A stretch of DNA of 64,000 bases, from NCBI RefSeq assembly GCF_000730385.1, contig NZ_CP008849.1, positions 1,426,001 to 1,490,000 on the forward strand. Direction: 5' to 3'. A model generated the notes under the pieces. It saw nothing but the letters and a program-made list of their open reading frames with translations. It made no database searches and was not told the DNA's origin. Position numbers and translations under genes: made by a program. Positions 1 through 64,000 of the stretch are shown one piece after another. Position 1 is the first letter of the stretch. Every line of letters starts with the position of its first letter. The DNA is from Alteromonas australica. GTDB taxonomy: Bacteria; Pseudomonadota; Gammaproteobacteria; Enterobacterales; Alteromonadaceae.

Positions 1-1107
1 CAAATGCCAGAGGCCCCCAACATTGCTCGTGAAATTGTTTTGGGCACCGGCATGAACGTTCATACCGATGCTTATAGTGTTTCACGAGCGTGTGCGACGA
101 GTTTTCAATCCACTGTAAACATCGCTGAAAGTATGATGGCAGGCACTGTCCAGGTAGGTATAGCCGGTGGAGCCGACTCCACATCTGTCTCACCTATCGG
201 TGTATCAAAAAACCTTGCCCGCGCTTTGGTCGATTTGCAAAAGACAAAAACACTGGGTCAAAAACTGAATATCTTTAAGCGCTTAGGCTTAAAAGACCTG
301 GCCCCTGTGCCTCCTGCGGTAGCGGAATACTCAACCGGCTTATCTATGGGGCAAACGGCAGAGCAAATGGCAAAAAGCCATCAAATCTCTCGCCAAGATC
401 AAGACAAATTGGCTCACCGTTCTCATAGCTTAGCGGCAGAGAGTTGGGAAGCGGGCAAACTGTCAGGTGAAGTCATGACAGCTTATGCTGAACCTTACAA
501 AGGCGCACTAGAGCGTGACAATAACGTACGCTTTGACTCTAAGTTAGAAGGCTACGCAAAACTGCGTCCAGTGTTTGACAAAAAGTATGGCTCGGTTACA
601 GCGGCTAATGCTACACCGTTAACCGATGGGGCCTCTGCAGTTGTAATGATGACAGAGAGTCGCGCAAAAGCGCTTGGTTACACACCATTAGGCTACATTA
701 AAAGCTATGCATTTTCTGCTATTGATGTTTGGGAAGATATGCTGATGGGACCCTCCTACGCAACGCCAATTGCCCTTGATCGCGCAGGAATGACATTAAA
801 CGATTTAACGTTGATAGAAATGCACGAAGCGTTTGCTGCGCAGACCCTTGCCAATGTTAAGATGTTTGCTAGCGACAAATTTGCCCAAGAGAAGCTAGGA
901 CGTACTAAAGCCACTGGCGAAATCGATATGGACAAGTTTAACGTAATGGGTAGTTCTATCGCCTATGGTCACCCATTTGCGGCAACAGGTACGCGTATGA
1001 TTACGCAGATGCTCAATGAACTGAATCGTAGAGGCGGCGGAACGGGCCTTGTTACTGCGTGTGCTGCAGGTGGTCTAGGTGCAGCCATGATTGTGGAGAC
1101 AGAATAA
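1..1107 (+). CDS. fadI: 3-ketoacyl-CoA thiolase, alpha-oxidation complex beta subunit FadI (5' partial)
   Basis: Catalyses the last step of beta-oxidation, thiolytic cleavage of 3-ketoacyl-CoA to acetyl-CoA and a shortened acyl-CoA, in complex with FadJ in the cytosol. The reading frame is open at the first base, so the start lies upstream. The visible 368 codons fall about 70 short of the usual 430-440 aa. The nucleophilic cysteine lies in SRACATSFQ near codon 31 of the window. The second-half thiolase motifs HEAFAAQ and GHPFAATG and a glycine-rich C-terminal [10 protein letters not shown] follow. HEAFAAQ and the extended middle region fit FadI better than FadA or AtoB. The stop lies one base before the fadJ ATG, so the two are surely cotranscribed. 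Family assignment is firm; promoter and FadR control are outside the window. Confidence 0.95.
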
Positions 1108-1108
1108 G

Positions 1109-3265
1109 ATGAGTCAGGAAATAGACATGACAAATGACGTTCAACCAGCTTCTGGTGCATTTACGCTAACCAAGCAAGACAACGGCGTAGCCATCTTGAC
1201 AATGGATGTGCCTGGCGAGTCTATGAACACGCTTAAAGCCGAATTTGGTGAAGAAATTTCATCGATGCTTGATGATATTGATGGCGACAGCAGTATTAAA
1301 GGGGTGGTGTTAACCAGCGGAAAATCTAACTCATTTGTTGCTGGTGCAGACATCTCAATGCTGGCAGCGTGCGAGAGCGCTGAAGATGCAACCGCAATTG
1401 CCGCCGGTGGTCAGGCCATATTTGACCGTATCGAAAACATGAAAGCCACGTTTGTTGCTGCTATTCATGGTCCGGCGTTAGGTGGCGGGCTAGAACTTGC
1501 CCTTGCTTGCCATTACCGAATTTGTACTGATGCAGCGAGCACACAAGTTGGTTTGCCTGAAGTGCAACTGGGTTTGTTACCGGGAAGTGGAGGAACACAA
1601 CGTCTACCTCGCCTTATTGGTATTCAACAAGCCATGAAAATGATGCTAACAGGCTCTTCTGTTAGGGCGAAGCAAGCTAAAAAATACGGCATTGTTGACG
1701 ATGTTGTTCCCTATAGTGTGTTGCTTGAGGTTGCTGAACAGTTTGCGTTAAAACGCAAGCCTGAGCGTGAAGCGCCACAAAAAGGTCTGATGAACAAAAT
1801 GCTAGAAAATACCGGGCCAGGTAAAAGCATGATGTTTAAAAAGGCGAGAGAAGCTACCTTTGCGAAAACAAAGGGTAATTATCCCGCGCCTGGATACATT
1901 ATCGACGTGATTGAAACCGGCGTTAATGATGGTATTCAAGCAGGCCTAAAAGCTGAAGCAGAAGCCTTTGGTAAGCTGGTCATGACGCCAGAATCTTTCC
2001 AACTTCGTCAAATATTCTTCGCTACTACAGAGATGAAGAAAGAAAATGGTGTTGAGGGTGTTAAGCCTGAAAAAATGAATAAAGTAGGCGTGCTGGGTGG
2101 CGGTTTAATGGGAGGCGGAATCGCTTACGTTACGTCAACAAAAGCCGGTGTCCCTGTACGTATTAAAGATGTGCGTGCTGAGGGGATTGCTAATGCAATG
2201 AAGTACAGCTACGACATATTAAATAAAAAAGTCAAAAAACGCTTTATTCGCAATAGTGAAATGCAAAAACAAATGGCGTTACTCACGGGCACCTTGGATT
2301 ACAGTGGCTATCAGGATGCCGATATTGTCGTGGAAGCGGTATTTGAAGATTTAGATTTGAAGCAAAAGATGGTGGCGGATATTGAAGCTCATTGTCAAGA
2401 AAGTACGATCTTTGCGTCCAATACGTCATCTATTCCTATTACGCAAATTGCTGCGAAAGCGGCGCGCCCAGAAAACGTGATAGGTCTACACTACTTTTCT
2501 CCAGTAGACAAAATGCCGTTAGCCGAAGTTATTGCACATGAAAAAACCTCTGACCAAGTGATTTCTTCTACCGTTGAGTTTGCAAAGAAACAGGGCAAAA
2601 CACCGGTTGTAGTTAAAGATGGCGCAGGTTTTTATGTTAACCGTATTCTTGCCCCCTATATGAATGAAGCTGCGAGCCTCATTCTAGCGGGAGAACCTAT
2701 TGAGCATATTGATAAATCATTGGTTAAGTTTGGGTTCCCAGTAGGGCCTGTTAAATTACTTGATGAAGTGGGTATTGACGTGGGAACGAAAATTATCCCA
2801 TTCTTAGTTGAAGCCTTTGGCGATCGCTTTACAGCGCCATCTGCTTTTGACAAAGTCCTTGCTGATGGCCGCAAAGGGAAGAAGAATAAAAAAGGTTTTT
2901 ACTCATACGAAGGCAAAAAGCCGGGGAAAGAAGTGGATGAAAGCATCTACTCATTGCTTGGTTTATCCCCATCCTCAAAACTGAGTGAAAAAGAAGTGGC
3001 TGAACGTTGTGTGTTAATGATGCTAAACGAAGCGGCCCGATGTCTTGATGAAGGCGTCATAAGAAATGCCAGAGACGGAGATATCGGCGCTATTTTCGGT
3101 ATTGGATTCCCGCCGTTCTTAGGCGGACCTTTCCGTTATATGGATACCCTTGGTCTATCAGATGTTGTCGCTCGATTAAATCACTATGCGAGCACCGTAG
3201 GTGACAAATTTTCTCCTGCGGACTTACTGGTGAAAATGGCCGAGGGTGGCGAAACATTTTATTAA
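1109..3265 (+). CDS. fadJ: Fatty acid oxidation complex alpha subunit FadJ (enoyl-CoA hydratase/3-hydroxyacyl-CoA dehydrogenase)
   Basis: Bifunctional beta-oxidation enzyme that hydrates enoyl-CoA and oxidises 3-hydroxyacyl-CoA with NAD, passing product to FadI. The N-terminal crotonase domain (about residues 15-200) shows the oxyanion segment GPALGGGLELALAC and GLPEVQLGLLPGSGGTQR with both catalytic glutamates. The NAD-binding domain begins near residue 325 with GVLGGGLMGGGIAY, followed by the dehydrogenase segments ASNTSSIPI and HYFSPVDKMPL. About 718 aa is normal for the family. I prefer the ATG at 1109, one base after the fadI stop with GGAG about 11 bases upstream; an in-frame TTG at 1091 and an ATG at 1127 are alternatives. 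A strong intrinsic terminator follows. Confidence 0.95.
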   Translation: MSQEIDMTNDVQPASGAFTLTKQDNGVAILTMDVPGESMNTLKAEFGEEISSMLDDIDGDSSIKGVVLTSGKSNSFVAGADISMLAACESAEDATAIAAGGQAIFDRIENMKATFVAAIHGPALGGGLELALACHYRICTDAASTQVGLPEVQLGLLPGSGGTQRLPRLIGIQQAMKMMLTGSSVRAKQAKKYGIVDDVVPYSVLLEVAEQFALKRKPEREAPQKGLMNKMLENTGPGKSMMFKKAREATFAKTKGNYPAPGYIIDVIETGVNDGIQAGLKAEAEAFGKLVMTPESFQLRQIFFATTEMKKENGVEGVKPEKMNKVGVLGGGLMGGGIAYVTSTKAGVPVRIKDVRAEGIANAMKYSYDILNKKVKKRFIRNSEMQKQMALLTGTLDYSGYQDADIVVEAVFEDLDLKQKMVADIEAHCQESTIFASNTSSIPITQIAAKAARPENVIGLHYFSPVDKMPLAEVIAHEKTSDQVISSTVEFAKKQGKTPVVVKDGAGFYVNRILAPYMNEAASLILAGEPIEHIDKSLVKFGFPVGPVKLLDEVGIDVGTKIIPFLVEAFGDRFTAPSAFDKVLADGRKGKKNKKGFYSYEGKKPGKEVDESIYSLLGLSPSSKLSEKEVAERCVLMMLNEAARCLDEGVIRNARDGDIGAIFGIGFPPFLGGPFRYMDTLGLSDVVARLNHYASTVGDKFSPADLLVKMAEGGETFY

Positions 3266-3282
3266 TTTGTAGTTAAAATGTT

Positions 3283-3308
3283 AAAAGCCGGGCTTGCCCC
3301 GGCTTTTT
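3283..3308 (+). terminator. Intrinsic terminator after fadIJ
   Basis: An AAAAGCCGGG arm pairs perfectly with CCCGGCTTTT around a 5-nt loop and runs into six T residues, 17 bases after the fadJ stop. Confidence 0.9.
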
Positions 3309-3449
3309 TGTGCGTATGCGCCAAAAGTGATGGTTTATTCATCAATTTTGCGGTAAATTCCGCATCATAAATAACATTAAGTGTCAAATTTTTGGCGTTC
3401 AATTAAGAAGTTAACTGCGTTTTTATAGATAGAGAGTGATTACTGAATA

Positions 3450-3647
3450 ATGTGGACAATATTAATGATTAATTTAGTGATCAGCGGTTTACTGTATATT
3501 GAGGCGTTAAAGTGGGGAATGCCGGCTAAGCGGTGGTGGTGTGCCGGGGTGGTTTTTGGCGTTGCATCTTTGCCCATGTATAGCATTGCTAAACATATTC
3601 ATTGGCGCCGTGCCGTAGGTTTCAATAACCTGTATATGGCTGCGTAA
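3450..3647 (+). CDS. Small hydrophobic membrane protein, unknown function
   Basis: A 65-aa reading frame with two likely membrane segments: about residues 2-20 (ILMINLVISGLLYIEAL) and 27-47 (WWCAGVVFGVASLPMYSIA). A short basic linker with AKRWW separates them and the tail is basic. A weak purine-rich stretch (AGAGAG) lies some 15 bases upstream of the ATG. I do not recognise the family. The hydrophobic pattern and the independent position after the fadJ terminator favour a real gene, but an accidental ORF cannot be excluded at this length. Confidence 0.45.
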   Translation: MWTILMINLVISGLLYIEALKWGMPAKRWWCAGVVFGVASLPMYSIAKHIHWRRAVGFNNLYMAA

Positions 3648-3757
3648 CACGTCTCTAGGGCCAAAGGTAATCATACCTAATCGCGTATGCCTGACTACCC
3701 ACAATTCGCCGTACAGCGTGTCTGCGTGTGTAAATCTCCTTCCTACATAGTAAGCAT

Positions 3758-3786
3758 AAAAAAAGAGAGTCTATGCTCTCTCTTTT
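3758..3786 (-). terminator. Intrinsic terminator of the small secreted protein gene
   Basis: Read on the minus strand, AAAAGAGAG pairs with CTCTCTTTT across an 8-nt loop and is followed by a run of T. It lies about 20 bases past the stop of the minus-strand gene at 3804. Confidence 0.85.
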
Positions 3787-3803
3787 ATGAATACTTCTCA
3801 GTC

Positions 3804-3980
3804 TTAGATAGCGTAAGGCCAGCCCACACCATTACCTGATTTTGGGCGGTAGCTGTGTGGTTGAGACACTGTTTCTTTTTTCTGCTCAGGGGCTTTATCA
3901 GCGCCTTCTTGTTTATCAGCAGCAACAGGGGCAGCGGTAGATAATACTAGTGCAACAGCATATTCTTTTAACATTCTCAT
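3804..3980 (-). CDS. Small exported protein, unknown function
   Basis: A 58-aa product with an apparent Sec signal peptide (MRMLKEYAVALVLSTAAPVAA, likely cut after the AxA) and a mature part of under 40 residues. The mature part is rich in Lys, Glu and Gln and then Pro, Gly and Tyr, ending GVGWPYAI. AGAGG precedes two closely spaced ATG codons: the one at 3980 is 3 bases away and the one at 3974 is 9 bases away, so either may be used. A longer version starting at 4007 has no ribosome-binding site. A good terminator downstream supports a genuine monocistronic gene. Family not recognised. Confidence 0.6.
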   Translation of the reverse strand: MRMLKEYAVALVLSTAAPVAADKQEGADKAPEQKKETVSQPHSYRPKSGNGVGWPYAI

Positions 3981-4170
3981 TTTCCTCTGATTTTTATTTT
4001 TGAACAAACAAAGCCGACGGAAAAGGTTTTCATCGGTACAGAGGTATAAGCTAAACTTGTGCCAGTTTTTATTTTGCTTTAAATACAGTGGCTTAAGTTG
4101 ATTTTTTGAAGGAGAGGCTATTTTATTGACGTTTTTTTGCCGCTTTTGTCTAATAGACTAAAGGAGAGGG

Positions 4171-7100
4171 TCAAATATTTGAATGCCCTAGCAGGTTGTG
4201 TAACTGTTGGTTTTCCGACAGCAGTTTTTCGAAGCGATCGGCATTAATGGGGCGGCTATACAAGAAACCTTGCAGCATTTCACAGTCATAGCGGCGTAAG
4301 ATACTGAGCTGCTGTTCGTCTTCGACACCCTCAGCTACTACTTTTAGACCGAGGTTATGGGCAATGCTGATAATGGCGGCAGCCATATGCCGGTCTACGT
4401 TACTTTTGGCAATATCGTCGATAAACGCTTTATCTATTTTTAGTGTGTTTAGCGGGAAGCGTTTTAGGTAGGCGAGGGACGAATAGCCTGTACCAAAGTC
4501 GTCTAACGCTAAATGAATTCCTTTTTCACGAAGCCGGCGCATCATTCTTAGCCCGTTCTCTGGGTTTTCCATCAGAGTGCCTTCAGTAATTTCACACTCT
4601 AGATGTAAAGGCGACAGGCCTACTTCATTCAACACTTTGTTGATTCTATCATCTAGGTCGGGCAGTTCGAATTGCTTGGCGGAGATGTTCACGGCCACTC
4701 TGCCGGTGAATATACCTTGGTTAACCCAGCGCTTCGTATCCGCACACGCTTTTCGTAAGACTTGTTCTCCAATTTCGATAATTTGGCCGGTCTGCTCGGC
4801 CAATGGAATGAATTGCCCAGGGCTTACTATGCCTTTTTCTGGGTGTTCAAAGCGCACTAGCGCTTCCATGCTTACCAACTTCCCAGACGCAATATCTACC
4901 TTGGGTTGATAATAAACTGTAAATAAATCATCTTTTATACCTTGGCGGATCAAGTTTTCAATTTGTAACTGTCGGACCGCGTTTTGGTTCATCTCGCCAC
5001 TGAAGAACTGATAGCTATTGCCGCCATTGTTCTTAGCAAAATACATGGCCGTATCGGCATTTTTCAGCATTTCTTGTGGTGTAGTGCCGTCGTTGGGGAA
5101 AAATGCAATGCCAATACTCGCACCTAATACAAATTCTTGTTTATTTATAATAAACGGGCGAGACAAAGTATCGAGTAAATTTTGGGCGTAATGGGTAACG
5201 GTGTGTATATCGGCACTGTCTTCCATTAATACACTGAACTCATCTCCCCCTAGGCGGTAACAGGTTGCATTTTTACCAGTAATACGCTGAAGACGTTTCG
5301 CAATTTGCTTAATTAAAATATCACCGGTTTGATGCCCCAATGAATCGTTAATCTTTTTAAAGTTATCCATGTCTAAGCATAGCAAGGTGTGTGGTGCGGC
5401 TTTCCTGACTAAGTTTTGGTGGCTTGCCTGATAGAAAGACCGATTAGGCAGTTCAGTAAGCGGGTCTGTGTTAGCTAACTTTAATAGCTCTTTTTCGGTA
5501 CTTTTACGAGAGGTAATGTCGCTAAATACACCTACAAAATGACTGATGCGCCCGTCTTCGTCGTGCACGGCATCAATATTTAGCTCCATCTCAAAGCGTT
5601 CGCCATTCATGCGCACAGATTCTACCTCGCCAGACCAATTGCTTTTAGTCCTTAAGGTTTTTTTAATTTCTTCTGTGAACGCATCTGGGTAAAGGTGGAA
5701 GTTCATGTAGCTGGCTAAGGCCTGCTCACGGGTTTCTCCCGTGTATTGGCAATAGGCGTTGTTCACTGAAATAAACTTAAATTGCGTGTTGGTAATAAAT
5801 ACGCCTTCTGAAATGTTTTCAATAGAGCGCTTAAACAAATTAAGTTGTTCTTCGGCCTCTTTCAGGTGGTTAATATTTTTTAGCGTTCCTGTCATCCTTA
5901 CGGGTTGCTGATTGTGGTCCCTTTCAACCACTTTCCCTCTATCTAATATCCAAACCCACTGATTTTTGAAAGTTTTGGCTCGGTAAGCTAACTCGTAAAA
6001 GTCACTTTTTCCTTCTAAGTGCGCTCTTAACGCATCTTTGACCCGCTGAATGTCATTAGGGTGTATATTGGCGTCAAAGGCGCCTGTGGTTCTAATGTCA
6101 TCCTGAGGAAAGTCCAGTGTACCCCAGGTATTAGCCCGATAAACTTGGCCGCGATAAACGTCCCAATCCCACAGCTCATCGCCAGAGCTCCACAGGGTTA
6201 GCTTCAACCGCTCTTCAGACTCTTTGATGGCCAATTGATTAGATTTTCTCAGTTGATACTGGCGAATAACAAAGGCAAGTACCACGGTAAGAAGCAGCGC
6301 ATAAAATACCAATGCAACAGTGTGTAACCAGGGTGGGCGCGCAATTTGAATGGTTAGTTTACGGCTGGGCGACCAGTTTTTACCTGGCTCTTTTGCTTGT
6401 ACTTCAAAGGTGTAATTACCAAAAGACACATTATTAAACTGGGCAGTGTGCTGTCCCCCAATATTTGTCCACAGTTTGTCATAGCCCGCCAGTTTGTACC
6501 TGTATTGCACTTCTTCTGGGTACAAAGGGTTCAGTAAACCAAATGAAATACTAAAGCGAGATTCATGGTGCTCTAGCAGGGTGCTGGACGTATAGGTAAT
6601 ATTCTGTCGACGAGATAATCCTTTCTCTTTTGTTTGGTTTGTGCCAAGTTCAAAGGGAGAAGAGGAGTGCCCGAATACACTAAACTCAAAAAGTTCAGGT
6701 AAGCGGGTAGGGGGCATGGCTTTGGTATTTCTTTGGGTTCTTGCTCTTACTTTGTTAAACCCTTTATTTCCACCAAAATAAATGTCTCCCGTGTCAGTGG
6801 CTAACACCGCACTTTCACCTAAAGAGTTAAACTCTAACTGAATATTCGACACCGTCGTTATTTCACGTAAAGACGGTAATTCAACTTGGTGTACGCCAGC
6901 GCTGTCTGCGTACCAAATAGCATTGTTTATGCCAATGGAAGAGAAAATATAGCCATCTTTATCGTCCCGGGCTTGTTTTCGCACCACGTTGTAGGTTGTT
7001 TTATCTAGTTCGACCACCCCGTCAGAACGGGTGGTTAACCAGAAGGATTCTGCTGTTTCATACACGCTATATACCAGTGAATTTAACCCATTGGTAGAAT

Positions 7101-8718
7101 CGAGGCGACGTAAAATTTTGCCGGATTTGGGGTTAAACAAAACTAACCCTTCTTCGTGGCGCAACCATATATTGCCAGCACTGTCAGTGTAAATAGGAAG
7201 ATGGAACGTATCTTCAATACCAATATCATACGCCGTTATTGCATGTCTGCCAGTGTCGCTGGCAGTTGCTGTCGTATCCACAGAATGCAGGCCTTTATTT
7301 ACTAACCAAACCCATAACGACTGACCATCGTAATGGATATAGTCGACAAAGTTACCCTCAAAAAAGGTGTCTTCTAAGACCAAGGTGTTTTGCGTGTATT
7401 GATACTTTCTAAGGCCGTTAGAGGCGGCTGCCCAAAAGCCATCGTTTCTGTCGATCACAAGGTCCCAATAGGTAACATTTTCTGCTTTTTCTGGGCGAGA
7501 AGGGAGGTAGCTAATATTGCCACTGACCTTTTCTAATTTACCAATACCATTTTGCTGTGAAGCAAAGAAAACGCTGTTATCACGGGATTCAGCAAGGCCC
7601 CAGATGATAGCGCTTTCCGCGGAGCTTTGTTGGGTGCTGGTGCTCGGGAAGAACTTAACTTGTGAATAGGTTTTATTGTACTTAAAGGCCCCTTGAGAGG
7701 TGGCTAGCCAAATGCTACCCGACCTATCTTCGTGTAAAGAAAAAATAAAGTCTTCTGTTAAGCCTGTTAGTTGACCGTTGTCCGCATTGATTCGTGTAAA
7801 GGAACTGCCATCAAGTTGCGTGGAGGGGTTGTCAATAAAGTCGGCTATTAAAACGCCATCATTTTTTGAGCTTAGCCATAGCCTATTTCCAACAGTGAGG
7901 ATGGTAGTAATAAGAACATGACTGTCTGAGCCAAATTCTGAGAATTTAATATGATTAACCACATTGCCATTGGCAGCGAGTACGATGACACCATTATCGG
8001 TAGCTAGCCAGTAGTGGTTATCCAGTATCTTAATATCATTGACTGTTGTATCCGTTAAGAAAATACCCCAAGGATTGATTTGGTCACTTTGATAGAGAGT
8101 TCCAGACGACTTATCGTATATGAGTGCAAAATTTTGATTAGAACCCACCCAGATTCTGTTTGGTTCGTCAAAAATTACGCGCGTTCCCACTGGCGTGGAA
8201 TAAAGTTGGGTCACTATTTTTACGACACCCGTTTTGGGGTCAAGAGAATACAGGTACTTGGGATCTGTAAATAAAATCTCGCCAGACTCACCTTGCGCTA
8301 AGGCCATCACCGAGTCGAACTTCATTACAGTGTTGTCTTTGGTGAAACGTTCAAAATCGTCGGTTAACGGGCGGTATTTTGCTAGTCCTGAATGCGTGCC
8401 TACCCAAAGGTCACCGTTGTCGTCTACCAGTAATTTGTGAATCAAACCACTAGGCAGCGCATTGGGGTCAATATCTGACGGATGATATTGTTGGATATCG
8501 TAGCCTGAATAGCGGTTTAATCCGTTCATAGTAGCCAGCCAAATATAGCCTTTGTTATCTTCAGCTACATCAAGCACTACAGTATTGGATAAACCATCTT
8601 GTTTATTTAATTCAGTAAATTGAAGGTCAGCGACCTCTATAGCTGTCGCATCGGAGAAAAAAGTTCCGATGATTTGCAGCCACAATATCAATACTGAGCA
8701 AGCTAGGGTTGAGCGCAC
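4171..8718 (-). CDS. Two-component-type beta-propeller / PAS / GGDEF-EAL cyclic-di-GMP signalling protein
   Basis: A 1515-aa membrane sensor linking an external signal to c-di-GMP turnover. In order: signal peptide (1-27); a long periplasmic region (about 30-735) of repeated blades with motifs such as GLSNTVVLDVAEDNKGYIWLA and WLAT, typical of two-component regulator propellers; a Y_Y_Y domain (about 735-790, YRYKLAGYDKLW); one membrane helix (about 797-822); a PAS domain (about 845-935); a second PAS (about 955-1065); GGDEF (motif near 1156); EAL (motif near 1283). The GGDEF motif is intact, but no RxxD inhibitory site sits five residues before it. The EAL half keeps EALVRFEHP, DDFGTGYSS and EGVEDEQQ, so both activities are possible. 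Such propeller sensors often respond to polysaccharides, but the ligand here is unknown. It stands alone, convergent to the fadJ side. Confidence 0.93.
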   Translation of the reverse strand: MRSTLACSVLILWLQIIGTFFSDATAIEVADLQFTELNKQDGLSNTVVLDVAEDNKGYIWLATMNGLNRYSGYDIQQYHPSDIDPNALPSGLIHKLLVDDNGDLWVGTHSGLAKYRPLTDDFERFTKDNTVMKFDSVMALAQGESGEILFTDPKYLYSLDPKTGVVKIVTQLYSTPVGTRVIFDEPNRIWVGSNQNFALIYDKSSGTLYQSDQINPWGIFLTDTTVNDIKILDNHYWLATDNGVIVLAANGNVVNHIKFSEFGSDSHVLITTILTVGNRLWLSSKNDGVLIADFIDNPSTQLDGSSFTRINADNGQLTGLTEDFIFSLHEDRSGSIWLATSQGAFKYNKTYSQVKFFPSTSTQQSSAESAIIWGLAESRDNSVFFASQQNGIGKLEKVSGNISYLPSRPEKAENVTYWDLVIDRNDGFWAAASNGLRKYQYTQNTLVLEDTFFEGNFVDYIHYDGQSLWVWLVNKGLHSVDTTATASDTGRHAITAYDIGIEDTFHLPIYTDSAGNIWLRHEEGLVLFNPKSGKILRRLDSTNGLNSLVYSVYETAESFWLTTRSDGVVELDKTTYNVVRKQARDDKDGYIFSSIGINNAIWYADSAGVHQVELPSLREITTVSNIQLEFNSLGESAVLATDTGDIYFGGNKGFNKVRARTQRNTKAMPPTRLPELFEFSVFGHSSSPFELGTNQTKEKGLSRRQNITYTSSTLLEHHESRFSISFGLLNPLYPEEVQYRYKLAGYDKLWTNIGGQHTAQFNNVSFGNYTFEVQAKEPGKNWSPSRKLTIQIARPPWLHTVALVFYALLLTVVLAFVIRQYQLRKSNQLAIKESEERLKLTLWSSGDELWDWDVYRGQVYRANTWGTLDFPQDDIRTTGAFDANIHPNDIQRVKDALRAHLEGKSDFYELAYRAKTFKNQWVWILDRGKVVERDHNQQPVRMTGTLKNINHLKEAEEQLNLFKRSIENISEGVFITNTQFKFISVNNAYCQYTGETREQALASYMNFHLYPDAFTEEIKKTLRTKSNWSGEVESVRMNGERFEMELNIDAVHDEDGRISHFVGVFSDITSRKSTEKELLKLANTDPLTELPNRSFYQASHQNLVRKAAPHTLLCLDMDNFKKINDSLGHQTGDILIKQIAKRLQRITGKNATCYRLGGDEFSVLMEDSADIHTVTHYAQNLLDTLSRPFIINKQEFVLGASIGIAFFPNDGTTPQEMLKNADTAMYFAKNNGGNSYQFFSGEMNQNAVRQLQIENLIRQGIKDDLFTVYYQPKVDIASGKLVSMEALVRFEHPEKGIVSPGQFIPLAEQTGQIIEIGEQVLRKACADTKRWVNQGIFTGRVAVNISAKQFELPDLDDRINKVLNEVGLSPLHLECEITEGTLMENPENGLRMMRRLREKGIHLALDDFGTGYSSLAYLKRFPLNTLKIDKAFIDDIAKSNVDRHMAAAIISIAHNLGLKVVAEGVEDEQQLSILRRYDCEMLQGFLYSRPINADRFEKLLSENQQLHNLLGHSNI

Positions 8719-8910
8719 CTACACACCTTTGGCATTACACCTTATCATTATAATTTCTATTAGGACTGGCCGAATCCCTAACAACCAGGATAACAAATAT
8801 GCCCAATTAAGGTGCTAGCTACAAGGACTTTTTATTTATATGGAAATGATGGTTCAATTGTTGACCAAATACCGATTATTCTTCCCCACTTACCTTTAAA
8901 ATAGTGAATC

Positions 8911-11673
8911 TTAGTAATAAGGTACTTGCGCCTTAAACTCAGAGATACTTCTCACCGTTCTTTCTTCCGGTGTCTCTAAGTCCTCAAATTTGCCACTGGC
9001 ATATAAAATTAGTTCACCACAGTGCTCACGCCTGGCTAGTTTGTGCGCGTAAAGCTGAATCTCTTCAAAGGTTAACGCGTCAATACAGGCCGCTAATTGG
9101 CTGTTTCTATTAAAGGCGAGGTCGTGGGTGCCCAGTGCTACCCAAAGACGCTGAGATTTCATCGATAAGGTTAAATCTCTTTCTTCCAATTGTTTCAACA
9201 TATTTTGTTTAATGGTGGGCCAATAAAAACGGTAAAACTCTATCTCGTCTAATTGTTGAAATAGAAAACTGGTCATGGCATCCAGTAACTTCTTGGGCGA
9301 GGTACTTGGGCTTTGCACGTAGAATGCCATACCCGGATGCTGATTGTGAGGAACATAGCCGGTGCCAACGATATAACCTAATTGCTGTTCGGTGCGAAGC
9401 GCATTGAAAAAAGGCGCGGCAAGCATTTGCTCTAAGACCATGCATAATGCTGTGTCAGTTAAGCTTGGCGAAGGGGCTTGAAGATAAAGCACCACAGCGG
9501 CGTCGTCGTGCTCGCAAGGCACATGATGATATAGGGCTTCGCCAGCAGATAATTTAGACACTGCGCGGGATAGCGGTTTTCCATTTGCGTTTGTGCATTG
9601 CGTCACTAGGGCGTCGGCAAAGGTGTTAGCGTGCTCAAGGCTCCAGTTTCCGTGCATAAAACTATCTACGTAATAATGACTAAATGCTTCTTTGCATGTT
9701 GCCAGCATTGCCTCGTAGGTAGAGTGAGTGACGGCGTCCAATAACTCAATGGGGGCTTGTGTGTTTCGTTGTATCAGCACGCTAAGGCGAGAGAATAAGC
9801 GGTTGGTGGGTTTATTCAATAGCGAATTTTGCAAACTCTGTAATTGTAATTCTTTGTAGTGCTCAAAGCTTTTTTGCGTTGGGGAAAAAGCCGTTACCGC
9901 GTCGAGTAACTGATTCACTAATAAGGTTTGCTGCTCGGTAAAGCCCCGAGTATGAATAGTAAAGCCAGCTTGGTGACCATAAATACGGTAATGCAAACCC
10001 GCAATTTCAGCGCGATAGTATTTTGCTTGTAGATAATCGTTAAGTGCGCTCAACCAAATGCGTTTAGCAGCAACCGCCGCCAGCGAACTGGAAAATGCCG
10101 CCATATCAAATGAGATATAAATATCGCCTTTAGGGCTAAAAAACTGTTGGTCTTGTGCAAACCAAAACCGTAGTCCTTCCTTATCGATTAATTTATTGGG
10201 GGTACCATAACCCGCTTCGGGCAGCACCAAATGATACGCGTTGCTCAAATAGGGGTTAGGTGGTGGTAAACGAAGCGAGTCCATGAGAGGAGGATGATTC
10301 AACGAATACAGCAGTGAGGGAGAAAGCGGCTTTACACTGTAATGAGCGTCGTAAAATGCGCAGCTTTTATCTGTGAAAACGTCGGGTGATATAATTTTTA
10401 AACGTAGGTTTTGAGGCGCAAAAAATGACAGTGCTTCATTAAGCTTTTCTGCGTTAAAGCTACCAATGGTAGAGCGTAAACTATTAATTTCTTTAGGTGA
10501 AAATATAAACCGGTGTTGCGCGTATTCACTCACCAAATTTAGTGGTTTCACATTTTCTTCGTAATCGAGCGCCAAAGCAGTAAGTTGCGCTTTTTCTTCA
10601 TACCGCCAGGGTTCATCGATGGAAGACTTGATCAGCTGAAGGTAGCTGAATAGGGCTGTAAGAATGTCCTCTTTCGCCGCGAGACCTTCTTGTGTTAGCT
10701 GAAAGCTTATGTTGAAGTCTTTAAACTTATCGCCCTCAATGCCTGAACCAGCGATGAGATTAACGGCCCAGTTTCGCTGCTTTAGAAAGGCCAGTAAACT
10801 ACCTTCACCTTCATCGCCAAGTAAATGACTCACGTAATTGAGCGGCTTGGTTTCAACGTCGTTATGAATGCCTGGCAGCGCGAAGGTTACAATCATTCGT
10901 CTCGCTTTTTGCAGCGGCTTTATATTTATTTGAATGCCGAGTTGCTGCTTTGTATACAAGTCAGGCCAGTTGTCATTGGCTAATTGGCCCCGCTCTAAGC
11001 CAGCAAACGCTTGGGTAATTAACGCTTCTAGTTGCGCTTCAGGTACTGGGCTGGCTACGCACAAACACATATTTGACGCACAGTAATAGTTTTTATGCAG
11101 CGTTTTCAGTGCCGTGCGCAGTTCCGCCACACTGAATGCTGAAAATATATTGGTGTTACCAACTGAGAACTTCGTAAAAGGGTGGTGTGGGTTACACGTT
11201 TCCTTATGAATTTGATAAAGGCGGCGTAAGTCGTCTTTTTTCTTAAAATGAAATTCGGCGTCAATGGCATTAATTTCATTGACCAAGGCCGTCTCATCCA
11301 AGATGGGTTGGCGTATCATATTGGCAAACGCTGGCAATGTTTGAATAATTTTATTGCCATCACAGTGATAGTGGTAATTGGCATATTCGGTGCCAGTCCA
11401 TGCATTAATACTCCCACCATGTTGCTCAATATAGCTGTTTATAGCGTTGGGCTTGGGGAAGTGACGACTCCCCATAAACAGCATATGTTCAAGCAAATGC
11501 GCCAAACCTTGGCAATCTTCAGGGTCGTAAAAGTGTCCCGCTCTCACTGATAAAGATACATAAGACGTATCGCTTTTAGGCTGATGACAAAGCATCACGC
11601 GCAGTCCATTTTTCAAGGTGAAGTGATGTGCGCTTTCAAAATCTATAAGGTTGTTCACATGATCTCGATACAA
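8911..11673 (-). CDS. M16 family zinc metallopeptidase (pitrilysin/insulysin-like)
   Basis: A 920-aa insulinase-family protease that would degrade peptides inside a closed two-half chamber. The inverted zinc motif HLLEH is at residues 59-63, and the third ligand is probably Glu140, 77 residues after the second His, the spacing known for pitrilysin and insulin-degrading enzyme. The C-terminal half has the inactive M16 repeat with FFNALRTEQQLGYIVGTG. No signal peptide is visible, unlike E. coli protease III, so a cytosolic location is inferred. The listed start is TTG at 11673; a GTG at 11658 preceded by GAG is an equally good choice. Divergent from sixA. Confidence 0.9.
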   Translation of the reverse strand: MYRDHVNNLIDFESAHHFTLKNGLRVMLCHQPKSDTSYVSLSVRAGHFYDPEDCQGLAHLLEHMLFMGSRHFPKPNAINSYIEQHGGSINAWTGTEYANYHYHCDGNKIIQTLPAFANMIRQPILDETALVNEINAIDAEFHFKKKDDLRRLYQIHKETCNPHHPFTKFSVGNTNIFSAFSVAELRTALKTLHKNYYCASNMCLCVASPVPEAQLEALITQAFAGLERGQLANDNWPDLYTKQQLGIQINIKPLQKARRMIVTFALPGIHNDVETKPLNYVSHLLGDEGEGSLLAFLKQRNWAVNLIAGSGIEGDKFKDFNISFQLTQEGLAAKEDILTALFSYLQLIKSSIDEPWRYEEKAQLTALALDYEENVKPLNLVSEYAQHRFIFSPKEINSLRSTIGSFNAEKLNEALSFFAPQNLRLKIISPDVFTDKSCAFYDAHYSVKPLSPSLLYSLNHPPLMDSLRLPPPNPYLSNAYHLVLPEAGYGTPNKLIDKEGLRFWFAQDQQFFSPKGDIYISFDMAAFSSSLAAVAAKRIWLSALNDYLQAKYYRAEIAGLHYRIYGHQAGFTIHTRGFTEQQTLLVNQLLDAVTAFSPTQKSFEHYKELQLQSLQNSLLNKPTNRLFSRLSVLIQRNTQAPIELLDAVTHSTYEAMLATCKEAFSHYYVDSFMHGNWSLEHANTFADALVTQCTNANGKPLSRAVSKLSAGEALYHHVPCEHDDAAVVLYLQAPSPSLTDTALCMVLEQMLAAPFFNALRTEQQLGYIVGTGYVPHNQHPGMAFYVQSPSTSPKKLLDAMTSFLFQQLDEIEFYRFYWPTIKQNMLKQLEERDLTLSMKSQRLWVALGTHDLAFNRNSQLAACIDALTFEEIQLYAHKLARREHCGELILYASGKFEDLETPEERTVRSISEFKAQVPYY

Positions 11674-11815
11674 ATATTCGGGTCAATAAATTCAGGAAAC
11701 CGCGAACTTCTTTTCTCCCTGACATGTAATAACACAATTTTATCCCCAATATAGGGTTAATTATGCTAGGCGTAACTTAGTCTCTCTGCTATCGTTAGCG
11801 CATATAATTAATAGT

Positions 11816-12343
11816 ATGCGTAATGTTATGTCAGGTCAAAGTAGCAACGACGACATTTATCTCTTTATCATGCGTCACGGCGAAGCTGAAATGCCCCGCC
11901 ATGATGATAAAAGTAGACAACTAACATCGCTAGGAAGGCATCAGTCAGCAGTAGCGAGTCAGTGGCTAGCTTCCCACTATTGTCAGGATAAAAAGGTGGG
12001 GCTTGCGTTGGTTAGCCCTTACCGTCGAACTCGTCAAACCTTGGATACGGTGTCGTTAGACATCGTTGCCGACAAGGTTGAAATAAGTGAGGATATTGTG
12101 CCCGACGGTTCAGCAGAGCTTGTCGCAGATTATCTCTCAGCGCGATTACATAGCGCGGCCAACAGTACATCCCCCCTTAAACGCATTTTGGTGGTAAGCC
12201 ATATGCCGTTAGTCAGTTACTTAGTGGACGAGCTCTGCGAGTCTTACACCACTAGCCTTTTTGCCACAGCGTCGGTGGCCGTTATAAAATATTCTTTGCA
12301 AACGCAACGGGGCGAATTGGTCACGCACTACCAAGGCATCTAA
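11816..12343 (+). CDS. sixA: Phosphohistidine phosphatase SixA
   Basis: Histidine-phosphatase-superfamily protein that removes phosphate from phosphohistidine of phosphotransfer proteins. The catalytic RHG motif is at residues 20-22 (FIMRHGEAE), followed by SPYRRTRQT and VVSHMPLVSYL, the second conserved His region. At 175 aa it is slightly longer than E. coli SixA because of an N-terminal extension; another ATG at 11828 would shorten it. A perfect TATAAT at 11803-11808 is very close to the first ATG, which argues for the later start or a nearly leaderless mRNA. In E. coli sixA is beside fadJ; here the same order is kept but about 8.5 kb intervenes. Confidence 0.88.
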   Translation: MRNVMSGQSSNDDIYLFIMRHGEAEMPRHDDKSRQLTSLGRHQSAVASQWLASHYCQDKKVGLALVSPYRRTRQTLDTVSLDIVADKVEISEDIVPDGSAELVADYLSARLHSAANSTSPLKRILVVSHMPLVSYLVDELCESYTTSLFATASVAVIKYSLQTQRGELVTHYQGI

Positions 12344-12506
12344 CTCGTCGCAGGTGTTTAACTCGCTTTGCCATGGTCAGTGATATTTGGCTATTCAACG
12401 CCGCACATTTTTAAGCACATTTAATGGAATTAATCCTCTAGAAGTTGGGAATGCGACCGATAACCCTATTGAGAGCGTCAAGGTTTATTCTATTATAGGG
12501 CAGGAA

Positions 12507-12695
12507 ATGACTACCAAATCTATTCCTGAACTTCTCAAACGATCACTTCAGTCCCATATGGCTGAGGCTGACCTTCGTGAGGATGAGGAGTTACAGGACA
12601 TCATGGAGAAACTTTCTTCGCTATCTGACAAGGTGGCCGCCGCAAAAGCGCAAGCACTTGCCAGACGTGCGAGAAAAGCAGTGGATGAAGCTTAA
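12507..12695 (+). CDS. Small charged alpha-helical protein, unknown function
   Basis: A 62-aa reading frame beginning MTTKSIPELLKRSLQSH, preceded by GGGCAGGA. The composition is Glu/Ala/Lys-rich and predicts an almost wholly helical, possibly coiled-coil protein ending in a basic ARRARKAVDEA segment. The frame can be extended upstream to a TTG at 12387 (102 aa), but that part has no ribosome-binding site and looks like leader sequence. The stop overlaps the stop of the convergent CorB-like gene by 4 bases. I do not recognise a family. Confidence 0.5.
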   Translation: MTTKSIPELLKRSLQSHMAEADLREDEELQDIMEKLSSLSDKVAAAKAQALARRARKAVDEA

Positions 12696-13984
12696 TCTGA
12701 GGACTGAGATTGAGGTGCAATATAACGTTCAGGCATTACCCGGACGGTTTTAATCATGTTTTCTGATATATCTACAATTTCTAGGGGATAACCGGCTAAC
12801 CTAACGCTCACTTTGTTTTCTGGAATTTCCTCTAGATATTCCAATAGTAGGCCGTTCAATGTTTTAGGCCCTTCTATTGGTAGATTCCAATCCATTTCTT
12901 TATTCAAATCACGAATGTTGGCACTTCCGTCTACCAGTACCGAGCCATCCTGTTGTAAATGTGCTTCTTTACTGTGATCAGGCACCATGCTTGTTGTAAA
13001 GTCACCGATGATTTCTTCGAGAATATCCTCAAGCGTCACAAGCCCCATGATATCGCCATATTCATCCACCACTAACGCAATACGTTCTTTTTCTGCTTGA
13101 AACTTATACATCAGCGTATGCAGTGGGGTAGACTCAGGAGTAAAGTAGATTTCTCTAACTGCACGCAGCAAGCTCGACTTGGTGAATTGGTCTTTAGACA
13201 GCAATCTAAGTGCATCCCGCGCATGGACAAAACCGACAGAGTCGTCAATGCTATCGCGATAAAGTAAAACTCGCGTATGTTGCGCATGGGTCAATTGTTT
13301 TTGAATTTTACGCCAATCATCATTGATATCGATGGCCACAATTTCCGCGCGTGGAACCATAATATCTTCGGCGGTGACGTTTTCTAAATCTAAAATGCTG
13401 ACCAGCATATCTTGGTGTTTTTTCGGAATTAAACTGCCTGCTTCATAAACCACAGTACGCAATTCTTCTCGGCTAAGTGAGTCATCACTGCCATTCACTG
13501 GATTTATTTTTAACAGTGCGAGAATGCCATTAGTAATGCCGTTGATAAAGGCAACAAATGGATAGAGGACGGTCAGTAGCGGCAACAATATCACCGAGCT
13601 CGGAAAGGCAATCTTTTCTGGGTACAACGCCGCCAATGTTTTTGGCGTCACTTCCGCGAAAATTAATAATATAAGGGTTAGCCCAAAAGTTGCTGCAAAT
13701 ATACCCCAGTAGTCGCCGAATAACCGAATACAGATAATTGTGGCCAATGATGATGCCGCAATGTTGACCAAGTTATTGCCAATAAGAATTAAGCCAATGA
13801 GCCTGTCTGGGCGATCGAGCAACTTTTGCACACGTTTAGCGGCACTGTTACCTTCATTTTGTAAATGCTTGAGTCGATAGCGGTTTATCGACATCATGCC
13901 GGTTTCAGAACTAGAAAAATACGCAGAAAGTAATATGAGTACGCCGAGCGCGATAAACAGCGTACTCGTAGATATGTCGTCCAA
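12692..13984 (-). CDS. corB: CNNM/CorB-like membrane protein with DUF21, CBS pair and CorC_HlyC domain
   Basis: A 430-aa protein of the CNNM/CorC family, linked to magnesium and cobalt efflux or resistance. The N-terminal DUF21 region (about 1-180) has three to four membrane segments, beginning TLFIALGVLILLSAYFSSSETGM. A cytosolic CBS pair follows (about 195-330; ENVTAEDIMVPR and VVDEYGDIMGLVTLEDILEEIIGDF). The C-terminal CorC_HlyC domain (about 345-425) carries DGSANIRDLNKEM. It matches E. coli YfjD (CorB) in architecture and in position next to a ypjD-like gene and ffh. The symbol rests on this synteny; transport activity is not shown by sequence alone. Confidence 0.87.
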   Translation of the reverse strand: MDDISTSTLFIALGVLILLSAYFSSSETGMMSINRYRLKHLQNEGNSAAKRVQKLLDRPDRLIGLILIGNNLVNIAASSLATIICIRLFGDYWGIFAATFGLTLILLIFAEVTPKTLAALYPEKIAFPSSVILLPLLTVLYPFVAFINGITNGILALLKINPVNGSDDSLSREELRTVVYEAGSLIPKKHQDMLVSILDLENVTAEDIMVPRAEIVAIDINDDWRKIQKQLTHAQHTRVLLYRDSIDDSVGFVHARDALRLLSKDQFTKSSLLRAVREIYFTPESTPLHTLMYKFQAEKERIALVVDEYGDIMGLVTLEDILEEIIGDFTTSMVPDHSKEAHLQQDGSVLVDGSANIRDLNKEMDWNLPIEGPKTLNGLLLEYLEEIPENKVSVRLAGYPLEIVDISENMIKTVRVMPERYIAPQSQSSD

Positions 13985-14113
13985 CTATTGGTTTCCTATC
14001 AGGTAATGGTATTCAAATGTAGTAATTTGAGGTGGGGGTTTCAAGTAAAAAATACCCCCCGTGAGTCACTCTGTGTTATTTACAACAATCAGGTTAGCAC
14101 AGCCCACTTGCCA

Positions 14114-14905
14114 CTAAAGCAATATTTCTTTGACTAACTTGCTGCCAAAATAGGCTAAAGAAAGCAGCAGGACACCTAACACGGTTAAAATAATAACCTG
14201 TCTTCCTCGCCAACCTCGCAATTTTTGGCCAACAAGCAATATGAGGTATACCACTAAAGCGGAGATGGAGAGCACAGTTTTGTGTGCATACGTTTTGTTA
14301 AACATATCCTCTAAGAAGATAAAGCCACTTAATAGCGACACAGAAAGTAGACAGGTTCCAGCCAAAATAAGTTTAAACAGAATACCTTCTACCAACATTA
14401 ACGGGGGCAATGATGAATGAAGCAGTGCCGCACCTTTTTGTTTTAATCGGTAAGTGATGTAAGACATCTGCAACGCATAAAGAAAAGCAATCACCAATGT
14501 GCAATAGGCAAACAAAGACAAGCTGATATGAATAACTAAGCCCGGCTGTAGTTCAATATGCATAATATACGACACGGGTATCAGTAAAGAGGCAAGTACA
14601 CTCAAGCTAGCAAACCCGAATACAACGGGTAATAAAATTAAATTTGGAATGGTACGGGCGAAGACTAACATCGACACAGTGATAATCCACGATACCAACG
14701 AGAGTACATTGGTAATACTCATGTTTTGCCCAGTGGCGCCCATGATGGCTTCTAGTAAAAATACCATGTGTGCGATCACCCCAATACCGGCAATCGTCAA
14801 TCCCGCGGTTTTATTGGGGCCTTCTTGATGTACAAATTTACCTAGCAGCACGAATGCAGACAGCGCATAAAGCAAGGCGGCTGCAAGTGCGATAACAGTG
14901 ATCAT
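14114..14905 (-). CDS. ypjD: YpjD-like inner-membrane protein of the cytochrome c assembly (CcsA/CcmC) family
   Basis: A 263-aa integral membrane protein with about eight hydrophobic helices, similar to the CcsA/CcmC heme-handling fold. The segment LVIHISLSLFAYCTLVIAFL and the late histidine in YAHKTVLSISALVVYLI fit the conserved His positions of the family, and LRGWRGRQ is typical near the end. In E. coli the homologue lies between ffh and corB, as here, and is divergent from ffh here. A role in heme delivery is inferred from the fold only. The 128-bp gap to the corB-like gene downstream suggests they could be cotranscribed. Confidence 0.83.
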   Translation of the reverse strand: MITVIALAAALLYALSAFVLLGKFVHQEGPNKTAGLTIAGIGVIAHMVFLLEAIMGATGQNMSITNVLSLVSWIITVSMLVFARTIPNLILLPVVFGFASLSVLASLLIPVSYIMHIELQPGLVIHISLSLFAYCTLVIAFLYALQMSYITYRLKQKGAALLHSSLPPLMLVEGILFKLILAGTCLLSVSLLSGFIFLEDMFNKTYAHKTVLSISALVVYLILLVGQKLRGWRGRQVIILTVLGVLLLSLAYFGSKLVKEILL

Positions 14906-15204
14906 GATTGTTCCTGCAAAAAAATGGTGGCTTACACCAATATGCCGCTATTGATACTGGAAAAGACAGGGAAATTCAACCATCTCCTTGTTTTTCTATA
15001 AATCGATCCCACCTAAAAAATTCATTAGATCTTTGTAAAAGCGCAAGGTTGAGCGTGCGTACCAATGAGATTTTTCCTCTCACTGCCTTTCAATTGGCCG
15101 TACAAATTAGAATCACAGAATTTGTGTCATTTGACGGTACGTTAACCATGTCTTTTGCGTTACAATGGCGTCATTACGTCTGAAATAAGTAGAAGTTTCA
15201 TACT

Positions 15205-16641
15205 ATGTTTGAAAATTTATCTGAACGCCTTGGTCAAACGCTTCGTAATGTGAGCGGCAAAGGGCGATTGACTGAAGAAAATATTAAAGAAACCTTACGC
15301 GAAGTGCGTATGGCATTACTGGAAGCCGATGTCGCTTTGCCAGTGGTTAAGTCATTTGTTGCACAAGTTAAAGAACGCGCTGTAGGTACCGAAGTCACCA
15401 AAAGCCTTAAGCCTGGTCAAGTTTTTATAAAGATTGTTCAATCTGAACTTGAATCAGTCATGGGGGAGGCTAACGAAAAGCTCAATCTCGCCACGCAACC
15501 TCCTGCTGTTATCTTAATGGCCGGTCTTCAAGGGGCAGGTAAAACCACCTCGGTGGGAAAACTCGCCAAATACTTGACCGAGCGCGAAAAGAAAAAGGTT
15601 ATGGTGGTGAGTGCCGACGTTTATCGTCCGGCAGCAATTAAGCAGTTAGAAACCCTTGCTAACGAAGTGAATGTTGCTTTTCATCCTTCAACCATTCTTC
15701 AAAAGCCTATCGACATTGTTGAAAGTGCCATCGATGAAGCAAAGAAAAATTTCTTCGATGTACTGCTCGTAGATACGGCGGGTCGATTGCATGTCGACAG
15801 TGACATGATGAATGAAATTCAAGAATTACATGGTGCGGTTAAACCGGTAGAAACCTTGTTCGTGGTTGATGCTATGACGGGGCAAGACGCGGCGAATACA
15901 GCGAAGGCGTTTAATGATGCACTTCCTCTCACTGGGGTTATCCTTACCAAAGCAGACGGTGATGCCCGAGGTGGTGCGGCGCTGTCTGTTCGCCACATTA
16001 CCGGTAAACCTATTAAATTTATCGGTATGGGCGAAAAGGTGGATGCTCTTGAGCCTTTCCACCCTGAGCGTATCGCGTCACGAATTTTAGGCATGGGCGA
16101 TGTGCTTAGCCTCATTGAAGAAGTTGAGCGCAAAGTTGATAAATCTAAAGCTGAGAAGTTGGCGAAGAAAGTCCAAAAAGGCAAAGGCTTTGACTTGCAG
16201 GACTTTAAAGATCAGCTTGAGCAAATGAAAAACATGGGCGGCATGATGGGAATGCTTGATAAGCTTCCTGGTATGGGGGCCATGACGGACAAAATCAAAG
16301 ATCAAGCGAATGACAAGCAGTTTAATCAGATGGAAGCCATCATTAACTCGATGACGCCGGCAGAACGCGCACGACCTGAAATTATCAAAGGTTCACGTAA
16401 ACGCCGTATAGCGGCAGGATCTGGTACCCAAATCCAAGATGTTAATCGTCTTTTGAAGCAGTTTACGCAAATGCAAAAAATGATGAAGAAAATGTCTGGT
16501 GGCGGAATGAAGAAAATGATGCGCCAAATGAAAGGTATGATGCCTCCAGGTGGTGGCGGATTTGGAGGTCCAGGCGGTCCAGGTGGATTCGGCGGCGGTC
16601 CAGGCGGTTTTGGCGGAGGAGGCGGTTTCCCTCCGCGTTAG
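15205..16641 (+). CDS. ffh: Signal recognition particle protein Ffh, with glycine-rich tail
   Basis: GTPase that binds 4.5S RNA and signal sequences of nascent inner-membrane proteins and delivers them to FtsY. The N domain is about 1-95. The G domain has the P-loop GLQGAGKT at 107-114, then DTAGR and TKADGDARGGA. The methionine-rich M domain (about 300-445) includes GKGFDLQDF, GSRKRR and repeated MKKM. Length is 478 aa versus about 453 in E. coli: the excess is a C-terminal tail of about 30 residues made almost only of Gly, Phe and Pro. An intrinsic terminator follows directly. The next conserved partner, rpsP, is about 19 kb away instead of adjacent. Confidence 0.97.
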   Translation: MFENLSERLGQTLRNVSGKGRLTEENIKETLREVRMALLEADVALPVVKSFVAQVKERAVGTEVTKSLKPGQVFIKIVQSELESVMGEANEKLNLATQPPAVILMAGLQGAGKTTSVGKLAKYLTEREKKKVMVVSADVYRPAAIKQLETLANEVNVAFHPSTILQKPIDIVESAIDEAKKNFFDVLLVDTAGRLHVDSDMMNEIQELHGAVKPVETLFVVDAMTGQDAANTAKAFNDALPLTGVILTKADGDARGGAALSVRHITGKPIKFIGMGEKVDALEPFHPERIASRILGMGDVLSLIEEVERKVDKSKAEKLAKKVQKGKGFDLQDFKDQLEQMKNMGGMMGMLDKLPGMGAMTDKIKDQANDKQFNQMEAIINSMTPAERARPEIIKGSRKRRIAAGSGTQIQDVNRLLKQFTQMQKMMKKMSGGGMKKMMRQMKGMMPPGGGGFGGPGGPGGFGGGPGGFGGGGGFPPR

Positions 16642-16660
16642 AACATAGTAAGAAGCAGAC

Positions 16661-16695
16661 AAAACCTCAATGTCGAAAAGGCATTGAGGTTTTTT
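16661..16695 (+). terminator. Intrinsic terminator of ffh
   Basis: AAAACCTCAATG pairs with CATTGAGGTTTT over a 9-nt loop, followed by T residues. The T-tract overlaps the stop codon of the convergent lipoprotein gene. Confidence 0.88.
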
Positions 16696-17725
16696 AATCT
16701 GGGGTGCCCTTACGTACGACAAAATCCGCAAAGCGAACTTGCTCTTCGTCCGCTCTGAGTTTTTCTATTTCAGCGGTGGAGCGATAAATACCCCATTTAG
16801 GGCGAATAAAGTCTTCCTCTGACACGCCTCGCCACATGTCGATATTCGATTCATCTACATCAATAATAACAGCGTCATCACGCAATCGTGTAAGCACCAT
16901 TTTAAAAGTACCTTCTTCACTGAACGTGGATTGCACAAAGACATGTACCCACTCATCAGCAATATCGCTCCAATTGGTTTTTACCAAATAAACATCATCA
17001 GTACGGGTGCCGTCTGGGTTGTTGCCCGTACTGTGCCGCACTTGTAGTTCTTTGCCTGAACTGTCTTTTTCTACTGCTGATAATGTGATGACGGGTTGGT
17101 CGTCATTGCCATTGCTGTCATCTTCGCTATCGTTACGGGCTTTCAATTGAAAAAAGTGACTAAACTTGCTGGTGAGCGACATTTCACTGGAAACATGAAA
17201 ATACCATTCGAATTGCATGGTTTCATCTTTAAATCCCAATACCTTATTGTCGCTTTTGTCATAACTTTTAATTTCATTTCGTTGACGGTCCGATTGAACG
17301 CCATTGTTAAAATCTAAGTCTCGATGGGCTAGAAACACAAAATGATCACCTACTATATCGTCGGTATCTTCTACAATATGCGGTGTGTCTGTGTGATCTC
17401 CCTCAAAGAGGTCCGGGGCCTCAATACTACCCTCTGCGAATACGGCTTCTATGCGTTCATAAGTATTGTCTGGCGTACCGGGGCCATCGGCACTCAGTGT
17501 TACTTCACTTAAGCTGGTAAAGCCGGTTTCTACACTATTGTCTGTAGGCGGTGGCGTGGTCTCTTCGGAGGTACTGTCATCTGAAACTGGGCCTGTATTG
17601 GCCGTGCTAGTTGACCCTCCGCCACCACATCCCTTTATACAAAGCATGAGTAATGCCACTGCGATAAAATAAATAACCACTTTATATTCGTTATCAAAGG
17701 CGTTTTTTCGGGCAGGCTTTTTCAT
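16694..17725 (-). CDS. Exported lipoprotein-like protein with a probable jelly-roll (polysaccharide lyase-like) domain
   Basis: A 343-aa protein with an N-terminal hydrophobic segment ending CIKGCGGGGST, a lipobox-like site with an unusual Lys, then a Ser/Thr/Pro/Asp-rich linker to about residue 65. The rest looks beta-rich, with RQRNEIKSYD near the middle and RPKWGIYRS near the C-terminus. These remind me of the concanavalin-fold polysaccharide lyase families (heparinase-I-like, PF14099). Lyase activity is therefore a guess and the substrate is unknown. The mature part is very acidic, which fits a marine secreted protein. Monocistronic, convergent with ffh. Confidence 0.6.
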   Translation of the reverse strand: MKKPARKNAFDNEYKVVIYFIAVALLMLCIKGCGGGGSTSTANTGPVSDDSTSEETTPPPTDNSVETGFTSLSEVTLSADGPGTPDNTYERIEAVFAEGSIEAPDLFEGDHTDTPHIVEDTDDIVGDHFVFLAHRDLDFNNGVQSDRQRNEIKSYDKSDNKVLGFKDETMQFEWYFHVSSEMSLTSKFSHFFQLKARNDSEDDSNGNDDQPVITLSAVEKDSSGKELQVRHSTGNNPDGTRTDDVYLVKTNWSDIADEWVHVFVQSTFSEEGTFKMVLTRLRDDAVIIDVDESNIDMWRGVSEEDFIRPKWGIYRSTAEIEKLRADEEQVRFADFVVRKGTPD

Positions 17726-18112
17726 TTTTGTTAGTCAGATGTTTTTAATTGGTATAATAATGTTATTAAATTGGTAATAGATCAAGCGTTTTATTGGTTA
17801 GGTTTGTTAGAGGTAAGTAGGGCATGCTTGTGTTTCGTATGGCCTGAATGAATGCCTCAGCAGGTTGAGTAAAAGTCCGCAACAAGCATTGAAAAAGGGG
17901 AATGCAGGCTAAAAAGTGATCGCTTAATACTGTGAATCTCTTCTCTGCAATAAACCATCTGTGAAAACACCCGAATTCGTAATACACTCCACGGTTAGCT
18001 AAACGTTTTATTCGCCTTGTGGTTAGCATTTGCATACCGACGTTAAGGCACACTTTGCACATCATGCCCAACAGTAAATCGTGTGCACAGTGAATTTATT
18101 TATAGGAAGTAT
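17726..18112. other. Intergenic region upstream of the SMC-like operon
   Basis: A 387-bp non-coding stretch between divergent genes. A perfect TATAAT lies at 17753-17758 on the plus strand, but the best -35 (TTGTTA, 17728-17733) is 19 bases away, so a promoter there is uncertain. A 101-codon minus-strand frame at 17766-18071 has no ribosome-binding site or recognisable domain. No repeat or RNA gene was seen. Confidence 0.5.
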
Positions 18113-21100
18113 ATGGCAGGCTTAAATCGTATTATTCTTATCGACACCCACCTTCCCGGTGTGGTTGAATTAAAGCTTGATGGTCACACAAACATCTGCG
18201 GAACCAACGCTTCGGGAAAAACGACACTACAACGTTTAATCCCTGTTTTTTATGGCGAGTATCCAAGTCGTGTGGTTCCGGCCACCCGAGATAGCTTTGA
18301 ACGTTGGTACTTGCCTCGGCTTTCTAGTTTTATTATCTATGAATATACCCGCGCTGAGGGCGATTTATGTCAAGCGGTATTAAGTTCTAATGGTACAGGG
18401 GTTAATTACCGCTTAATTGGGAAGCCCTTTGCTATTGAAGACTATTTAATTGCCCAGAAAAATGGCAAGCATGCCAGTGTTAGTAGTGCTGAATTAGCCC
18501 GCGCAATGAAGCGCAACAATACGATGGTGACCAGTTTACTCACCACAAAAGATTTTAGAGCGGTTATTCAAAATGACCAAGGGGCGCTAAATCAAAGTAG
18601 CAATGCACGAGAATTACTTGGCTACGCTAAAATATTCAGCCTTTGTGCACCGTCGAAACACATGCGTCACATTGAAAAGTTGGCGAAAGCTGTGCATTCC
18701 AAAGAAGGGAAGATGGAAACCATCAAAGCGATGATCGCGGCTATTTTGGAAGAAGATGGAGTCACGCCGCCTACCTCGGGTTTAAGTCGTCACAGAGTTG
18801 ACGACTGGATTAAAGAGTGCCAGTTAATCAAGCAGTTTGATCATATTCGCCCGGAATTTAGCAAGCTTGAACAAGCCGAAATGGCGCTAACGAGCACTGA
18901 GCAAGTTCTCGCAAATTTAAAGCACAGCTTTGAGCTTGATAAAACCTTTCTCGCCGCGCGGGTGGAAAGCACGAAAAGTGCCCTAGATGACAACAGTTTT
19001 CAGCGTAAACAAACGGATAGCGAGTGGAGTGACACACGAGATCATTTAAACCAAGTCATTTCATCTGCGCGAGCCGATGTAGAAAAATTTACCAGTGAAC
19101 TTGATACCGTCGAACGTGAATTCGATAAGTGGCAAGATGAGAACATAGAGCAGCTTAAAGATGATGTTGCTAATTTATCTCAATGGTACAGCGCCCGAGA
19201 GTTAGCTGAGGGGCGTTATCAATTATTAACCGAGAAACATCAAGATATCGAATCGGCATACAACAAGCGCATCGCGGAGTTAGGTGAAAAGCTGTCTATT
19301 CGGTTAGAAGAAATGTCGGCGGCACGGCAAGAGGCGGCAGAAAACAAAGCACAGCAGCAGCAAAGTGAAAGAGAAGCCTTAAGTAAAATTAGAGATGATT
19401 ACTCGGGGCAACTAGCAACATTGCAAAGCGACTATTCAGCCACGGAAAATGCACTAAAAGTGACCGAGGCCGAACTAAAAGCGTCATTGACCAATGCAGG
19501 ATACAATGAATTTGAACAGTCGCAATTAGACTTGCTTGATGCTGCCATCAAAGAAGCTTCGATTAATGAAGATTCAGCAAGAGCGGAATTGAGACTTGCC
19601 CAACAAGCCCATAACAAAGCCATTGAATTTCGCAAAGAGTGTTCACACGCGCTAGACAAAGCGCGCCACGCTTTCCAGCAGGAAGAAAAAGCGGTAAATA
19701 AGATAAATGGCTTACTTTACCCAGGCGAAGGGTCGTTATTAGAGTTCCTACGCGCCAACGTTGATGATTGGGAAGTTTCATTAGGTAAAGTCATTCGCCC
19801 CGAACTTTTAGAGCGCACCGATCTTACCCCCACAATGCGTAGCCAAACGGCGGAAGAAGCCAGCAGTTTTATGGGCGTTGAATTAGCGCTATCGGCGCTG
19901 GAGACACCCGATTACGCATTAACCGAGCAAGCGCTGAAGCAACAGTTACAAGAAGCCGAAGTTCGTCAAGCTGCGGCATTGGCGGCGCAGAATGAATGTG
20001 AGCAGCGACTGGCAAAAGCAAATGAAGACGTTCGAAATGCTGAGCTTGTGGTGACGCAAAAAGATAACGGCGTGAAAAGTGCAGAAGCCACACGAAAACG
20101 AGCGCAACAAGACAGAGACAGCGTTTTAAGTGAATACCAACAGGCACTAACTGCCCGTAAGAAGAAAGCAAAAGCTAAACTTGAAGCGAATCAACAACAG
20201 CAAAAACAAGCTAAAGCACAATTTGAGCTTAGCCGCGACGAAATTAAAGATCAGCAACGAGAAGCTGAAACAGAACATAAGTTTCATTGGCAGCAATTAA
20301 TAGCAGATAGTGAAGCACGCCTATCACAACTCGATAGCGATATGCGCAAAGCTAAAGACAGTGCCACGCAAGATAAAAAAGATATGCAAGACTGGCTGGA
20401 AAGTGAGCTTAGTCATCGCGGTGTCGATGTGGATGAAATTGGCCAACTGAAGAAACACATCAATAAACTTAAAGATGATATTTCACGCACTGAAACCCAT
20501 CGTCACAAAGTGGCTGATTACGATCGCTGGTATAAAAATACGTTCACGACGCAAAAGGTGGTTTGGCAAGAAGGACTGTCTAAAGCGCGTAAATTACTGG
20601 GCGAATCAGAACGTAACTTAGCGGCAAAACAAAGCACTTATAAAGCAACGCGAGAGCAGTTACAAGACCTCCACGGGCAGCTAGAATCTACACTCAAAAC
20701 CGCCAGCGAATACCTAGAGCAAGTGAATACACTAAGTAAGGCATTGGCGAAGCTTACATTACAAGCGGGTGAAGAAAGTAGCGATATCAAACATGATGAT
20801 ATCAGTATTGGCCAGCGTATTTCACAAGTACAAAGCCAATTACAAGAACGGGATAACTTACTCAGTGACATCCGTGCCTACGTGGAACGCTTTGACCAAC
20901 TTATTGCCGCCCAAGCGGGTACAGGTTTGTCTGACACATGGGAGCGGGCGAGGGAAGAATGCGCCACCATTAATGCTCATGGCGTTAAAAGCTTTGATCA
21001 TCGTCGTATGGTGAAGCACTTATCGCAGCTGTTAAATGTCATTGTGCCGCAAAAACTCCAGGGCTTGCGCGAACAAGGCCGTATTTTTGGCGCAGATTTG

Positions 21101-21823
21101 TCACAATACTATTTTGTGTTGGCCGACATCGATAAACGTATTGTGACGCAAAGCAAGCGTATTACCCAAGAAGTTGATAGCGAACTCTTCTTAGATGGCG
21201 TTTCCGATTCAGCCGTTAAAATTCGTTCAAAAATAAGTGAACTAGAGTTCTGGCCAGAACTAGAATACTTCCGCAAGCTCTATCAAGATTGGATGGAGGC
21301 TGGTGCGAATACCCTGCCGGATGACGAGTACGGAATGAGTATGCGTAAGGTATTAGATATTTTAGGTCGCGCTGCACTCACAGGCGGTATTAATAAGTTG
21401 CTTGATATCGAGTTACATTTGCGTGAAGGCAATAGTGACCTAATTATTCGTACCGACCGTCAATTAAATGAGTCTTCCAGTCATGGTATGGCCTACCTTA
21501 TTCTGTGTAAGTTTCTCCTCGCATTTACCCGTTTGTTGCGTGGAGATGTGGACGCTACCGTGCATTGGCCCATAGATGAACTTGGCACGTTACACCAAAG
21601 TAACGTGAAAAAGATATTTGATGCGTGTCAGAACAATAATATCAGTGTGGTGGGGGCGTTTCCTAACCCTGAATCAGAAGTACTTACACTGTTTAGAAAT
21701 CGTTATCTCATCGACAAAGTCACTCGACAATTGCAAGTGGTTCAACCAAAAACAAGCGCCATTGCCGAGCGTTTGAAAGCCAAGCAAGTTGGTGAGCCGA
21801 AAGGTCAGGAGGCGTCATTATGA
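18113..21823 (+). CDS. SMC/MukB-like ATP-binding coiled-coil protein (DUF3584-like)
   Basis: A 1236-aa SMC-type ATPase expected to bind or move along DNA together with the next two proteins. The Walker A GTNASGKT is at 30-37 and an invariant-looking WYLPRL follows at 65-70. Long Glu/Gln/Lys/Ala-rich coiled coils (about 240-530 and 615-1000) flank a globular hinge-like region (about 530-610, with GSLLEFLRANVDDWE and GKVIRPELLERTDL). The C-terminal head has ESSSHGMAYL near 1120 in place of a canonical LSGG signature and a Walker B-like VHWPIDELG near 1150. From memory, GKT plus YLP characterise DUF3584 (PF12128). ATG at 18113 is chosen because AGGA lies 5-6 bases upstream; a GTG at 18083 lacks this. 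The stop overlaps the next start in ATGA, so translation is coupled. Biological role unknown: chromosome organisation or plasmid/phage defence are both possible. Confidence 0.85.
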   Translation: MAGLNRIILIDTHLPGVVELKLDGHTNICGTNASGKTTLQRLIPVFYGEYPSRVVPATRDSFERWYLPRLSSFIIYEYTRAEGDLCQAVLSSNGTGVNYRLIGKPFAIEDYLIAQKNGKHASVSSAELARAMKRNNTMVTSLLTTKDFRAVIQNDQGALNQSSNARELLGYAKIFSLCAPSKHMRHIEKLAKAVHSKEGKMETIKAMIAAILEEDGVTPPTSGLSRHRVDDWIKECQLIKQFDHIRPEFSKLEQAEMALTSTEQVLANLKHSFELDKTFLAARVESTKSALDDNSFQRKQTDSEWSDTRDHLNQVISSARADVEKFTSELDTVEREFDKWQDENIEQLKDDVANLSQWYSARELAEGRYQLLTEKHQDIESAYNKRIAELGEKLSIRLEEMSAARQEAAENKAQQQQSEREALSKIRDDYSGQLATLQSDYSATENALKVTEAELKASLTNAGYNEFEQSQLDLLDAAIKEASINEDSARAELRLAQQAHNKAIEFRKECSHALDKARHAFQQEEKAVNKINGLLYPGEGSLLEFLRANVDDWEVSLGKVIRPELLERTDLTPTMRSQTAEEASSFMGVELALSALETPDYALTEQALKQQLQEAEVRQAAALAAQNECEQRLAKANEDVRNAELVVTQKDNGVKSAEATRKRAQQDRDSVLSEYQQALTARKKKAKAKLEANQQQQKQAKAQFELSRDEIKDQQREAETEHKFHWQQLIADSEARLSQLDSDMRKAKDSATQDKKDMQDWLESELSHRGVDVDEIGQLKKHINKLKDDISRTETHRHKVADYDRWYKNTFTTQKVVWQEGLSKARKLLGESERNLAAKQSTYKATREQLQDLHGQLESTLKTASEYLEQVNTLSKALAKLTLQAGEESSDIKHDDISIGQRISQVQSQLQERDNLLSDIRAYVERFDQLIAAQAGTGLSDTWERAREECATINAHGVKSFDHRRMVKHLSQLLNVIVPQKLQGLREQGRIFGADLSQYYFVLADIDKRIVTQSKRITQEVDSELFLDGVSDSAVKIRSKISELEFWPELEYFRKLYQDWMEAGANTLPDDEYGMSMRKVLDILGRAALTGGINKLLDIELHLREGNSDLIIRTDRQLNESSSHGMAYLILCKFLLAFTRLLRGDVDATVHWPIDELGTLHQSNVKKIFDACQNNNISVVGAFPNPESEVLTLFRNRYLIDKVTRQLQVVQPKTSAIAERLKAKQVGEPKGQEASL

Positions 21824-22455
21824 TGACAGAACAAGGTTATGTATTGAGCGCACTATTGCAAGGTGCATTCATTTGCCAAGTGACAGACGAAGAAGCCTGG
21901 CGCTTTTTGAAAAGCAGAGACAATGCGCAACAACTTGAACCTCATTTAAATTTATTGAACCGTACGTTATCAACCACCGCTGACGGCGATGTTTTCTTCG
22001 CCAGTTACCTCACTATTGGGGAACCAGAGCGGAAAGTTCTGACACAGCAATTTCAGGACACTGCATCAAATTTGATCCCCTTGGTTGAATGGCTTTTATT
22101 GGTTCAACAGGCCAGCGAGTCAGATATGCCGGTGACTATGGGCAATGCTATTCGTTTGAATGAGCTACAAACCACCATCGAAGATACGCCTGCGTATGCA
22201 GAGCAGTTAGAGAAAATTTCTCGTTATCGCATGTTTGGTTCAACCAGTGTCAATCTTGACGGACAGCTTAAACAAGTCTTTAAGCGGCTGACAGAATTAG
22301 GTTATTTGTCGAAACCTAACTCGGAGAAGCAAATTTATTTAGCCACAGGTAAGGTGGAACATCTTTATGAGATGATTCGTTTTATCGATGAAACGGAAGC
22401 CCTGAGTTTATCAGAACAGGCGGAGGCGGCTATTTCGCAAGGAAGCTTGCTATGA
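21820..22455 (+). CDS. MukE/MksE-like accessory subunit of the SMC-like complex
   Basis: A 211-aa protein without signal peptide or membrane segment. It begins with helical sequence (GYVLSALLQGAFICQVTDEEAWRFL). Its C-terminal half resembles a winged helix (LKQVFKRLTELGYLSKPNSEKQIYLATGKVEHLYEMIRFI). Size and gene position match MukE, MksE or JetB, the dimeric winged-helix subunit that joins the kleisin of MukBEF-type machines. Sequence identity to those families is not obvious by eye, so the call rests mainly on context: it overlaps the SMC-like gene and the following gene by 4 bases each (ATGA). Confidence 0.62.
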   Translation: MMTEQGYVLSALLQGAFICQVTDEEAWRFLKSRDNAQQLEPHLNLLNRTLSTTADGDVFFASYLTIGEPERKVLTQQFQDTASNLIPLVEWLLLVQQASESDMPVTMGNAIRLNELQTTIEDTPAYAEQLEKISRYRMFGSTSVNLDGQLKQVFKRLTELGYLSKPNSEKQIYLATGKVEHLYEMIRFIDETEALSLSEQAEAAISQGSLL

Positions 22456-23672
22456 GCCAAGTTCTTATTCAAGCCGGTACAAAGCTACTCAATGCCCTAG
22501 GGCGGCATAGTGAGCTTATTATGCAGGCTTATATCAACGGCACTGTTAACGAGCAAGATTACTCGCCCAAAATCCTTGAGCAACTGGTGCAATTGGGTGT
22601 GCTTTGGCGGCCAGACCCTCAAAGTGAGTTACGCTTAAAAAGCGCGGTAAGAACCTTACTAGAAGGCAGTTTACAAGATGAGCGGAATCGCACCATCAAT
22701 GCCAATATTGGAGCCTCGCTGGCAAGCCTTAAAACCTTAGCGGAACATTACAAAGAGTCACTTCACTATAATAAATATAATGAAGCCGCTGCTTATATGA
22801 GCGATTTGACTGAGCATGTTTATCAGCTATCAGAGTCGCTTTCAAACAGTGTTCGAGTCATGTTTAGCCGCATCAACAATGAATTTGGTTACGTGTCATC
22901 GGTTGATGCAAAAATACGGGAAAACGAGTTAGCGCAAGGGCAGGTCACAGATTTACTGTCTCAATTAGAATGCTTCCGTTTTGATGAATTGAGTGAAATT
23001 GCAGGCTCAAATAGAGAGCTTCGACACTTGCTGGTGGTTTCTCTTCAGCAACGGTTTTCAAAGGCCGCACAGGAACTGTCTGTGGTACAAGCAAGGTTGC
23101 TCGACCTGCTGGGCCGTTTTAGAGAGTTTAGAGGGCGCACTCGATTGCTCAAAGGGTATTTGTTGCATATGGAGCAGCAACCGGATTTTGTTCCAGGCAA
23201 TTATGCGAATTTAACCCACGTGCCTGTATTGTTTAATCAAACCGCCAGTATTATTAAGCCTGCTTCGGTTGACGTGAATAGCGTTGAGCATGAAGAAGAT
23301 TACCATAGTATGGTTGCTTCATTATCCCATATTCACAAGCGTCAAGGACAGCAAGAGGCCGAGAATAAACAACAGGATATTGACGTAACAGAGCAGTCAA
23401 CAGTGGCGCTTGAGAAGGATCCACTGCAAGCGGCAGTAGAGGAATACTTCTGTGATGTTATTGACTCAGGGCAGCCTAAAACTGCGCTGACCTATTACCA
23501 AGAGAAAGCGTTAAGTTTCGATAAAGAGGTATGGATTTATCAGGTAATTGGGGGGTATCAAGCCTTAGCCGACCAGGAAAAACAATTTTTTGCGCTAGAT
23601 CCTCATGGAGAAAACGATAAAACCTATACGGGCAACTTCTACATCAATGATATAACGCTGGGCCTCCGTTAA
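22452..23672 (+). CDS. MukF/kleisin-like subunit of the SMC-like complex
   Basis: A 406-aa, mainly helical soluble protein. The N-terminal part (about 1-75) looks like a winged helix (YINGTVNEQDYSPKILEQLVQLGVLWRPDPQSELRLK). A long helical middle (about 75-260) includes LSESLSNSVRVMFSRINNEFGYV and RLLDLLGRFREFRGRTRLLKGYLL. An acidic linker of about 50 residues follows, then a C-terminal domain (about 320-406). Winged helix, helical bundle, acidic linker and C-terminal domain is the order seen in MukF and related kleisins, which bridge SMC heads. Assigned from architecture and operon position, not by clear motif identity. A strong hairpin begins 7 bases past the stop, and no Wadjet-type JetD nuclease follows. 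Confidence 0.6.
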   Translation: MSQVLIQAGTKLLNALGRHSELIMQAYINGTVNEQDYSPKILEQLVQLGVLWRPDPQSELRLKSAVRTLLEGSLQDERNRTINANIGASLASLKTLAEHYKESLHYNKYNEAAAYMSDLTEHVYQLSESLSNSVRVMFSRINNEFGYVSSVDAKIRENELAQGQVTDLLSQLECFRFDELSEIAGSNRELRHLLVVSLQQRFSKAAQELSVVQARLLDLLGRFREFRGRTRLLKGYLLHMEQQPDFVPGNYANLTHVPVLFNQTASIIKPASVDVNSVEHEEDYHSMVASLSHIHKRQGQQEAENKQQDIDVTEQSTVALEKDPLQAAVEEYFCDVIDSGQPKTALTYYQEKALSFDKEVWIYQVIGGYQALADQEKQFFALDPHGENDKTYTGNFYINDITLGLR

Positions 23673-23678
23673 ATTCAA

Positions 23679-23714
23679 GGCGCGCTGCATGTTAATCGCT
23701 AATGGTAGCGCGCC
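23679..23714 (+). repeat. GC-rich hairpin at the 3' end of the SMC-like operon
   Basis: GGCGCGCT (23679-23686) and AGCGCGCC (23707-23714) are perfect inverted repeats, with a further CAT/ATG pair inside a 20-nt loop. No T-tract follows, so it is either a transcript-end stabiliser or a weak or Rho-assisted terminator. Confidence 0.5.
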
Positions 23715-23768
23715 ACCCATTAGTCTGAAACATTGTACAACCCTAGCCAAAATGATGAGTTTCTCTGC

Positions 23769-23796
23769 TTGGCTTTTCAATGAAATCTTCTATACT
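23769..23796 (+). promoter_or_regulatory. Candidate sigma70 promoter of the TerB-like/hydrolase operon
   Basis: TTGGCT (23769-23774) and TATACT (23791-23796) with a 16-bp spacer, placing a transcript start near 23803, about 160 bases upstream of the TerB-like ATG. Confidence 0.4.
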
Positions 23797-23822
23797 ATTT
23801 ACTCGTTTTTACAAAAACTTAA

Positions 23823-23848
23823 CATGATGAACTAAATTGTTCATCATG
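23823..23848. repeat. Perfect 10-bp inverted repeat upstream of the TerB-like gene
   Basis: CATGATGAAC and GTTCATCATG are exact reverse complements separated by TAAATT. No T-tract follows. It lies about 20 bases downstream of the candidate promoter, a typical operator position, but could also fold in the 5' leader. Confidence 0.55.
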
Positions 23849-23965
23849 ACGTAATACTGCTGTCAACGAGCTCAGCTAATTTGTTGGCACAGCGTAAAAC
23901 AAGTGTCTCGCAGGATGCGGACAATGTAGTGGTACCGGTGCGTACGGTACGAAGGGGATACAAAT

Positions 23966-24388
23966 ATGCAACTTTCACAGCAACAAAGCTTTAATCAAGC
24001 GCTAATCAAACTATCAGTATTGTTATATCAAGTAGACGGTATGGTAACGCTATCAGAGCAAGATTACCTAAATTCAGTGGTTGAAGAATTAGACTGGCAA
24101 AGCCCAATATGTCCTGAAGCGTTTCTGACTGACACCATCTATCAAACACGCAACGCCATTGATACTGGTGATACGTTGCAATACATGCGGAGTTTAAAAG
24201 ACGACCTTCTTTATGACGCAGAGAAAACCTTAGAAGTCGCCATGGCGATAACAGGGGTGGATGGAGAGCGAAGTGAAGAAGAAACGGAGCTTTTATCTGT
24301 CCTTACCCATAAACTTCTCGCAAAAGCGTTAGTATCGGGTAAAAATGGTGACCATAATCATCACGGAGATACGATTCGTCATCAATGA
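23966..24388 (+). CDS. TerB-like helical protein
   Basis: A 140-aa soluble, all-helical protein resembling the TerB / tellurite-resistance family. It has two similar helical halves: one around LIKLSVLLYQVDGMVTLSEQDYL and one around VAMAITGVDGERSEEETELL. The acidic D-G-x-x-x-x-E loops are the conserved TerB pattern, which in KP-TerB binds divalent metal. No other ter genes are nearby, so tellurite resistance is not implied. Its stop overlaps the start of the downstream lipoprotein hydrolase by ATGA, so the two are translationally coupled. The C-terminus is His-rich (HNHHGD), of unknown meaning. Confidence 0.65.
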   Translation: MQLSQQQSFNQALIKLSVLLYQVDGMVTLSEQDYLNSVVEELDWQSPICPEAFLTDTIYQTRNAIDTGDTLQYMRSLKDDLLYDAEKTLEVAMAITGVDGERSEEETELLSVLTHKLLAKALVSGKNGDHNHHGDTIRHQ

Positions 24389-25602
24389 AGCTATTCACTA
24401 TTCGTAAGCGCCCCGTAATCACCCTGATTGCTGGGGCATCGTTACTTGCTTTAGCAAGTTGCCAATCGGTCAAATCTCCCCAATTTTCTGCATCCCACGA
24501 CAATTTCCCCACTGGGGTTGCCCCGTTTGATGAATACCAAGCACAGGTTAAACAATGGATAGAAGCTGAACGGTATTTTGTCGGTGAAAATCCAGCTGAA
24601 GAAATTGCAATGAATATGCCTTATGAATGCGGTATCAGCAATTCCGACACCGGTGTGTTATTGGTACATGGTTTAGGCGATTCTCCCTATTTTTTCCATG
24701 ATGTGGCTAATGCGCTTTGCCAAAACGGTGTGAGAGTGAGAACCATTTTACTGCCAGGGCACGGCACCAAGCCTGGAGATATGTTGCGTGTTTCCTACCA
24801 GCAATGGCAAGATGAAACTGACTTCCAGCTGGCTTCGTTTGAGAAAGAGGTGAATACCCTCTATGCAGGTGGCTTTTCCACCGGGGCAAATCTGGTCACC
24901 GTTAACGCATTTGATAATGATGCCATCGCAGGCTTGTTGTTATTTTCACCCGCCTATAAAGCGCGCTTTTTCGTGTCAAAATTGACGCCTTATGTGGATT
25001 CACTGTTTGTATGGCCAAACATAGAAAAGGAAGACAACCCAAGCCGATATAATTCTACCGCCATGCCAGGATTTGCAGCCTATCAAGAGAGCGTAAATGC
25101 TTTACAGGCGAGGTTTAAGGAACAACAGCTTGATGTGCCCGTGTTAATGGTAGTGGCAGAAAAAGACAGTGTGGTGGACACACATACCGTTGCTACTCAA
25201 TTTCATTCGAAGTTTACCTCTTCACGTAAGTGTTTGTTATGGCAAGGCGAGCAAATGCCAATGTTAGAGGGTCAAGCCGCCGTTGAAACGTCTAATCTAG
25301 TATTACAAGCCATGCAACTGCCAGATAAAAGCATTAGCGCCGCCTCGCATATGAGCGTACTTTTCTCAGAGAGTAACCCTTTGTATGGCACAGCATCTGA
25401 TTTTCGTATTTGCGACAATGGACAATCTTCAGAAAAAGAACAAAGGTGTATCGCAGGGGAGGAGGTGTGGTATGGCCCTTGGGGCTATACAGACGAAAAC
25501 CATGTATACGCTCGGTTAACTTACAATCCTTATTTTGACGAGCTTATTGAGAATGTGTTGGCCTTGACTCAAGAGGAAAAGGCCAACCACTATTGCTTAT
25601 GA
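24385..25602 (+). CDS. Alpha/beta-hydrolase lipoprotein (esterase/lysophospholipase-like)
   Basis: A 405-aa envelope lipoprotein: signal sequence ending LALASC with the lipidated cysteine at residue 26. The alpha/beta-hydrolase core starts at about residue 90 with LLVHGLGDSPYFFHD (oxyanion HG) and LLPGHGTKPGD. The nucleophile elbow GFSTG puts the serine at 165. A candidate acid is in VVAEKDSVVD and a candidate His in AASHMSVLF. All catalytic elements therefore appear present. A long insert with several cysteines follows the core. Substrate unknown; serine-esterase or lysophospholipase activity is inferred. Translationally coupled to the TerB-like gene and convergent with the RND pump, 7 bases between stops. 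Confidence 0.8.
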   Translation: MKLFTIRKRPVITLIAGASLLALASCQSVKSPQFSASHDNFPTGVAPFDEYQAQVKQWIEAERYFVGENPAEEIAMNMPYECGISNSDTGVLLVHGLGDSPYFFHDVANALCQNGVRVRTILLPGHGTKPGDMLRVSYQQWQDETDFQLASFEKEVNTLYAGGFSTGANLVTVNAFDNDAIAGLLLFSPAYKARFFVSKLTPYVDSLFVWPNIEKEDNPSRYNSTAMPGFAAYQESVNALQARFKEQQLDVPVLMVVAEKDSVVDTHTVATQFHSKFTSSRKCLLWQGEQMPMLEGQAAVETSNLVLQAMQLPDKSISAASHMSVLFSESNPLYGTASDFRICDNGQSSEKEQRCIAGEEVWYGPWGYTDENHVYARLTYNPYFDELIENVLALTQEEKANHYCL

Positions 25603-25609
25603 ATTCAGG

Positions 25610-28600
25610 TTATACGTGTTCGCCAGCGGCTTCCATTTCACGCTCTAACCGGTCGGTTTCATCGGCTCTAGGCTTAGTAAATCGAGCAAGAGCCAGATAA
25701 AGTACCGGGGTTAGATACAGGGTAAACACCACCGCTATGCCTAAGCCGCCAAATACTACCCAGCCAATGGCGTTACGTGCTTCGGCGCCTGCGCCAGTAG
25801 AAAGAATTAAGGGAAGGCCACCTAATATGGTTGACACCAGTGTCATCATAATAGGGCGCAATCTCACTTTACCTGCCTCTACGATGGCATCGTAAACACT
25901 CAAACCTTTGTCTCTGAGCTGATCAGCAAACTCTATTAACAAAATGGCATTTTTGGCTAAAAGGCCAATAAGCATAACCAAGCCTATTTGCGAATAAATG
26001 TTAATGCTGGTGCTCGTTAAATACAGTGCGTAAATGGCAGCTGCGATCCCAAAGGGGACGGTCAGCATGACCACGACAGCGCTATTCACACTTTCAAACT
26101 GAGCCGCCAATACCAGCAATACAATGACGAAGGCAAGTACATAGGTTAACGCCACTTGTTGCGATGTCTCTTCGTAGGTTTGCGCTTCGCCTAAAAAGAC
26201 TAAGCCGATGCCATCAGGCAGGTTCTGCTGCGCTAGGGTGCGCACGTTTTCCACCACTTCACTTAACGGAATGTCTTCAGGTAATTCCATTTCTACCTTA
26301 ATGGCACGTCGCTGGGCTTGGCGTTCAAGCTCGGCAGCAACGCCTTCTTCCGTGATGTACGCCAAACTCGAAAGCGGGATTAAGTTGCCATCGTTACTCT
26401 TAACGTACAAGTTGGTTAAGTCTGAAGGGTTCACCGTGCTTCTATTGTTTGTCTGCAACATAATAGGAATAGCTTGGTCGCCCACATTTAAATCAGCGAT
26501 ATCATCACCATTCACTGCCGCGGTGAGTGTGCTGGCAATATCACTTAACGGCACGCCCAGTTCTTCTGCACGGCGTCTATCAATGTTAACGCGCATTTGT
26601 GGTTGTGTAGGGTCATAGCTCACACGGGGTCGGCCAAGTTCAGGGAGTTCGCTTTCAAGGGTGGCTGCAAATGCCATGGCGGCTTTATGAATGTTATCGT
26701 AAGTATCGCCGGTAAGGGCAATTTCCAAACCGCCACCTTGGCCACGTAAATTCAAACTGTTGCCACCAAAGGCGTTACCCGGAGCGCCAGGAATATTTTG
26801 TAACCCAGGACGGATTTCAGATACCACATCTTGAAGGGATTTATCTCTGTCATCCCAGTGCTGTAAAGGGGCGGTAATGAAAACGATATTCGGGTCCCAC
26901 CTACCTACTACCGTATAAATTGAATCTATGGTGCCGTTTTCAACATATGGCAGCAGCATCTCTTCCATTTTTTCGGCTTGTCTATCCATGAAGTTTAAAC
27001 CAGCCCCATCGGGGCCCCGTGCGAAGATGCGAATAGTGCCTCTGTCCTCACTGGGTAAAAGCTCATTGTCGATATTTTTCGCCAGTAAATAAGCGCCACC
27101 ACCAGCCAGTAAACTCAGGACACCAACGAGCCATGCATATTTTAGTGCTTTGACCAATGTATATTGGTAAACACGAAGACAAGCGTGGCCAAATCGGCCA
27201 AACGTAGCGTGAAAGAAGCCAGACTGTTTTTGCTTTTTCACTGCTAATCGAGCGGTTAATGCTGGCACCAGAGACAAGGCGACAAAAGAAGAAATAATCA
27301 CAGCGCCAGCAAGTACTCCGCCAAATTCCCTAAACAATCTACCCGCGGTAGACGGCAAAAACGCAATGGGGATGAACACCGAGGCCAATACCGCCGTGGT
27401 AGCAATAACAGCAAAAAAGACCTCACGTGTACCCACCACAGCCGCGGCTCGGGCACCGAGACCCATGCCACGTCGGCGCTGGATGTTTTCAGAGACGACA
27501 ATGGCATCATCTACAATCATGCCGGTGGCTAACACCAGTGCAAGTAACGTAAGAATATTGATGGAAAAACCCATGGCCCAGATAATGCCCAATGCGCCAG
27601 CAAGTGAAACCGGTATTGAAAGAGCAGGGACTATGGTGGCCCGCCAACTGCCGATAAATACCAACAAGGTCACGACAACAAGTGCCACGGTTAAGCTAAG
27701 TGAAACCACCACTTCTTTAACTGAGTCGCGAATAAATTCGGCATCATCAGCAGTCACGACAATATCCATGTCGGTAAAGCGTTTATCAAGGTCGGCTACC
27801 ATTGCCAGCACTTCATCAGAAATTTCTATGGTGTTTGAGCTCGCTTGTCGAATAACCCCCACCCCAATAACCGGTTGCCCATCTAAGCGCACAACACTTG
27901 AGCTGTCCGCTGGACCAAAATACACACTGGCCACGTCGTTAATGCGTATATCGCCACTAACGACAATGTCGCCAACATCTTGAGCTGATACCGATGTCGC
28001 ATCAGCACGTACAATCAATGCTTGATCTGCTGACTGAATACTGCCGGCCGGCACATCAAAAGGCGCAAGGACTAGGGCGTCGGCAATATCGGTCATCGAC
28101 AAGCCGAAACTGGTAAGGCGAAGCGGGTCGACGGACACTCGAAGTACGCGGGCGCGATCGCCGCTTAAACTCACGTCTGCCACACCTGGAATACTTAAAA
28201 ACAAGGGCGCAACGTCGGTATCTACCCGTTCGGTCAGGGTTTCCATATCTAACGTATTGCTCGAAATAGCAAGACTAACCACGGCTTGGGCGTCGTTGTC
28301 GGCGCGGATAATAGAAACTTGTTCCACGTCTTCAGGGAGTTGTCGTTGAACTCGGCTAACCGATTCACGGGTTTCGTTGGCCGCGTCTTCTAAGTTAATG
28401 CCGGGACGAAACTCTACACGCACTCGGGCTGAATTTTCTTCGCTTTGGGCATAAATATTTTTTACACCGCTTACCCGTGCCACCGCGCCTTCTAAACGGC
28501 TTGTCACTTCCGCGTCTACTGTTTCAGGGGAGGCACCAGGGTAAGAGGCGGTCACCGTCACTGTGGGTGTATCAACATCGGGGAGTTCCCTTACCTCTAG

Positions 28601-28714
28601 GCCGCTTAGTGCGGCTAAACCGGCAATGGCAATCAGCAGATTTAAAACAACAATCAGCACCGGTCGACGTATGGATAATGAAGGTAAATCATTCGTCATC
28701 GGCGCCTTACTCAT
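25610..28714 (-). CDS. RND-family efflux pump inner-membrane transporter (HAE1 type)
   Basis: A 1034-aa proton-driven efflux transporter with 12 membrane helices and two large periplasmic loops. The N-terminus SIRRPVLIVVLNLLIAIAGL, the loop start VTVTASYPGASPETVDAEV and the fourth helix GMIVDDAIVVSENI, with the paired Asp of the proton relay, are all typical. The second half repeats this with ISEQ-like loops and LLAKNAILLIEFA. Start supported by GGGAG 8 bases upstream. It overlaps its membrane-fusion partner by 8 bases. No outer-membrane factor gene is adjacent, so the pump probably recruits a TolC-like protein encoded elsewhere. Substrates cannot be read from sequence. Confidence 0.93.
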   Translation of the reverse strand: MSKAPMTNDLPSLSIRRPVLIVVLNLLIAIAGLAALSGLEVRELPDVDTPTVTVTASYPGASPETVDAEVTSRLEGAVARVSGVKNIYAQSEENSARVRVEFRPGINLEDAANETRESVSRVQRQLPEDVEQVSIIRADNDAQAVVSLAISSNTLDMETLTERVDTDVAPLFLSIPGVADVSLSGDRARVLRVSVDPLRLTSFGLSMTDIADALVLAPFDVPAGSIQSADQALIVRADATSVSAQDVGDIVVSGDIRINDVASVYFGPADSSSVVRLDGQPVIGVGVIRQASSNTIEISDEVLAMVADLDKRFTDMDIVVTADDAEFIRDSVKEVVVSLSLTVALVVVTLLVFIGSWRATIVPALSIPVSLAGALGIIWAMGFSINILTLLALVLATGMIVDDAIVVSENIQRRRGMGLGARAAAVVGTREVFFAVIATTAVLASVFIPIAFLPSTAGRLFREFGGVLAGAVIISSFVALSLVPALTARLAVKKQKQSGFFHATFGRFGHACLRVYQYTLVKALKYAWLVGVLSLLAGGGAYLLAKNIDNELLPSEDRGTIRIFARGPDGAGLNFMDRQAEKMEEMLLPYVENGTIDSIYTVVGRWDPNIVFITAPLQHWDDRDKSLQDVVSEIRPGLQNIPGAPGNAFGGNSLNLRGQGGGLEIALTGDTYDNIHKAAMAFAATLESELPELGRPRVSYDPTQPQMRVNIDRRRAEELGVPLSDIASTLTAAVNGDDIADLNVGDQAIPIMLQTNNRSTVNPSDLTNLYVKSNDGNLIPLSSLAYITEEGVAAELERQAQRRAIKVEMELPEDIPLSEVVENVRTLAQQNLPDGIGLVFLGEAQTYEETSQQVALTYVLAFVIVLLVLAAQFESVNSAVVVMLTVPFGIAAAIYALYLTSTSINIYSQIGLVMLIGLLAKNAILLIEFADQLRDKGLSVYDAIVEAGKVRLRPIMMTLVSTILGGLPLILSTGAGAEARNAIGWVVFGGLGIAVVFTLYLTPVLYLALARFTKPRADETDRLEREMEAAGEHV

Positions 28715-29762
28715 TGCTAAGGCTCCCGGCTAGCTCAGTGGTGATGGCTTGCCCAGTGCGAAGTCGTTGAACACCCTCTGAAATTAGGGTGTCACCTTCT
28801 TCAATATCGCCAGAGACTAAGATAGTGCCTCGAAGGCGTTGGTGAACACTTACATCCACTCTCTTTGCTTTGCCGTCTTCTGCTAGCCAGATATAAGCGC
28901 CATTAGCGCCCCACAGCAAAGCGGCTTCGGGAATGGCCGCAAATTTGTCACCTTTGATGCTCAAGTGCACGCGAAAGCTCATACCCGGACGATATTTATC
29001 TGCAGAATTGTCTAATAAAGCCCGTGCCCGTAGGGTTCGGTCTGTCTCATTGATACGAGAATCCACTTGCGCAATTTCTGCTTTCAGGGTGTTTTCCCTA
29101 TCAGTCCAAGGTTCAAGGGTAACCTCGGGCGCATTGAGTAAAACTGGCAAAGCGGCTTCAGGCGCTTTGAAATTAATAAATAGCTTAGAACGATTATCAA
29201 TGGAGGTGATGACGGTTTGTTCGTTGATGCGGTCACCTTCTTCAATGTCGGTGATGCCAACAACGCCATCAAAGGGCGCTACAATATGCCTGTCTTCTAA
29301 GTCCACCTTTGCTTCCTCAAGCGCTACCTCTGCGAGGTCTCGCTGCGTTCTGGCTAAATCCAGTTCACTAATAGGCACCGCGCCTTTTTTATAGCTTGAC
29401 GCTAAGCGTTCCAGGGTTCTTTGGGCATCAGCAAGGGTAAGTTCTGCGCGTTTGACGGCCACTTGCTGGCGTCTGTCATCCAATCGAACAAGTATTTTAC
29501 CTGCCTCAACGGATTGACCCGGTACAAAGTGAATTTCTTCAACCTCGTCTGAAACAGGGGAGAAAAGCGTCACTGAACGCACGGCTTCCGCGCTTCCAAC
29601 GGCTTCCACATTGCGCGTTTCGTGCATAAAAGTGACAGGTTGAGTTACCACAAGCTTTGCTTGTTGATCACCTACATACTGGCCAAAGCTTGGCGCGCTA
29701 GCTACCGCCAGTGCGAGGCAACATAGAGAAGCCCTAGCATACTGGTTAAACACATTTTTCAT
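28707..29762 (-). CDS. RND efflux membrane-fusion (periplasmic adaptor) protein
   Basis: A 351-aa adaptor that links the RND transporter to an outer-membrane channel. Signal peptide about 1-27 (ending APSFGQ). The split lipoyl domain has VEEIHFVPGQSVEAGKILVRLDD and HIVAPFDGVVGITDIEEGDRI. Between them is an alpha-hairpin of about 60 residues, then beta-barrel and membrane-proximal domains ending GVQRLRTGQAITTEL. The hairpin is of MexE/YknX size. First gene of the two-gene operon with the downstream RND protein. No regulator gene is next to it. Confidence 0.9.
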   Translation of the reverse strand: MKNVFNQYARASLCCLALAVASAPSFGQYVGDQQAKLVVTQPVTFMHETRNVEAVGSAEAVRSVTLFSPVSDEVEEIHFVPGQSVEAGKILVRLDDRRQQVAVKRAELTLADAQRTLERLASSYKKGAVPISELDLARTQRDLAEVALEEAKVDLEDRHIVAPFDGVVGITDIEEGDRINEQTVITSIDNRSKLFINFKAPEAALPVLLNAPEVTLEPWTDRENTLKAEIAQVDSRINETDRTLRARALLDNSADKYRPGMSFRVHLSIKGDKFAAIPEAALLWGANGAYIWLAEDGKAKRVDVSVHQRLRGTILVSGDIEEGDTLISEGVQRLRTGQAITTELAGSLSNE

Positions 29763-29866
29763 TTTAAATCCCGAAGCGTTTTTTATTTTTATTTGTTGAA
29801 TAGGTTTGGCTAAAAAATCGCCGATATAGCCTGCTCATTTTAGTACTGTATAGCACCATAGGCGGT

Positions 29867-31642
29867 TCAGCTAAGCAATTGCAGTTCAGCGTATTCCCTA
29901 TACAAGGTATCGCTTTTCATCAATTCACTATGGGTGCCTGTGGCTACAATTTTGCCATCATCCATCACAACAATACGATCGGCATGCTGCACAGTGGCAA
30001 GGCGATGGGCAATGACAATGCTGGTCTTTCCTTGCATGAGACGATTCATGGCTTGTTGAACCATGCGCTCGCTCATGGCATCTAAGGCGCTCGTCGCTTC
30101 ATCGAGTAACAGTATAGGCCGATTGGCTAAAATGGCTCTGGCAATGGCGATACGTTGCTTTTGTCCACCCGACAATTTCACGCCTCGTTCGCCAAGTTCG
30201 GTGTTATAACGATTGTCTAAATTGTCGATGAATTCATGGGCGAAAGCCTGTTTAGCAGCACTTATCACATCTTCATCCGAGGCATTTTCATTTCCATATC
30301 GAATGTTTTCCATCACACTATTTGCGAACACCACGGGTTCTTGCGTGACAATTGCAATTTGCTGTCTAACCGTGGGCAAGGGCAAAGATGAGATAGGCAC
30401 GCCATCAAAAAGTATATGGCCCTGCTGGGGGTCGTAAAAACGCATGAGCAACTGGAATAGCGTTGTTTTTCCCGCGCCACTAGGGCCAACCAGTGCCAAG
30501 GTTTCTCTCGCATTAATATGCAAACTTAGCTCATCAAACAGTGGGGCTTGGTTTGAATAGGAGAAGGATATTTTTTCGAGTGTAATGGTTGGCGCATTAG
30601 AGGTGCGTGTAGCGTCATGTATCCCTGGTTGAGCATCGGTGCTATCAACACTGATTATATCGGGTTGAGTGTAATACAATTGGTAGAGGCGTTCGGATGC
30701 ACCCACCCCCCGTTGTACTTCACCGATAACTTCACTGATTGTGGCAATGCTGCCTCCAGCCATGACTGCATAAAATAGAAAAGCGGACAATTCACCAACG
30801 GTCATGCTGCCTTCAAATACTTGTCTAGCGCCCACCCAAGCAATGAAAATAATCGCGGTCATGCTCAGGCACATAATGCAGCCTATGAGCAATGAGCGAT
30901 AATGAATACGCTTTTTCGCTGCGGCCATGGCAAGTTCTACTCTAGACGTAAAATGGGCCCGTTCTTTGTTTTCAGCGGTGTAGGCTTGAACCGTCATAAT
31001 TTCATGTAAGCTTTCATCGATATGCGCCCCTAAATCCGCTACTTTGTCTTGGCTTAGTTTTGCATATCGACGAACCTGTGGAGCCAGGACTTTAATAGGT
31101 ACAAGTACAGCGGGTACTGCCACAATCACGCAAAATGTAAGCAGAGGGCTGGAAATGCCCATCAACACCAGGGCGCCACAAAAGGTGACCACCGAGCGCA
31201 ATGTCATGGATAAACTCATCCCTACTACTGTTTGTATAATAGTGGTGTCACTGGTAAAACGAGAAATCACTTCGCCAGTGCGAAGTTCGGCAAAAAAAGA
31301 GGGGGGTAAGGATAATAAATGGGCATACACCTGTTTGCGAATATCGGCACTAACCCGCTCACCTAGCCATGTCATTAGATAAAATCGAGCATAGGTGGCA
31401 AGACAGGCCACAAGGGTGATCCCTAGCACGATGACCGTGGCCTTGTTTAATGTTTCTGGTGCACTTTCTACAAAACCACTGTCGATAGCATACTTAATAC
31501 CTTGTCCGAGCATTAGCCAGGCAATAGCGGCAGTAAACAAAGCAACGACGGCGCCAGCCACACGTTTCTTATACTGATATAAATGGGAACCAATCCATTG
31601 CAATACTTGCTTTGTAGACACTTCATTGAGCGATGTAGCCAA
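29867..31642 (-). CDS. ABC exporter, fused permease-ATPase (MsbA-like half transporter)
   Basis: A 591-aa half-transporter that works as a homodimer at the inner membrane. Six membrane helices (about 15-310) are followed by an ATPase domain with Walker A GPSGAGKTTLF, Q-loop VTQEPVVFANS, signature LSGGQKQRIAIARA and Walker B ILLLDEATSALD. I place the start at a TTG (31642), preceded by AAGAGG six bases away. A GTG at 31690 would add 16 residues that do not resemble the family. Lipid A flippase (MsbA) or multidrug export are both possible; lack of the lpxK neighbour typical of msbA favours a paralogue. Codirectional with the RND operon, 104 bp upstream of it. Confidence 0.87.
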   Translation of the reverse strand: MATSLNEVSTKQVLQWIGSHLYQYKKRVAGAVVALFTAAIAWLMLGQGIKYAIDSGFVESAPETLNKATVIVLGITLVACLATYARFYLMTWLGERVSADIRKQVYAHLLSLPPSFFAELRTGEVISRFTSDTTIIQTVVGMSLSMTLRSVVTFCGALVLMGISSPLLTFCVIVAVPAVLVPIKVLAPQVRRYAKLSQDKVADLGAHIDESLHEIMTVQAYTAENKERAHFTSRVELAMAAAKKRIHYRSLLIGCIMCLSMTAIIFIAWVGARQVFEGSMTVGELSAFLFYAVMAGGSIATISEVIGEVQRGVGASERLYQLYYTQPDIISVDSTDAQPGIHDATRTSNAPTITLEKISFSYSNQAPLFDELSLHINARETLALVGPSGAGKTTLFQLLMRFYDPQQGHILFDGVPISSLPLPTVRQQIAIVTQEPVVFANSVMENIRYGNENASDEDVISAAKQAFAHEFIDNLDNRYNTELGERGVKLSGGQKQRIAIARAILANRPILLLDEATSALDAMSERMVQQAMNRLMQGKTSIVIAHRLATVQHADRIVVMDDGKIVATGTHSELMKSDTLYREYAELQLLS

Positions 31643-31863
31643 AATAACCTCTTTGTAATATTTCGAACTTTTTTTGGGGCAACCCTGCACCTGTAACCCA
31701 CGAATTATGTGTCGTTTACGTATTCGTGAGTTCGGCAGAAATTAGGAATACTGAAGACTATACGCTGAATTGACTGATGTTGATTTACTCATGCGACTAT
31801 AGATGCAGTAAATCAGGTGGGTGGAGCTGAAGTGAAATATAGAGGCCATTATAAGGAGGAGAT

Positions 31864-31894
31864 TTGGGGTTCTCGTCTGCGTGTCGAACCCCAA
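31864..31894. repeat. Perfect 9-bp inverted repeat downstream of metY
   Basis: TTGGGGTTC (31864-31872) and GAACCCCAA (31886-31894) around a 13-base loop, about 40 bases past the metY stop. No T-tract on the minus strand, so it is not a standard intrinsic terminator, but it may end or stabilise the metY transcript. Confidence 0.45.
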
Positions 31895-31932
31895 TATTGG
31901 TCGTCTCAGTAATCAAGTTACTAGGTTAATAT

Positions 31933-33210
31933 TTAGCGCTGGCTGGCGGCCAATGCTTGTTCAATATCAGCCACAATATCGTCAATATGTTCTATCCCCA
32001 CAGAAATACGAACCATATCTTCGCTAACGCCCGCAGAAGCCAGTTCTTGAGCATTTAACTGACGGTGGGTAGTACTTGCCGGGTGGCAGGCGAGAGACTT
32101 AGCATCGCCAATATTAACTAAGCGTAGAATTAACTTAAGTGCATCAATAAATTTTGAACCTGCAGTAATTCCACCTTCAATACCAAAGCTGATGATACCC
32201 GCTGCTTTACCTCCACAAATACGCTGGCAAGTATCGTAGTGCTCACTAGTAGGCAAGGCCGCATAGTTTACCCAATTCACGGCAGGGTGCTTTTCTAGAA
32301 AGGCGGCCACTTTTTCTGCGTTTTCGCAGTGGCGTTCCATACGTAGTGAGAGGGTTTCTAGCCCTTGCATAATATTAAAAGCGCTTTGCGCTGAAAGTGC
32401 CGCGCCTGTATTACGAAGCGGCACCACACGACAACGACCAATGTAGGCTGCTGGACCAAGTGCTTCTGTGTAAGTGACGCCGTGATAGCTAGGATCTGGT
32501 GTTGTCAGCATGCTAAATCTATCGGCATGAGCGGCCCAATCGAATTTACCCGAATCAACAATAATCCCACCTATTGTGGTGCCGTGGCCACCAATGTATT
32601 TTGTGAGTGAATGCACGGCAATATCGGCACCATGATCGAATACACGGCATAAAACCGGGGTTGCAACAGTGTTGTCTACAATGAGTGGCACGCCAGCCTC
32701 GTGGGCAATATCCGCCCAGCGTTTAATATCTACTACGTTGCCCGCTGGGTTACCAATAGATTCGCAAAATACTGCTTTCGTGTTTTCATCAATTGCCGCG
32801 GCTAGGCCATCGAAGTCATTGGCTTGTACAAACTTGGTGCTAATGCCTTGGCGTGGAAACGTGTGGGCGAATAAATTGTATGTGCCACCGTATAGCTGCC
32901 CCACGCTCACGATATTACTACCCACTTCAGCAATAGCTTCAATGGCGTAGCGAATGGCGGCCATGCCAGAGGCCACCGACAGGGCGCCAACGCCCCCTTC
33001 TAATTCTGTTAGGCGTTGCTCTAATACTGCATTGGTGGGGTTCATAATGCGGCTATAAATGTTACCTGGCACCTTTAAGTCGAATAAATCCGCGCCATGT
33101 TGGGTGTTATCGAACGTGTATGAAGTCGTTTGATAAATAGGCGTGGTTGCCGCTTTCGTGGTTTCTTCGCTAGTATAGCCTGCGTGTAATGCTATGGTTT
33201 CAGGTTTCAT
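31933..33210 (-). CDS. metY: O-acetylhomoserine sulfhydrylase / aminocarboxypropyltransferase (MetY-type)
   Basis: PLP enzyme of the Cys/Met metabolism family that makes homocysteine from O-acetylhomoserine and sulfide, the direct sulfhydrylation route to methionine. At 425 aa it has the length of MetY rather than the shorter MetB. Motifs: YSRIMNPTNAVLEQRL for cofactor phosphate binding, GGTYNLFAHT, and the PLP lysine at residue 204 in SLTKYIGGHGTTIGG. AAGG lies 8 bases before the ATG. A tandem MetJ-type operator lies about 35-50 bases upstream, so repression by MetJ with S-adenosylmethionine is likely. Single gene unit, divergent from the DsbA-like gene. Confidence 0.93.
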   Translation of the reverse strand: MKPETIALHAGYTSEETTKAATTPIYQTTSYTFDNTQHGADLFDLKVPGNIYSRIMNPTNAVLEQRLTELEGGVGALSVASGMAAIRYAIEAIAEVGSNIVSVGQLYGGTYNLFAHTFPRQGISTKFVQANDFDGLAAAIDENTKAVFCESIGNPAGNVVDIKRWADIAHEAGVPLIVDNTVATPVLCRVFDHGADIAVHSLTKYIGGHGTTIGGIIVDSGKFDWAAHADRFSMLTTPDPSYHGVTYTEALGPAAYIGRCRVVPLRNTGAALSAQSAFNIMQGLETLSLRMERHCENAEKVAAFLEKHPAVNWVNYAALPTSEHYDTCQRICGGKAAGIISFGIEGGITAGSKFIDALKLILRLVNIGDAKSLACHPASTTHRQLNAQELASAGVSEDMVRISVGIEHIDDIVADIEQALAASQR

Positions 33211-33243
33211 TGAACATACCTTAAGGAGTTAGAATTTCTATTT

Positions 33244-33259
33244 GGACGTTTAGACGTCT
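33244..33259. promoter_or_regulatory. Tandem MetJ operator (met boxes) upstream of metY
   Basis: Two contiguous 8-bp boxes: GGACGTTT (6/8) and AGACGTCT (8/8 to the met-box consensus). They lie between the metY and DsbA-like genes on the metY side, in exact 8-bp register as MetJ needs for cooperative binding. Confidence 0.7.
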
Positions 33260-33464
33260 ATCTAAGGTAGTGTAAAAATGAGCACTTGTGAAGTCTTAAA
33301 TGGTATGTTGTAAATAAAAAGTTATAACATCTAAGGTTTCCACATAGGGCAAGTGAGGCGTGCCTCATTTGAGAGGGGGCGTGTTCTCTATTGATAGAAC
33401 GTGAATCACTTAACATGGCCTTGCCTCGCCAGCATGAATTAAAGAACGAACAGGAATTTGAATA

Positions 33465-34097
33465 ATGCCACAAGATAGCCAAGCCATTCTCTTCTATGTG
33501 CACGACCCCATGTGCAGTTGGTGTTGGGCGTTTGCCCCTACTTGGGCAGAAATAAAACAGAATTTGCCAGAACATATAAAGGTACGCTATTTATTAGGCG
33601 GTCTAGCGCCTGACTCTAACGAGCCGATGCCTAGCGCAATGCAGGCTGCTATCAGCGGCTACTGGCGAACTATTATGCAAAAAGTTCCAGGCACACAGTT
33701 TAACTTTGATTTTTGGGAAAAATGCGAGCCTCGTCGTTCAACCTATCCCTCTTGTCGGGCAGTTATAGCAGCCAGAAACCAAGACGTTACCAAAGAATTA
33801 CCCATGATCAGTGCCATTCAGCACGGGTACTACCTCAATGCTATGAATCCATCGGACGATAGCACCCTAGTGACATTGGCCAGTGAGATAGGCCTGAATA
33901 GCACACAGTTTGAAAAAGACCTAAATAGCCTAGACACCCAAAACCAACTTATTGAAGAAATCAACATGGGGCGAGCCATTGGCGCGCAGGGTTTTCCTAG
34001 TTTAATTTTAAAGACGCCCAAAGGCTATCAATACCTTCCTCATGACTATAACGACGCCACCTTTACATTGTCTCGGTTGTCTAAACTCGCTCTGTAA
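33465..34097 (+). CDS. DsbA-family (FrnE-like) thioredoxin-fold oxidoreductase
   Basis: A 210-aa protein without signal peptide, so cytosolic. The redox motif CSWC is at residues 17-20, in DPMCSWCWAF just after the first beta strand. The conserved cis-proline region is near 175-185 (AQGFPSLIL). The helical insert between is typical of DsbA/FrnE. The CSWC active site is common in cytosolic 2-hydroxychromene isomerase/FrnE relatives. Exact substrate unknown; disulphide or isomerase chemistry is inferred. The stop lies about 80 bases before the M20 peptidase start, so cotranscription is possible. Confidence 0.8.
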   Translation: MPQDSQAILFYVHDPMCSWCWAFAPTWAEIKQNLPEHIKVRYLLGGLAPDSNEPMPSAMQAAISGYWRTIMQKVPGTQFNFDFWEKCEPRRSTYPSCRAVIAARNQDVTKELPMISAIQHGYYLNAMNPSDDSTLVTLASEIGLNSTQFEKDLNSLDTQNQLIEEINMGRAIGAQGFPSLILKTPKGYQYLPHDYNDATFTLSRLSKLAL

Positions 34098-34176
34098 GCA
34101 ACCTCTGTACTTTATCGAGTGGGCGCTTTACTCTCGTTATTCATCGTTCTTACTATGCTCAAGAGATAATCCAGTA

Positions 34177-35499
34177 ATGATAAAATTTATTAAAAGAATC
34201 AACGTTAATACGTTGTTAGTTAGCCTTCTTGTGTTGACCAGTCAACCTTGTATGGCAAATAGCAACGATATTGAAGAAAAGATAGTTCATCACATCAATC
34301 AACACCTTCAACAATCTCAAGCATTGCTAGAAAAAACCGTTAACATCAATAGCGGCACCATGAATTTCTCGGGAGTAAAAGCCGTAGGGGCAGCCTATGC
34401 AACCGAATTTGAAGAGTTAGGGTTTGAAACCCTGTGGGTTGATGGTAGTGAGTTTAATCGCGCTGGTCATTTAGTGGCAAGCTATGGCAACATGGGGCCG
34501 AAAATTTTGATGATTGGCCATCTAGATACTGTTTTTGCGAAAGATGATCATTTTCAAACCTTTTTACCAGTGGATGATACCCACATTGCAGGGCCAGGGA
34601 TAACTGATATGAAAGGTGGCGATGTGATTATTATCTCCGCGCTTAGAACCCTCAAAGCCCTTAATTTATTAGACAAGGTTAACATCAAGGTGGTGATGAC
34701 GGGGGATGAGGAAAGTAGTGGTAAACCCTTGTCGTTATCGAAAAAAGCGCTAATTGATGCGGCGAAATGGGCTGACATTGCATTGGGCTTTGAAGATGCT
34801 GATGGCGATATAAAGACCGCGGTTGTTGCCCGCAGAGGGTCTATTAACTGGCAGTTAGAGGTAACAGGGAAGCCAGCCCACTCCTCACAAATATTTACTG
34901 ACCAAGTAGGCTATGGTGCGGTATTCGAAACTGCACGTATTCTAAATGCATTTCGTGAAAAGTTAGCAGGTATAGGCAATATTACGTTCAACCCAGGCCT
35001 GATAGCGGGTGGAACTGAAGTGAGCACCGATGCTGAAACCTCTACATTGCAGGCATATGGAAAGACCAACGTGGTGGCCAAAAGCGTAGTGGTAAAAGGC
35101 GGAATTCGCACATTGTCGTTGCAGGAACTAGAGCACGCGAAGCAGGTGATGCAAGAAATCGTGGCAGATAGCCTATTGCATACTTCTGGGCGATTAACGT
35201 TCGAAGAAGGTTATCCGCCAATGGCGCCGACAGATAAGAACTACGCGTTACTTGAAATGTATAGCGATGTGAGTGAGTCGTTGGGCTATGGCCCAATTGC
35301 ACCTGTTAACCCACGAAATGCGGGCGCTGCAGATATTTCATTTGCGGCAAATTATGTTGAAATGGCGATTGATGGCCTAGGCCTTATGGGTGAGGGCGGA
35401 CACACCAAAGATGAAGTGGCTGACATGACAACCTTTTCGCAAAATATGCACAAAACGGCGGTATTGCTTTATCGTTTAGGCGAATACGGAATTCAATAA
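34177..35499 (+). CDS. Exported M20 family metallopeptidase (glutamate carboxypeptidase-like)
   Basis: A 440-aa zinc peptidase with a signal peptide (IKRINVNTLLVSLLVLTSQPCMA). The two-zinc site shows MIGHLDTVF (His, Asp), GITDMKGG (bridging Asp), GDEESSG (catalytic Glu pair), GFEDAD and a C-terminal GEGGHTKDE His. A dimerisation domain lies at about 210-330. The order matches carboxypeptidase G2-like enzymes that remove C-terminal amino acids from peptides or folate-like compounds. I use the ATG at 34177 because it begins the signal peptide; the longer frame from 34042 overlaps the preceding gene and is not protein-like. Confidence 0.88.
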   Translation: MIKFIKRINVNTLLVSLLVLTSQPCMANSNDIEEKIVHHINQHLQQSQALLEKTVNINSGTMNFSGVKAVGAAYATEFEELGFETLWVDGSEFNRAGHLVASYGNMGPKILMIGHLDTVFAKDDHFQTFLPVDDTHIAGPGITDMKGGDVIIISALRTLKALNLLDKVNIKVVMTGDEESSGKPLSLSKKALIDAAKWADIALGFEDADGDIKTAVVARRGSINWQLEVTGKPAHSSQIFTDQVGYGAVFETARILNAFREKLAGIGNITFNPGLIAGGTEVSTDAETSTLQAYGKTNVVAKSVVVKGGIRTLSLQELEHAKQVMQEIVADSLLHTSGRLTFEEGYPPMAPTDKNYALLEMYSDVSESLGYGPIAPVNPRNAGAADISFAANYVEMAIDGLGLMGEGGHTKDEVADMTTFSQNMHKTAVLLYRLGEYGIQ

Positions 35500-35587
35500 A
35501 ATAACAATAGGTTACTGCACTCACGTGGAGCATTGTGCTCCAAGCGGGTGTTTGTTCACTAAATCCCCTTCAATATTGCATTTACAC

Positions 35588-35615
35588 TTGCATTCACCCG
35601 CTATATCCGTATAAT
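35588..35615 (+). promoter_or_regulatory. Candidate promoter of the rpsP operon
   Basis: TATAAT (35610-35615) with TTGCAT 16 bp upstream (35588-35593) and a GC-rich discriminator (TCGGCGGCC), typical of growth-rate-controlled ribosomal promoters. About 88 bases separate it from the rpsP start. Confidence 0.6.
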
Positions 35616-35702
35616 TCGGCGGCCTTCCAATTGGCGTCTAATTTTTAGACGTTAATCGAAGGCTTAAGTTAACGGTAACGCTACAACGAGTTTGAGGCAT
35701 TT

Positions 35703-35954
35703 ATGGTTACTATTCGTTTACAGCGTGGTGGCGCGAAAAAGCGTCCATTTTATCAACTAGTGGTGGCTGATAGCCGTCGTGCAAGAAACGGTCGTTTCAT
35801 TGAAAACATCGGTTTCTTCAACCCAACTGCACAAGGTCAAGCGGAACGTCTTCGCATCGATCTTGAGCGCGTTGAATACTGGGTTGGCGTAGGCGCGAGC
35901 TTATCAGAGCGCGTTTCTAGCTTGGTAAAAGAAGCTAAAAAATCTGCAGCGTAA
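35703..35954 (+). CDS. rpsP: 30S ribosomal protein S16
   Basis: An 83-aa basic ribosomal protein needed for assembly of the 30S body. The N-terminus [25 protein letters not shown] is diagnostic, as is [10 protein letters not shown]. First gene of the conserved rpsP-rimM-trmD-rplS operon, with a 23-bp gap to rimM. The upstream partner ffh is not adjacent as it is in E. coli. Confidence 0.98.
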
Positions 35955-35977
35955 GCTGTTTTAACTGGTGAGTATAG

Positions 35978-36499
35978 ATGAGTCTAGCGTCTGACAAAGT
36001 GATTGTTGGCAAAATTGGCGCACCTTACGGTGTTAAAGGTTGGGTCAAAATCAACAGCTATACAGAAACACCAGCAGGTATTTTTGAGTACTTACCATGG
36101 TTTCTTGGTGAAGAAAAAGAATACCAAATTGACCAATGGCGACCGCACGGTAAAAGCCTCGTTGCAAAAATTGTGGGCGTTGATAGCCGAGATGATGCAG
36201 AACGTATCAAAAACTTGGATATCAACATAAATGCTTCACAGCTGCCTGATTTAGGTGACGAAGGTGTTTATTGGCGTGAGCTCACCGGCATGCAAGTGGT
36301 AACAACGCAAGGTTACGACTTAGGTGTGGTGAAAGAAGTGTTTAATACAGGTGCGAATGACGTGATTCACGTTAAAGCAAATGTGGGCGATGCTTTTGGT
36401 CAAAAAGAAAGACTTTTACCTTTTGTATTTGATGAAGTTGTACAAGAGGTAGATAAGGAAGCGAAGGTCATTAAAGTTGACTGGGATCCGGGGTTTTAA
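35978..36499 (+). CDS. rimM: 16S rRNA processing / ribosome maturation factor RimM
   Basis: A 173-aa assembly factor that binds S19 and helps mature the 30S head. The N-terminal RimM barrel begins VIVGKIGAPYGVKGWVKI, and the C-terminal PRC-barrel domain includes YWRELTGMQVVTTQGYDLGVVKEVFNTGANDV in that region and ends LLPFVFDEVV. The stop codon is immediately followed by the trmD GTG with no intervening base. Confidence 0.97.
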   Translation: MSLASDKVIVGKIGAPYGVKGWVKINSYTETPAGIFEYLPWFLGEEKEYQIDQWRPHGKSLVAKIVGVDSRDDAERIKNLDININASQLPDLGDEGVYWRELTGMQVVTTQGYDLGVVKEVFNTGANDVIHVKANVGDAFGQKERLLPFVFDEVVQEVDKEAKVIKVDWDPGF

Positions 36500-37261
36500 G
36501 TGACGCCGGAAAAGTGGTTTGGTGTTGTTAGCCTGTTTCCAGATATGTTTGCCCCTTTCACCCAACAGGGTGTGATTGGACGAGCAGTTAAGTCTGGAAC
36601 TTTATCGGTTGATACCTTTAACCCCCGTGACTTTACCCATGACCGCCATCGAACAGTAGACGATCGCCCCTACGGAGGCGGCCCCGGCATGTTGATGATG
36701 GTAAAACCGCTTACCGACGCAATACAAGCCGCCAAGAAAGTGGGTGGCGAAAATAGCAAGGTGATCTACTTATCACCCCAAGGGAAACCCCTTGATCAAG
36801 CTGGCGCGCAGCGCTTGGCTAATATCGACCGCACTATTTTAATATGTGGTCGATATGAAGGTATCGACGAACGTGTGATCGAACGCCATGTAGATGAAGA
36901 AATTTCTATTGGTGATTACGTGTTAAGCGGCGGTGAATTGCCTGCAATGGTCTTAATGGACGCAGTTGCACGGTTAGTTCCTGGCGTGTTGGGGCATAAA
37001 GCCTCAGCAGTAGAAGATTCCTTCACTGACGGTCTTTTGGATTGCCCGCATTATACGCGGCCCGAAATACTTGATGGTCAAAAGGTGCCCGAGGTGTTGT
37101 TAAGTGGTGATCATGAAAAAATTAGGCAGTGGCGATTGATGCAGTCTTTAGGTAGAACCTTGCAGCGTCGCCCTGATTTGTTAAATCACCTAGCTCTGAC
37201 TGAGGAGCAACAACGTTTGCTTGATCACTATCAAGCACTGTTGCGGCAAGATGACAGTTAA
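36500..37261 (+). CDS. trmD: tRNA (guanine37-N1)-methyltransferase
   Basis: A 253-aa SPOUT-fold enzyme that methylates G37 next to the anticodon with S-adenosylmethionine and prevents frameshifting. Seen: [11 protein letters not shown] at the N-terminus, [12 protein letters not shown], the trefoil-knot AdoMet loops [11 protein letters not shown] and [13 protein letters not shown], and the C-terminal tRNA-binding RPDLL segment. The start is GTG directly abutting the rimM stop, so translation is coupled. A 15-bp gap leads to rplS. Confidence 0.98.
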
Positions 37262-37276
37262 CTAGGACGAGAGGAT

Positions 37277-37639
37277 ATGATGAGCAAAGTCAGTCAAGAT
37301 ATCATCAAGAAAATTGAGCAAGCACAGCTTAAAACTGATGTACCTGAGTTTGGTCCAGGTGACACAGTAGTTGTTAAAGTTCGCGTTACCGAAGGTGACA
37401 AAGAGCGTCTTCAGGCTTATGAAGGTGTTGTTATCGCTAAGCGTAACCGTGGTCTGCACTCGTCTTTTACCGTACGTAAAATTTCTAGCGGCGAAGGCGT
37501 TGAGCGTGTGTTCCAAACACACAGCCCGGCAGTTTCTTCAATCGAAGTTAAACGTCGCGGTGCGGTTCGTCGTGCTAAGCTTTACTATCTACGTGAGCGT
37601 TCAGGTAAATCTGCACGTATCAAAGAGAAGCTTAACTAA
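37277..37639 (+). CDS. rplS: 50S ribosomal protein L19
   Basis: A 120-aa (119 if the second ATG is used) large-subunit protein at the 30S-50S interface. Seen: [21 protein letters not shown], the basic loop [17 protein letters not shown] and the end [23 protein letters not shown] lies just upstream of the paired ATG codons. Last gene of the operon, followed by an intrinsic terminator. Confidence 0.98.
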
Positions 37640-37671
37640 GATTACTAATCCTTGCGTTATTGTTAACTTCG

Positions 37672-37699
37672 AAAAAACCCGCTTTAAGCGGGTTTTTTT
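37672..37699 (+). terminator. Intrinsic terminator of the rpsP-rplS operon
   Basis: AAAAAACCCGC pairs with GCGGGTTTTTT across a TTTAA loop and ends in a T-tract, 32 bases after the rplS stop. Confidence 0.92.
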
Positions 37700-37769
37700 G
37701 TGCCTGTTAATCCGATCTATTCCCCCGCTAATTAAGAATAAAAGATATGAACGTCGGGAGCGCAACGGA

Positions 37770-38411
37770 ATGACAACAGAATACTTTCACTTTCTTGGCG
37801 TGTTAGGGGTGGCATTTTTTGCCGTTTCAGGCACCCTGCTTGGGCACGAAAAAAAGATCAATGGGTTTGGTGTCGTGGTTGTGGCGGCAATGACAGCACT
37901 GGGCGGGGGCACGGTGAGAGACGTGCTTTTAGGTGAACCTATCTTTTGGATCAGTAGCCCTGATTATCTCCTTTCCACCTATTCTGCCATTATCGGTACC
38001 ATTTTGTTTATCCGCTATATGCCACCGCTATCGAATTACTATTTCATCTTTGTTGATGCCGTGGGGCTCGCCATTTTTAACATCATGGGCATAGAGAAAG
38101 CCTTAATCAATGGAAGCGGTATGATTGTCGCTATTACCATGGGAATGACGACGGGTATATTCGGAGGACTTATGCGAGATGTTGTGTGCAGAGAAATTCC
38201 CTTAGTTATGCAGGGCGATGTGTATGCCTCGGCGTGTTTAGCGGGTGGGCTTAGTTATGCGGCGCTATTCTCGTTAGATATTCCCTACGTTTGGTGTATT
38301 GTCGGTTCCATCTTGGTCACTGTTTTGTTGCGAGTTGGCTCTGAGCATTGGGGCTGGCGTGTTAATCTTTTCAAAAAACGCAACGCAGCGCCTAGCGAAA
38401 AAGTGCCATAA
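37770..38411 (+). CDS. TRIC/UPF0126 family membrane channel
   Basis: A 213-aa inner-membrane protein with about seven hydrophobic helices. It is built from two similar halves: FFAVSGTLLGHEKKINGFGVVVVAAMTALGGGTVRDVLLG is the first, and the second carries GMTTGIFGGLMRDVVCREIPL. The repeated GGxxRD motif is the mark of UPF0126 proteins, relatives of eukaryotic TRIC cation channels. The start is the ATG at 37770, with GGAG about 9 bases upstream. The same frame runs open backwards into rplS, but that extension is antisense-quality sequence overlapping a ribosomal gene and is discarded. Confidence 0.85.
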   Translation: MTTEYFHFLGVLGVAFFAVSGTLLGHEKKINGFGVVVVAAMTALGGGTVRDVLLGEPIFWISSPDYLLSTYSAIIGTILFIRYMPPLSNYYFIFVDAVGLAIFNIMGIEKALINGSGMIVAITMGMTTGIFGGLMRDVVCREIPLVMQGDVYASACLAGGLSYAALFSLDIPYVWCIVGSILVTVLLRVGSEHWGWRVNLFKKRNAAPSEKVP

Positions 38412-38539
38412 ACGCGCCTCTTAAACAGTTGAAAATTTCATCTTTTATGCAGAATAGTTATTCTGCTGTTGTGTAAAATGACAATAACGTTCGCCCGTGG
38501 GAACAATAGACAATGCAAAAAAGATAGAATGAAGAATTG

Positions 38540-38563
38540 CACCATGTAAATGGTGAATTTTTT
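38540..38563 (+). terminator. Probable terminator after the TRIC-family gene
   Basis: CACCAT and ATGGTG form a 6-bp stem with a GTAA loop, followed by AATTTTTT. It is about 130 bases past the stop, so the assignment to that gene is uncertain. Confidence 0.5.
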
Positions 38564-38637
38564 CGAAGTGCTCAATTGGCCAAAGCATGATTGCTTTAAT
38601 TGCATCGCCTATGGGCGGTCTTACTTGGCGCTTTTTG

Positions 38638-39357
38638 CTATACCATCAACAGTAAGTTATCAATAAAGTGACCATTTTCATTATCGATTGTGTCAATCAT
38701 TGACTTGTGTAACCTTTTTTTATGCTCGCCAAATATGCTGCGTTTTTTATCGAAGGTTTTTGCGTAGTTAATTGCACCTTCCATTAAGGTTTCTTGTGAG
38801 TCGAACGCACGTTCAATCACATGATCCTGCTCCAGTTCAGTACCAGAAACCCGTCGCCCCGATAACTTCATCTCGTTGAAGCGATAGTAAGGCATAGCCT
38901 TTTTAACGAATTCGATCATGCCGGGTAAAAACGGAATAGATAAATCTACCTCAGGAAAGCAGAAAAACCCTTTATCTGCGCGCATAAAACGAAAATCGCA
39001 GGCACAAGCGAGAATGGCACCATTGCCAAAGGCATGACCGTTAATAGCAGCAATCACCGGAATAGGGTAAAGCAACAAGGTTTTAAACACCTCATCCATA
39101 GTGTGCATAAAGTCTTTAATATCGTCGAATTGCTTATGCTGCATAGCGGGCATTAACCAGTCTGTATCTATGCCCAAACTGAAGTATTTTTCATCGTCCG
39201 ACGTAAGCACTAGCGCGCTACAGACCTCATTGGCGAGTATGTCTTCAAGGCGCGCTAATAAATGTTGCGCAAAGGCTGGGTTGTGACGGTTTTCACCTGC
39301 CGTCAGGGTGAGTATGGCAACGTTACCTTCAAAGGTGAGTTGGGAAAGAGCATGCAT
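38638..39357 (-). CDS. Enoyl-CoA hydratase/isomerase family protein
   Basis: A 239-aa crotonase-fold protein acting on acyl-CoA. The core segments are IPVIAAINGHAFGNGAILACACDFRF (oxyanion hole) in that region and FCFPEVDLSIPFLPGM. The latter, with EVDLSIPF in place of the GLPE...G helix of classical hydratases, resembles delta3-delta2-enoyl-CoA isomerases. The protein is short, with a Lys/Arg-rich C-terminal third. Isomerase is the better guess, but substrate is unknown. Single gene; the nearest beta-oxidation genes are fadIJ at the start of the window. Confidence 0.82.
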   Translation of the reverse strand: MHALSQLTFEGNVAILTLTAGENRHNPAFAQHLLARLEDILANEVCSALVLTSDDEKYFSLGIDTDWLMPAMQHKQFDDIKDFMHTMDEVFKTLLLYPIPVIAAINGHAFGNGAILACACDFRFMRADKGFFCFPEVDLSIPFLPGMIEFVKKAMPYYRFNEMKLSGRRVSGTELEQDHVIERAFDSQETLMEGAINYAKTFDKKRSIFGEHKKRLHKSMIDTIDNENGHFIDNLLLMV

Positions 39358-39754
39358 ATTTTTTTCACTTCTACTATCAATGTTTGGGCGTATCTTGCAA
39401 CACTTTGATAGGTTTTAAAAATCAATACTATTTATTTTATTCAATTAAAAGGGGCTGGCGCTTTGGCGTATGCTTAGCGGCCTTAGGATAAATCCACGGC
39501 GGCAAAATGCTCACAAGTGATTAAAAAGTGCGCAGGCGAGTGTCTTGCATGCCTTATTTTCATGCGCTTTCGCTACGAATCTATCCTAGATTAAAGTATT
39601 ATGTGCAAAAGCTTGCGCTGTTAATCGTAAGTTGTTAAAAAGTCAATGACGTTAAAGAAATATAGAAGCGCCTTCTTGTACAATTAAGTTTACACTAAAG
39701 TACGCCCTCTTTTAACGTTTACATTTTTCTTGTTTTAGTAGTTAAGAGAGCCCC
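39358..39754. other. Intergenic region between the isomerase-like gene and aroF
   Basis: A 397-bp divergent control region. The aroF-proximal end holds a good TyrR box (39677-39694) and a lone TTTACA half-site (39718-39723). The rest is AT-rich with no ORF, RNA gene or repeat that I can support; no clear -35/-10 pair for aroF was found. Confidence 0.6.
39677..39694. promoter_or_regulatory. TyrR box upstream of aroF-tyrA
   Basis: TGTACA-ATTAAG-TTTACA matches the TyrR consensus TGTAAA-N6-TTTACA at 11 of 12 positions. It lies 60 bases before the aroF ATG, consistent with tyrosine-dependent repression. Confidence 0.65.
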
Positions 39755-40846
39755 ATGATTAAGGACACTGTAAATAATATCCACGTTAGTGCCGAAGACG
39801 TGTTGATAACCCCCGAAGCACTTAGCGCAGAGTTACCGGTTTCAGATAAAGCGTTAGCCGCTATTTCTGAGTCGCGCAAAATTGTTTCTGACATTATTCA
39901 CCGCCGTGACCACCGCATGCTTGTGGTATGCGGCCCGTGCTCAATTCACGATATTGAAGCGGCCAAAGCCTATGCGCTTAAATTGAAAGAGCTGCACGAG
40001 TCATGCAAAGACACGCTATTTATTGTTATGCGTGTTTACTTCGAAAAGCCAAGAACCACCACGGGCTGGAAAGGATTGATTAACGACCCACATATTGATG
40101 GCTCATTTGATATCGAAACCGGCTTGCGTAAAGCCCGTGAATTACTGATTTGGTTAGCTGAATTAGAACTGCCTGTAGCTACTGAAGCATTAGACCCAAT
40201 TAGCCCGCAATACTTGGCTGAGTTATTCAGCTGGTCTGCGATAGGTGCACGTACCTCTGAGTCGCAAACTCACCGTGAAATGGCCAGTGGCCTTTCTATG
40301 CCTGTGGGTTTCAAAAATGGGACAGACGGTAGCTTAGACATCGCAATAAATGCACTTAAATCGGCGGCATCAGGTCACCGTTTCATGGGTATCAACAAGC
40401 AAGGTCAAGTGAGTGTGATTGCAACCAGTGGTAACCCAGATGGGCACATTATCCTGCGTGGTGGCAAACAACCTAACTATGATTCTGTGTGCGTGTCTGA
40501 GTGCGAGTTAGAATTACAAGAAGCAGGGCTAACAGCCGGTTTAGTGGTTGATTGTAGCCATGCTAATTCATCAAAAGACTATCGTCGACAGCCGCTCGTG
40601 GCGCAAAACGTAGTGAATCAGATCTTAGAAGGTAACCAATCTATCATCGGTGTTATGTTAGAAAGCCACCTTAAGGCTGGCAACCAAAAGGCTGACGGTA
40701 AAAAGCCGGAAGAACTGGAGTTTGGTGTTTCTATTACCGACGGTTGTATTGACTGGGAAACCACAGAAACATTGATAAGCCAAACCAGAGATAAATTAAT
40801 AACTGTGTTACCCTTACGTCAAAATAAACGCACAGACGTGGCCTAA
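39755..40846 (+). CDS. aroF: 3-deoxy-7-phosphoheptulonate (DAHP) synthase, class I
   Basis: First enzyme of the shikimate pathway: joins phosphoenolpyruvate and erythrose 4-phosphate. A 363-aa class I enzyme with CGPCSIHD (the metal-binding Cys), RVYFEKPRTTTGWKG, GARTSESQTHREMASG, FKNGTDG and CSHANSSKD. Adjacent to tyrA with a 40-bp gap and a TyrR box upstream, the arrangement of E. coli aroF-tyrA. The Tyr-sensitive isoform is therefore inferred from context; the inhibitor cannot be told from the motifs alone. Confidence 0.93.
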   Translation: MIKDTVNNIHVSAEDVLITPEALSAELPVSDKALAAISESRKIVSDIIHRRDHRMLVVCGPCSIHDIEAAKAYALKLKELHESCKDTLFIVMRVYFEKPRTTTGWKGLINDPHIDGSFDIETGLRKARELLIWLAELELPVATEALDPISPQYLAELFSWSAIGARTSESQTHREMASGLSMPVGFKNGTDGSLDIAINALKSAASGHRFMGINKQGQVSVIATSGNPDGHIILRGGKQPNYDSVCVSECELELQEAGLTAGLVVDCSHANSSKDYRRQPLVAQNVVNQILEGNQSIIGVMLESHLKAGNQKADGKKPEELEFGVSITDGCIDWETTETLISQTRDKLITVLPLRQNKRTDVA

Positions 40847-40886
40847 TAAGGCAGCCGTGCATTTTTGATTTGAAGGATGACAGGTA

Positions 40887-42035
40887 ATGGCAGATTTTTC
40901 GCAGCAATTGAACACGCTGCGTGAAGGAATTGACGAGCTGGATTCACAGCTCGTTGAGCTTTTAGCAAAGCGCAGTGCGCTAACAACGCAAGTCGGACAA
41001 ATTAAAGCCGAAGCTGGAATGCCAGTTTATGTGCCTGAAAGAGAAAAAGCCCTCATTACGTCTCGCCGTGCGCAAGCAGAAGCACAAGGTGTATCGCCCG
41101 ACCTCACCGAAGATTTACTACGCAGAATCATGCGTGAGTCCTATCATACTCAAAACAATCGATATCGCTGTGTTAACCCGTCTTTAGGGCAGGTTGTTGT
41201 CATTGGTGGTGCTGGTGCTTTGGGTAAGGTATTCGTGGGTTTATTCGAACGCAGTGGCTATCAGGTTACCGTTGTGGAACAAGAAGACTGGCAATCAGGC
41301 GATGCCCAGCAAACCTTAAGTCAGGCAGCATTAGTCATTGTTGCCGTGCCTATCAATGTGACTGAGCACGTCATTGCGCAACTTACCATGCTGCCAGAGG
41401 ATTGTATCCTCGCGGACATTACTAGTATCAAAGATAAGCCACTTAAGGCCATGTTAGAAGCTCACCAAGGCCCCGTGGTTGGATTACATCCTATGTTTGG
41501 CCCAGATGCACCGGGAATGATTAAGCAAGTTGTGGTGGTCTGTGATGGCCGTCAACAGCAACGCTATCGCTGGTTAATTGATCAAATGCGTATTTGGGGC
41601 GCCACTATTCATCAAAGTACGTCGCAAGAGCATGATAAAGCCATGGCCTATATTCAAGTCATGCGCCACTTTAATACCTTTGTGTATGGAGCGCATTTAA
41701 AGGGTGAAAACCCGGATCTTGAAAGCCTCACTATGTTTAGCTCTCCCATCTACCGGCTTGAACTGGCAATGGTGGGGCGATTGTTTGCACAAGCTCCCGC
41801 GCTTTACGCTGATATTATCTTTAATAATCCAGATAACTTTGCCTTGTTGCGCCGTTTTTATGACAGATTTGGCCTGGCTTTGACCTTGCTTGAACAGGGT
41901 GACAAAGACGCCTTTATTGCTCAATTTTCCGATATTGGGCAATGGTTCGGCGAGTACGCAAAAACCTGTTTAGTGGATAGCAAACAGTTGCTATTGAAAG
42001 CCGATGATGGACAGCTACTTCGCAATAAAACGTAG
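40887..42035 (+). CDS. tyrA: Bifunctional chorismate mutase / prephenate dehydrogenase (T-protein)
   Basis: Converts chorismate to prephenate and then to 4-hydroxyphenylpyruvate for tyrosine. The chorismate mutase helix domain (1-90) has [26 protein letters not shown] in its first helix region. The NAD domain starts near 105 ([23 protein letters not shown]) and includes [10 protein letters not shown] and [12 protein letters not shown]. At 382 aa it is close to the E. coli length. AAGGA lies about 9 bases upstream of the ATG. Ends in a terminator that is also placed to stop the convergent pheA transcript. Confidence 0.96.
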
Positions 42036-42068
42036 TGTTGTTTTAAGGCAACGGCAGTCTAATAAAAT

Positions 42069-42092
42069 AGCGACCTATTGGTCGCTTTTTTG
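42069..42092 (+). terminator. Intrinsic terminator between tyrA and pheA (probably bidirectional)
   Basis: AGCGACC and GGTCGCT pair across TATT, followed by TTTTTT on the plus strand. On the minus strand an ATTTTATT tail follows, so it may serve pheA as well. Confidence 0.88.
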
Positions 42093-42111
42093 TGCGTGAG
42101 AACGCCGTGAA

Positions 42112-43293
42112 TTATTCCGCTAGGGCGCTGGCCGCCGCCACTTTGGTGGGACTGATTTCTTCACTTGGGTAGCACCCGAGGACTTTGATATAGCGAGTAA
42201 TAGGGCGCAATGCATCTATGGCATTTTGCACAGGTCCATCTTCTACATTGCCTTCTACATCAATGTAAAACATTTCTTCCCATGGGTTGCCGGGAATTGG
42301 GCGAGATTCAAGCTTAGTCATGTTAATGCTATTGTCGCGCAGGACTAACAGGGCTTCGACTAACGCCCCGGGTTTTTGTATTGTCGACATGACCAAGGTT
42401 GTTTTAGCCGGAACTTGAAGCGGCACAACAACAGGCTGACGTGCGACAACAATAAAGCGGCTGTGGTTTTCTTTTTGATTGGCCAAGTTGCTTTTTATTG
42501 CCGTAAGCCCATAAAGGTTACCACCGGCTTCACTCCCAATTGCCGCTACGTCATCACGCTTCATTTCGCTGACAGTAAGCATGGCCGAAGAGGTGCTATC
42601 CATGGTTTTTACTTCCACATTGCCAAGCTCTGCAAGAAAGTGGCTGCACTGAGTAAATACCTGAGGGTGAGCGTACAAGGTTTTAATTTTGTCTATGCTT
42701 GTGTCAGCTCCCACCAACAGGGTATGACGAATAGGGTGGGTAAGCTCCCCAATAATGCTAAGTTGGGTATGCTGAAGCTGGTCGTAAACTTCATTAATAC
42801 TCCCCGAGGTTGTATTTTCAATGGGCAATACCGCGTAATCGGCTTCTGCATTTTCTACTTTTTGAATTATTTCGCTAAAGCTTTGGCAGCCTATTTCCAA
42901 TAGCTCGCCCGGGCGACGTGAAAAATACTTCTGTGTGGCTAAATAGGAATAAGAGCCTTTATCACCTAAGAATGCTACGCGATTCAATGGCAGCGTACTG
43001 CCAGGGTTAGCGCGCTCGGCCAACATGGCTTGTTGATTAAGTACAGAATCTTCAATGATGACATGGAAAATCTGAGTCACGTAGTGGGGATCTAGGCCTA
43101 CATCCTTACCTTCTTTTATCAGGCGAACAAGCAGCTGTTCTTCACGCTTTTGATCGCGTACAGGAATGTGATGCTTAATTTTGGTCTCAGCAACTTCGTT
43201 AGTGAGGGTTCGACGTTCAGCCAGTAGCGTAAGAAGTTCGCTGTCTAAGGCGGTTATCCGTTCTCTTACGGCGTCTAAAGCGTTCTTTGACAT
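42112..43293 (-). CDS. pheA: Bifunctional chorismate mutase / prephenate dehydratase (P-protein)
   Basis: Makes phenylpyruvate from chorismate through prephenate. Mutase domain 1-90 (ALDAVRERITALDSELLTLLAERR region). Dehydratase domain about 105-285 with GDKGSYSYLA, PIENTTSGSINEVYD and SRFIVVAR. ACT domain about 298-375 with KPGALVEALLVL and the Phe-binding ESRPIPGNPWE. 393 aa is normal. GGAA lies 5-6 bases before the ATG. Expression is controlled by a leader peptide and attenuator directly upstream, and the protein is probably also feedback-inhibited by phenylalanine through its ACT domain. Confidence 0.96.
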   Translation of the reverse strand: MSKNALDAVRERITALDSELLTLLAERRTLTNEVAETKIKHHIPVRDQKREEQLLVRLIKEGKDVGLDPHYVTQIFHVIIEDSVLNQQAMLAERANPGSTLPLNRVAFLGDKGSYSYLATQKYFSRRPGELLEIGCQSFSEIIQKVENAEADYAVLPIENTTSGSINEVYDQLQHTQLSIIGELTHPIRHTLLVGADTSIDKIKTLYAHPQVFTQCSHFLAELGNVEVKTMDSTSSAMLTVSEMKRDDVAAIGSEAGGNLYGLTAIKSNLANQKENHSRFIVVARQPVVVPLQVPAKTTLVMSTIQKPGALVEALLVLRDNSINMTKLESRPIPGNPWEEMFYIDVEGNVEDGPVQNAIDALRPITRYIKVLGCYPSEEISPTKVAAASALAE

Positions 43294-43318
43294 AGTTTTC
43301 CACTTGTTGATAAAAGCT

Positions 43319-43350
43319 AAAAAAAAACCTCCCGTTGAGGGAGGTTTTTA
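43319..43350 (-). terminator. pheA transcription attenuator (terminator hairpin 3:4)
   Basis: Read on the minus strand, AACCTCCC pairs with GGGAGGTT across a short TCAAC loop and is followed by nine T residues. A GGGAGG immediately after the leader-peptide stop can instead pair with the CCTCCC arm, forming the antiterminator. It lies 26 bases upstream of pheA. Confidence 0.9.
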
Positions 43351-43369
43351 TGCATGTAGCTGCGCCTCC

Positions 43370-43429
43370 CTATTTAAAGAGCATAAACGCAAAAAAGAAA
43401 GCTACTGCATACATATTATTCTGTTTCAT
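43370..43429 (-). CDS. pheL: pheA leader peptide PheL
   Basis: A 19-codon frame reading MKQNNMYAVAFFFAFMLFK then TAG, with five Phe codons of which three are consecutive. Ribosome stalling at these codons when Phe-tRNA is scarce would leave the CCTCCC arm of the downstream terminator free to pair with GGGAGG at the leader stop. GAGG lies just before the ATG. Sequence and position are those of the classical pheL attenuator of enterobacteria. Confidence 0.9.
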   Translation of the reverse strand: MKQNNMYAVAFFFAFMLFK

Positions 43430-43564
43430 GCCTCAAACTTTATGCTTGCACGTGCGCTCTGTCAACCATTTATTACAATGGTGAAAAGAGAAATTGTACT
43501 TACCTCTTGATTCAGTGCGCATAACAAGATAGACGAGCGCGCTATCTGACCAGCGCGAAGCAGA

Positions 43565-44368
43565 TTATTCGTTGCCTAACAGCGCTGCTAACATCTGGCG
43601 TACTTCTGTAGGCTCGAAGGGTTTGTCACATAAGGCATTAACGCCCGTCTGCTGGATGTTGGCCATGTGGGCGCTGTCCGCTGACTCCGACGTCACCATA
43701 ATAATAGGAATGTGGGTGGTTTCTGGGTTAAAGCGAATAAACTCTGACAACTCTCTGCCATCCATTTCCGGCATGTTGTAGTCGGTTACCACTAAGTCGA
43801 AGGCCTCATCTTTAATAAAGGTAAGTGCCATGGCCCCGTTTTCGGCTTCCTTAATGCGCTGTAAACCCATCCCTTCTAGTACGCGACGAATATGGTTACG
43901 TGCTAGTTTACTGTCGTCTACCAGAAGCACACGTACATCATGAATATCAAACAGCTCAAGTTCTAGCTCATCGTGATTGATAAGATCTAAGCTGGCGTTA
44001 AGGGCGCGAGATAAGTGCAGGGGCTCGAAGGGCTTGGGAAGAATAGCGGCAACACCGGCTTGCTTAAACTCTTCCAATTTGCTGATTCGGTTTTCACTTG
44101 ATACCAACATAAAAGGAATCGTTTTAAACTCGTCGTTTTCCTTAATAAATTTCAATAAGTCTATGGCGGTGCCATCTTCAAAGTACATGGCACTTACTAT
44201 TAAATCCGCGCCATGGGCTTTCACTGCTGACATTGCCTCTGAAAGGGTACTGACGGGGTCAATTTCCTTTACTTTCTCTTTAAGCAATAAAGTAGTGATA
44301 ATTTTACGTTGAGTATCCGAGGGCTCAACGAGAATAATGTGTAAATCAGAAATTGACAGCTTTTCCAT
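43565..44368 (-). CDS. Response regulator with two receiver domains, the first degenerate
   Basis: A 267-aa protein of two CheY-like receivers in tandem and no output domain. The second (about 145-267) is complete: DD at 151-152, phospho-acceptor Asp196 in VVTDYNMPEMDG, Thr226 and Lys249 in CDKPFEP. The first (about 8-125) keeps the Lys112 (PKPFEP) but has Ala60 where the acceptor Asp should be (LIVSAMYFEDG) and Glu-Pro-Ser-Asp instead of the acidic pair. It should therefore not be phosphorylated there. Probably passes or sinks phosphate or signals by protein contact. Cotranscribed behind yciH (45-bp gap). Confidence 0.85.
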   Translation of the reverse strand: MEKLSISDLHIILVEPSDTQRKIITTLLLKEKVKEIDPVSTLSEAMSAVKAHGADLIVSAMYFEDGTAIDLLKFIKENDEFKTIPFMLVSSENRISKLEEFKQAGVAAILPKPFEPLHLSRALNASLDLINHDELELELFDIHDVRVLLVDDSKLARNHIRRVLEGMGLQRIKEAENGAMALTFIKDEAFDLVVTDYNMPEMDGRELSEFIRFNPETTHIPIIMVTSESADSAHMANIQQTGVNALCDKPFEPTEVRQMLAALLGNE

Positions 44369-44413
44369 TCCAGACTCTTTTTGTTATTTATTAAGGAAAT
44401 TGAAGGTTTATTG

Positions 44414-44746
44414 TTAACCTCCAGCGATTTTAGCGCTAAAGCCTTTTGCTTGCAGCAAGCCTTTTAGTTTTTCTCGATCGTCGGTTTGTACTTCGATAAC
44501 GCCGTCCTTGACAGCGCCACCACATCCGCACTTTTTCTTAAGCTCTGTACCGAGTTTTTTTAACTCGTCTGGGGCTAAGTCTAGTCCTTTAATAAGAGAT
44601 ACGCCTTTTCCTTTCCGACCTTTTGTCTCTCTATGAATGCGTACAATACCATCTGAAGAAACAGAACGCGTTTCTTCTTTAGGCGAGTTTTTTATTTTTC
44701 CACTTTCTGTGCTGTACACCAAAAGTGCGTCTTGCCAATCTTGCAT
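44414..44746 (-). CDS. yciH: SUI1/eIF1-like translation factor YciH
   Basis: A 110-aa protein whose second half is a SUI1 (eIF1-like) domain: VRIHRETKGRKGKGVSLIKGL, then LKKKCGCGGAVKDGVIEVQTDDREKLKGLL in the core. Bacterial YciH binds the 30S subunit and affects initiation fidelity. The gene has a maximal Shine-Dalgarno sequence, AAGGAGGTGAT directly before the ATG (44747-44757), an exact match to the 16S rRNA 3' end. First gene of a pair with the double-receiver regulator. Confidence 0.9.
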   Translation of the reverse strand: MQDWQDALLVYSTESGKIKNSPKEETRSVSSDGIVRIHRETKGRKGKGVSLIKGLDLAPDELKKLGTELKKKCGCGGAVKDGVIEVQTDDREKLKGLLQAKGFSAKIAGG

Positions 44747-44963
44747 ATCACCTCCTTAAAGTGCTCATGACCCCTTTTATAGCCAATGATGTGCTGTCTA
44801 GCGTTAGACCAATTGATAAAAACACATCGCTGGCATAGGTTTTAAACTAAGCTACTATGAATGATAGCAAATAAGCGCTTACTTTCTTATCAGAAACTCT
44901 TTTTTAGATGACCGTTATTGGAAATTTTGCGCACCAACCGCACTTGCGAATAATGGAGGCATT

Positions 44964-45269
44964 ATGGATGTGAATACTCGCGTCAGTGGCGACAATCAAA
45001 CCCTCATAGTGGATATAGGGGAAAAGTTCGATTTCAGTAAAGTCGAGGCGTTTCGTGCAGCATATAAAGACTTGCCTAGCGGTATTAACCATATCTCGGT
45101 AGATTTAGCGAAAACAGAATACATGGATAGCTCTGCCCTCGGAATGCTGTTAAATATGCAAAAGGCGCTGACAGGGAAAGATCTCACTTACAGCATTGTA
45201 AACGCTAGACCACCTGTTGCGCGTATTTTGCAAATTTCCCGATTTGATAAAAAGTTTACGCTACGATAA
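44964..45269 (+). CDS. STAS-domain anti-sigma factor antagonist (CrsA-like)
   Basis: A 101-aa single STAS domain. The phosphorylatable serine lies in EYMDSSALGMLL (Ser56 or Ser57), the position used in SpoIIAA-type antagonists. Together with the following receiver-PP2C-kinase protein it matches the CrsA-CrsR pair known from Shewanella oneidensis (and HsbA-HsbR in Pseudomonas). There the unphosphorylated STAS protein binds the kinase/anti-sigma domain and releases a sigma factor. Partner identity here is inferred. 46-bp gap to the next gene. Confidence 0.85.
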   Translation: MDVNTRVSGDNQTLIVDIGEKFDFSKVEAFRAAYKDLPSGINHISVDLAKTEYMDSSALGMLLNMQKALTGKDLTYSIVNARPPVARILQISRFDKKFTLR

Positions 45270-45315
45270 TGGGCGACAGTTTATTAATGCCGCGAATTTT
45301 AATTGACGTAATAGC

Positions 45316-46968
45316 ATGAAAATACTGATTGTTGATGATGAGCAAATTAATCGTACACTGTTATTGTGCATGTTGCGTGAGGCCGGATTTACCGATTGCA
45401 TTGAAGCTGAAAGCGGAGAAGCCGCGCTAGATATCATCGTCCAACAACCTCCCGACTTAGTCTTGTTGGATGTTATTATGCCGGGCTTAACCGGGTTTGA
45501 GGTGGCGCCAAAAATAAGAGAGCATGTTAAAAACCGCTATCTTCCAATATTATTCATTACAGCATTAGACGATAAAGAAAGCTTAGTCAGATGCCTCGAA
45601 GTTGGCGGCAACGACTTTGCCACCAAGCCGTTTGACAAACATATTCTAACCGCGAAAATTAAAGCCCATGAGAAAATTTGGGCGTTAAGCGCTCGAATAG
45701 AAGAGCAAAACAAAGCGTTACGTTTCTACCAACAAAGAGTGGCTCGCGAACATGCCATTGTTGAGCACATCTTCAGCCACGCCATTGTTAATGAAGACGA
45801 GATCCTCACCTATTTTGATCATCACCTAGCGCCTGCTGAAACCTTTAATGGTGATGTGTTTATTTGTAAGCCCAGCCCAAGTGGCGGACTCTATTTTCTC
45901 GTGGGAGATTTTACCGGCCATGGCCTTGCCTCTGCCATTGGCGCACTCCCCGTCACCCGCGCCTTTCAGGAAATGACCGCGAAAGGTCTCGCGGTGAGTG
46001 AACTCGCGTTAGAATTAAACAATGTGCTTTTACGCTTTTTACCTGCCGATATGTTTATGGCGGCAGTGATTGGTGAAATTGGTGCAGACGGCAAGCGCCT
46101 TACGTTGTGGCAGGGAGGGATGCCAGAAATGTTGTTGGTCTCCGAAAATGGAGACGTCCGCCGTTTAAACGCCAAGCATATGGCATTGGGTATTCTTGAA
46201 AGCCAAGAATTCAATAGTGATAGCGACACGTTAACCATGCGCCATGGCGACCAACTCGTTTGCTATACCGATGGTTTGATGGAAGTCACCAACGATAAAA
46301 AAGAAATGTTAGGAGAAGAGGGGATTCGGCAGTGGTGCCTTCATAGCGCGGTGGTCACTGCCAATGGGCTTTATCAACATGCGAAATCCTACAATAATCA
46401 TCATGTTTTCGATGACGATGTTACTGTTGTGGTGTTTAAAAGCCAGCCGTTGGCGTTACACAAATGCGCCCCTGTTGAATTAGATATTCCGGCCTCTATT
46501 GATATAGCGTTGACACATCAGCATTTAAAGCTGGAAGGAGTATTACAGCGGGTGTTGCAAGTCGCATCTCAATGCAGTGGAATCCAGTTGGTGCGTTCAA
46601 CCTTATTTACGGTTATTTCTGAAATGTTTAGCAATGCGTTGGAACATGGCATTCTAAAAATGGATTCATCAATTAAACATTCAACAGAAGGGTTTGCTCA
46701 CTACTATGCTGAGCGGGAGTTACGTTTAGCTGCGCTTGAGCATGGTTTTATTAATATTAACATCACAGCATTACCTACAGACAACCTCATTAAAGTGTCG
46801 GTTAAAGACAGCGGTGAAGGCTTTGAATACCAGGCTTCTCCTCAACCCAGTGAAGAAGCGACGTTTGGACGTGGGTTAGCGCTGATAAAAAGCTTATGTC
46901 ATGACATTCTCTTTGAAGAAGGTGGCAGCAAAATAATCTGTTTACTAAAGACAAACGTTACTAACTGA
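45316..46968 (+). CDS. Response regulator with PP2C phosphatase and HATPase (anti-sigma kinase) domains, CrsR-like
   Basis: A 550-aa partner-switch regulator. Receiver domain (1-120): Asp7/Asp8, phospho-acceptor Asp52, Thr82, Lys104. A short coiled linker follows. PP2C/SpoIIE phosphatase (about 165-380): metal-binding Asp in FNGDVF, VGDFTGHG and YTDGLMEV, and DDDVTVVVF. C-terminal HATPase (about 400-545): N-box SEMFSNALEHGI, G1 VKDSGEGF, G2 GRGLALIKSL. All three are complete, so one protein could both phosphorylate and dephosphorylate the STAS partner, with the receiver choosing. In Shewanella the equivalent CrsR holds RpoS until stress; control of RpoS here is inference. Confidence 0.87.
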   Translation: MKILIVDDEQINRTLLLCMLREAGFTDCIEAESGEAALDIIVQQPPDLVLLDVIMPGLTGFEVAPKIREHVKNRYLPILFITALDDKESLVRCLEVGGNDFATKPFDKHILTAKIKAHEKIWALSARIEEQNKALRFYQQRVAREHAIVEHIFSHAIVNEDEILTYFDHHLAPAETFNGDVFICKPSPSGGLYFLVGDFTGHGLASAIGALPVTRAFQEMTAKGLAVSELALELNNVLLRFLPADMFMAAVIGEIGADGKRLTLWQGGMPEMLLVSENGDVRRLNAKHMALGILESQEFNSDSDTLTMRHGDQLVCYTDGLMEVTNDKKEMLGEEGIRQWCLHSAVVTANGLYQHAKSYNNHHVFDDDVTVVVFKSQPLALHKCAPVELDIPASIDIALTHQHLKLEGVLQRVLQVASQCSGIQLVRSTLFTVISEMFSNALEHGILKMDSSIKHSTEGFAHYYAERELRLAALEHGFININITALPTDNLIKVSVKDSGEGFEYQASPQPSEEATFGRGLALIKSLCHDILFEEGGSKIICLLKTNVTN

Positions 46969-47065
46969 ACGATGTATCTCTACTTTTGAGCGCATACGCG
47001 GCGTATTTATTCAAAGTTGTGATATGTAGTGAAAACGAATTGAGTAAAGTTAGGAGTAAACCGTT

Positions 47066-47509
47066 ATGTTGCGTTCGTTACTGCAATTATTTGAGTCTCA
47101 TGCGTCCACACAAGAACCTGAGCTTACCGTGGAACTTGCTACCGCTTCACTATTAAGTGAGATTATACGCGCAGATACAAACATCGAAGAGGCTGAGTTA
47201 GAAGCTTATAAGAAACAGCTTTATAGGCAATTTTCCCTTTCCCAAGAAGCCCTGGCGACCTTAGCGAAAGAAGGGCAGGCTTCTGCTGAGGAAGCGGTAG
47301 ACCTGGTGCAATTTACCCAAGTCATTAATACGCATTGCGACAATCAGCAAAAACACACCATATTAAAAAGTTTGTGGGAAGTCGCCTATGCAGACAACGC
47401 GATTGCGCCTATTGAAGAACATACTATTCGTCGCATTGCAGACTTGCTTCACATACCCCATAGTCAATTTATTAAAACCAAATTGGCGGTTACCGATGGT
47501 GAAGTGTAA
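47066..47509 (+). CDS. TerB-family helical protein
   Basis: A 147-aa all-helical protein with the TerB pattern. It has SLLSEIIRADTNIEEAELEAYKKQL in the first repeat and LWEVAYADNAIAPIEEHTIRRIADLLHI in the second, the D-x-x-I-x-x-x-E loops being the conserved metal-binding positions. No membrane segment. It follows the CrsR-like gene by about 100 bp and may be part of that transcript. Function in this family outside the ter operon is not established; it is a second TerB-like gene in this window. Confidence 0.82.
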   Translation: MLRSLLQLFESHASTQEPELTVELATASLLSEIIRADTNIEEAELEAYKKQLYRQFSLSQEALATLAKEGQASAEEAVDLVQFTQVINTHCDNQQKHTILKSLWEVAYADNAIAPIEEHTIRRIADLLHIPHSQFIKTKLAVTDGEV

Positions 47510-47541
47510 GTATAAATACGAATAACCCGAATCCCTCCTTA

Positions 47542-47565
47542 TTGGGTTGACGAATATCAACCCAA
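47542..47565. repeat. Perfect 9-bp inverted repeat after the TerB-family gene
   Basis: TTGGGTTGA and TCAACCCAA separated by CGAATA, 32 bases past the stop. Neither side has a T-tract. Could be an operator for the downstream GGDEF-EAL gene (ATG-side distance about 160 bases) or a Rho-assisted end. Confidence 0.45.
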
Positions 47566-47727
47566 ACTTGCGATGAAACGGCTAAACATTCACCTTTTAA
47601 TTTAAAATATGCTATAAACGTCGGCTTTATTTTACTTGTCAATTAGTCAATAGTTGGTATTTTTTAAGTTGCAGTAGCTTTTCTGACCCAAAACACGTTA
47701 AACGGGCAGAAAGATGAGGACGTTTAA

Positions 47728-49809
47728 GTGTTTAAGTCTATCAAAGGGCCTGTGGGTATTATCATCACAGTGTCGTTGTCTTTAATGGCGTTATTAGTTC
47801 TGTGGTTGGCAGTCAGCGAGCACAAAATCACCTATGTGGCGTCAGCGAAAGAGCATGCCAGCACTTATAGTGAAGCGGTGGCGACGATGATTCAGCCCCA
47901 CATGACAGATGTAAACCTGCCTGAAGAATTTACCCAAACAATTGTTTCTCTGTTCAGCACCAATGACCATTTTATTGGGGCCCGTATTTATAACAGCGAC
48001 GCTACACTCATAAAAGAACAAGCTGGGCGAGTAGGCCAACGGCTTATCGAGCCATTCTTTCAACAGGCTGACGTTCAGGCCTTACCAGAGGGCAGCTCGT
48101 ACGATCAGCATGCAATTGCGGTAAGGCATACGATTGGGGAAGACATATACCCCGATGGGTATCTGGTTTTATTTTTTGATACCAAATCGTCGGTGTCTAG
48201 CGGTATTTCCTCATTACTTTGGCAAATCTTTCCGCTTGTTTTTGCATTTTGGTTGTTTTGCGTACTTTGCAGTTTGTATTGGATACACCGTTTACTAAAG
48301 CCGCTGACGAATTTAACGTCGTTTACGCACTCGGTCATCGAAACAAAAGACTATGCGCTTAGAAACCACCTAGTGGACAACAACGAAGTGGGAGCCCTTG
48401 GCGACAGCATTAACCGCTTGCTTGAAATGATTGAAGTAGAGCTACTTATTAATCATGAACAAAAACAAATATTAATTGAACAGCAAGACGAAATGTCTCG
48501 ATTAGCGAATTATGACAGTTTAACCGGCTTACCCAATCGCCAGTTTGTACTTGATAACCTTAAACTAGAGTTAGCCAGAGCAAAGCGTAACAATGATGAT
48601 TTAGCCTTGCTGTTTTTTGATTTAGATGGCTTTAAAGGCATTAACGATTCATTAGGTCATGAAACCGGCGATTTAATTCTTATTGAAGTGGCAGATAGGG
48701 TGAGCGACCTGGTTCGCGAAGGGGATCTTGTGGCGCGTTTAGGCGGCGATGAGTTTCTTATTTTACCTGACCGCGATGTGAGAGATGCCAGTATTGAAAG
48801 TTTAGCCTCTCGTCTTATTGCTGCATTTGAACAACCTTTCAACCTAAGAGGCTTGTCGCTGACGGTGGGGGTTAGTGTTGGTATCGCCAAAGCAGCAGAT
48901 GCGCACTACAACTTAAGTGAGTTAATGAGTAATGCTGACCTAGCAATGTACCGTTCAAAGGCAAAAGGGCGGGGCAGTTTTACCGTATTTACCTTGGATA
49001 TGGTGGCTTCCCATAAGCGGAAGTTGCATTTAGCGAACGCCATTGAGCAAAGCCTAAGCCAAAACGAGTTTGAGGTGTACTACCAAGTTAAGGTTAATAA
49101 GCACGCTGAGATAGTGGGCTTAGAAGCCTTGCTACGTTGGGAACACCCAGAATTCGGTATGGTAATGCCGAGTGAATTTATTCCAATTGCTGAACAAGGC
49201 GGAAAGATAAGTGCCATAACGCAATGGGTAATAGAGCGTGTTAGTGAAGATTTACCCCGTTTACGGCAGTGGCTAAATAAGCGGTTTCGGGTGTCCATTA
49301 ATTTATCAGGGCATGATTTACGCAACAGCCATCTATTCGATAATATTTATACGGTGTTCCAATCGTATCAGGTTAATCCCGAATACGTAGAATTTGAAGT
49401 GACAGAGTCGGCCTATCTAGAAAACTTTGCGTTATCCAATAAGTTTTTTAAACGGATGAGTAATATGGGCTGTGCGATTGCGTTGGACGACTTTGGAACC
49501 GGCTATTCATCGTTAAGTTATCTTACGCAAATAAGTATAGATACATTAAAAATAGACAAGCAATTTATACGGGAATTGGAAACCTCTGAGCGCAGCCAAC
49601 TGGTGACGGGGGCAATTATAGATTTAGCTAAACGGCTATCTTTGAGTGTATGTGCAGAGGGCATTGAAGGTCCGTTCCAGTGGCAATATCTCACCGTACA
49701 CGGGTGTGATCAAATTCAAGGTTATATGTTCAGTAAACCTGTCCCCCTTTCTACTTTACTTGAAATGCCCGCCGCATTTGATGTTGCCGCTTTGGTGAAT
49801 AAGCAATAG
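47728..49809 (+). CDS. Membrane-bound HAMP-GGDEF-EAL c-di-GMP turnover protein
   Basis: A 693-aa inner-membrane protein. Membrane helix about 8-28, periplasmic sensor domain about 30-150 with no recognised fold, second helix about 160-182, HAMP about 183-240, GGDEF about 262-425 and EAL about 440-690. GGDEF is intact near residue 340 with an RxxD (REGD) exactly five residues before it, so product inhibition is expected. The EAL side is complete: EALLRWEHP, DDFGTGYSS, LKIDKQFI and CAEGIEG. It may act as cyclase, phosphodiesterase or both. Start is GTG with an AGGACG upstream. Confidence 0.9.
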   Translation: MFKSIKGPVGIIITVSLSLMALLVLWLAVSEHKITYVASAKEHASTYSEAVATMIQPHMTDVNLPEEFTQTIVSLFSTNDHFIGARIYNSDATLIKEQAGRVGQRLIEPFFQQADVQALPEGSSYDQHAIAVRHTIGEDIYPDGYLVLFFDTKSSVSSGISSLLWQIFPLVFAFWLFCVLCSLYWIHRLLKPLTNLTSFTHSVIETKDYALRNHLVDNNEVGALGDSINRLLEMIEVELLINHEQKQILIEQQDEMSRLANYDSLTGLPNRQFVLDNLKLELARAKRNNDDLALLFFDLDGFKGINDSLGHETGDLILIEVADRVSDLVREGDLVARLGGDEFLILPDRDVRDASIESLASRLIAAFEQPFNLRGLSLTVGVSVGIAKAADAHYNLSELMSNADLAMYRSKAKGRGSFTVFTLDMVASHKRKLHLANAIEQSLSQNEFEVYYQVKVNKHAEIVGLEALLRWEHPEFGMVMPSEFIPIAEQGGKISAITQWVIERVSEDLPRLRQWLNKRFRVSINLSGHDLRNSHLFDNIYTVFQSYQVNPEYVEFEVTESAYLENFALSNKFFKRMSNMGCAIALDDFGTGYSSLSYLTQISIDTLKIDKQFIRELETSERSQLVTGAIIDLAKRLSLSVCAEGIEGPFQWQYLTVHGCDQIQGYMFSKPVPLSTLLEMPAAFDVAALVNKQ

Positions 49810-50040
49810 TGTTTGTGTTTCAGGCTCTCCCGATTTACACAACTATGGGTGAAAGTGTTACCAATAAGAGACATAGTGTTAAGCGTTAAACGGAAAGGTG
49901 GGCGTTAAGTTGTTATTATTTATGGTTTATTTTGCATTGGCGCGAAATTAGCTATGCTAATAATGAGTGACGCGCCAGGGGTTGAGTAAAAAGAAGAGCG
50001 CAATAAGGGATTTATAGATATGCAGCAATGCGGAGGATTC

Positions 50041-50325
50041 ATGATGAAACGGCGAGAGAAAGTATTTTTATTGTTACTTACCATAGCAGCCCTTCAAGGG
50101 ATTATGGTGGCAGAGGCAAACGCCACCGCCGCACAACGGTTAATGCAGCAATTAGACGTTAATAAAGACGGTGTCATATCACTGAAAGAAGCGGTACGTC
50201 ATACTGAGCTTTTGCGTAACTTCGGATTAATTGACGACAACGAAGATGGCAAATTAACGGAAACTGAGTTGGCAAAAAGTAAACTCACCCCAGGCAGTAC
50301 CGCTCCTAACAAAGCGGGGGATTAG
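50041..50325 (+). CDS. Exported EF-hand calcium-binding protein
   Basis: A small protein (about 94 aa) with a signal peptide (KVFLLLLTIAALQGIMVAEANA) and two EF-hand loops: DVNKDGVISLKE and DDNEDGKLTETE, both with the usual Asp/Asn at positions 1, 3 and 5 and Glu at 12. GGAGG at 50032-50036 is 4 and 7 bases before two ATG codons (50041, 50044); an upstream ATG at 50020 is unlikely. Probably periplasmic and calcium-responsive; partner unknown. It sits about 70 bp upstream of the glrK-like operon and may be cotranscribed. Confidence 0.78.
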   Translation: MMKRREKVFLLLLTIAALQGIMVAEANATAAQRLMQQLDVNKDGVISLKEAVRHTELLRNFGLIDDNEDGKLTETELAKSKLTPGSTAPNKAGD

Positions 50326-50393
50326 TCCCGTAGGGCAGATGACCTTCCCGACACATTTTATCGGTAAGGTAATAATTTAGAAAGGATAAGGTT

Positions 50394-51821
50394 CTGATCG
50401 ACAAATTCTCGTTTGGCGAACGTCTGGTTCAATTCGGTTCGCTACGCCAACTTACGTTAGGCAGCTTTGTACTGGCACTTATTCCACTCATTGCATTGCT
50501 TTGGCAAAGTCAAAGTGATCTAGCGAAAGTGGGGAAAATGACCACGTTAGAAACCCGTTATGTGGTAGACGTGGTCGGCGATATGCAGCGTTTGGATGGT
50601 GCGGTGACGGCACTAGAGCGTAGTATTCGTCAATTTACGGTGATTAGAAATGAAAAAGTCGCTGCGCTGTCTGATAACGCCCTCGACCAATTCGCAGTGG
50701 CGGCTGATAATTTATGCCAAGCACTGTCGGTTCCTGCCACTTGTGACCCGCTCTTCGAACAATTGTCTCAGCTATCAGACTATCGAAATATAGAAGATCA
50801 ACTCTTACTAAATGCCTATTTAGCGTCGGTGTCCAGTAGCGTTACTGCGCTACGAGGGGAAGTTGAAAATGCCATTGCAAACCGCGTTAAAGTTCAGCAA
50901 GACGATTTAAACGCCATGCAAGCGAAGCAAGCGTGGTCAACAGCCATGCTGGTGAGTGTGTCTTTGTTGCTAATATTACTTGGCAGCCAACTTATTGTTA
51001 ATCCAGTCAATAAATTAAAGCAGATTATTCGTATTGTGGCTCACCAAAAAGGGGACTTGCCCCCATTATCGCGCCACGCCCCCAGAGAGCTGATTGACGT
51101 TGAAAAAGATCTTCACTGGTTGCATGACAGGCTTCAGCAGCTAGAACACATCAGAACCGCATTACTGCGCCATGCAGCCCATGAGCTGAAGACGCCACTG
51201 GCCAGTATTAAAGAGGGGTGTAGTTTATTGTCTGAAAATGTGGTGGGTGAATTAAATAATGCTCAGCAGGAAGTGCTTTCGTTACTTACCGGCAGTACGC
51301 AACGCCTGAATACCTTGGTGGAAAAGCTATTAGACTACAACTTACTATTGCAACAAGCGCAACCCAAACACGTGCAAACGCAACCTAAAAAGCTGGTGGA
51401 TGCCTGTTTGGAAGACTATGCACTGGCATTGCAAGAACGTGAAGTCATCGTGAATGTTGATGTAGATAGCGCATGGATTGATGAAGAATTATTTCGCCGA
51501 ATTCTTGATAATTTGGTGTCCAATGCTGTGGCACATGGTGCATTGGGTAGACCCATCAACGTACATATTTATCAAGCGGGCAAGTTCACTGTATTAGACG
51601 TTGCCAACCGAGGCAAAAAAATTCCTCAGTCCTCGGTGGCTACCCTCTTTGAACCTTTCACACGAGGTGCGGAGCCTAGAAACGACAATGTTATTGGAAC
51701 AGGACTAGGGTTGTCGATAGTTGCCGATTGTGCGCGCTTAATGCACGGCGATGTTAAGGTAGTTGATGTAGACTATGCCGATGTATGCTTTAGAGTGACA
51801 ATTCCGCAACAGGAAAAATAA
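50394..51821 (+). CDS. glrK: Sensor histidine kinase GlrK (QseE)-like, probable CTG start
   Basis: A 475-aa inner-membrane sensor kinase that phosphorylates GlrR in response to envelope conditions. The first membrane helix (LGSFVLALIPLIALLW) is encoded upstream of the first usual start codon (TTG 50496), so the real start must be earlier. AAAGGA at 50381-50386 is 7 bases before a CTG at 50394, and the frame is closed by a stop at 50373. Periplasmic part about 60-185, second membrane helix about 187-205, HAMP-like linker, H-box LLRHAAHELKTPLASI, then N, G1 and G2 boxes ending GTGLGLSIVADC. The SLRQLTLG segment and gene order fit GlrK. Confidence 0.85.
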   Translation: MIDKFSFGERLVQFGSLRQLTLGSFVLALIPLIALLWQSQSDLAKVGKMTTLETRYVVDVVGDMQRLDGAVTALERSIRQFTVIRNEKVAALSDNALDQFAVAADNLCQALSVPATCDPLFEQLSQLSDYRNIEDQLLLNAYLASVSSSVTALRGEVENAIANRVKVQQDDLNAMQAKQAWSTAMLVSVSLLLILLGSQLIVNPVNKLKQIIRIVAHQKGDLPPLSRHAPRELIDVEKDLHWLHDRLQQLEHIRTALLRHAAHELKTPLASIKEGCSLLSENVVGELNNAQQEVLSLLTGSTQRLNTLVEKLLDYNLLLQQAQPKHVQTQPKKLVDACLEDYALALQEREVIVNVDVDSAWIDEELFRRILDNLVSNAVAHGALGRPINVHIYQAGKFTVLDVANRGKKIPQSSVATLFEPFTRGAEPRNDNVIGTGLGLSIVADCARLMHGDVKVVDVDYADVCFRVTIPQQEK

Positions 51822-51822
51822 A

Positions 51823-52413
51823 ATGAGAATAATAGTATTGATGCTGGCGATTGCGTTGACGTCAGCGTGTAGTGTCCTGTCAGAATCTAAAACGGCTGAG
51901 GTGACGCCGCAAGAAACACCCCCGACTCAGCCGCAAGTTGTTGAGCACAACGTTTGCTGGTTTACCCATGCGCCAGAAGGTTTCCCTGCGAATTGCGATG
52001 TCAGGTTTTGGGTGAATTTGTGGTTAGATGCTGACAGTACGCCGTGGAGTGAACGAAAAGAAGCCATCGCCCAATTAGGGAAAACCGAGGAAGACAAACT
52101 GCGTCAGTTTTTTCTCACCTTACCGACAGATACACCGTATCAGGATAAACTGCGTGCCCAGCTAGCGTTAGACGATATTACCGGTCAATTTACTGAACTG
52201 TCTAAAACCTTACTGTTAACCATTGCTGTTAAACCGAATAAACAGCAGATGGAACTAGAATCGGCCATGAGCGTATTGAGTAAAGAAAATGCGCACAATG
52301 CGCTGGCATTAAAAGCGTTACAAAAAGAACTAGACGCACAGCAGCGTAAATTAGAAGAATTATTACAAATAGAAGCAACACTGATGGACAAGAGCAGGAG
52401 TAATCAACAGTGA
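51823..52413 (+). CDS. qseG: QseG-like lipoprotein of the GlrK-GlrR operon
   Basis: A 196-aa lipoprotein: signal sequence with lipobox TSAC at Cys16. The middle contains two more cysteines (HNVCWF and ANCDVRFW) and the C-terminal third is a coiled coil (ALKALQKELDAQQRKLEELL). In E. coli the gene between glrK and glrR (yfhG/qseG) encodes an outer-membrane lipoprotein needed for signalling by the kinase. Sequence match by eye is weak, so the symbol rests on position, size and lipoprotein nature. Its stop overlaps the glrR start (GTGA). Confidence 0.75.
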   Translation: MRIIVLMLAIALTSACSVLSESKTAEVTPQETPPTQPQVVEHNVCWFTHAPEGFPANCDVRFWVNLWLDADSTPWSERKEAIAQLGKTEEDKLRQFFLTLPTDTPYQDKLRAQLALDDITGQFTELSKTLLLTIAVKPNKQQMELESAMSVLSKENAHNALALKALQKELDAQQRKLEELLQIEATLMDKSRSNQQ

Positions 52414-53750
52414 ATGAGCCCAATATCGACAAGCCACAGCTACTGCTAGTAGATGATGATAAAAGCCTTTTGCGTCTATTAACCATTCGCCTTGAAGGAG
52501 AAGGTTATCAAGTGACCGCTGTTGAAGACGGGCAAAGTGCACTTAAAAAATTACAAAACGACAGTTATGACGTGGTACTCAGCGACCTTCGTATGCCTGG
52601 GTTAGACGGCCTTAGTTTATTTGAAGAAATCATGGGCATCAGAAAAGACATACCGGTTATTTTGATGACAGCCCACGGCACCATTGCCGATGCTGTTTCT
52701 GCCACGCAGCGCGGTGTGTTTGGCTTTCTACCTAAACCGGTTGATCATGACGAACTGCGTACGCTTTTGCAAAAAGCGTTGAGTCAGTCACAAGCGGCTC
52801 AGCCTGGGGATTGGGCGAAAGATATCATCACTCGCTCGCCAGATATGCTGAATGTACTTGACCAAGCCTATCGTATTGCACAGCGAGAAGTGTCTGTACT
52901 GATAAGCGGTGCTAGCGGCACAGGTAAAGAATTATTAGCCAATGCGATACACAAAGCGAGCAACCGAAACAATAAACCCTTTGTGGCCATTAACTGTGGC
53001 GCACTGCCGGAAAACTTGCTGGAATCTGAATTATTTGGTCATGCCAAAGGGGCATTTACAGGGGCGGTATCAGCTCATCCTGGTTTGTTCCGAGAGGCCG
53101 ATGGGGGCACCTTATTTTTAGACGAAATTGGTGATATGCCAATGACGTTACAAGTGAAGCTATTGCGGGCCTTACAAGAACGTCAAATCCGGCCAGTTGG
53201 CAGCAGTAAACATGTCGATATTGACGTGCGTATTATCTCGGCCACGCACAAAGATTTACATAAAGAGATGGAAGAAGGTACTTTTCGGGAAGATTTATAT
53301 TACCGACTAAACGTGGTGAATTTAAAGCTGCCTTCTCTTAAAGCGCGCAGTGAAGACATACCTCTGCTTGCACGTTCACTGCTTCAACAAAGTGCTCAGC
53401 GTCATGGGGTTAATGTTAGCCAATTCTCCGATGATGCGATGCAGCAGTTAGTCACATCGTCTTGGCCTGGGAACGTGCGTCAGCTGGTGAATGTGGTTGA
53501 ACAATGTGTGGCGCTTACGCAAACGCCGGTTATTCCACTGCATTTGGTTGAGCAGGCGTTATCTGCCACCAAGCAAAGTTGGCCTACACTGACTGAAGCC
53601 AGAGACGCGTTTGAGCAACAGTATTTATTCAAGTTACTTAAAATGACTGATGGCAACGTGACTCGTGCCGCAGAGTTAGCCGGTAGAAATAGAACTGACA
53701 TGCACAAGCTGATGAAGAAACACGAACTCGATGCGGCGGATTTTCGCTAA
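52410..53750 (+). CDS. glrR: Sigma54-dependent response regulator GlrR (QseF)
   Basis: A 446-aa NtrC-type activator. Receiver 8-120 with phospho-acceptor Asp59. AAA+ domain about 140-375 with Walker A GASGTGKE (168-175), GAFTGA loop at 214-219 for sigma54 contact, Walker B GGTLFLDEIGD and the R-finger region FREDLYYRLNV. C-terminal Fis-type helix-turn-helix (GNVTRAAELAGRNRTDMHKLMKKH region). Start is GTG overlapping the qseG stop. In E. coli GlrR activates the glmY small RNA; targets here are unknown. The downstream glnB of E. coli is not present; a convergent yecE follows. Confidence 0.93.
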   Translation: MNEPNIDKPQLLLVDDDKSLLRLLTIRLEGEGYQVTAVEDGQSALKKLQNDSYDVVLSDLRMPGLDGLSLFEEIMGIRKDIPVILMTAHGTIADAVSATQRGVFGFLPKPVDHDELRTLLQKALSQSQAAQPGDWAKDIITRSPDMLNVLDQAYRIAQREVSVLISGASGTGKELLANAIHKASNRNNKPFVAINCGALPENLLESELFGHAKGAFTGAVSAHPGLFREADGGTLFLDEIGDMPMTLQVKLLRALQERQIRPVGSSKHVDIDVRIISATHKDLHKEMEEGTFREDLYYRLNVVNLKLPSLKARSEDIPLLARSLLQQSAQRHGVNVSQFSDDAMQQLVTSSWPGNVRQLVNVVEQCVALTQTPVIPLHLVEQALSATKQSWPTLTEARDAFEQQYLFKLLKMTDGNVTRAAELAGRNRTDMHKLMKKHELDAADFR

Positions 53751-53767
53751 CGGCTATCCACGCTGCA

Positions 53768-54697
53768 TTAAAACAAGGCATCTTGTGTGGGGTTCACCTT
53801 TAGCGAAAGGTTAGGTAAAGGCGTTGTTGGGAAGGCGGTGTTATACATATCGATGAATAACTGCGCCAACCAAGGGGCGTCTTTATTGTCTGGACGATGA
53901 CAGAACACGTAAGGCGTTTTCCCTTGGCAACGCCACTGATGCACTTTCGTTACCCAAGGTCGTAAGCAGCTTTCGTTGTCTACCTCGTTATTATTGCCGA
54001 CAAAGCGCACAACTGGTTTATCGCCGGTTGCAATGACATTCACAGGCACTCGGGGTTTCTTTTCTCTTACCTCTTTTAATAGCGTGTCGTGACAAGGGCC
54101 GGTGAAAAGTGCCCGGGTATCCATCATGATGCGGTTCGCATTATTCCTAATTAGTAACTGGTTAAATGCCTTTTCTGCTTCACCCTTGGCAAAAAAATCA
54201 AGGTGCCTAACTTCCACACCTACGCTTATAGTGTCAGGCAGCATTGTCAAAAAGCGCTCGAGGTCATTGAGCTTTTGAGGGCCAAATTGGGAGGGGAGTT
54301 GCACCATCATTAGGCCCAGTTTGTTTTTTAACCCAGCCAACAGAGCTAACTGCGCTTGAACGTCTTCCTCGCAATGCTTCAATTGATGAACATGAGTGAT
54401 GTTTTGACTAAATTTAAAGGTAAACGAAAAGTGCTCGGGTACAGAAGCAGCCCAGCGTTCTACCGCATCGGCATGAGGAAGCGAGTAAAAGGTGGTATTC
54501 CCTTCAACCGTATTACATTCTTGTGCGTATTGAACGAGCTGACTTTGCGCTTTTGGCAGGCCGGCAAACCAGGTTTGCGGCCAATGGCTATGCTGCCACA
54601 TAGGCAAGCCGATAAAAACGGGAGGGAGGGAATGGGCGTTGTGCGTGATACCAGAAACCTCATTATTGCCAGAAGTGGGATAGTTTACATTTGTCAT
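53768..54697 (-). CDS. yecE: DUF72 family protein YecE
   Basis: A 309-aa TIM-barrel-like DUF72 protein. Seen: FIGLPMWQHSHW at the N-terminus, VEGNTTFYSLP, WAASVPEHFSFTFKFSQNITH, LMMVQLPSQFGP and VGVEVRHLDFF, in the standard order for YecE. Biochemical role unknown; a structural resemblance to phosphate-binding barrels has been noted for the family. Located head-to-head with aspS, as yecE is near aspS in E. coli. Confidence 0.87.
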   Translation of the reverse strand: MTNVNYPTSGNNEVSGITHNAHSLPPVFIGLPMWQHSHWPQTWFAGLPKAQSQLVQYAQECNTVEGNTTFYSLPHADAVERWAASVPEHFSFTFKFSQNITHVHQLKHCEEDVQAQLALLAGLKNKLGLMMVQLPSQFGPQKLNDLERFLTMLPDTISVGVEVRHLDFFAKGEAEKAFNQLLIRNNANRIMMDTRALFTGPCHDTLLKEVREKKPRVPVNVIATGDKPVVRFVGNNNEVDNESCLRPWVTKVHQWRCQGKTPYVFCHRPDNKDAPWLAQLFIDMYNTAFPTTPLPNLSLKVNPTQDALF

Positions 54698-54863
54698 TGG
54701 GCTTTACGGCGCATTTGTTTATACTATGCGGCCTTTAAACTAATACATTGAGCAAGATGGTTACGCCGCGCAAATTTGAGCGCCATTGTAGAGCATTTCT
54801 AACGCGCTACAAAGCCAGTTAACCATAGTGTTAAGCAAGAAAAAATATCAGGGGTCAAGGACC

Positions 54864-56624
54864 ATGCGCACAGATTACTGTGGGAATATCGATTCATCTT
54901 ACATTGGACAAGAAGTCACGCTTTGTGGCTGGGTTAACAAGCGTCGCGACCTAGGTGGCGTTATCTTTATAGATCTTCGCGATCGCGAGGGCATTGTACA
55001 GGTTGTGTTCGACCCTGATTTACCTGATGTATTAGCGGTTGCCAATACGCTACGTAGTGAATTTTGCGTTAAGCTAACGGGGAAAGTTCGTGCACGTCCC
55101 GAAGGCCAAATGAATAAAGATATGCGCACGGGCGGAATTGAAATTCTAGGGACAGGCCTAGAGGTCATCAATAAAGCGGATGTGTTGCCTCTTGATTGGA
55201 ATCAGGAAAATTCGGAAGAGCAACGTCTTCGTTATCGCTACCTTGACCTTCGTCGCCCTGTAATGAGCCAGCGCTTGCAATTTCGTGCCAAAGTTACTGG
55301 TGCTGTTCGTCGCTTCCTAGAAGAAGAAGGCTTTTTAGATATTGAAACACCTATTCTAACCAAAGCAACCCCTGAAGGTGCGCGGGATTATTTAGTTCCT
55401 AGTCGTACTCATAAAGGCGAGTTTTTTGCCCTGCCGCAATCTCCTCAGTTGTTTAAGCAACTGCTGATGATGTCGGGCATGGACCGTTACTATCAAATTG
55501 TAAAATGTTTCCGTGACGAAGATTTACGCGCCGATCGCCAGCCAGAATTTACTCAAATTGATATCGAAACCACGTTTTTAGATGCAGACGGTGTTATGTC
55601 TATCACTGAACGCATGATTCGTGATTTGTTTAGTAAAATGCTTGATGTTGATTTAGGTGACTTCCCGCGCATGACTTACGCCGAAGCCATGCAACGTTTT
55701 GGTAGCGACAAGCCTGATTTACGCAACCCATTAGAATTAACCGATGTGGCAGACCTGCTTGAATCCGTTGAATTTAAAGTGTTTAGCGGACCAGCAAAAG
55801 ACCCGAAAGGCCGTGTAACTGCTATACGTGTCCCAGGCGGTGCGTCGCTGTCACGTAAGCAAATTGATGAATACACAAAGTTTGTGGGTATTTATGGTGC
55901 GAAAGGCTTAGCCTGGATTAAAGTCAATGAACTCGCACCAGGCCAAGAAGGTTTGCAATCGCCTATTCTTAAGTTCTTAAGCGAAGATATTACTGATGCC
56001 ATTATTCAGCGCACAGGTGCGCAGGCTGGTGATATTCTGCTGTTCGGCGCAGATAATTATACCGTAGTGACTGAAGCCATGGGTGCGCTTCGCCTTAAGC
56101 TTGGCGAAGACTTCGACTTACTCGACGGTGACTGGAAGCCACTTTGGGTTGTAGACTTCCCAATGTTTGAAGAGTTTGATGGCCAGCTTCATGCTATCCA
56201 CCATCCTTTCACTGCACCTCGTGGATTAACACCTGACGAGCTTAAAGCCAACCCCGTTGATGCATTGTCAGATGCTTACGACATGGTACTAAATGGAGTA
56301 GAGCTTGGTGGTGGTTCGGTACGTATTCACAATGAAGACATGCAGTCGGCTGTATTCAATATTCTTGGTATTGACGACGAAGAAGCGAAGAACAAGTTTG
56401 GTTTCTTACTGGATGCACTTCGTTTTGGTGCGCCACCACACGCAGGGCTTGCATTCGGGTTAGATCGCTTGGTTATGCTTATGACCGGGGCAACCTCTAT
56501 TCGTGATGTGATGGCATTCCCTAAAACCACCACGGCAGCGTGCCCGCTAACGTCCGCCCCAAGCCCTGCTAATCCGCAGCAGCTTGAAGACTTAGCTATC
56601 GCCACGGTGAAGAAGCAATCTTAA
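54864..56624 (+). CDS. aspS: Aspartyl-tRNA synthetase
   Basis: A 586-aa class II synthetase that charges tRNA-Asp. N-terminal OB-fold ([27 protein letters not shown] region), motif 2 ([20 protein letters not shown]), a GAD insertion domain (about 285-415) and motif 3 ([15 protein letters not shown]). The bacterial-type GAD domain and the ending [14 protein letters not shown] confirm AspRS rather than AsnRS. ATG at 54864 is chosen because of AAGGA just upstream and homology from MRTDYCG; the ATG at 54828 adds 12 residues of leader. nudB follows 3 bases after the stop. Confidence 0.97.
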
Positions 56625-56627
56625 TTT

Positions 56628-57068
56628 ATGGCCTATAAAAAGCCAGAATCAGCGCTGGTGGTGTTGTATGACCAACACCACCGAGTGCTATTGCTGCAGC
56701 GCAAAGACGATCCCACTTTCTGGCAATCGGTAACCGGTGCGTTGGAAGAAGGGGAGCTTCCCGCTGAAACGGCGCGTCGTGAAGTGGCAGAAGAAATTGG
56801 TATCGATGCCAATATTCACGGCTTTGTGTTGAATAACCATAACAAACAAAACAAATACGAAATACGTAACCGCTGGCGTCACCGCTATCCTCCAGGTACG
56901 GTATTTAATACCGAGCACGTATTCTCATTACAAATAGACAGCGCGCTTCCGCTCGTGCTTACTGAACATCTTCAGTATGAATGGGTGTCCAAAGAAGATG
57001 CATTAGCCCGTTTGTGGTCCCCCTCAAATAAAGAAGCGGTATCTTTGTTTGTACCGAGTGTGCCTTAA
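56628..57068 (+). CDS. nudB: Dihydroneopterin triphosphate diphosphatase (Nudix) NudB
   Basis: A 146-aa Nudix hydrolase for the second step of folate synthesis. The Nudix box begins [20 protein letters not shown] and continues with IGI, matching GX5EX7[26 protein letters not shown] is characteristic of NudB. Start ATG 3 bases after aspS; last base of its stop is the first base of the ruvC ATG (TAATG). Part of the aspS-nudB-ruvC cluster. Confidence 0.93.
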
Positions 57069-57586
57069 TGGTTATACTGGGTATAGATCCAGGTTCTAGG
57101 ATTACCGGTTACGGTTTAATTGCGCGAAAGCAAGGTAAATTGGTGTATGTAGCCAGCGGTTGTATTCGTGTTGGTACGGCAGAATTACCCGCGCGATTAG
57201 CGAATATTTATACTGGCATTAGTGACATTATTCGACAGTATTCGCCTGCGCAATTTGCAATTGAGCAAGTCTTTATGGCGAAAAACCCCGATTCAGCTTT
57301 AAAGTTGGGCCAAGCAAGAGGGGCAGCGATAGTGGCGGCAACGCAGGCAAGTTTGCCCGTGGCTGAATACAGTGCAAGGCAAATAAAGCAAGCTGTGGTA
57401 GGAAAGGGCAGTGCCGATAAAACACAGGTGCAACACATGGTGAAGCATCTATTGAATTTAAGTGGTACGCCACAAGCCGATGCGGCTGATGCCTTAGCGG
57501 TTGCCTTGTGTCATGCCAATACTGAACAAAGCCTTATTAATATGGCGGGGCAAGCACGTAAAACGGTACGTGGCCGACTACGGTAA
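57068..57586 (+). CDS. ruvC: Holliday junction resolvase RuvC
   Basis: A 172-aa endonuclease that cuts Holliday junctions with RuvAB. All four catalytic acids are present: Asp7 (LGIDPGS), Glu66 (AIEQVF), Asp138 and Asp141 ([13 protein letters not shown]). Overlaps nudB by 1 base; 56 bp before ruvA. The yebC gene that often lies upstream is replaced here by aspS-nudB. Confidence 0.97.
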
Positions 57587-57642
57587 TCTGCTAGAACCAA
57601 TCCTAACTTTCGCTTTTATAAAGCTAAGCAAAGAGACTTTTC

Positions 57643-58263
57643 ATGATTGGACGAATTCGCGGTACGTTGGCTGAAAAACAGCCACCAGAAATTCTTGTTG
57701 ATGTAGCCGGTGTTGGCTACGAAATTCATATGCCTATGACCAGCTTCTATCAACTTCCCGCAGTAGGCGACGAAGTGGTGGTGTATACCCATTTCGTGGT
57801 ACGGGAAGACGCGCAGTTACTCTTTGGTTTCGCCGATAAGATGGAGCGAGGCTTGTTTCGCGAATTGATTAAAGCTAATGGTGTCGGTCCAAAACTAGGG
57901 CTTGCTATATTATCGGGTATGTCAGCATCGCAATTTCTTGCCAGTGTACAAAACGAAGATGTGTCAGCCTTAGTGAGCTTGCCCGGTATAGGTAAAAAAA
58001 CTGCAGAACGTTTGGTGGTTGAACTTAAAGACAGATTAGCTAAGTTTGGTAAAGCACAAAGTATTGCAGTACCGCCACCGAGTAGCGATTTGTTATCTGC
58101 CAATACCTTTGTTGAAGTGAACGATACCCGTGAAGAAGCACAAAGCGCGCTTATTGCACTTGGCTACAAACCTGCGCAGGCGAGTAAGCTTGTCGACAGC
58201 GTGTATAGCGAAGGCATGGAAAGCGAAGCGCTTATTCGTGAAGCCCTCAAAGCGGCCATATAA
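57643..58263 (+). CDS. ruvA: Holliday junction branch migration protein RuvA
   Basis: A 206-aa tetrameric DNA-binding subunit. OB-fold N-terminus [27 protein letters not shown] region, helix-hairpin-helix repeats ([14 protein letters not shown] and [20 protein letters not shown]), and a RuvB-contacting C-terminal domain starting about 155 after a flexible linker. 26 bp before ruvB. Confidence 0.97.
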
Positions 58264-58289
58264 ATTACATTTAAATAAGCAGAGCAATC

Positions 58290-59294
58290 ATGATAGAAGC
58301 CGACAGACTTATCACGCCGGATGCTAGCAGCGAAGATGAAGTTATCGACCGCGCCATTCGGCCAAAAATGTTGGACGATTATACCGGTCAGCCCCATGTG
58401 TGTGAGCAAATGGAAATCTTCATTCAAGCGGCACGCAATCGTGACGATGCCTTAGATCACCTGCTCATTTTTGGCCCGCCAGGATTGGGTAAAACCACGT
58501 TAGCCAATATTGTGGCTAACGAAATGGGCGTGAACATTAAAACCACCTCAGGCCCGGTACTTGAAAAGGCAGGTGATTTAGCGGCCTTGCTGACAAACCT
58601 AGAGCGTAACGACGTACTCTTTATCGACGAAATTCATCGATTAAGCCCCGTTGTGGAAGAAATACTTTATCCCGCCATGGAAGACTATCAACTGGATATT
58701 ATGATTGGCGAAGGGCCTGCGGCTAGGTCAATTAAGCTGGATTTACCTCCGTTTACTCTCGTGGGCGCAACCACCCGTGCTGGCTCTCTAACATCACCGC
58801 TAAGAGACAGGTTTGGAATAGTACAGCGTCTGGAATTTTATTCCGTTAAAGATCTCACCAGCATAGTCGCACGAAGCGCAAGTTATTTGAATTTATCCAT
58901 GAGTGAAGAAGGCGCTCAGGAAGTCGCCTGTCGCTCAAGAGGTACGCCTCGTATCGCAAACCGCTTACTTCGACGGGTGCGAGATTATGCTGAAATTAAA
59001 GCCGATGGCACGGTGGGCGCTGAGATAGCGGCTAAAGCTCTCGATATGCTGGATGTGGATAAAGAAGGCTTTGATTACATGGATCGTAAATTGCTAACTG
59101 CCATTATAGAGAAGTTTGACGGTGGGCCTGTAGGGTTGGATAACTTGGCCGCCGCCATCGGTGAGGAAAAAGAAACCATCGAAGACGTCATTGAACCGTT
59201 TCTTATTCAGCAGGGGTTTTTACAACGCACTCCCAGAGGCCGAATAGTATCGCAACGAGCCTATCTTCATTTTGGTTTTACACCTTCAAATTAA
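58290..59294 (+). CDS. ruvB: Holliday junction branch migration ATPase RuvB
   Basis: A 334-aa AAA+ motor. Walker A GPPGLGKT (62-69), Walker [12 protein letters not shown], sensor 1 GATTRAG, arginine finger region SPLRDRFG, sensor 2 [13 protein letters not shown], then a winged-helix domain ending [13 protein letters not shown]. Followed by an intrinsic terminator. Confidence 0.98.
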
Positions 59295-59304
59295 GCCTTT
59301 TCTA

Positions 59305-59336
59305 ATGGCAGTGTTAAAGCACTGCCATGTTTTATT
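59305..59336 (+). terminator. Intrinsic terminator of ruvCAB
   Basis: ATGGCAGTG and CACTGCCAT form a perfect 9-bp stem around TTAAAG, followed by GTTTTATT. It begins 10 bases past the ruvB stop. Confidence 0.72.
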
Positions 59337-59356
59337 CAAAACAAAGGATTGAAAGC

Positions 59357-59490
59357 AAAAAAAAGCCCGCTCATTTGAGCGGGCGAAAACAACAAGTGTT
59401 GAAGGAAATAAATCCAGGGAACTCATGTCTTACAAGAGAAAAACTCTAGCGTAACCGTGCTTGCCACCATTACGCTCTGTACGACTGATG
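59357..59490 (-). ncRNA. Candidate small RNA between ruvB and ybgC (minus strand)
   Basis: A minus-strand transcription unit of about 130 nt is bounded by a good promoter (59497-59524) and an intrinsic terminator at its end. The terminator is GCCCGCTCA pairing with TGAGCGGGC around two bases (59365-59384), followed by eight T. It contains no convincing ORF. Near the 5' end AGCGTAA and TTACGCT can form a 7-bp stem, and a CCUGGAUUUAUUUCC-like unpaired stretch lies before the terminator. No annotated gene on this strand would otherwise need the terminator. I do not recognise a known RNA family. Confidence 0.45.
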
Positions 59491-59496
59491 CTGCGT

Positions 59497-59524
59497 ATTA
59501 TAGGTAAGCGCAGAATTCTTACAA
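59497..59524 (-). promoter_or_regulatory. Minus-strand promoter of the small RNA candidate
   Basis: On the minus strand TTGTAA and a perfect TATAAT are separated by 16 bp, predicting transcription from about 59490 leftwards. Confidence 0.5.
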
Positions 59525-59712
59525 TTGAGTAAAATTGTTTTAATTCATTAGAATATCTAATGTGTTATTTGTATGTTAATCGTGCGTCAAAAAATGATTT
59601 AAAGTGGCGTTTATAGTAGGATGTGGCGGTGAAATTTAGCGATGAGTTGCCGTTGGGTTGTGCGTTATTTTTGTATATATAGATTAATTTTATTGACGGT
59701 AAAGGAATAGTT
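59525..59712. other. Upstream region of ybgC-tol
   Basis: AT-rich, no ORF. A possible plus-strand promoter is TTGGGT (59653-59658) with TATATA 17 bp on (59676-59681), about 30 bases before the ybgC ATG. Confidence 0.35.
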
Positions 59713-60111
59713 ATGCATCGACATCAGGTGAGGGTGTATTACGAGGATACCGATGCAGGTGGTATTGTGTACTACGCCAATTATTTAAAGTTTATGGAGA
59801 GAGCCCGTACAGAGTGGTTACGTAGCTTAGGCTTCGAGCAAGACACATTAATGGAACAATCGGTCGCTTTTGTCGTCAAACGCGTTGAAATGCATAATTA
59901 TGCGCCTGCTCGGTTTAATGAGTTGTTGAGTATTGATTCTCAGGTTGTAGAATTAAAAGGCGCTAGCATGACGTTTAAACAAACCATTAAAAATAAACAA
60001 GAAACGATATTGGTCACCGCCGAGGTGCTCGTTGCTTGTGTTAATCTGGACTCAATGAAGCCCAGACGTTTACCACGTACATTATTAGGGGAAATTTCGC
60101 GTGTCATCTGA
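59713..60111 (+). CDS. ybgC: Acyl-CoA thioesterase YbgC (Tol-Pal associated)
   Basis: A 132-aa hot-dog-fold thioesterase. The active-site segment [27 protein letters not shown] begins near residue 9 with its catalytic Asp. First gene of the tol cluster, with AAGGA before the ATG. Overlaps tolQ by 11 bases, so translation is coupled. Confidence 0.95.
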
Positions 60112-60793
60112 TCTTACTTTTATCGGACTTTTTCTACAGGCCAGCTTTATCGTTCAACTGGTCATGCTGCTTTTATTGAGTGTATCCATTGCCTCTTGGA
60201 CATTTATATTTCAAAGAAGTAGAGCGTTATCAGGAGCACGAGAAGAAATGCGCCAGTTTGAAGACAAGTTTTGGTCAGGAGCAGATTTAAACCGTCTTTA
60301 TCAAGAACTTTCTGCGCGAAACAACCTGACTGGCATGGGCAGCATCTTTTGTGCGGGTTTTAAAGAATTTGTCCGTTTGAGGAAGTCGAACACCAGCACA
60401 AATGGTGTGGTTGATGGTACCTATCGTGCTATGAGGGTTACCATGTCGCGCCAAGTAGAAGAATTAGAGAGTCGACTGCCTTTTCTCGCCACCGCAGGGT
60501 CCATTAGCCCGTATATTGGCCTTTTCGGAACCGTATGGGGAATTATGAATGCCTTTATCGCGCTAGGTGAAGTGCAACAAGCCACCTTGGCAATGGTCGC
60601 GCCAGGTATTGCTGAAGCTTTGATTGCCACAGCGATTGGTTTATTCGCGGCAATTCCTGCTGTTATTGCATACAACCGCTTTAGCCATCAGGTTGAGAAG
60701 TTAGAGAATAACTATGGCAATTTCATGGAAGAGTTTTCTGCCATATTGCACCGCCAAGCCATGGCGTCGCAAGCACAACAACCACAAGCCTAA
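60101..60793 (+). CDS. tolQ: Tol-Pal inner-membrane protein TolQ
   Basis: A 230-aa MotA/ExbB-type protein with three membrane helices (about 15-37, 130-152, 165-190) that forms the proton-driven motor with TolR. Seen: [26 protein letters not shown] region and [24 protein letters not shown]. Start is GTG inside ybgC. Confidence 0.96.
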
Positions 60794-60823
60794 GCTAACT
60801 TCACACACGAGCGAGGACTTGTT

Positions 60824-61249
60824 ATGTACGTGAGAAAACGCAGAAGACCGGTTTCAGAAATAAACGTAGTGCCTTACATCGATGTTATGTTGGTACTACT
60901 CATTATTTTTATGGTGACCGCACCATTAATATCACAAGGGGTAAAGGTAGATCTTCCTAAAGCAAGTGCCAACCCTATTGAGCAAGAAGACAATCCCCCC
61001 ATTATTGCGTCGGTAGACGTGAAAGGCCGCTATTATTTAAATGTTGGTGATGACCAAGAAACCCCTATCGACAAAGACGAACTTGCAGCAATAGTGCAAG
61101 CGCAGCTTCAAAAAGATGAAAACACGCCAGTGGTAGTGAAGGGAGATGGTCAGGTTGCGTACAACGAAGTGATTCAATTAATGGTGCTATTGCAAAGTGC
61201 GGGTGTACCCTCAGTTGGGTTAATGACAGATCCTGTAGAGCCGGAGTAG
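60824..61249 (+). CDS. tolR: Tol-Pal inner-membrane protein TolR
   Basis: A 141-aa ExbD-type protein. A single membrane helix contains the protonatable Asp in VPYIDVMLVLLIIFMV. The periplasmic domain (about 45-141) ends GVPSVGLMTDPVE. 30 bp after tolQ, with GAGG before the ATG, and 12 bp before tolA. Confidence 0.96.
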   Translation: MYVRKRRRPVSEINVVPYIDVMLVLLIIFMVTAPLISQGVKVDLPKASANPIEQEDNPPIIASVDVKGRYYLNVGDDQETPIDKDELAAIVQAQLQKDENTPVVVKGDGQVAYNEVIQLMVLLQSAGVPSVGLMTDPVEPE

Positions 61250-61261
61250 GGTAACCCTTTT

Positions 61262-62041
61262 ATGACAGCATCATCTGTTGCCATTTATAAATCCCTAGGG
61301 CTGCACACGGTAGTGGCGGCCCTGTTGCTAATTAGCGTCAGTTTTTCGCCAGATCCCTTACCTAGTCTTCCTTCAAATGCACCGTTAATTGAAGCAACGT
61401 TTATAGATGCACAAAAAATTGCCGATACTAAGCGTGCCCAAGCTCAAGCAGAAGCGCAAGCGCGTGCCAAAGAAGCAGAGCGCCAGCGTAAAGCACAAGA
61501 AGCCGCAGCTCAAAAGCGCCAGCAGGCGCTAGCCGCTAAGCGTGCGAAGGCAGAACGGGAAGCAAAAGCGGCAGAAGCGAAGCGGCAAAAAGAATTAGAG
61601 CGATTAGCCGCGCAAAAAGAGAAAGAACGCAAAGAAAGAGAGGCCCGCGAGAAGGCGGAAGCCTTACAAAAAGAAAAAGACGCGAAAGAAAAAGCGGAAA
61701 TGGAAAGAATAATGCAAGAGCAGTTAGCACAGGAGCAAGCGGCGCAGCAAGCTAGACGTCGCAAGCAGGTGCTCACTGAGGTAGAGAGGTACACCGCGCT
61801 TATTCAACAGACTATTAAGCGTAACCTCTATTATGACGATAGTTTTGAAGGGAAGGTGTGCCGGCTAAATATAAAGTTGGCGACCACAGGGTTCGTCACC
61901 AGTATTCGTGTACTTGGCGGTAATGATGCCTTATGTCGCGCCGCCGAGAGTGCCGTCAGGCGAGCAGAAGAGCTACCAGTGTCAACTGCGCCAGATGTGT
62001 ACGAACAGCTAAAAGATATCAACTTAAAAGTGGAACTGTAG
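61262..62041 (+). CDS. tolA: Tol-Pal envelope protein TolA (short helical domain)
   Basis: A 259-aa periplasm-spanning protein that links the TolQR motor to Pal. Membrane helix about 11-30. Domain II (about 48-165) is a long Ala/Lys/Glu/Arg helix. Domain III (about 175-259) has [24 protein letters not shown] region and a disulphide-capable Cys pair. It is much shorter than E. coli TolA (421 aa), mostly by loss of helix repeats. 4 bp before tolB. Confidence 0.92.
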
Positions 62042-62045
62042 TGAA

Positions 62046-63401
62046 ATGAAAATACGAGGTTTATGGATAGCAGCCATTGCAATGGTGTTTAGTGCTAAGG
62101 TGTTCGCTACCTTGGAAATAGTCATCACAGAAGGGATGAACAGTGCTCGGCCCATTGGGGTTGTTCCTTTTAAGTGGAAAGGGCAAGGGGCACTACCCGG
62201 TGAAATCTCAGAAGTGGTGATGGCCGATTTAATGCGCAGCGGTAAATTTAATCCGGTGTCCACCAATGACATGCCACAGTACCCTGAAACGGCAGAAGAT
62301 GTTGATTATAGTGCTTGGGCCACAATGGGGGTGGATACCGTGCTTGTGGGCAGTATTGATGAGCAGGGCGCAAACAAGTATGTGGTGTCTTACCAGCTTA
62401 TCGATGTGCTGAAAGGGCAATTAGATGGTGGGCAAGCTCAAGTGCTTAAAAACGGTGAGCTAGTCACCAGCAATAGCCATGTTATTGTTGCACGCCAGGC
62501 GGTAATTGATGGTCAAGATTTCCGTCAGTATGCACATAGAATTAGTGATGTCGTATATGAAAAACTGACAGGAGTACGCGGCGCATTCCTTACACGCATT
62601 GCTTATGTCATAGTACGGGACAGAGATACGCACAAAAAGCCGTATCAACTTGTTATTGCCGATTATGATGGGGAAAACGAAACGCGCTTACTTTCGTCTC
62701 CTGAGCCGTTGATGTCGCCAGTATGGTCGCCGGATGGTGAAAAATTGGCTTACGTTAGCTTTGAAAATCGTCGCCCGCAGATATTTATACAGGATATTTA
62801 CACGAGTGAGCGTACCCGCGTTACCGATTTTCCTGGTATAAATAGTAGCCCGGCGTTTTCGCCAGATGGCAAGCAACTTGCTATGGTGTTGTCGAAAGAT
62901 GGAAACCCAGAGATCTATATCATGGATCTTGCGACAAAAAACTTGCGTAGAATTACACGTAATCGTGCGATTGATACTGAGCCTGCCTGGCTGCCAGATG
63001 GTAGTGGGTTAATTTTTAGCTCGGAACGGGGTGGTAAACCCCAGATTTATAGCGTAAATTTAGATTCTAAGAAGGTAAGACGCGTTACCTTCGTTGGTGA
63101 GCAAAACCTCGGAGGTACAATTACCCCTGACGGAAAGCAAATGGTGGTGGTCAATCAGACCAATGGGAACTACCATATTGCTAAGCAACCGTTAGACGGT
63201 AGTTCACCTCAAGTGCTGACAAGAACCTATTTGGACGAGTCGCCGAGTATTGCACCCAATGGCAGTATGATTATATACAGCACCCTACACGAGGGTACAC
63301 AAGTGTTATCGCTTGTTTCTCTTGATGGGCGTTTTAAAGCTAGGTTACCAGCAGCCGATGGGCAGGTAAAAGCACCAAGTTGGTCACCATTTTTGTTCTA
63401 A
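62046..63401 (+). CDS. tolB: Tol-Pal periplasmic protein TolB
   Basis: A 451-aa secreted protein: signal peptide (about 1-22, ending KVFA), an N-terminal alpha/beta domain (about 25-170) and a six-bladed beta-propeller (about 185-450) with repeated [29 protein letters not shown] and [12 protein letters not shown] blades. Binds Pal and TolA. 40 bp before pal. Confidence 0.96.
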
Positions 63402-63441
63402 ACACTGATACAGTAAACAATAAAATTTAAGGATTAGTAGG

Positions 63442-64000
63442 ATGCAAATGAATAAAGTAATGAAAAGCTTCATTATCGCTTTGCCAGTGGTGACAATGAT
63501 GGCCTGTTCTTCAGGTCCTAGCGAAGAAGAATTAGCCGCTGAGCGTAACCGTTTAGCACAAGAACAAGCCGCCGCTGAAGCAGAAGCCCGTGAAGCAGAA
63601 GCTGAGCGTGTGCAAGCAGAAGCTGCACAGCGTTTGAAGCGTCAAGAAGAAATGGTTCAGCAAGAAATGGAAGCGCTGAAGAACGAACAAACAGTTTACT
63701 TCGACTTCGACAGTTCAGGTATTAAACCTGAGTTCCAACGTTTGCTTGATAAGCACGCGGCATTCTTGGTGAAAAATCCAGGTACGAAAGTGACAATTGA
63801 AGGTCACACTGACAGCCGTGGTACCCCTGAGTACAACATTGCGCTTGGCGAGCGTCGTGCCCAGTCAGTTGAAACTTACCTAATGAATGCTGGCGTAAGC
63901 AGCAGCCAAATTTCAGTGGTTTCTTATGGTGAAGAAAAGCCAGCGGTAATGGGTTCTACTGAATATGCATTCGCACAGAACCGTCGCGGAGTGGTTGTTT
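63442..64000 (+). CDS. pal: Peptidoglycan-associated lipoprotein Pal (3' partial)
   Basis: An outer-membrane lipoprotein that binds peptidoglycan and TolB. Signal sequence with lipobox MMAC, then an Ala/Glu-rich helical linker (about 28-78) and the OmpA-like domain: VYFDFDSSGIKPE, GHTDSRGTPEYNIALGERRAQSV and AQNRRG. The frame runs off the window end near the last residues of the domain, so little is missing. AAGGA lies 8 bases before the ATG at 63442; the ATG at 63448 is an alternative. Confidence 0.95.
   Translation, partial: MQMNKVMKSFIIALPVVTMMACSSGPSEEELAAERNRLAQEQAAAEAEAREAEAERVQAEAAQRLKRQEEMVQQEMEALKNEQTVYFDFDSSGIKPEFQRLLDKHAAFLVKNPGTKVTIEGHTDSRGTPEYNIALGERRAQSVETYLMNAGVSSSQISVVSYGEEKPAVMGSTEYAFAQNRRGVVV

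Follow-up and report, generated by a model that had tools for sequence, protein, structure and literature searches.

The window, a 64,000-nt stretch of Alteromonas australica DNA, contains three consecutive ORFs on the forward strand that encode an SMC-like ATPase (B), a MksE/MukE-like protein (E) and a probable kleisin (F). These genes and their surroundings are given below, with positions counted from the first letter of the window.

15205..16641, + strand: ffh (SRP54), upstream landmark (Pfam)
18113..21823, + strand: gene B, DUF3584 SMC-like ATPase of 1236 aa (PF12128, full length)
18200..18223, + strand: Walker A of B, GTNASGKT (G30, N32, G35 and K36 invariant in 108/108 B proteins)
21473..21499, + strand: ABC signature of B, SSSHGMAYL (S1123 and G1125 invariant in 108/108)
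21560..21580, + strand: Walker B of B, VHWPIDE (D1155 and E1156 invariant in 108/108)
21820..22455, + strand: gene E, MksE/MukE-like (KITE) protein of 211 aa (PF21980 MksE above cut-off; hhalign to JetB)
22438..22452, + strand: C-terminal tail of E, QGSLL, which resembles a sliding-clamp-binding motif and is taken as a lead (tail motif in 101/108 E proteins)
22452..23672, + strand: gene F, probable kleisin (MukF/MksF/JetA-like) of 406 aa (position, length, constant linkage, helical prediction)
23673..23965, no strand: gap where some relatives of the same genus have a nuclease gene, G (B-E-F-G-terB)
23966..24388, + strand: TerB-like gene, downstream landmark and probably no partner (Pfam, 26.3 bits for a cut-off of 24.4)

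The ATPase starts at ATG 18113, with an alternative GTG at 18083 that would add 10 aa, and an ATGA overlap is found at both the B/E and the E/F junctions. ORF coordinates and overlaps agree with the earlier note on this DNA, which had described an ATPase gene coupled by ATGA to genes of 211 and 406 aa; the GKT and YLP motifs that it mentioned are both present, as is the ATPase-first order (B-E-F), opposite to that of mukFEB and mksFEB. The absence of a TOPRIM nuclease gene downstream was also confirmed, the next gene, 294 bp further on, being TerB-like, and only the end of the locus, placed by the note at 23714, had to be corrected since F stops at 23672. B, E and F occur in identical order in all 18 genome loci (17 from Alteromonas and one from an Alteromonadaceae MAG), which indicates a linkage beyond chance. 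In 17 of these 18 loci ffh lies within 8 kb upstream of B, and the TerB-like gene follows F in 17/17 loci whose downstream flank is present.

Two candidates for a fourth component were considered and rejected. For TerB, related genes occur at a distance from B or in genomes having no B match (G426, G430, G476, G478, G488, G510, G537, G539, G560 and G562), although TerB follows F in 33 of the 76 loci without G that were surveyed downstream, one of which (L044) ends at a contig edge. As for an unrecognised gene 3' of F, the downstream neighbour of F, apart from TerB, differs among these 76 loci.

Overall, 111 loci carrying B, E and F were collected, from which L232 (split ATPase) and L056 and L164 (both taken as duplicates) were removed, leaving 108 for the tree and the counts; six outside plasmid loci collected later are not among these, nor is G556. 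One further locus, L063, consists of a B fragment with neither E nor F. The ATPase motif residues were counted on an alignment of the 108 B proteins, and the motifs are intact in 73/73 loci without G.

As the earlier note had proposed, B is a DUF3584 protein, matching PF12128 with 1057.8 bits (cut-off 31) over model positions 1-1191 of 1191. In the literature searched, no title among the papers mentioning DUF3584 has the function of this domain as its topic. The N-terminal head of B aligns with canonical JetC (hhalign E 4e-10 over 45 columns; global E 1.7e-14), a likeness that spans only about 50 residues in the local alignment, and the PADLOC JetC1 model gives only 17.4 bits with B of the window, while the JetA and JetB models match none of the window proteins. 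The C-terminal head aligns weakly with that of E. coli MukB (94 columns, probability 34%). In C. glutamicum, PF12128 has no match, yet a JetD1 model does.

The earlier note had also related the two small proteins to MukE and MukF, a claim that holds for E. By its curated Pfam score (29.8 bits with PF21980 MksE, cut-off 27), E is a MksE/MukE-like KITE protein, and 14 of 16 members of its family match MksE at E<=0.01. Alignment to canonical JetB by hhalign gave E 6.2e-5 (probability 65%, 186 columns), weakening to E 4e-4 (probability 35%) with larger alignments. In a Foldseek search with a model of E, the best ten hits were all MukBEF/MukEF entries, none of them at E<=0.001 and all with TM-scores below 0.3 by query. 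For F, neither MukF nor JetA gave a sequence match, but this method does not link JetA with MukF either. Its model is a helical prediction of poor quality (pLDDT 47, with a low-confidence stretch at 221-322), for which MukBEF/MukF and JetABCD entries were among the top Foldseek hits, none at E<=0.001. F is probably a kleisin by position, length and linkage, its kinship not being apparent from its sequence.

Outside Alteromonadaceae, all 21 loci with B, E and F (15, plus the six collected later; 14 on plasmids, one in a phage and six in genomes) have G, in the order B-E-F followed by G (DUF7281). DUF7281 was detected above cut-off in 8/8 G proteins scanned, and the TOPRIM E, D and D residues are invariant in 35/35. 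When 13 G proteins were compared with PADLOC, 16 families gave a match with at least one of them, and all of these families are JetD; the phage G alone had no PADLOC family match at E<=0.1. With canonical JetD, hhalign gave E 3.5e-6 and a probability of 88% over 78 columns restricted to the TOPRIM region. As judged from sequence, G is a JetD-like TOPRIM protein, which presumably cuts DNA. The models of JetA, JetB and JetC gave no match at E<=0.1 with the six B, E and F proteins of one plasmid and the phage. Some of the four-gene relatives lie next to HerA/DUF4297, AbiEi or other defence genes. The outside relatives are a Wadjet/MksBEFG-like four-gene system in a different gene order and, because they have this JetD-like fourth gene, the complex of the window belongs in or beside the Wadjet/MksBEFG group.

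Like Wadjet (JetABCD/MksBEFG), the locus combines in one operon genes for an SMC-like ATPase, a KITE-like protein and a probable kleisin, to which relatives add a JetD-related TOPRIM gene. It differs in gene order, F-E-B-G there (mks operons are described as mksFEBG; PMC10123090) and B-E-F-(G) here, and in that the genome of the window has no nuclease subunit according to four profiles. It shares with MksBEF of P. aeruginosa a nuclease-free MukBEF-like composition and an SMC in the same cell, the genome of the window having a 1179-aa ORF whose two ends each match SMC_N. E. coli MukBEF is likewise nuclease-free and is echoed by the E model and, weakly, by the C-terminal head of B; unlike it, the trio has a reversed gene order, lacks the MukB domain PF04310, with no match in the genome of the window, and coexists with SMC. 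MukBEF proper was ruled out since PF04310 is above cut-off in 0/147 Alteromonadaceae genomes (3/147 at E<=0.001). Nuclease loss is not new in itself: P. aeruginosa MksBEF has been proposed to have likely arisen through JetD loss and a defence-system history has been suggested for MukBEF and MksBEF (PMC10586767), the loss of a nuclease having been noted for MukBEF as well. The complex of the earlier note stands as a reversed-order, nuclease-free SMC-like trio and is not supported as a wholly uncharacterised type, since relatives carry a JetD-like gene. The counter-case also raised there, a large protein that falls with JetC and has a nuclease beside it, is borne out by half: these relatives have the nuclease and the genome of the window has none.

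The whole genome of the window contains no match to DUF7281, DUF2399, one JetD1 model or a purpose-built G profile, and tblastn with seven G proteins revealed no G remnant in the gap at 23673..23965. ATPase B was found in 59/59 Alteromonas genomes, as one full-length open frame in 58 and as a split gene in the other (G388). G occurs in only four of the 59, including loci with the order B-E-F-G-terB (L237, L238 and L243), and is not detectable in the other 55. Across Alteromonadaceae, B has a match in only 73/147 genomes, so that the complex is dispensable within the family, and the ATPase tree comprises 73 loci without and 20 with G. Matching loci differ by G alone in two genera (L183 versus L180 and L182; L219 versus L220), with neighbours that match by blastp on both sides, and L212 has a G remnant that keeps both ends and has lost residues 73-226, the catalytic core. 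In Alteromonas itself, loci with and without G belong to different B lineages (AU p 0.0007), and this contrast thus reflects allele replacement rather than simple deletion. On the whole, Alteromonadaceae appear to have lost G repeatedly and to have retained B, E and F.

In the nine pairs of loci without G for which dS was unsaturated, dN/dS of B, E and F ranged from 0 to 0.086, mostly 0.01-0.04. In the whole set of pairs, dS was saturated (no ratio) in several and above 1 in many others, so that the ratios are rough. B, E and F are therefore under purifying selection in the absence of G. Because they are equally constrained in pairs with G, constraint alone cannot demonstrate a nuclease-free role.

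Core presence in Alteromonas, repeated G loss, selection and intact ATPase motifs together lead us to favour, with some confidence, the view that the Alteromonas trio is a defence-derived, nuclease-free MukBEF/MksBEF-like complex, most likely a second condensin beside SMC, which would act on the chromosome. Two DUF3584 ATPases, a dimer of the MksE-like KITE protein and the kleisin, in presumed numbers, would form an SMC complex that uses ATP for holding DNA loops and probably for extruding them. Its ancestor would be a B-E-F-G system with four genes, which belongs to the Wadjet/MksBEFG group and occurs on plasmids, in a phage and in other genomes; G would have been lost several times in Alteromonadaceae with B-E-F retained, and in Alteromonas the trio would have become a core locus. 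The earlier note had left the choice between a condensin-like and a plasmid-defence machine, and a defence role suits the four-gene relatives better than the three-gene version of the window.

A less probable alternative is that the trio still acts against plasmids or phages, either by compacting or silencing foreign DNA without a nuclease of its own or by borrowing one encoded elsewhere. This would fit with its plasmid- and phage-borne four-gene relatives, some beside defence genes, with its patchiness in the family (73/147 genomes) and with the similar constraint on B, E and F with and without G. Typical defence genes are patchily distributed, unlike B in Alteromonas (59/59 genomes) with terB next to F in all 17 loci having a flank, and the genome offers no JetD1, DUF2399, DUF7281 or G-profile match from which a nuclease might be borrowed.

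That an ancestral three-gene condensin repeatedly gained G, instead of losing it, is improbable. In its favour, unordered parsimony on the ATPase tree, a FastTree with long branches on which the loss counts rest, requires at least 10 changes in G presence and does not set their direction, and divergence is much faster in G than in B, E and F. Against gain, a root with G is cheaper (10 versus 12), 21/21 loci outside the family have G, L212 retains both G ends without the middle, and the rank order of G identities in the family follows that of B identities (Spearman 0.91, 136 pairs). Finally, that the trio is what is left of a defence system in decay, without present function, as one lost subunit and the split ATPase gene of G388 might suggest, is very improbable given the low dN/dS in the nine pairs without G, ATPase residues intact in 73/73 such loci and a full-length B in 58/59 genus genomes.

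The favoured second-condensin reading might be extended by the C-terminal tail of E (QGSLL; elsewhere QGDMF, QEAMF or QESLF), which could, tentatively, bind the DnaN clamp and so load the motor on newly replicated DNA. The motif occurs in 91/93 Alteromonadaceae loci and 10/15 outside ones, and in none of the six further plasmid loci (one ends in TGRLF and one in QGEFNF), of seven canonical JetB proteins or in E. coli MukE (0/1). For the clamp-binding motif, positions 1, 4 and 5 are named as the critical ones and the consensus contains F (PMC12309361); residue F occupies position 5 of the E tail in only 14/108. If true, a complex that once detected foreign DNA during its replication would, through nuclease loss, have come to organise the chromosome.

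These data provide a concrete functional hypothesis for DUF3584 and DUF7281, and indicate that plasmids harbour a Wadjet-like lineage whose proteins, among those scanned, are hardly recognised by the models of PADLOC-DB 2.0.0. With closely related loci that have or lack the nuclease, including matching loci in one genus, the shift from a DNA-cutting system to a housekeeping complex may be studied in marine bacteria.

The trio lies on the forward strand, and both its B/E and E/F junctions are ATGA overlaps:

18113-21823, + strand: B, SMC-like ATPase of 1236 aa, ORF with a DUF3584 (PF12128) match across its entire length
21820-22455, + strand: E, MksE/MukE-like (KITE) ORF, Pfam MksE above the cut-off (29.8 vs 27)
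22452-23672, + strand: F, probable kleisin, ORF with no convincing family match

For F, the best E-value of the family search was 0.045. The window is part of an Alteromonas genome of 4.31 Mb, assembled as a single contig. Named relatives of B (n=18) are 75-88% identical to it and belong to Alteromonas (17) or to an Alteromonadaceae MAG (1). In the contig set of genomes, ffh (SRP54) occurs at most 8 kb upstream of the trio in 17 of 18 loci, and the TerB-like gene terB follows it in all 17 loci with a downstream flank present; the genomic site of the trio is steady. The interval between ffh and the trio differs in gene content among Alteromonas loci, with frequently one ORF of 690-700 aa; in the window it carries a polysaccharide-lyase-like gene under the Pfam cut-off (16694-17725 and 17766-18071).

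DUF3584 was detected in 59/59 Alteromonas genomes and in 73 of 147 Alteromonadaceae genomes (2 of these matches being weak). Across the class, 369 spread genomes, that of the window counted, gave 17 matches, 10 of them over the family cut-off. Relatives were also found on 43 plasmid records and in a single phage (Dolichospermum phage Dfl-JY45). B is split in two ORFs in one Alteromonas locus (L232, genome G388), and on a Vibrio campbellii plasmid (L247) the annotation divides both B and F in two; either case may reflect natural decay or sequencing error.

Profile comparisons relate the trio to known SMC systems to varying degrees. The N-terminal head of B aligns with JetC, the ATPase of Wadjet (E-value 4e-10 across 45 columns; global 1.7e-14), and its C-terminal head weakly with E. 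coli MukB (4e-4, probability 34%); the PADLOC JetC1 model scores B at a mere 17 bits. E aligns with the KITE subunit JetB across 186 columns (6e-5, probability 65%; 4e-4 and 35% with larger alignments) and unconvincingly with MukE (0.026), while MksE was matched by 14 of 16 E proteins. The ten best Foldseek matches of the E model (pLDDT 62) were all MukBEF or MukEF entries, with E-values of 0.016-0.13 and TM-scores by query below 0.3, none being significant. No sequence match was found between F and JetA or MukF, but the method used does not link those two with each other either. With the F model, which is poor (pLDDT 47), four matches to MukBEF, MukEF or MukF (ranks 1, 3, 5 and 11) and one to JetABCD (rank 9) stood among unrelated helical proteins, with E-values of 0.025-0.17. 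The PADLOC models of JetA, JetB and JetC had no match among the B, E and F proteins, six in all, of one plasmid and the phage.

Outside Alteromonadaceae, 14 of the 43 plasmid loci, the phage locus and six genome loci of other families were read, and in 21/21 B-E-F is followed by a fourth gene, G (B and F being split in L247); a 22nd locus, L063, has a B fragment alone and is outside this count. DUF7281 was over the cut-off in 8/8 G proteins scanned, and the conserved K, E, N, R, D and D residues are invariant in 35/35. At the TOPRIM region, the G profile can be aligned to canonical JetD, the Wadjet nuclease (E-value 3.5e-6, probability 88%). Between them, 13 G proteins matched 16 PADLOC families (E-value ≤0.01), all of which were JetD; phage G, scanned alone, matched no family. 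Three plasmid loci (L250, 917-6063; L249, 3083-14827; L046, 1070-3223) have defence- or mobile-element-like neighbourhoods, with HerA/DUF4297, AbiEi, methyltransferase, antitoxin, RES/Xre and TnpB genes.

Neither G nor JetD was found in the window's genome with four profiles; DUF2399 and DUF7281 had no match in the 14 control genomes searched alongside. The DUF7281 and G searches were able to detect an existing gene, since DUF7281 matched 24 of 147 Alteromonadaceae genomes (20 over the cut-off) and the G profile 4 of 59 Alteromonas genomes. In a tree built from 108 B proteins (35 loci with G, 73 without), the presence of G requires at least 10 changes vs a shuffled mean of ca. 30; a root with G costs 10 and one without 12, and 18 losses are required when gains are disallowed. 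G is present in 15/15 rows outside Alteromonadaceae and in 20/93 within. Within one genus, L183 (with G) and L180 and L182 (without) have flanks matching gene by gene on both sides and differ by G, their B proteins being 93-94% identical; in another genus, the same holds for L219 (with G) and L220 (without), with 85% identity in B. In L212, G retains residues 5-72 and 227-285, the catalytic middle being missing. Three Alteromonas loci (L237, L238 and L243) have B-E-F-G ahead of terB, where the window has B-E-F, and ffh lies upstream in the first two. Since the B proteins of L237 and L238 do not form one clade with other Alteromonas B (AU p 0.0007; tree without L243), this site seems to have undergone allele exchange between lineages. 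One Alteromonas genome (G423) carries a second, distant B-E-F-G copy (L231) alongside its core B-E-F copy.

ATPase motifs are intact in 73/73 loci without G. In nine pairs of such loci, dN/dS of B, E and F ranged from 0 to 0.086 (unsaturated dS), mostly 0.01-0.04, these ratios being rough because many dS values exceed 1. Pairs with G that yielded a ratio gave similar values for B, E and F (0.003-0.061) and looser ones for G (0.09 and 0.21). L207 and L208 share 95-97% identity in B, E and F vs 58% in G; in these loci and in L221-L224, G has diverged many times more than its partner genes, with catalytic residues fixed. As G tracks B in identity rank (Spearman 0.91, 136 family pairs), rapid evolution of G appears likelier than free swapping.

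The last nine residues of E contain Q-x-x-[LMIF]-[LFIVMY] in 101/108 loci (29/35 with G, 72/73 without), against a background of 0/108 in B, 0/108 in F, 3/35 in G and 11/1137 in other ORFs. The motif resembles the clamp-binding consensus, given as QL[S/D]LF or QxxLF in PMC12309361. Most rows are close relatives, and after clustering at 40% identity it is found in 7 of 12 clusters; six plasmid loci fetched later gave 0/6. As a putative clamp-binding site, it is a lead for Alteromonadaceae only. Among the literature matches listed, none combined Wadjet with clamp terms, and the idea may still have been published.

In the literature searched, no mention was found of DUF7281, nor of MksB together with Alteromonas; two papers contain both Alteromonas and Wadjet. 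MukBEF and several further Wadjet-group members are stated to lack MksG/JetD (PMC7617805, whose Data S1 operons may include the B-E-F lineage), and P. aeruginosa MksBEF has been proposed as a likely product of JetD loss (review PMC10586767). P. aeruginosa possesses both SMC and MksBEF (PMC7485682); likewise, the window's genome already has an SMC-like ORF of 1179 aa besides B-E-F. A motor that is conserved in every Alteromonas genome examined despite loss of its nuclease is best explained by a housekeeping role.
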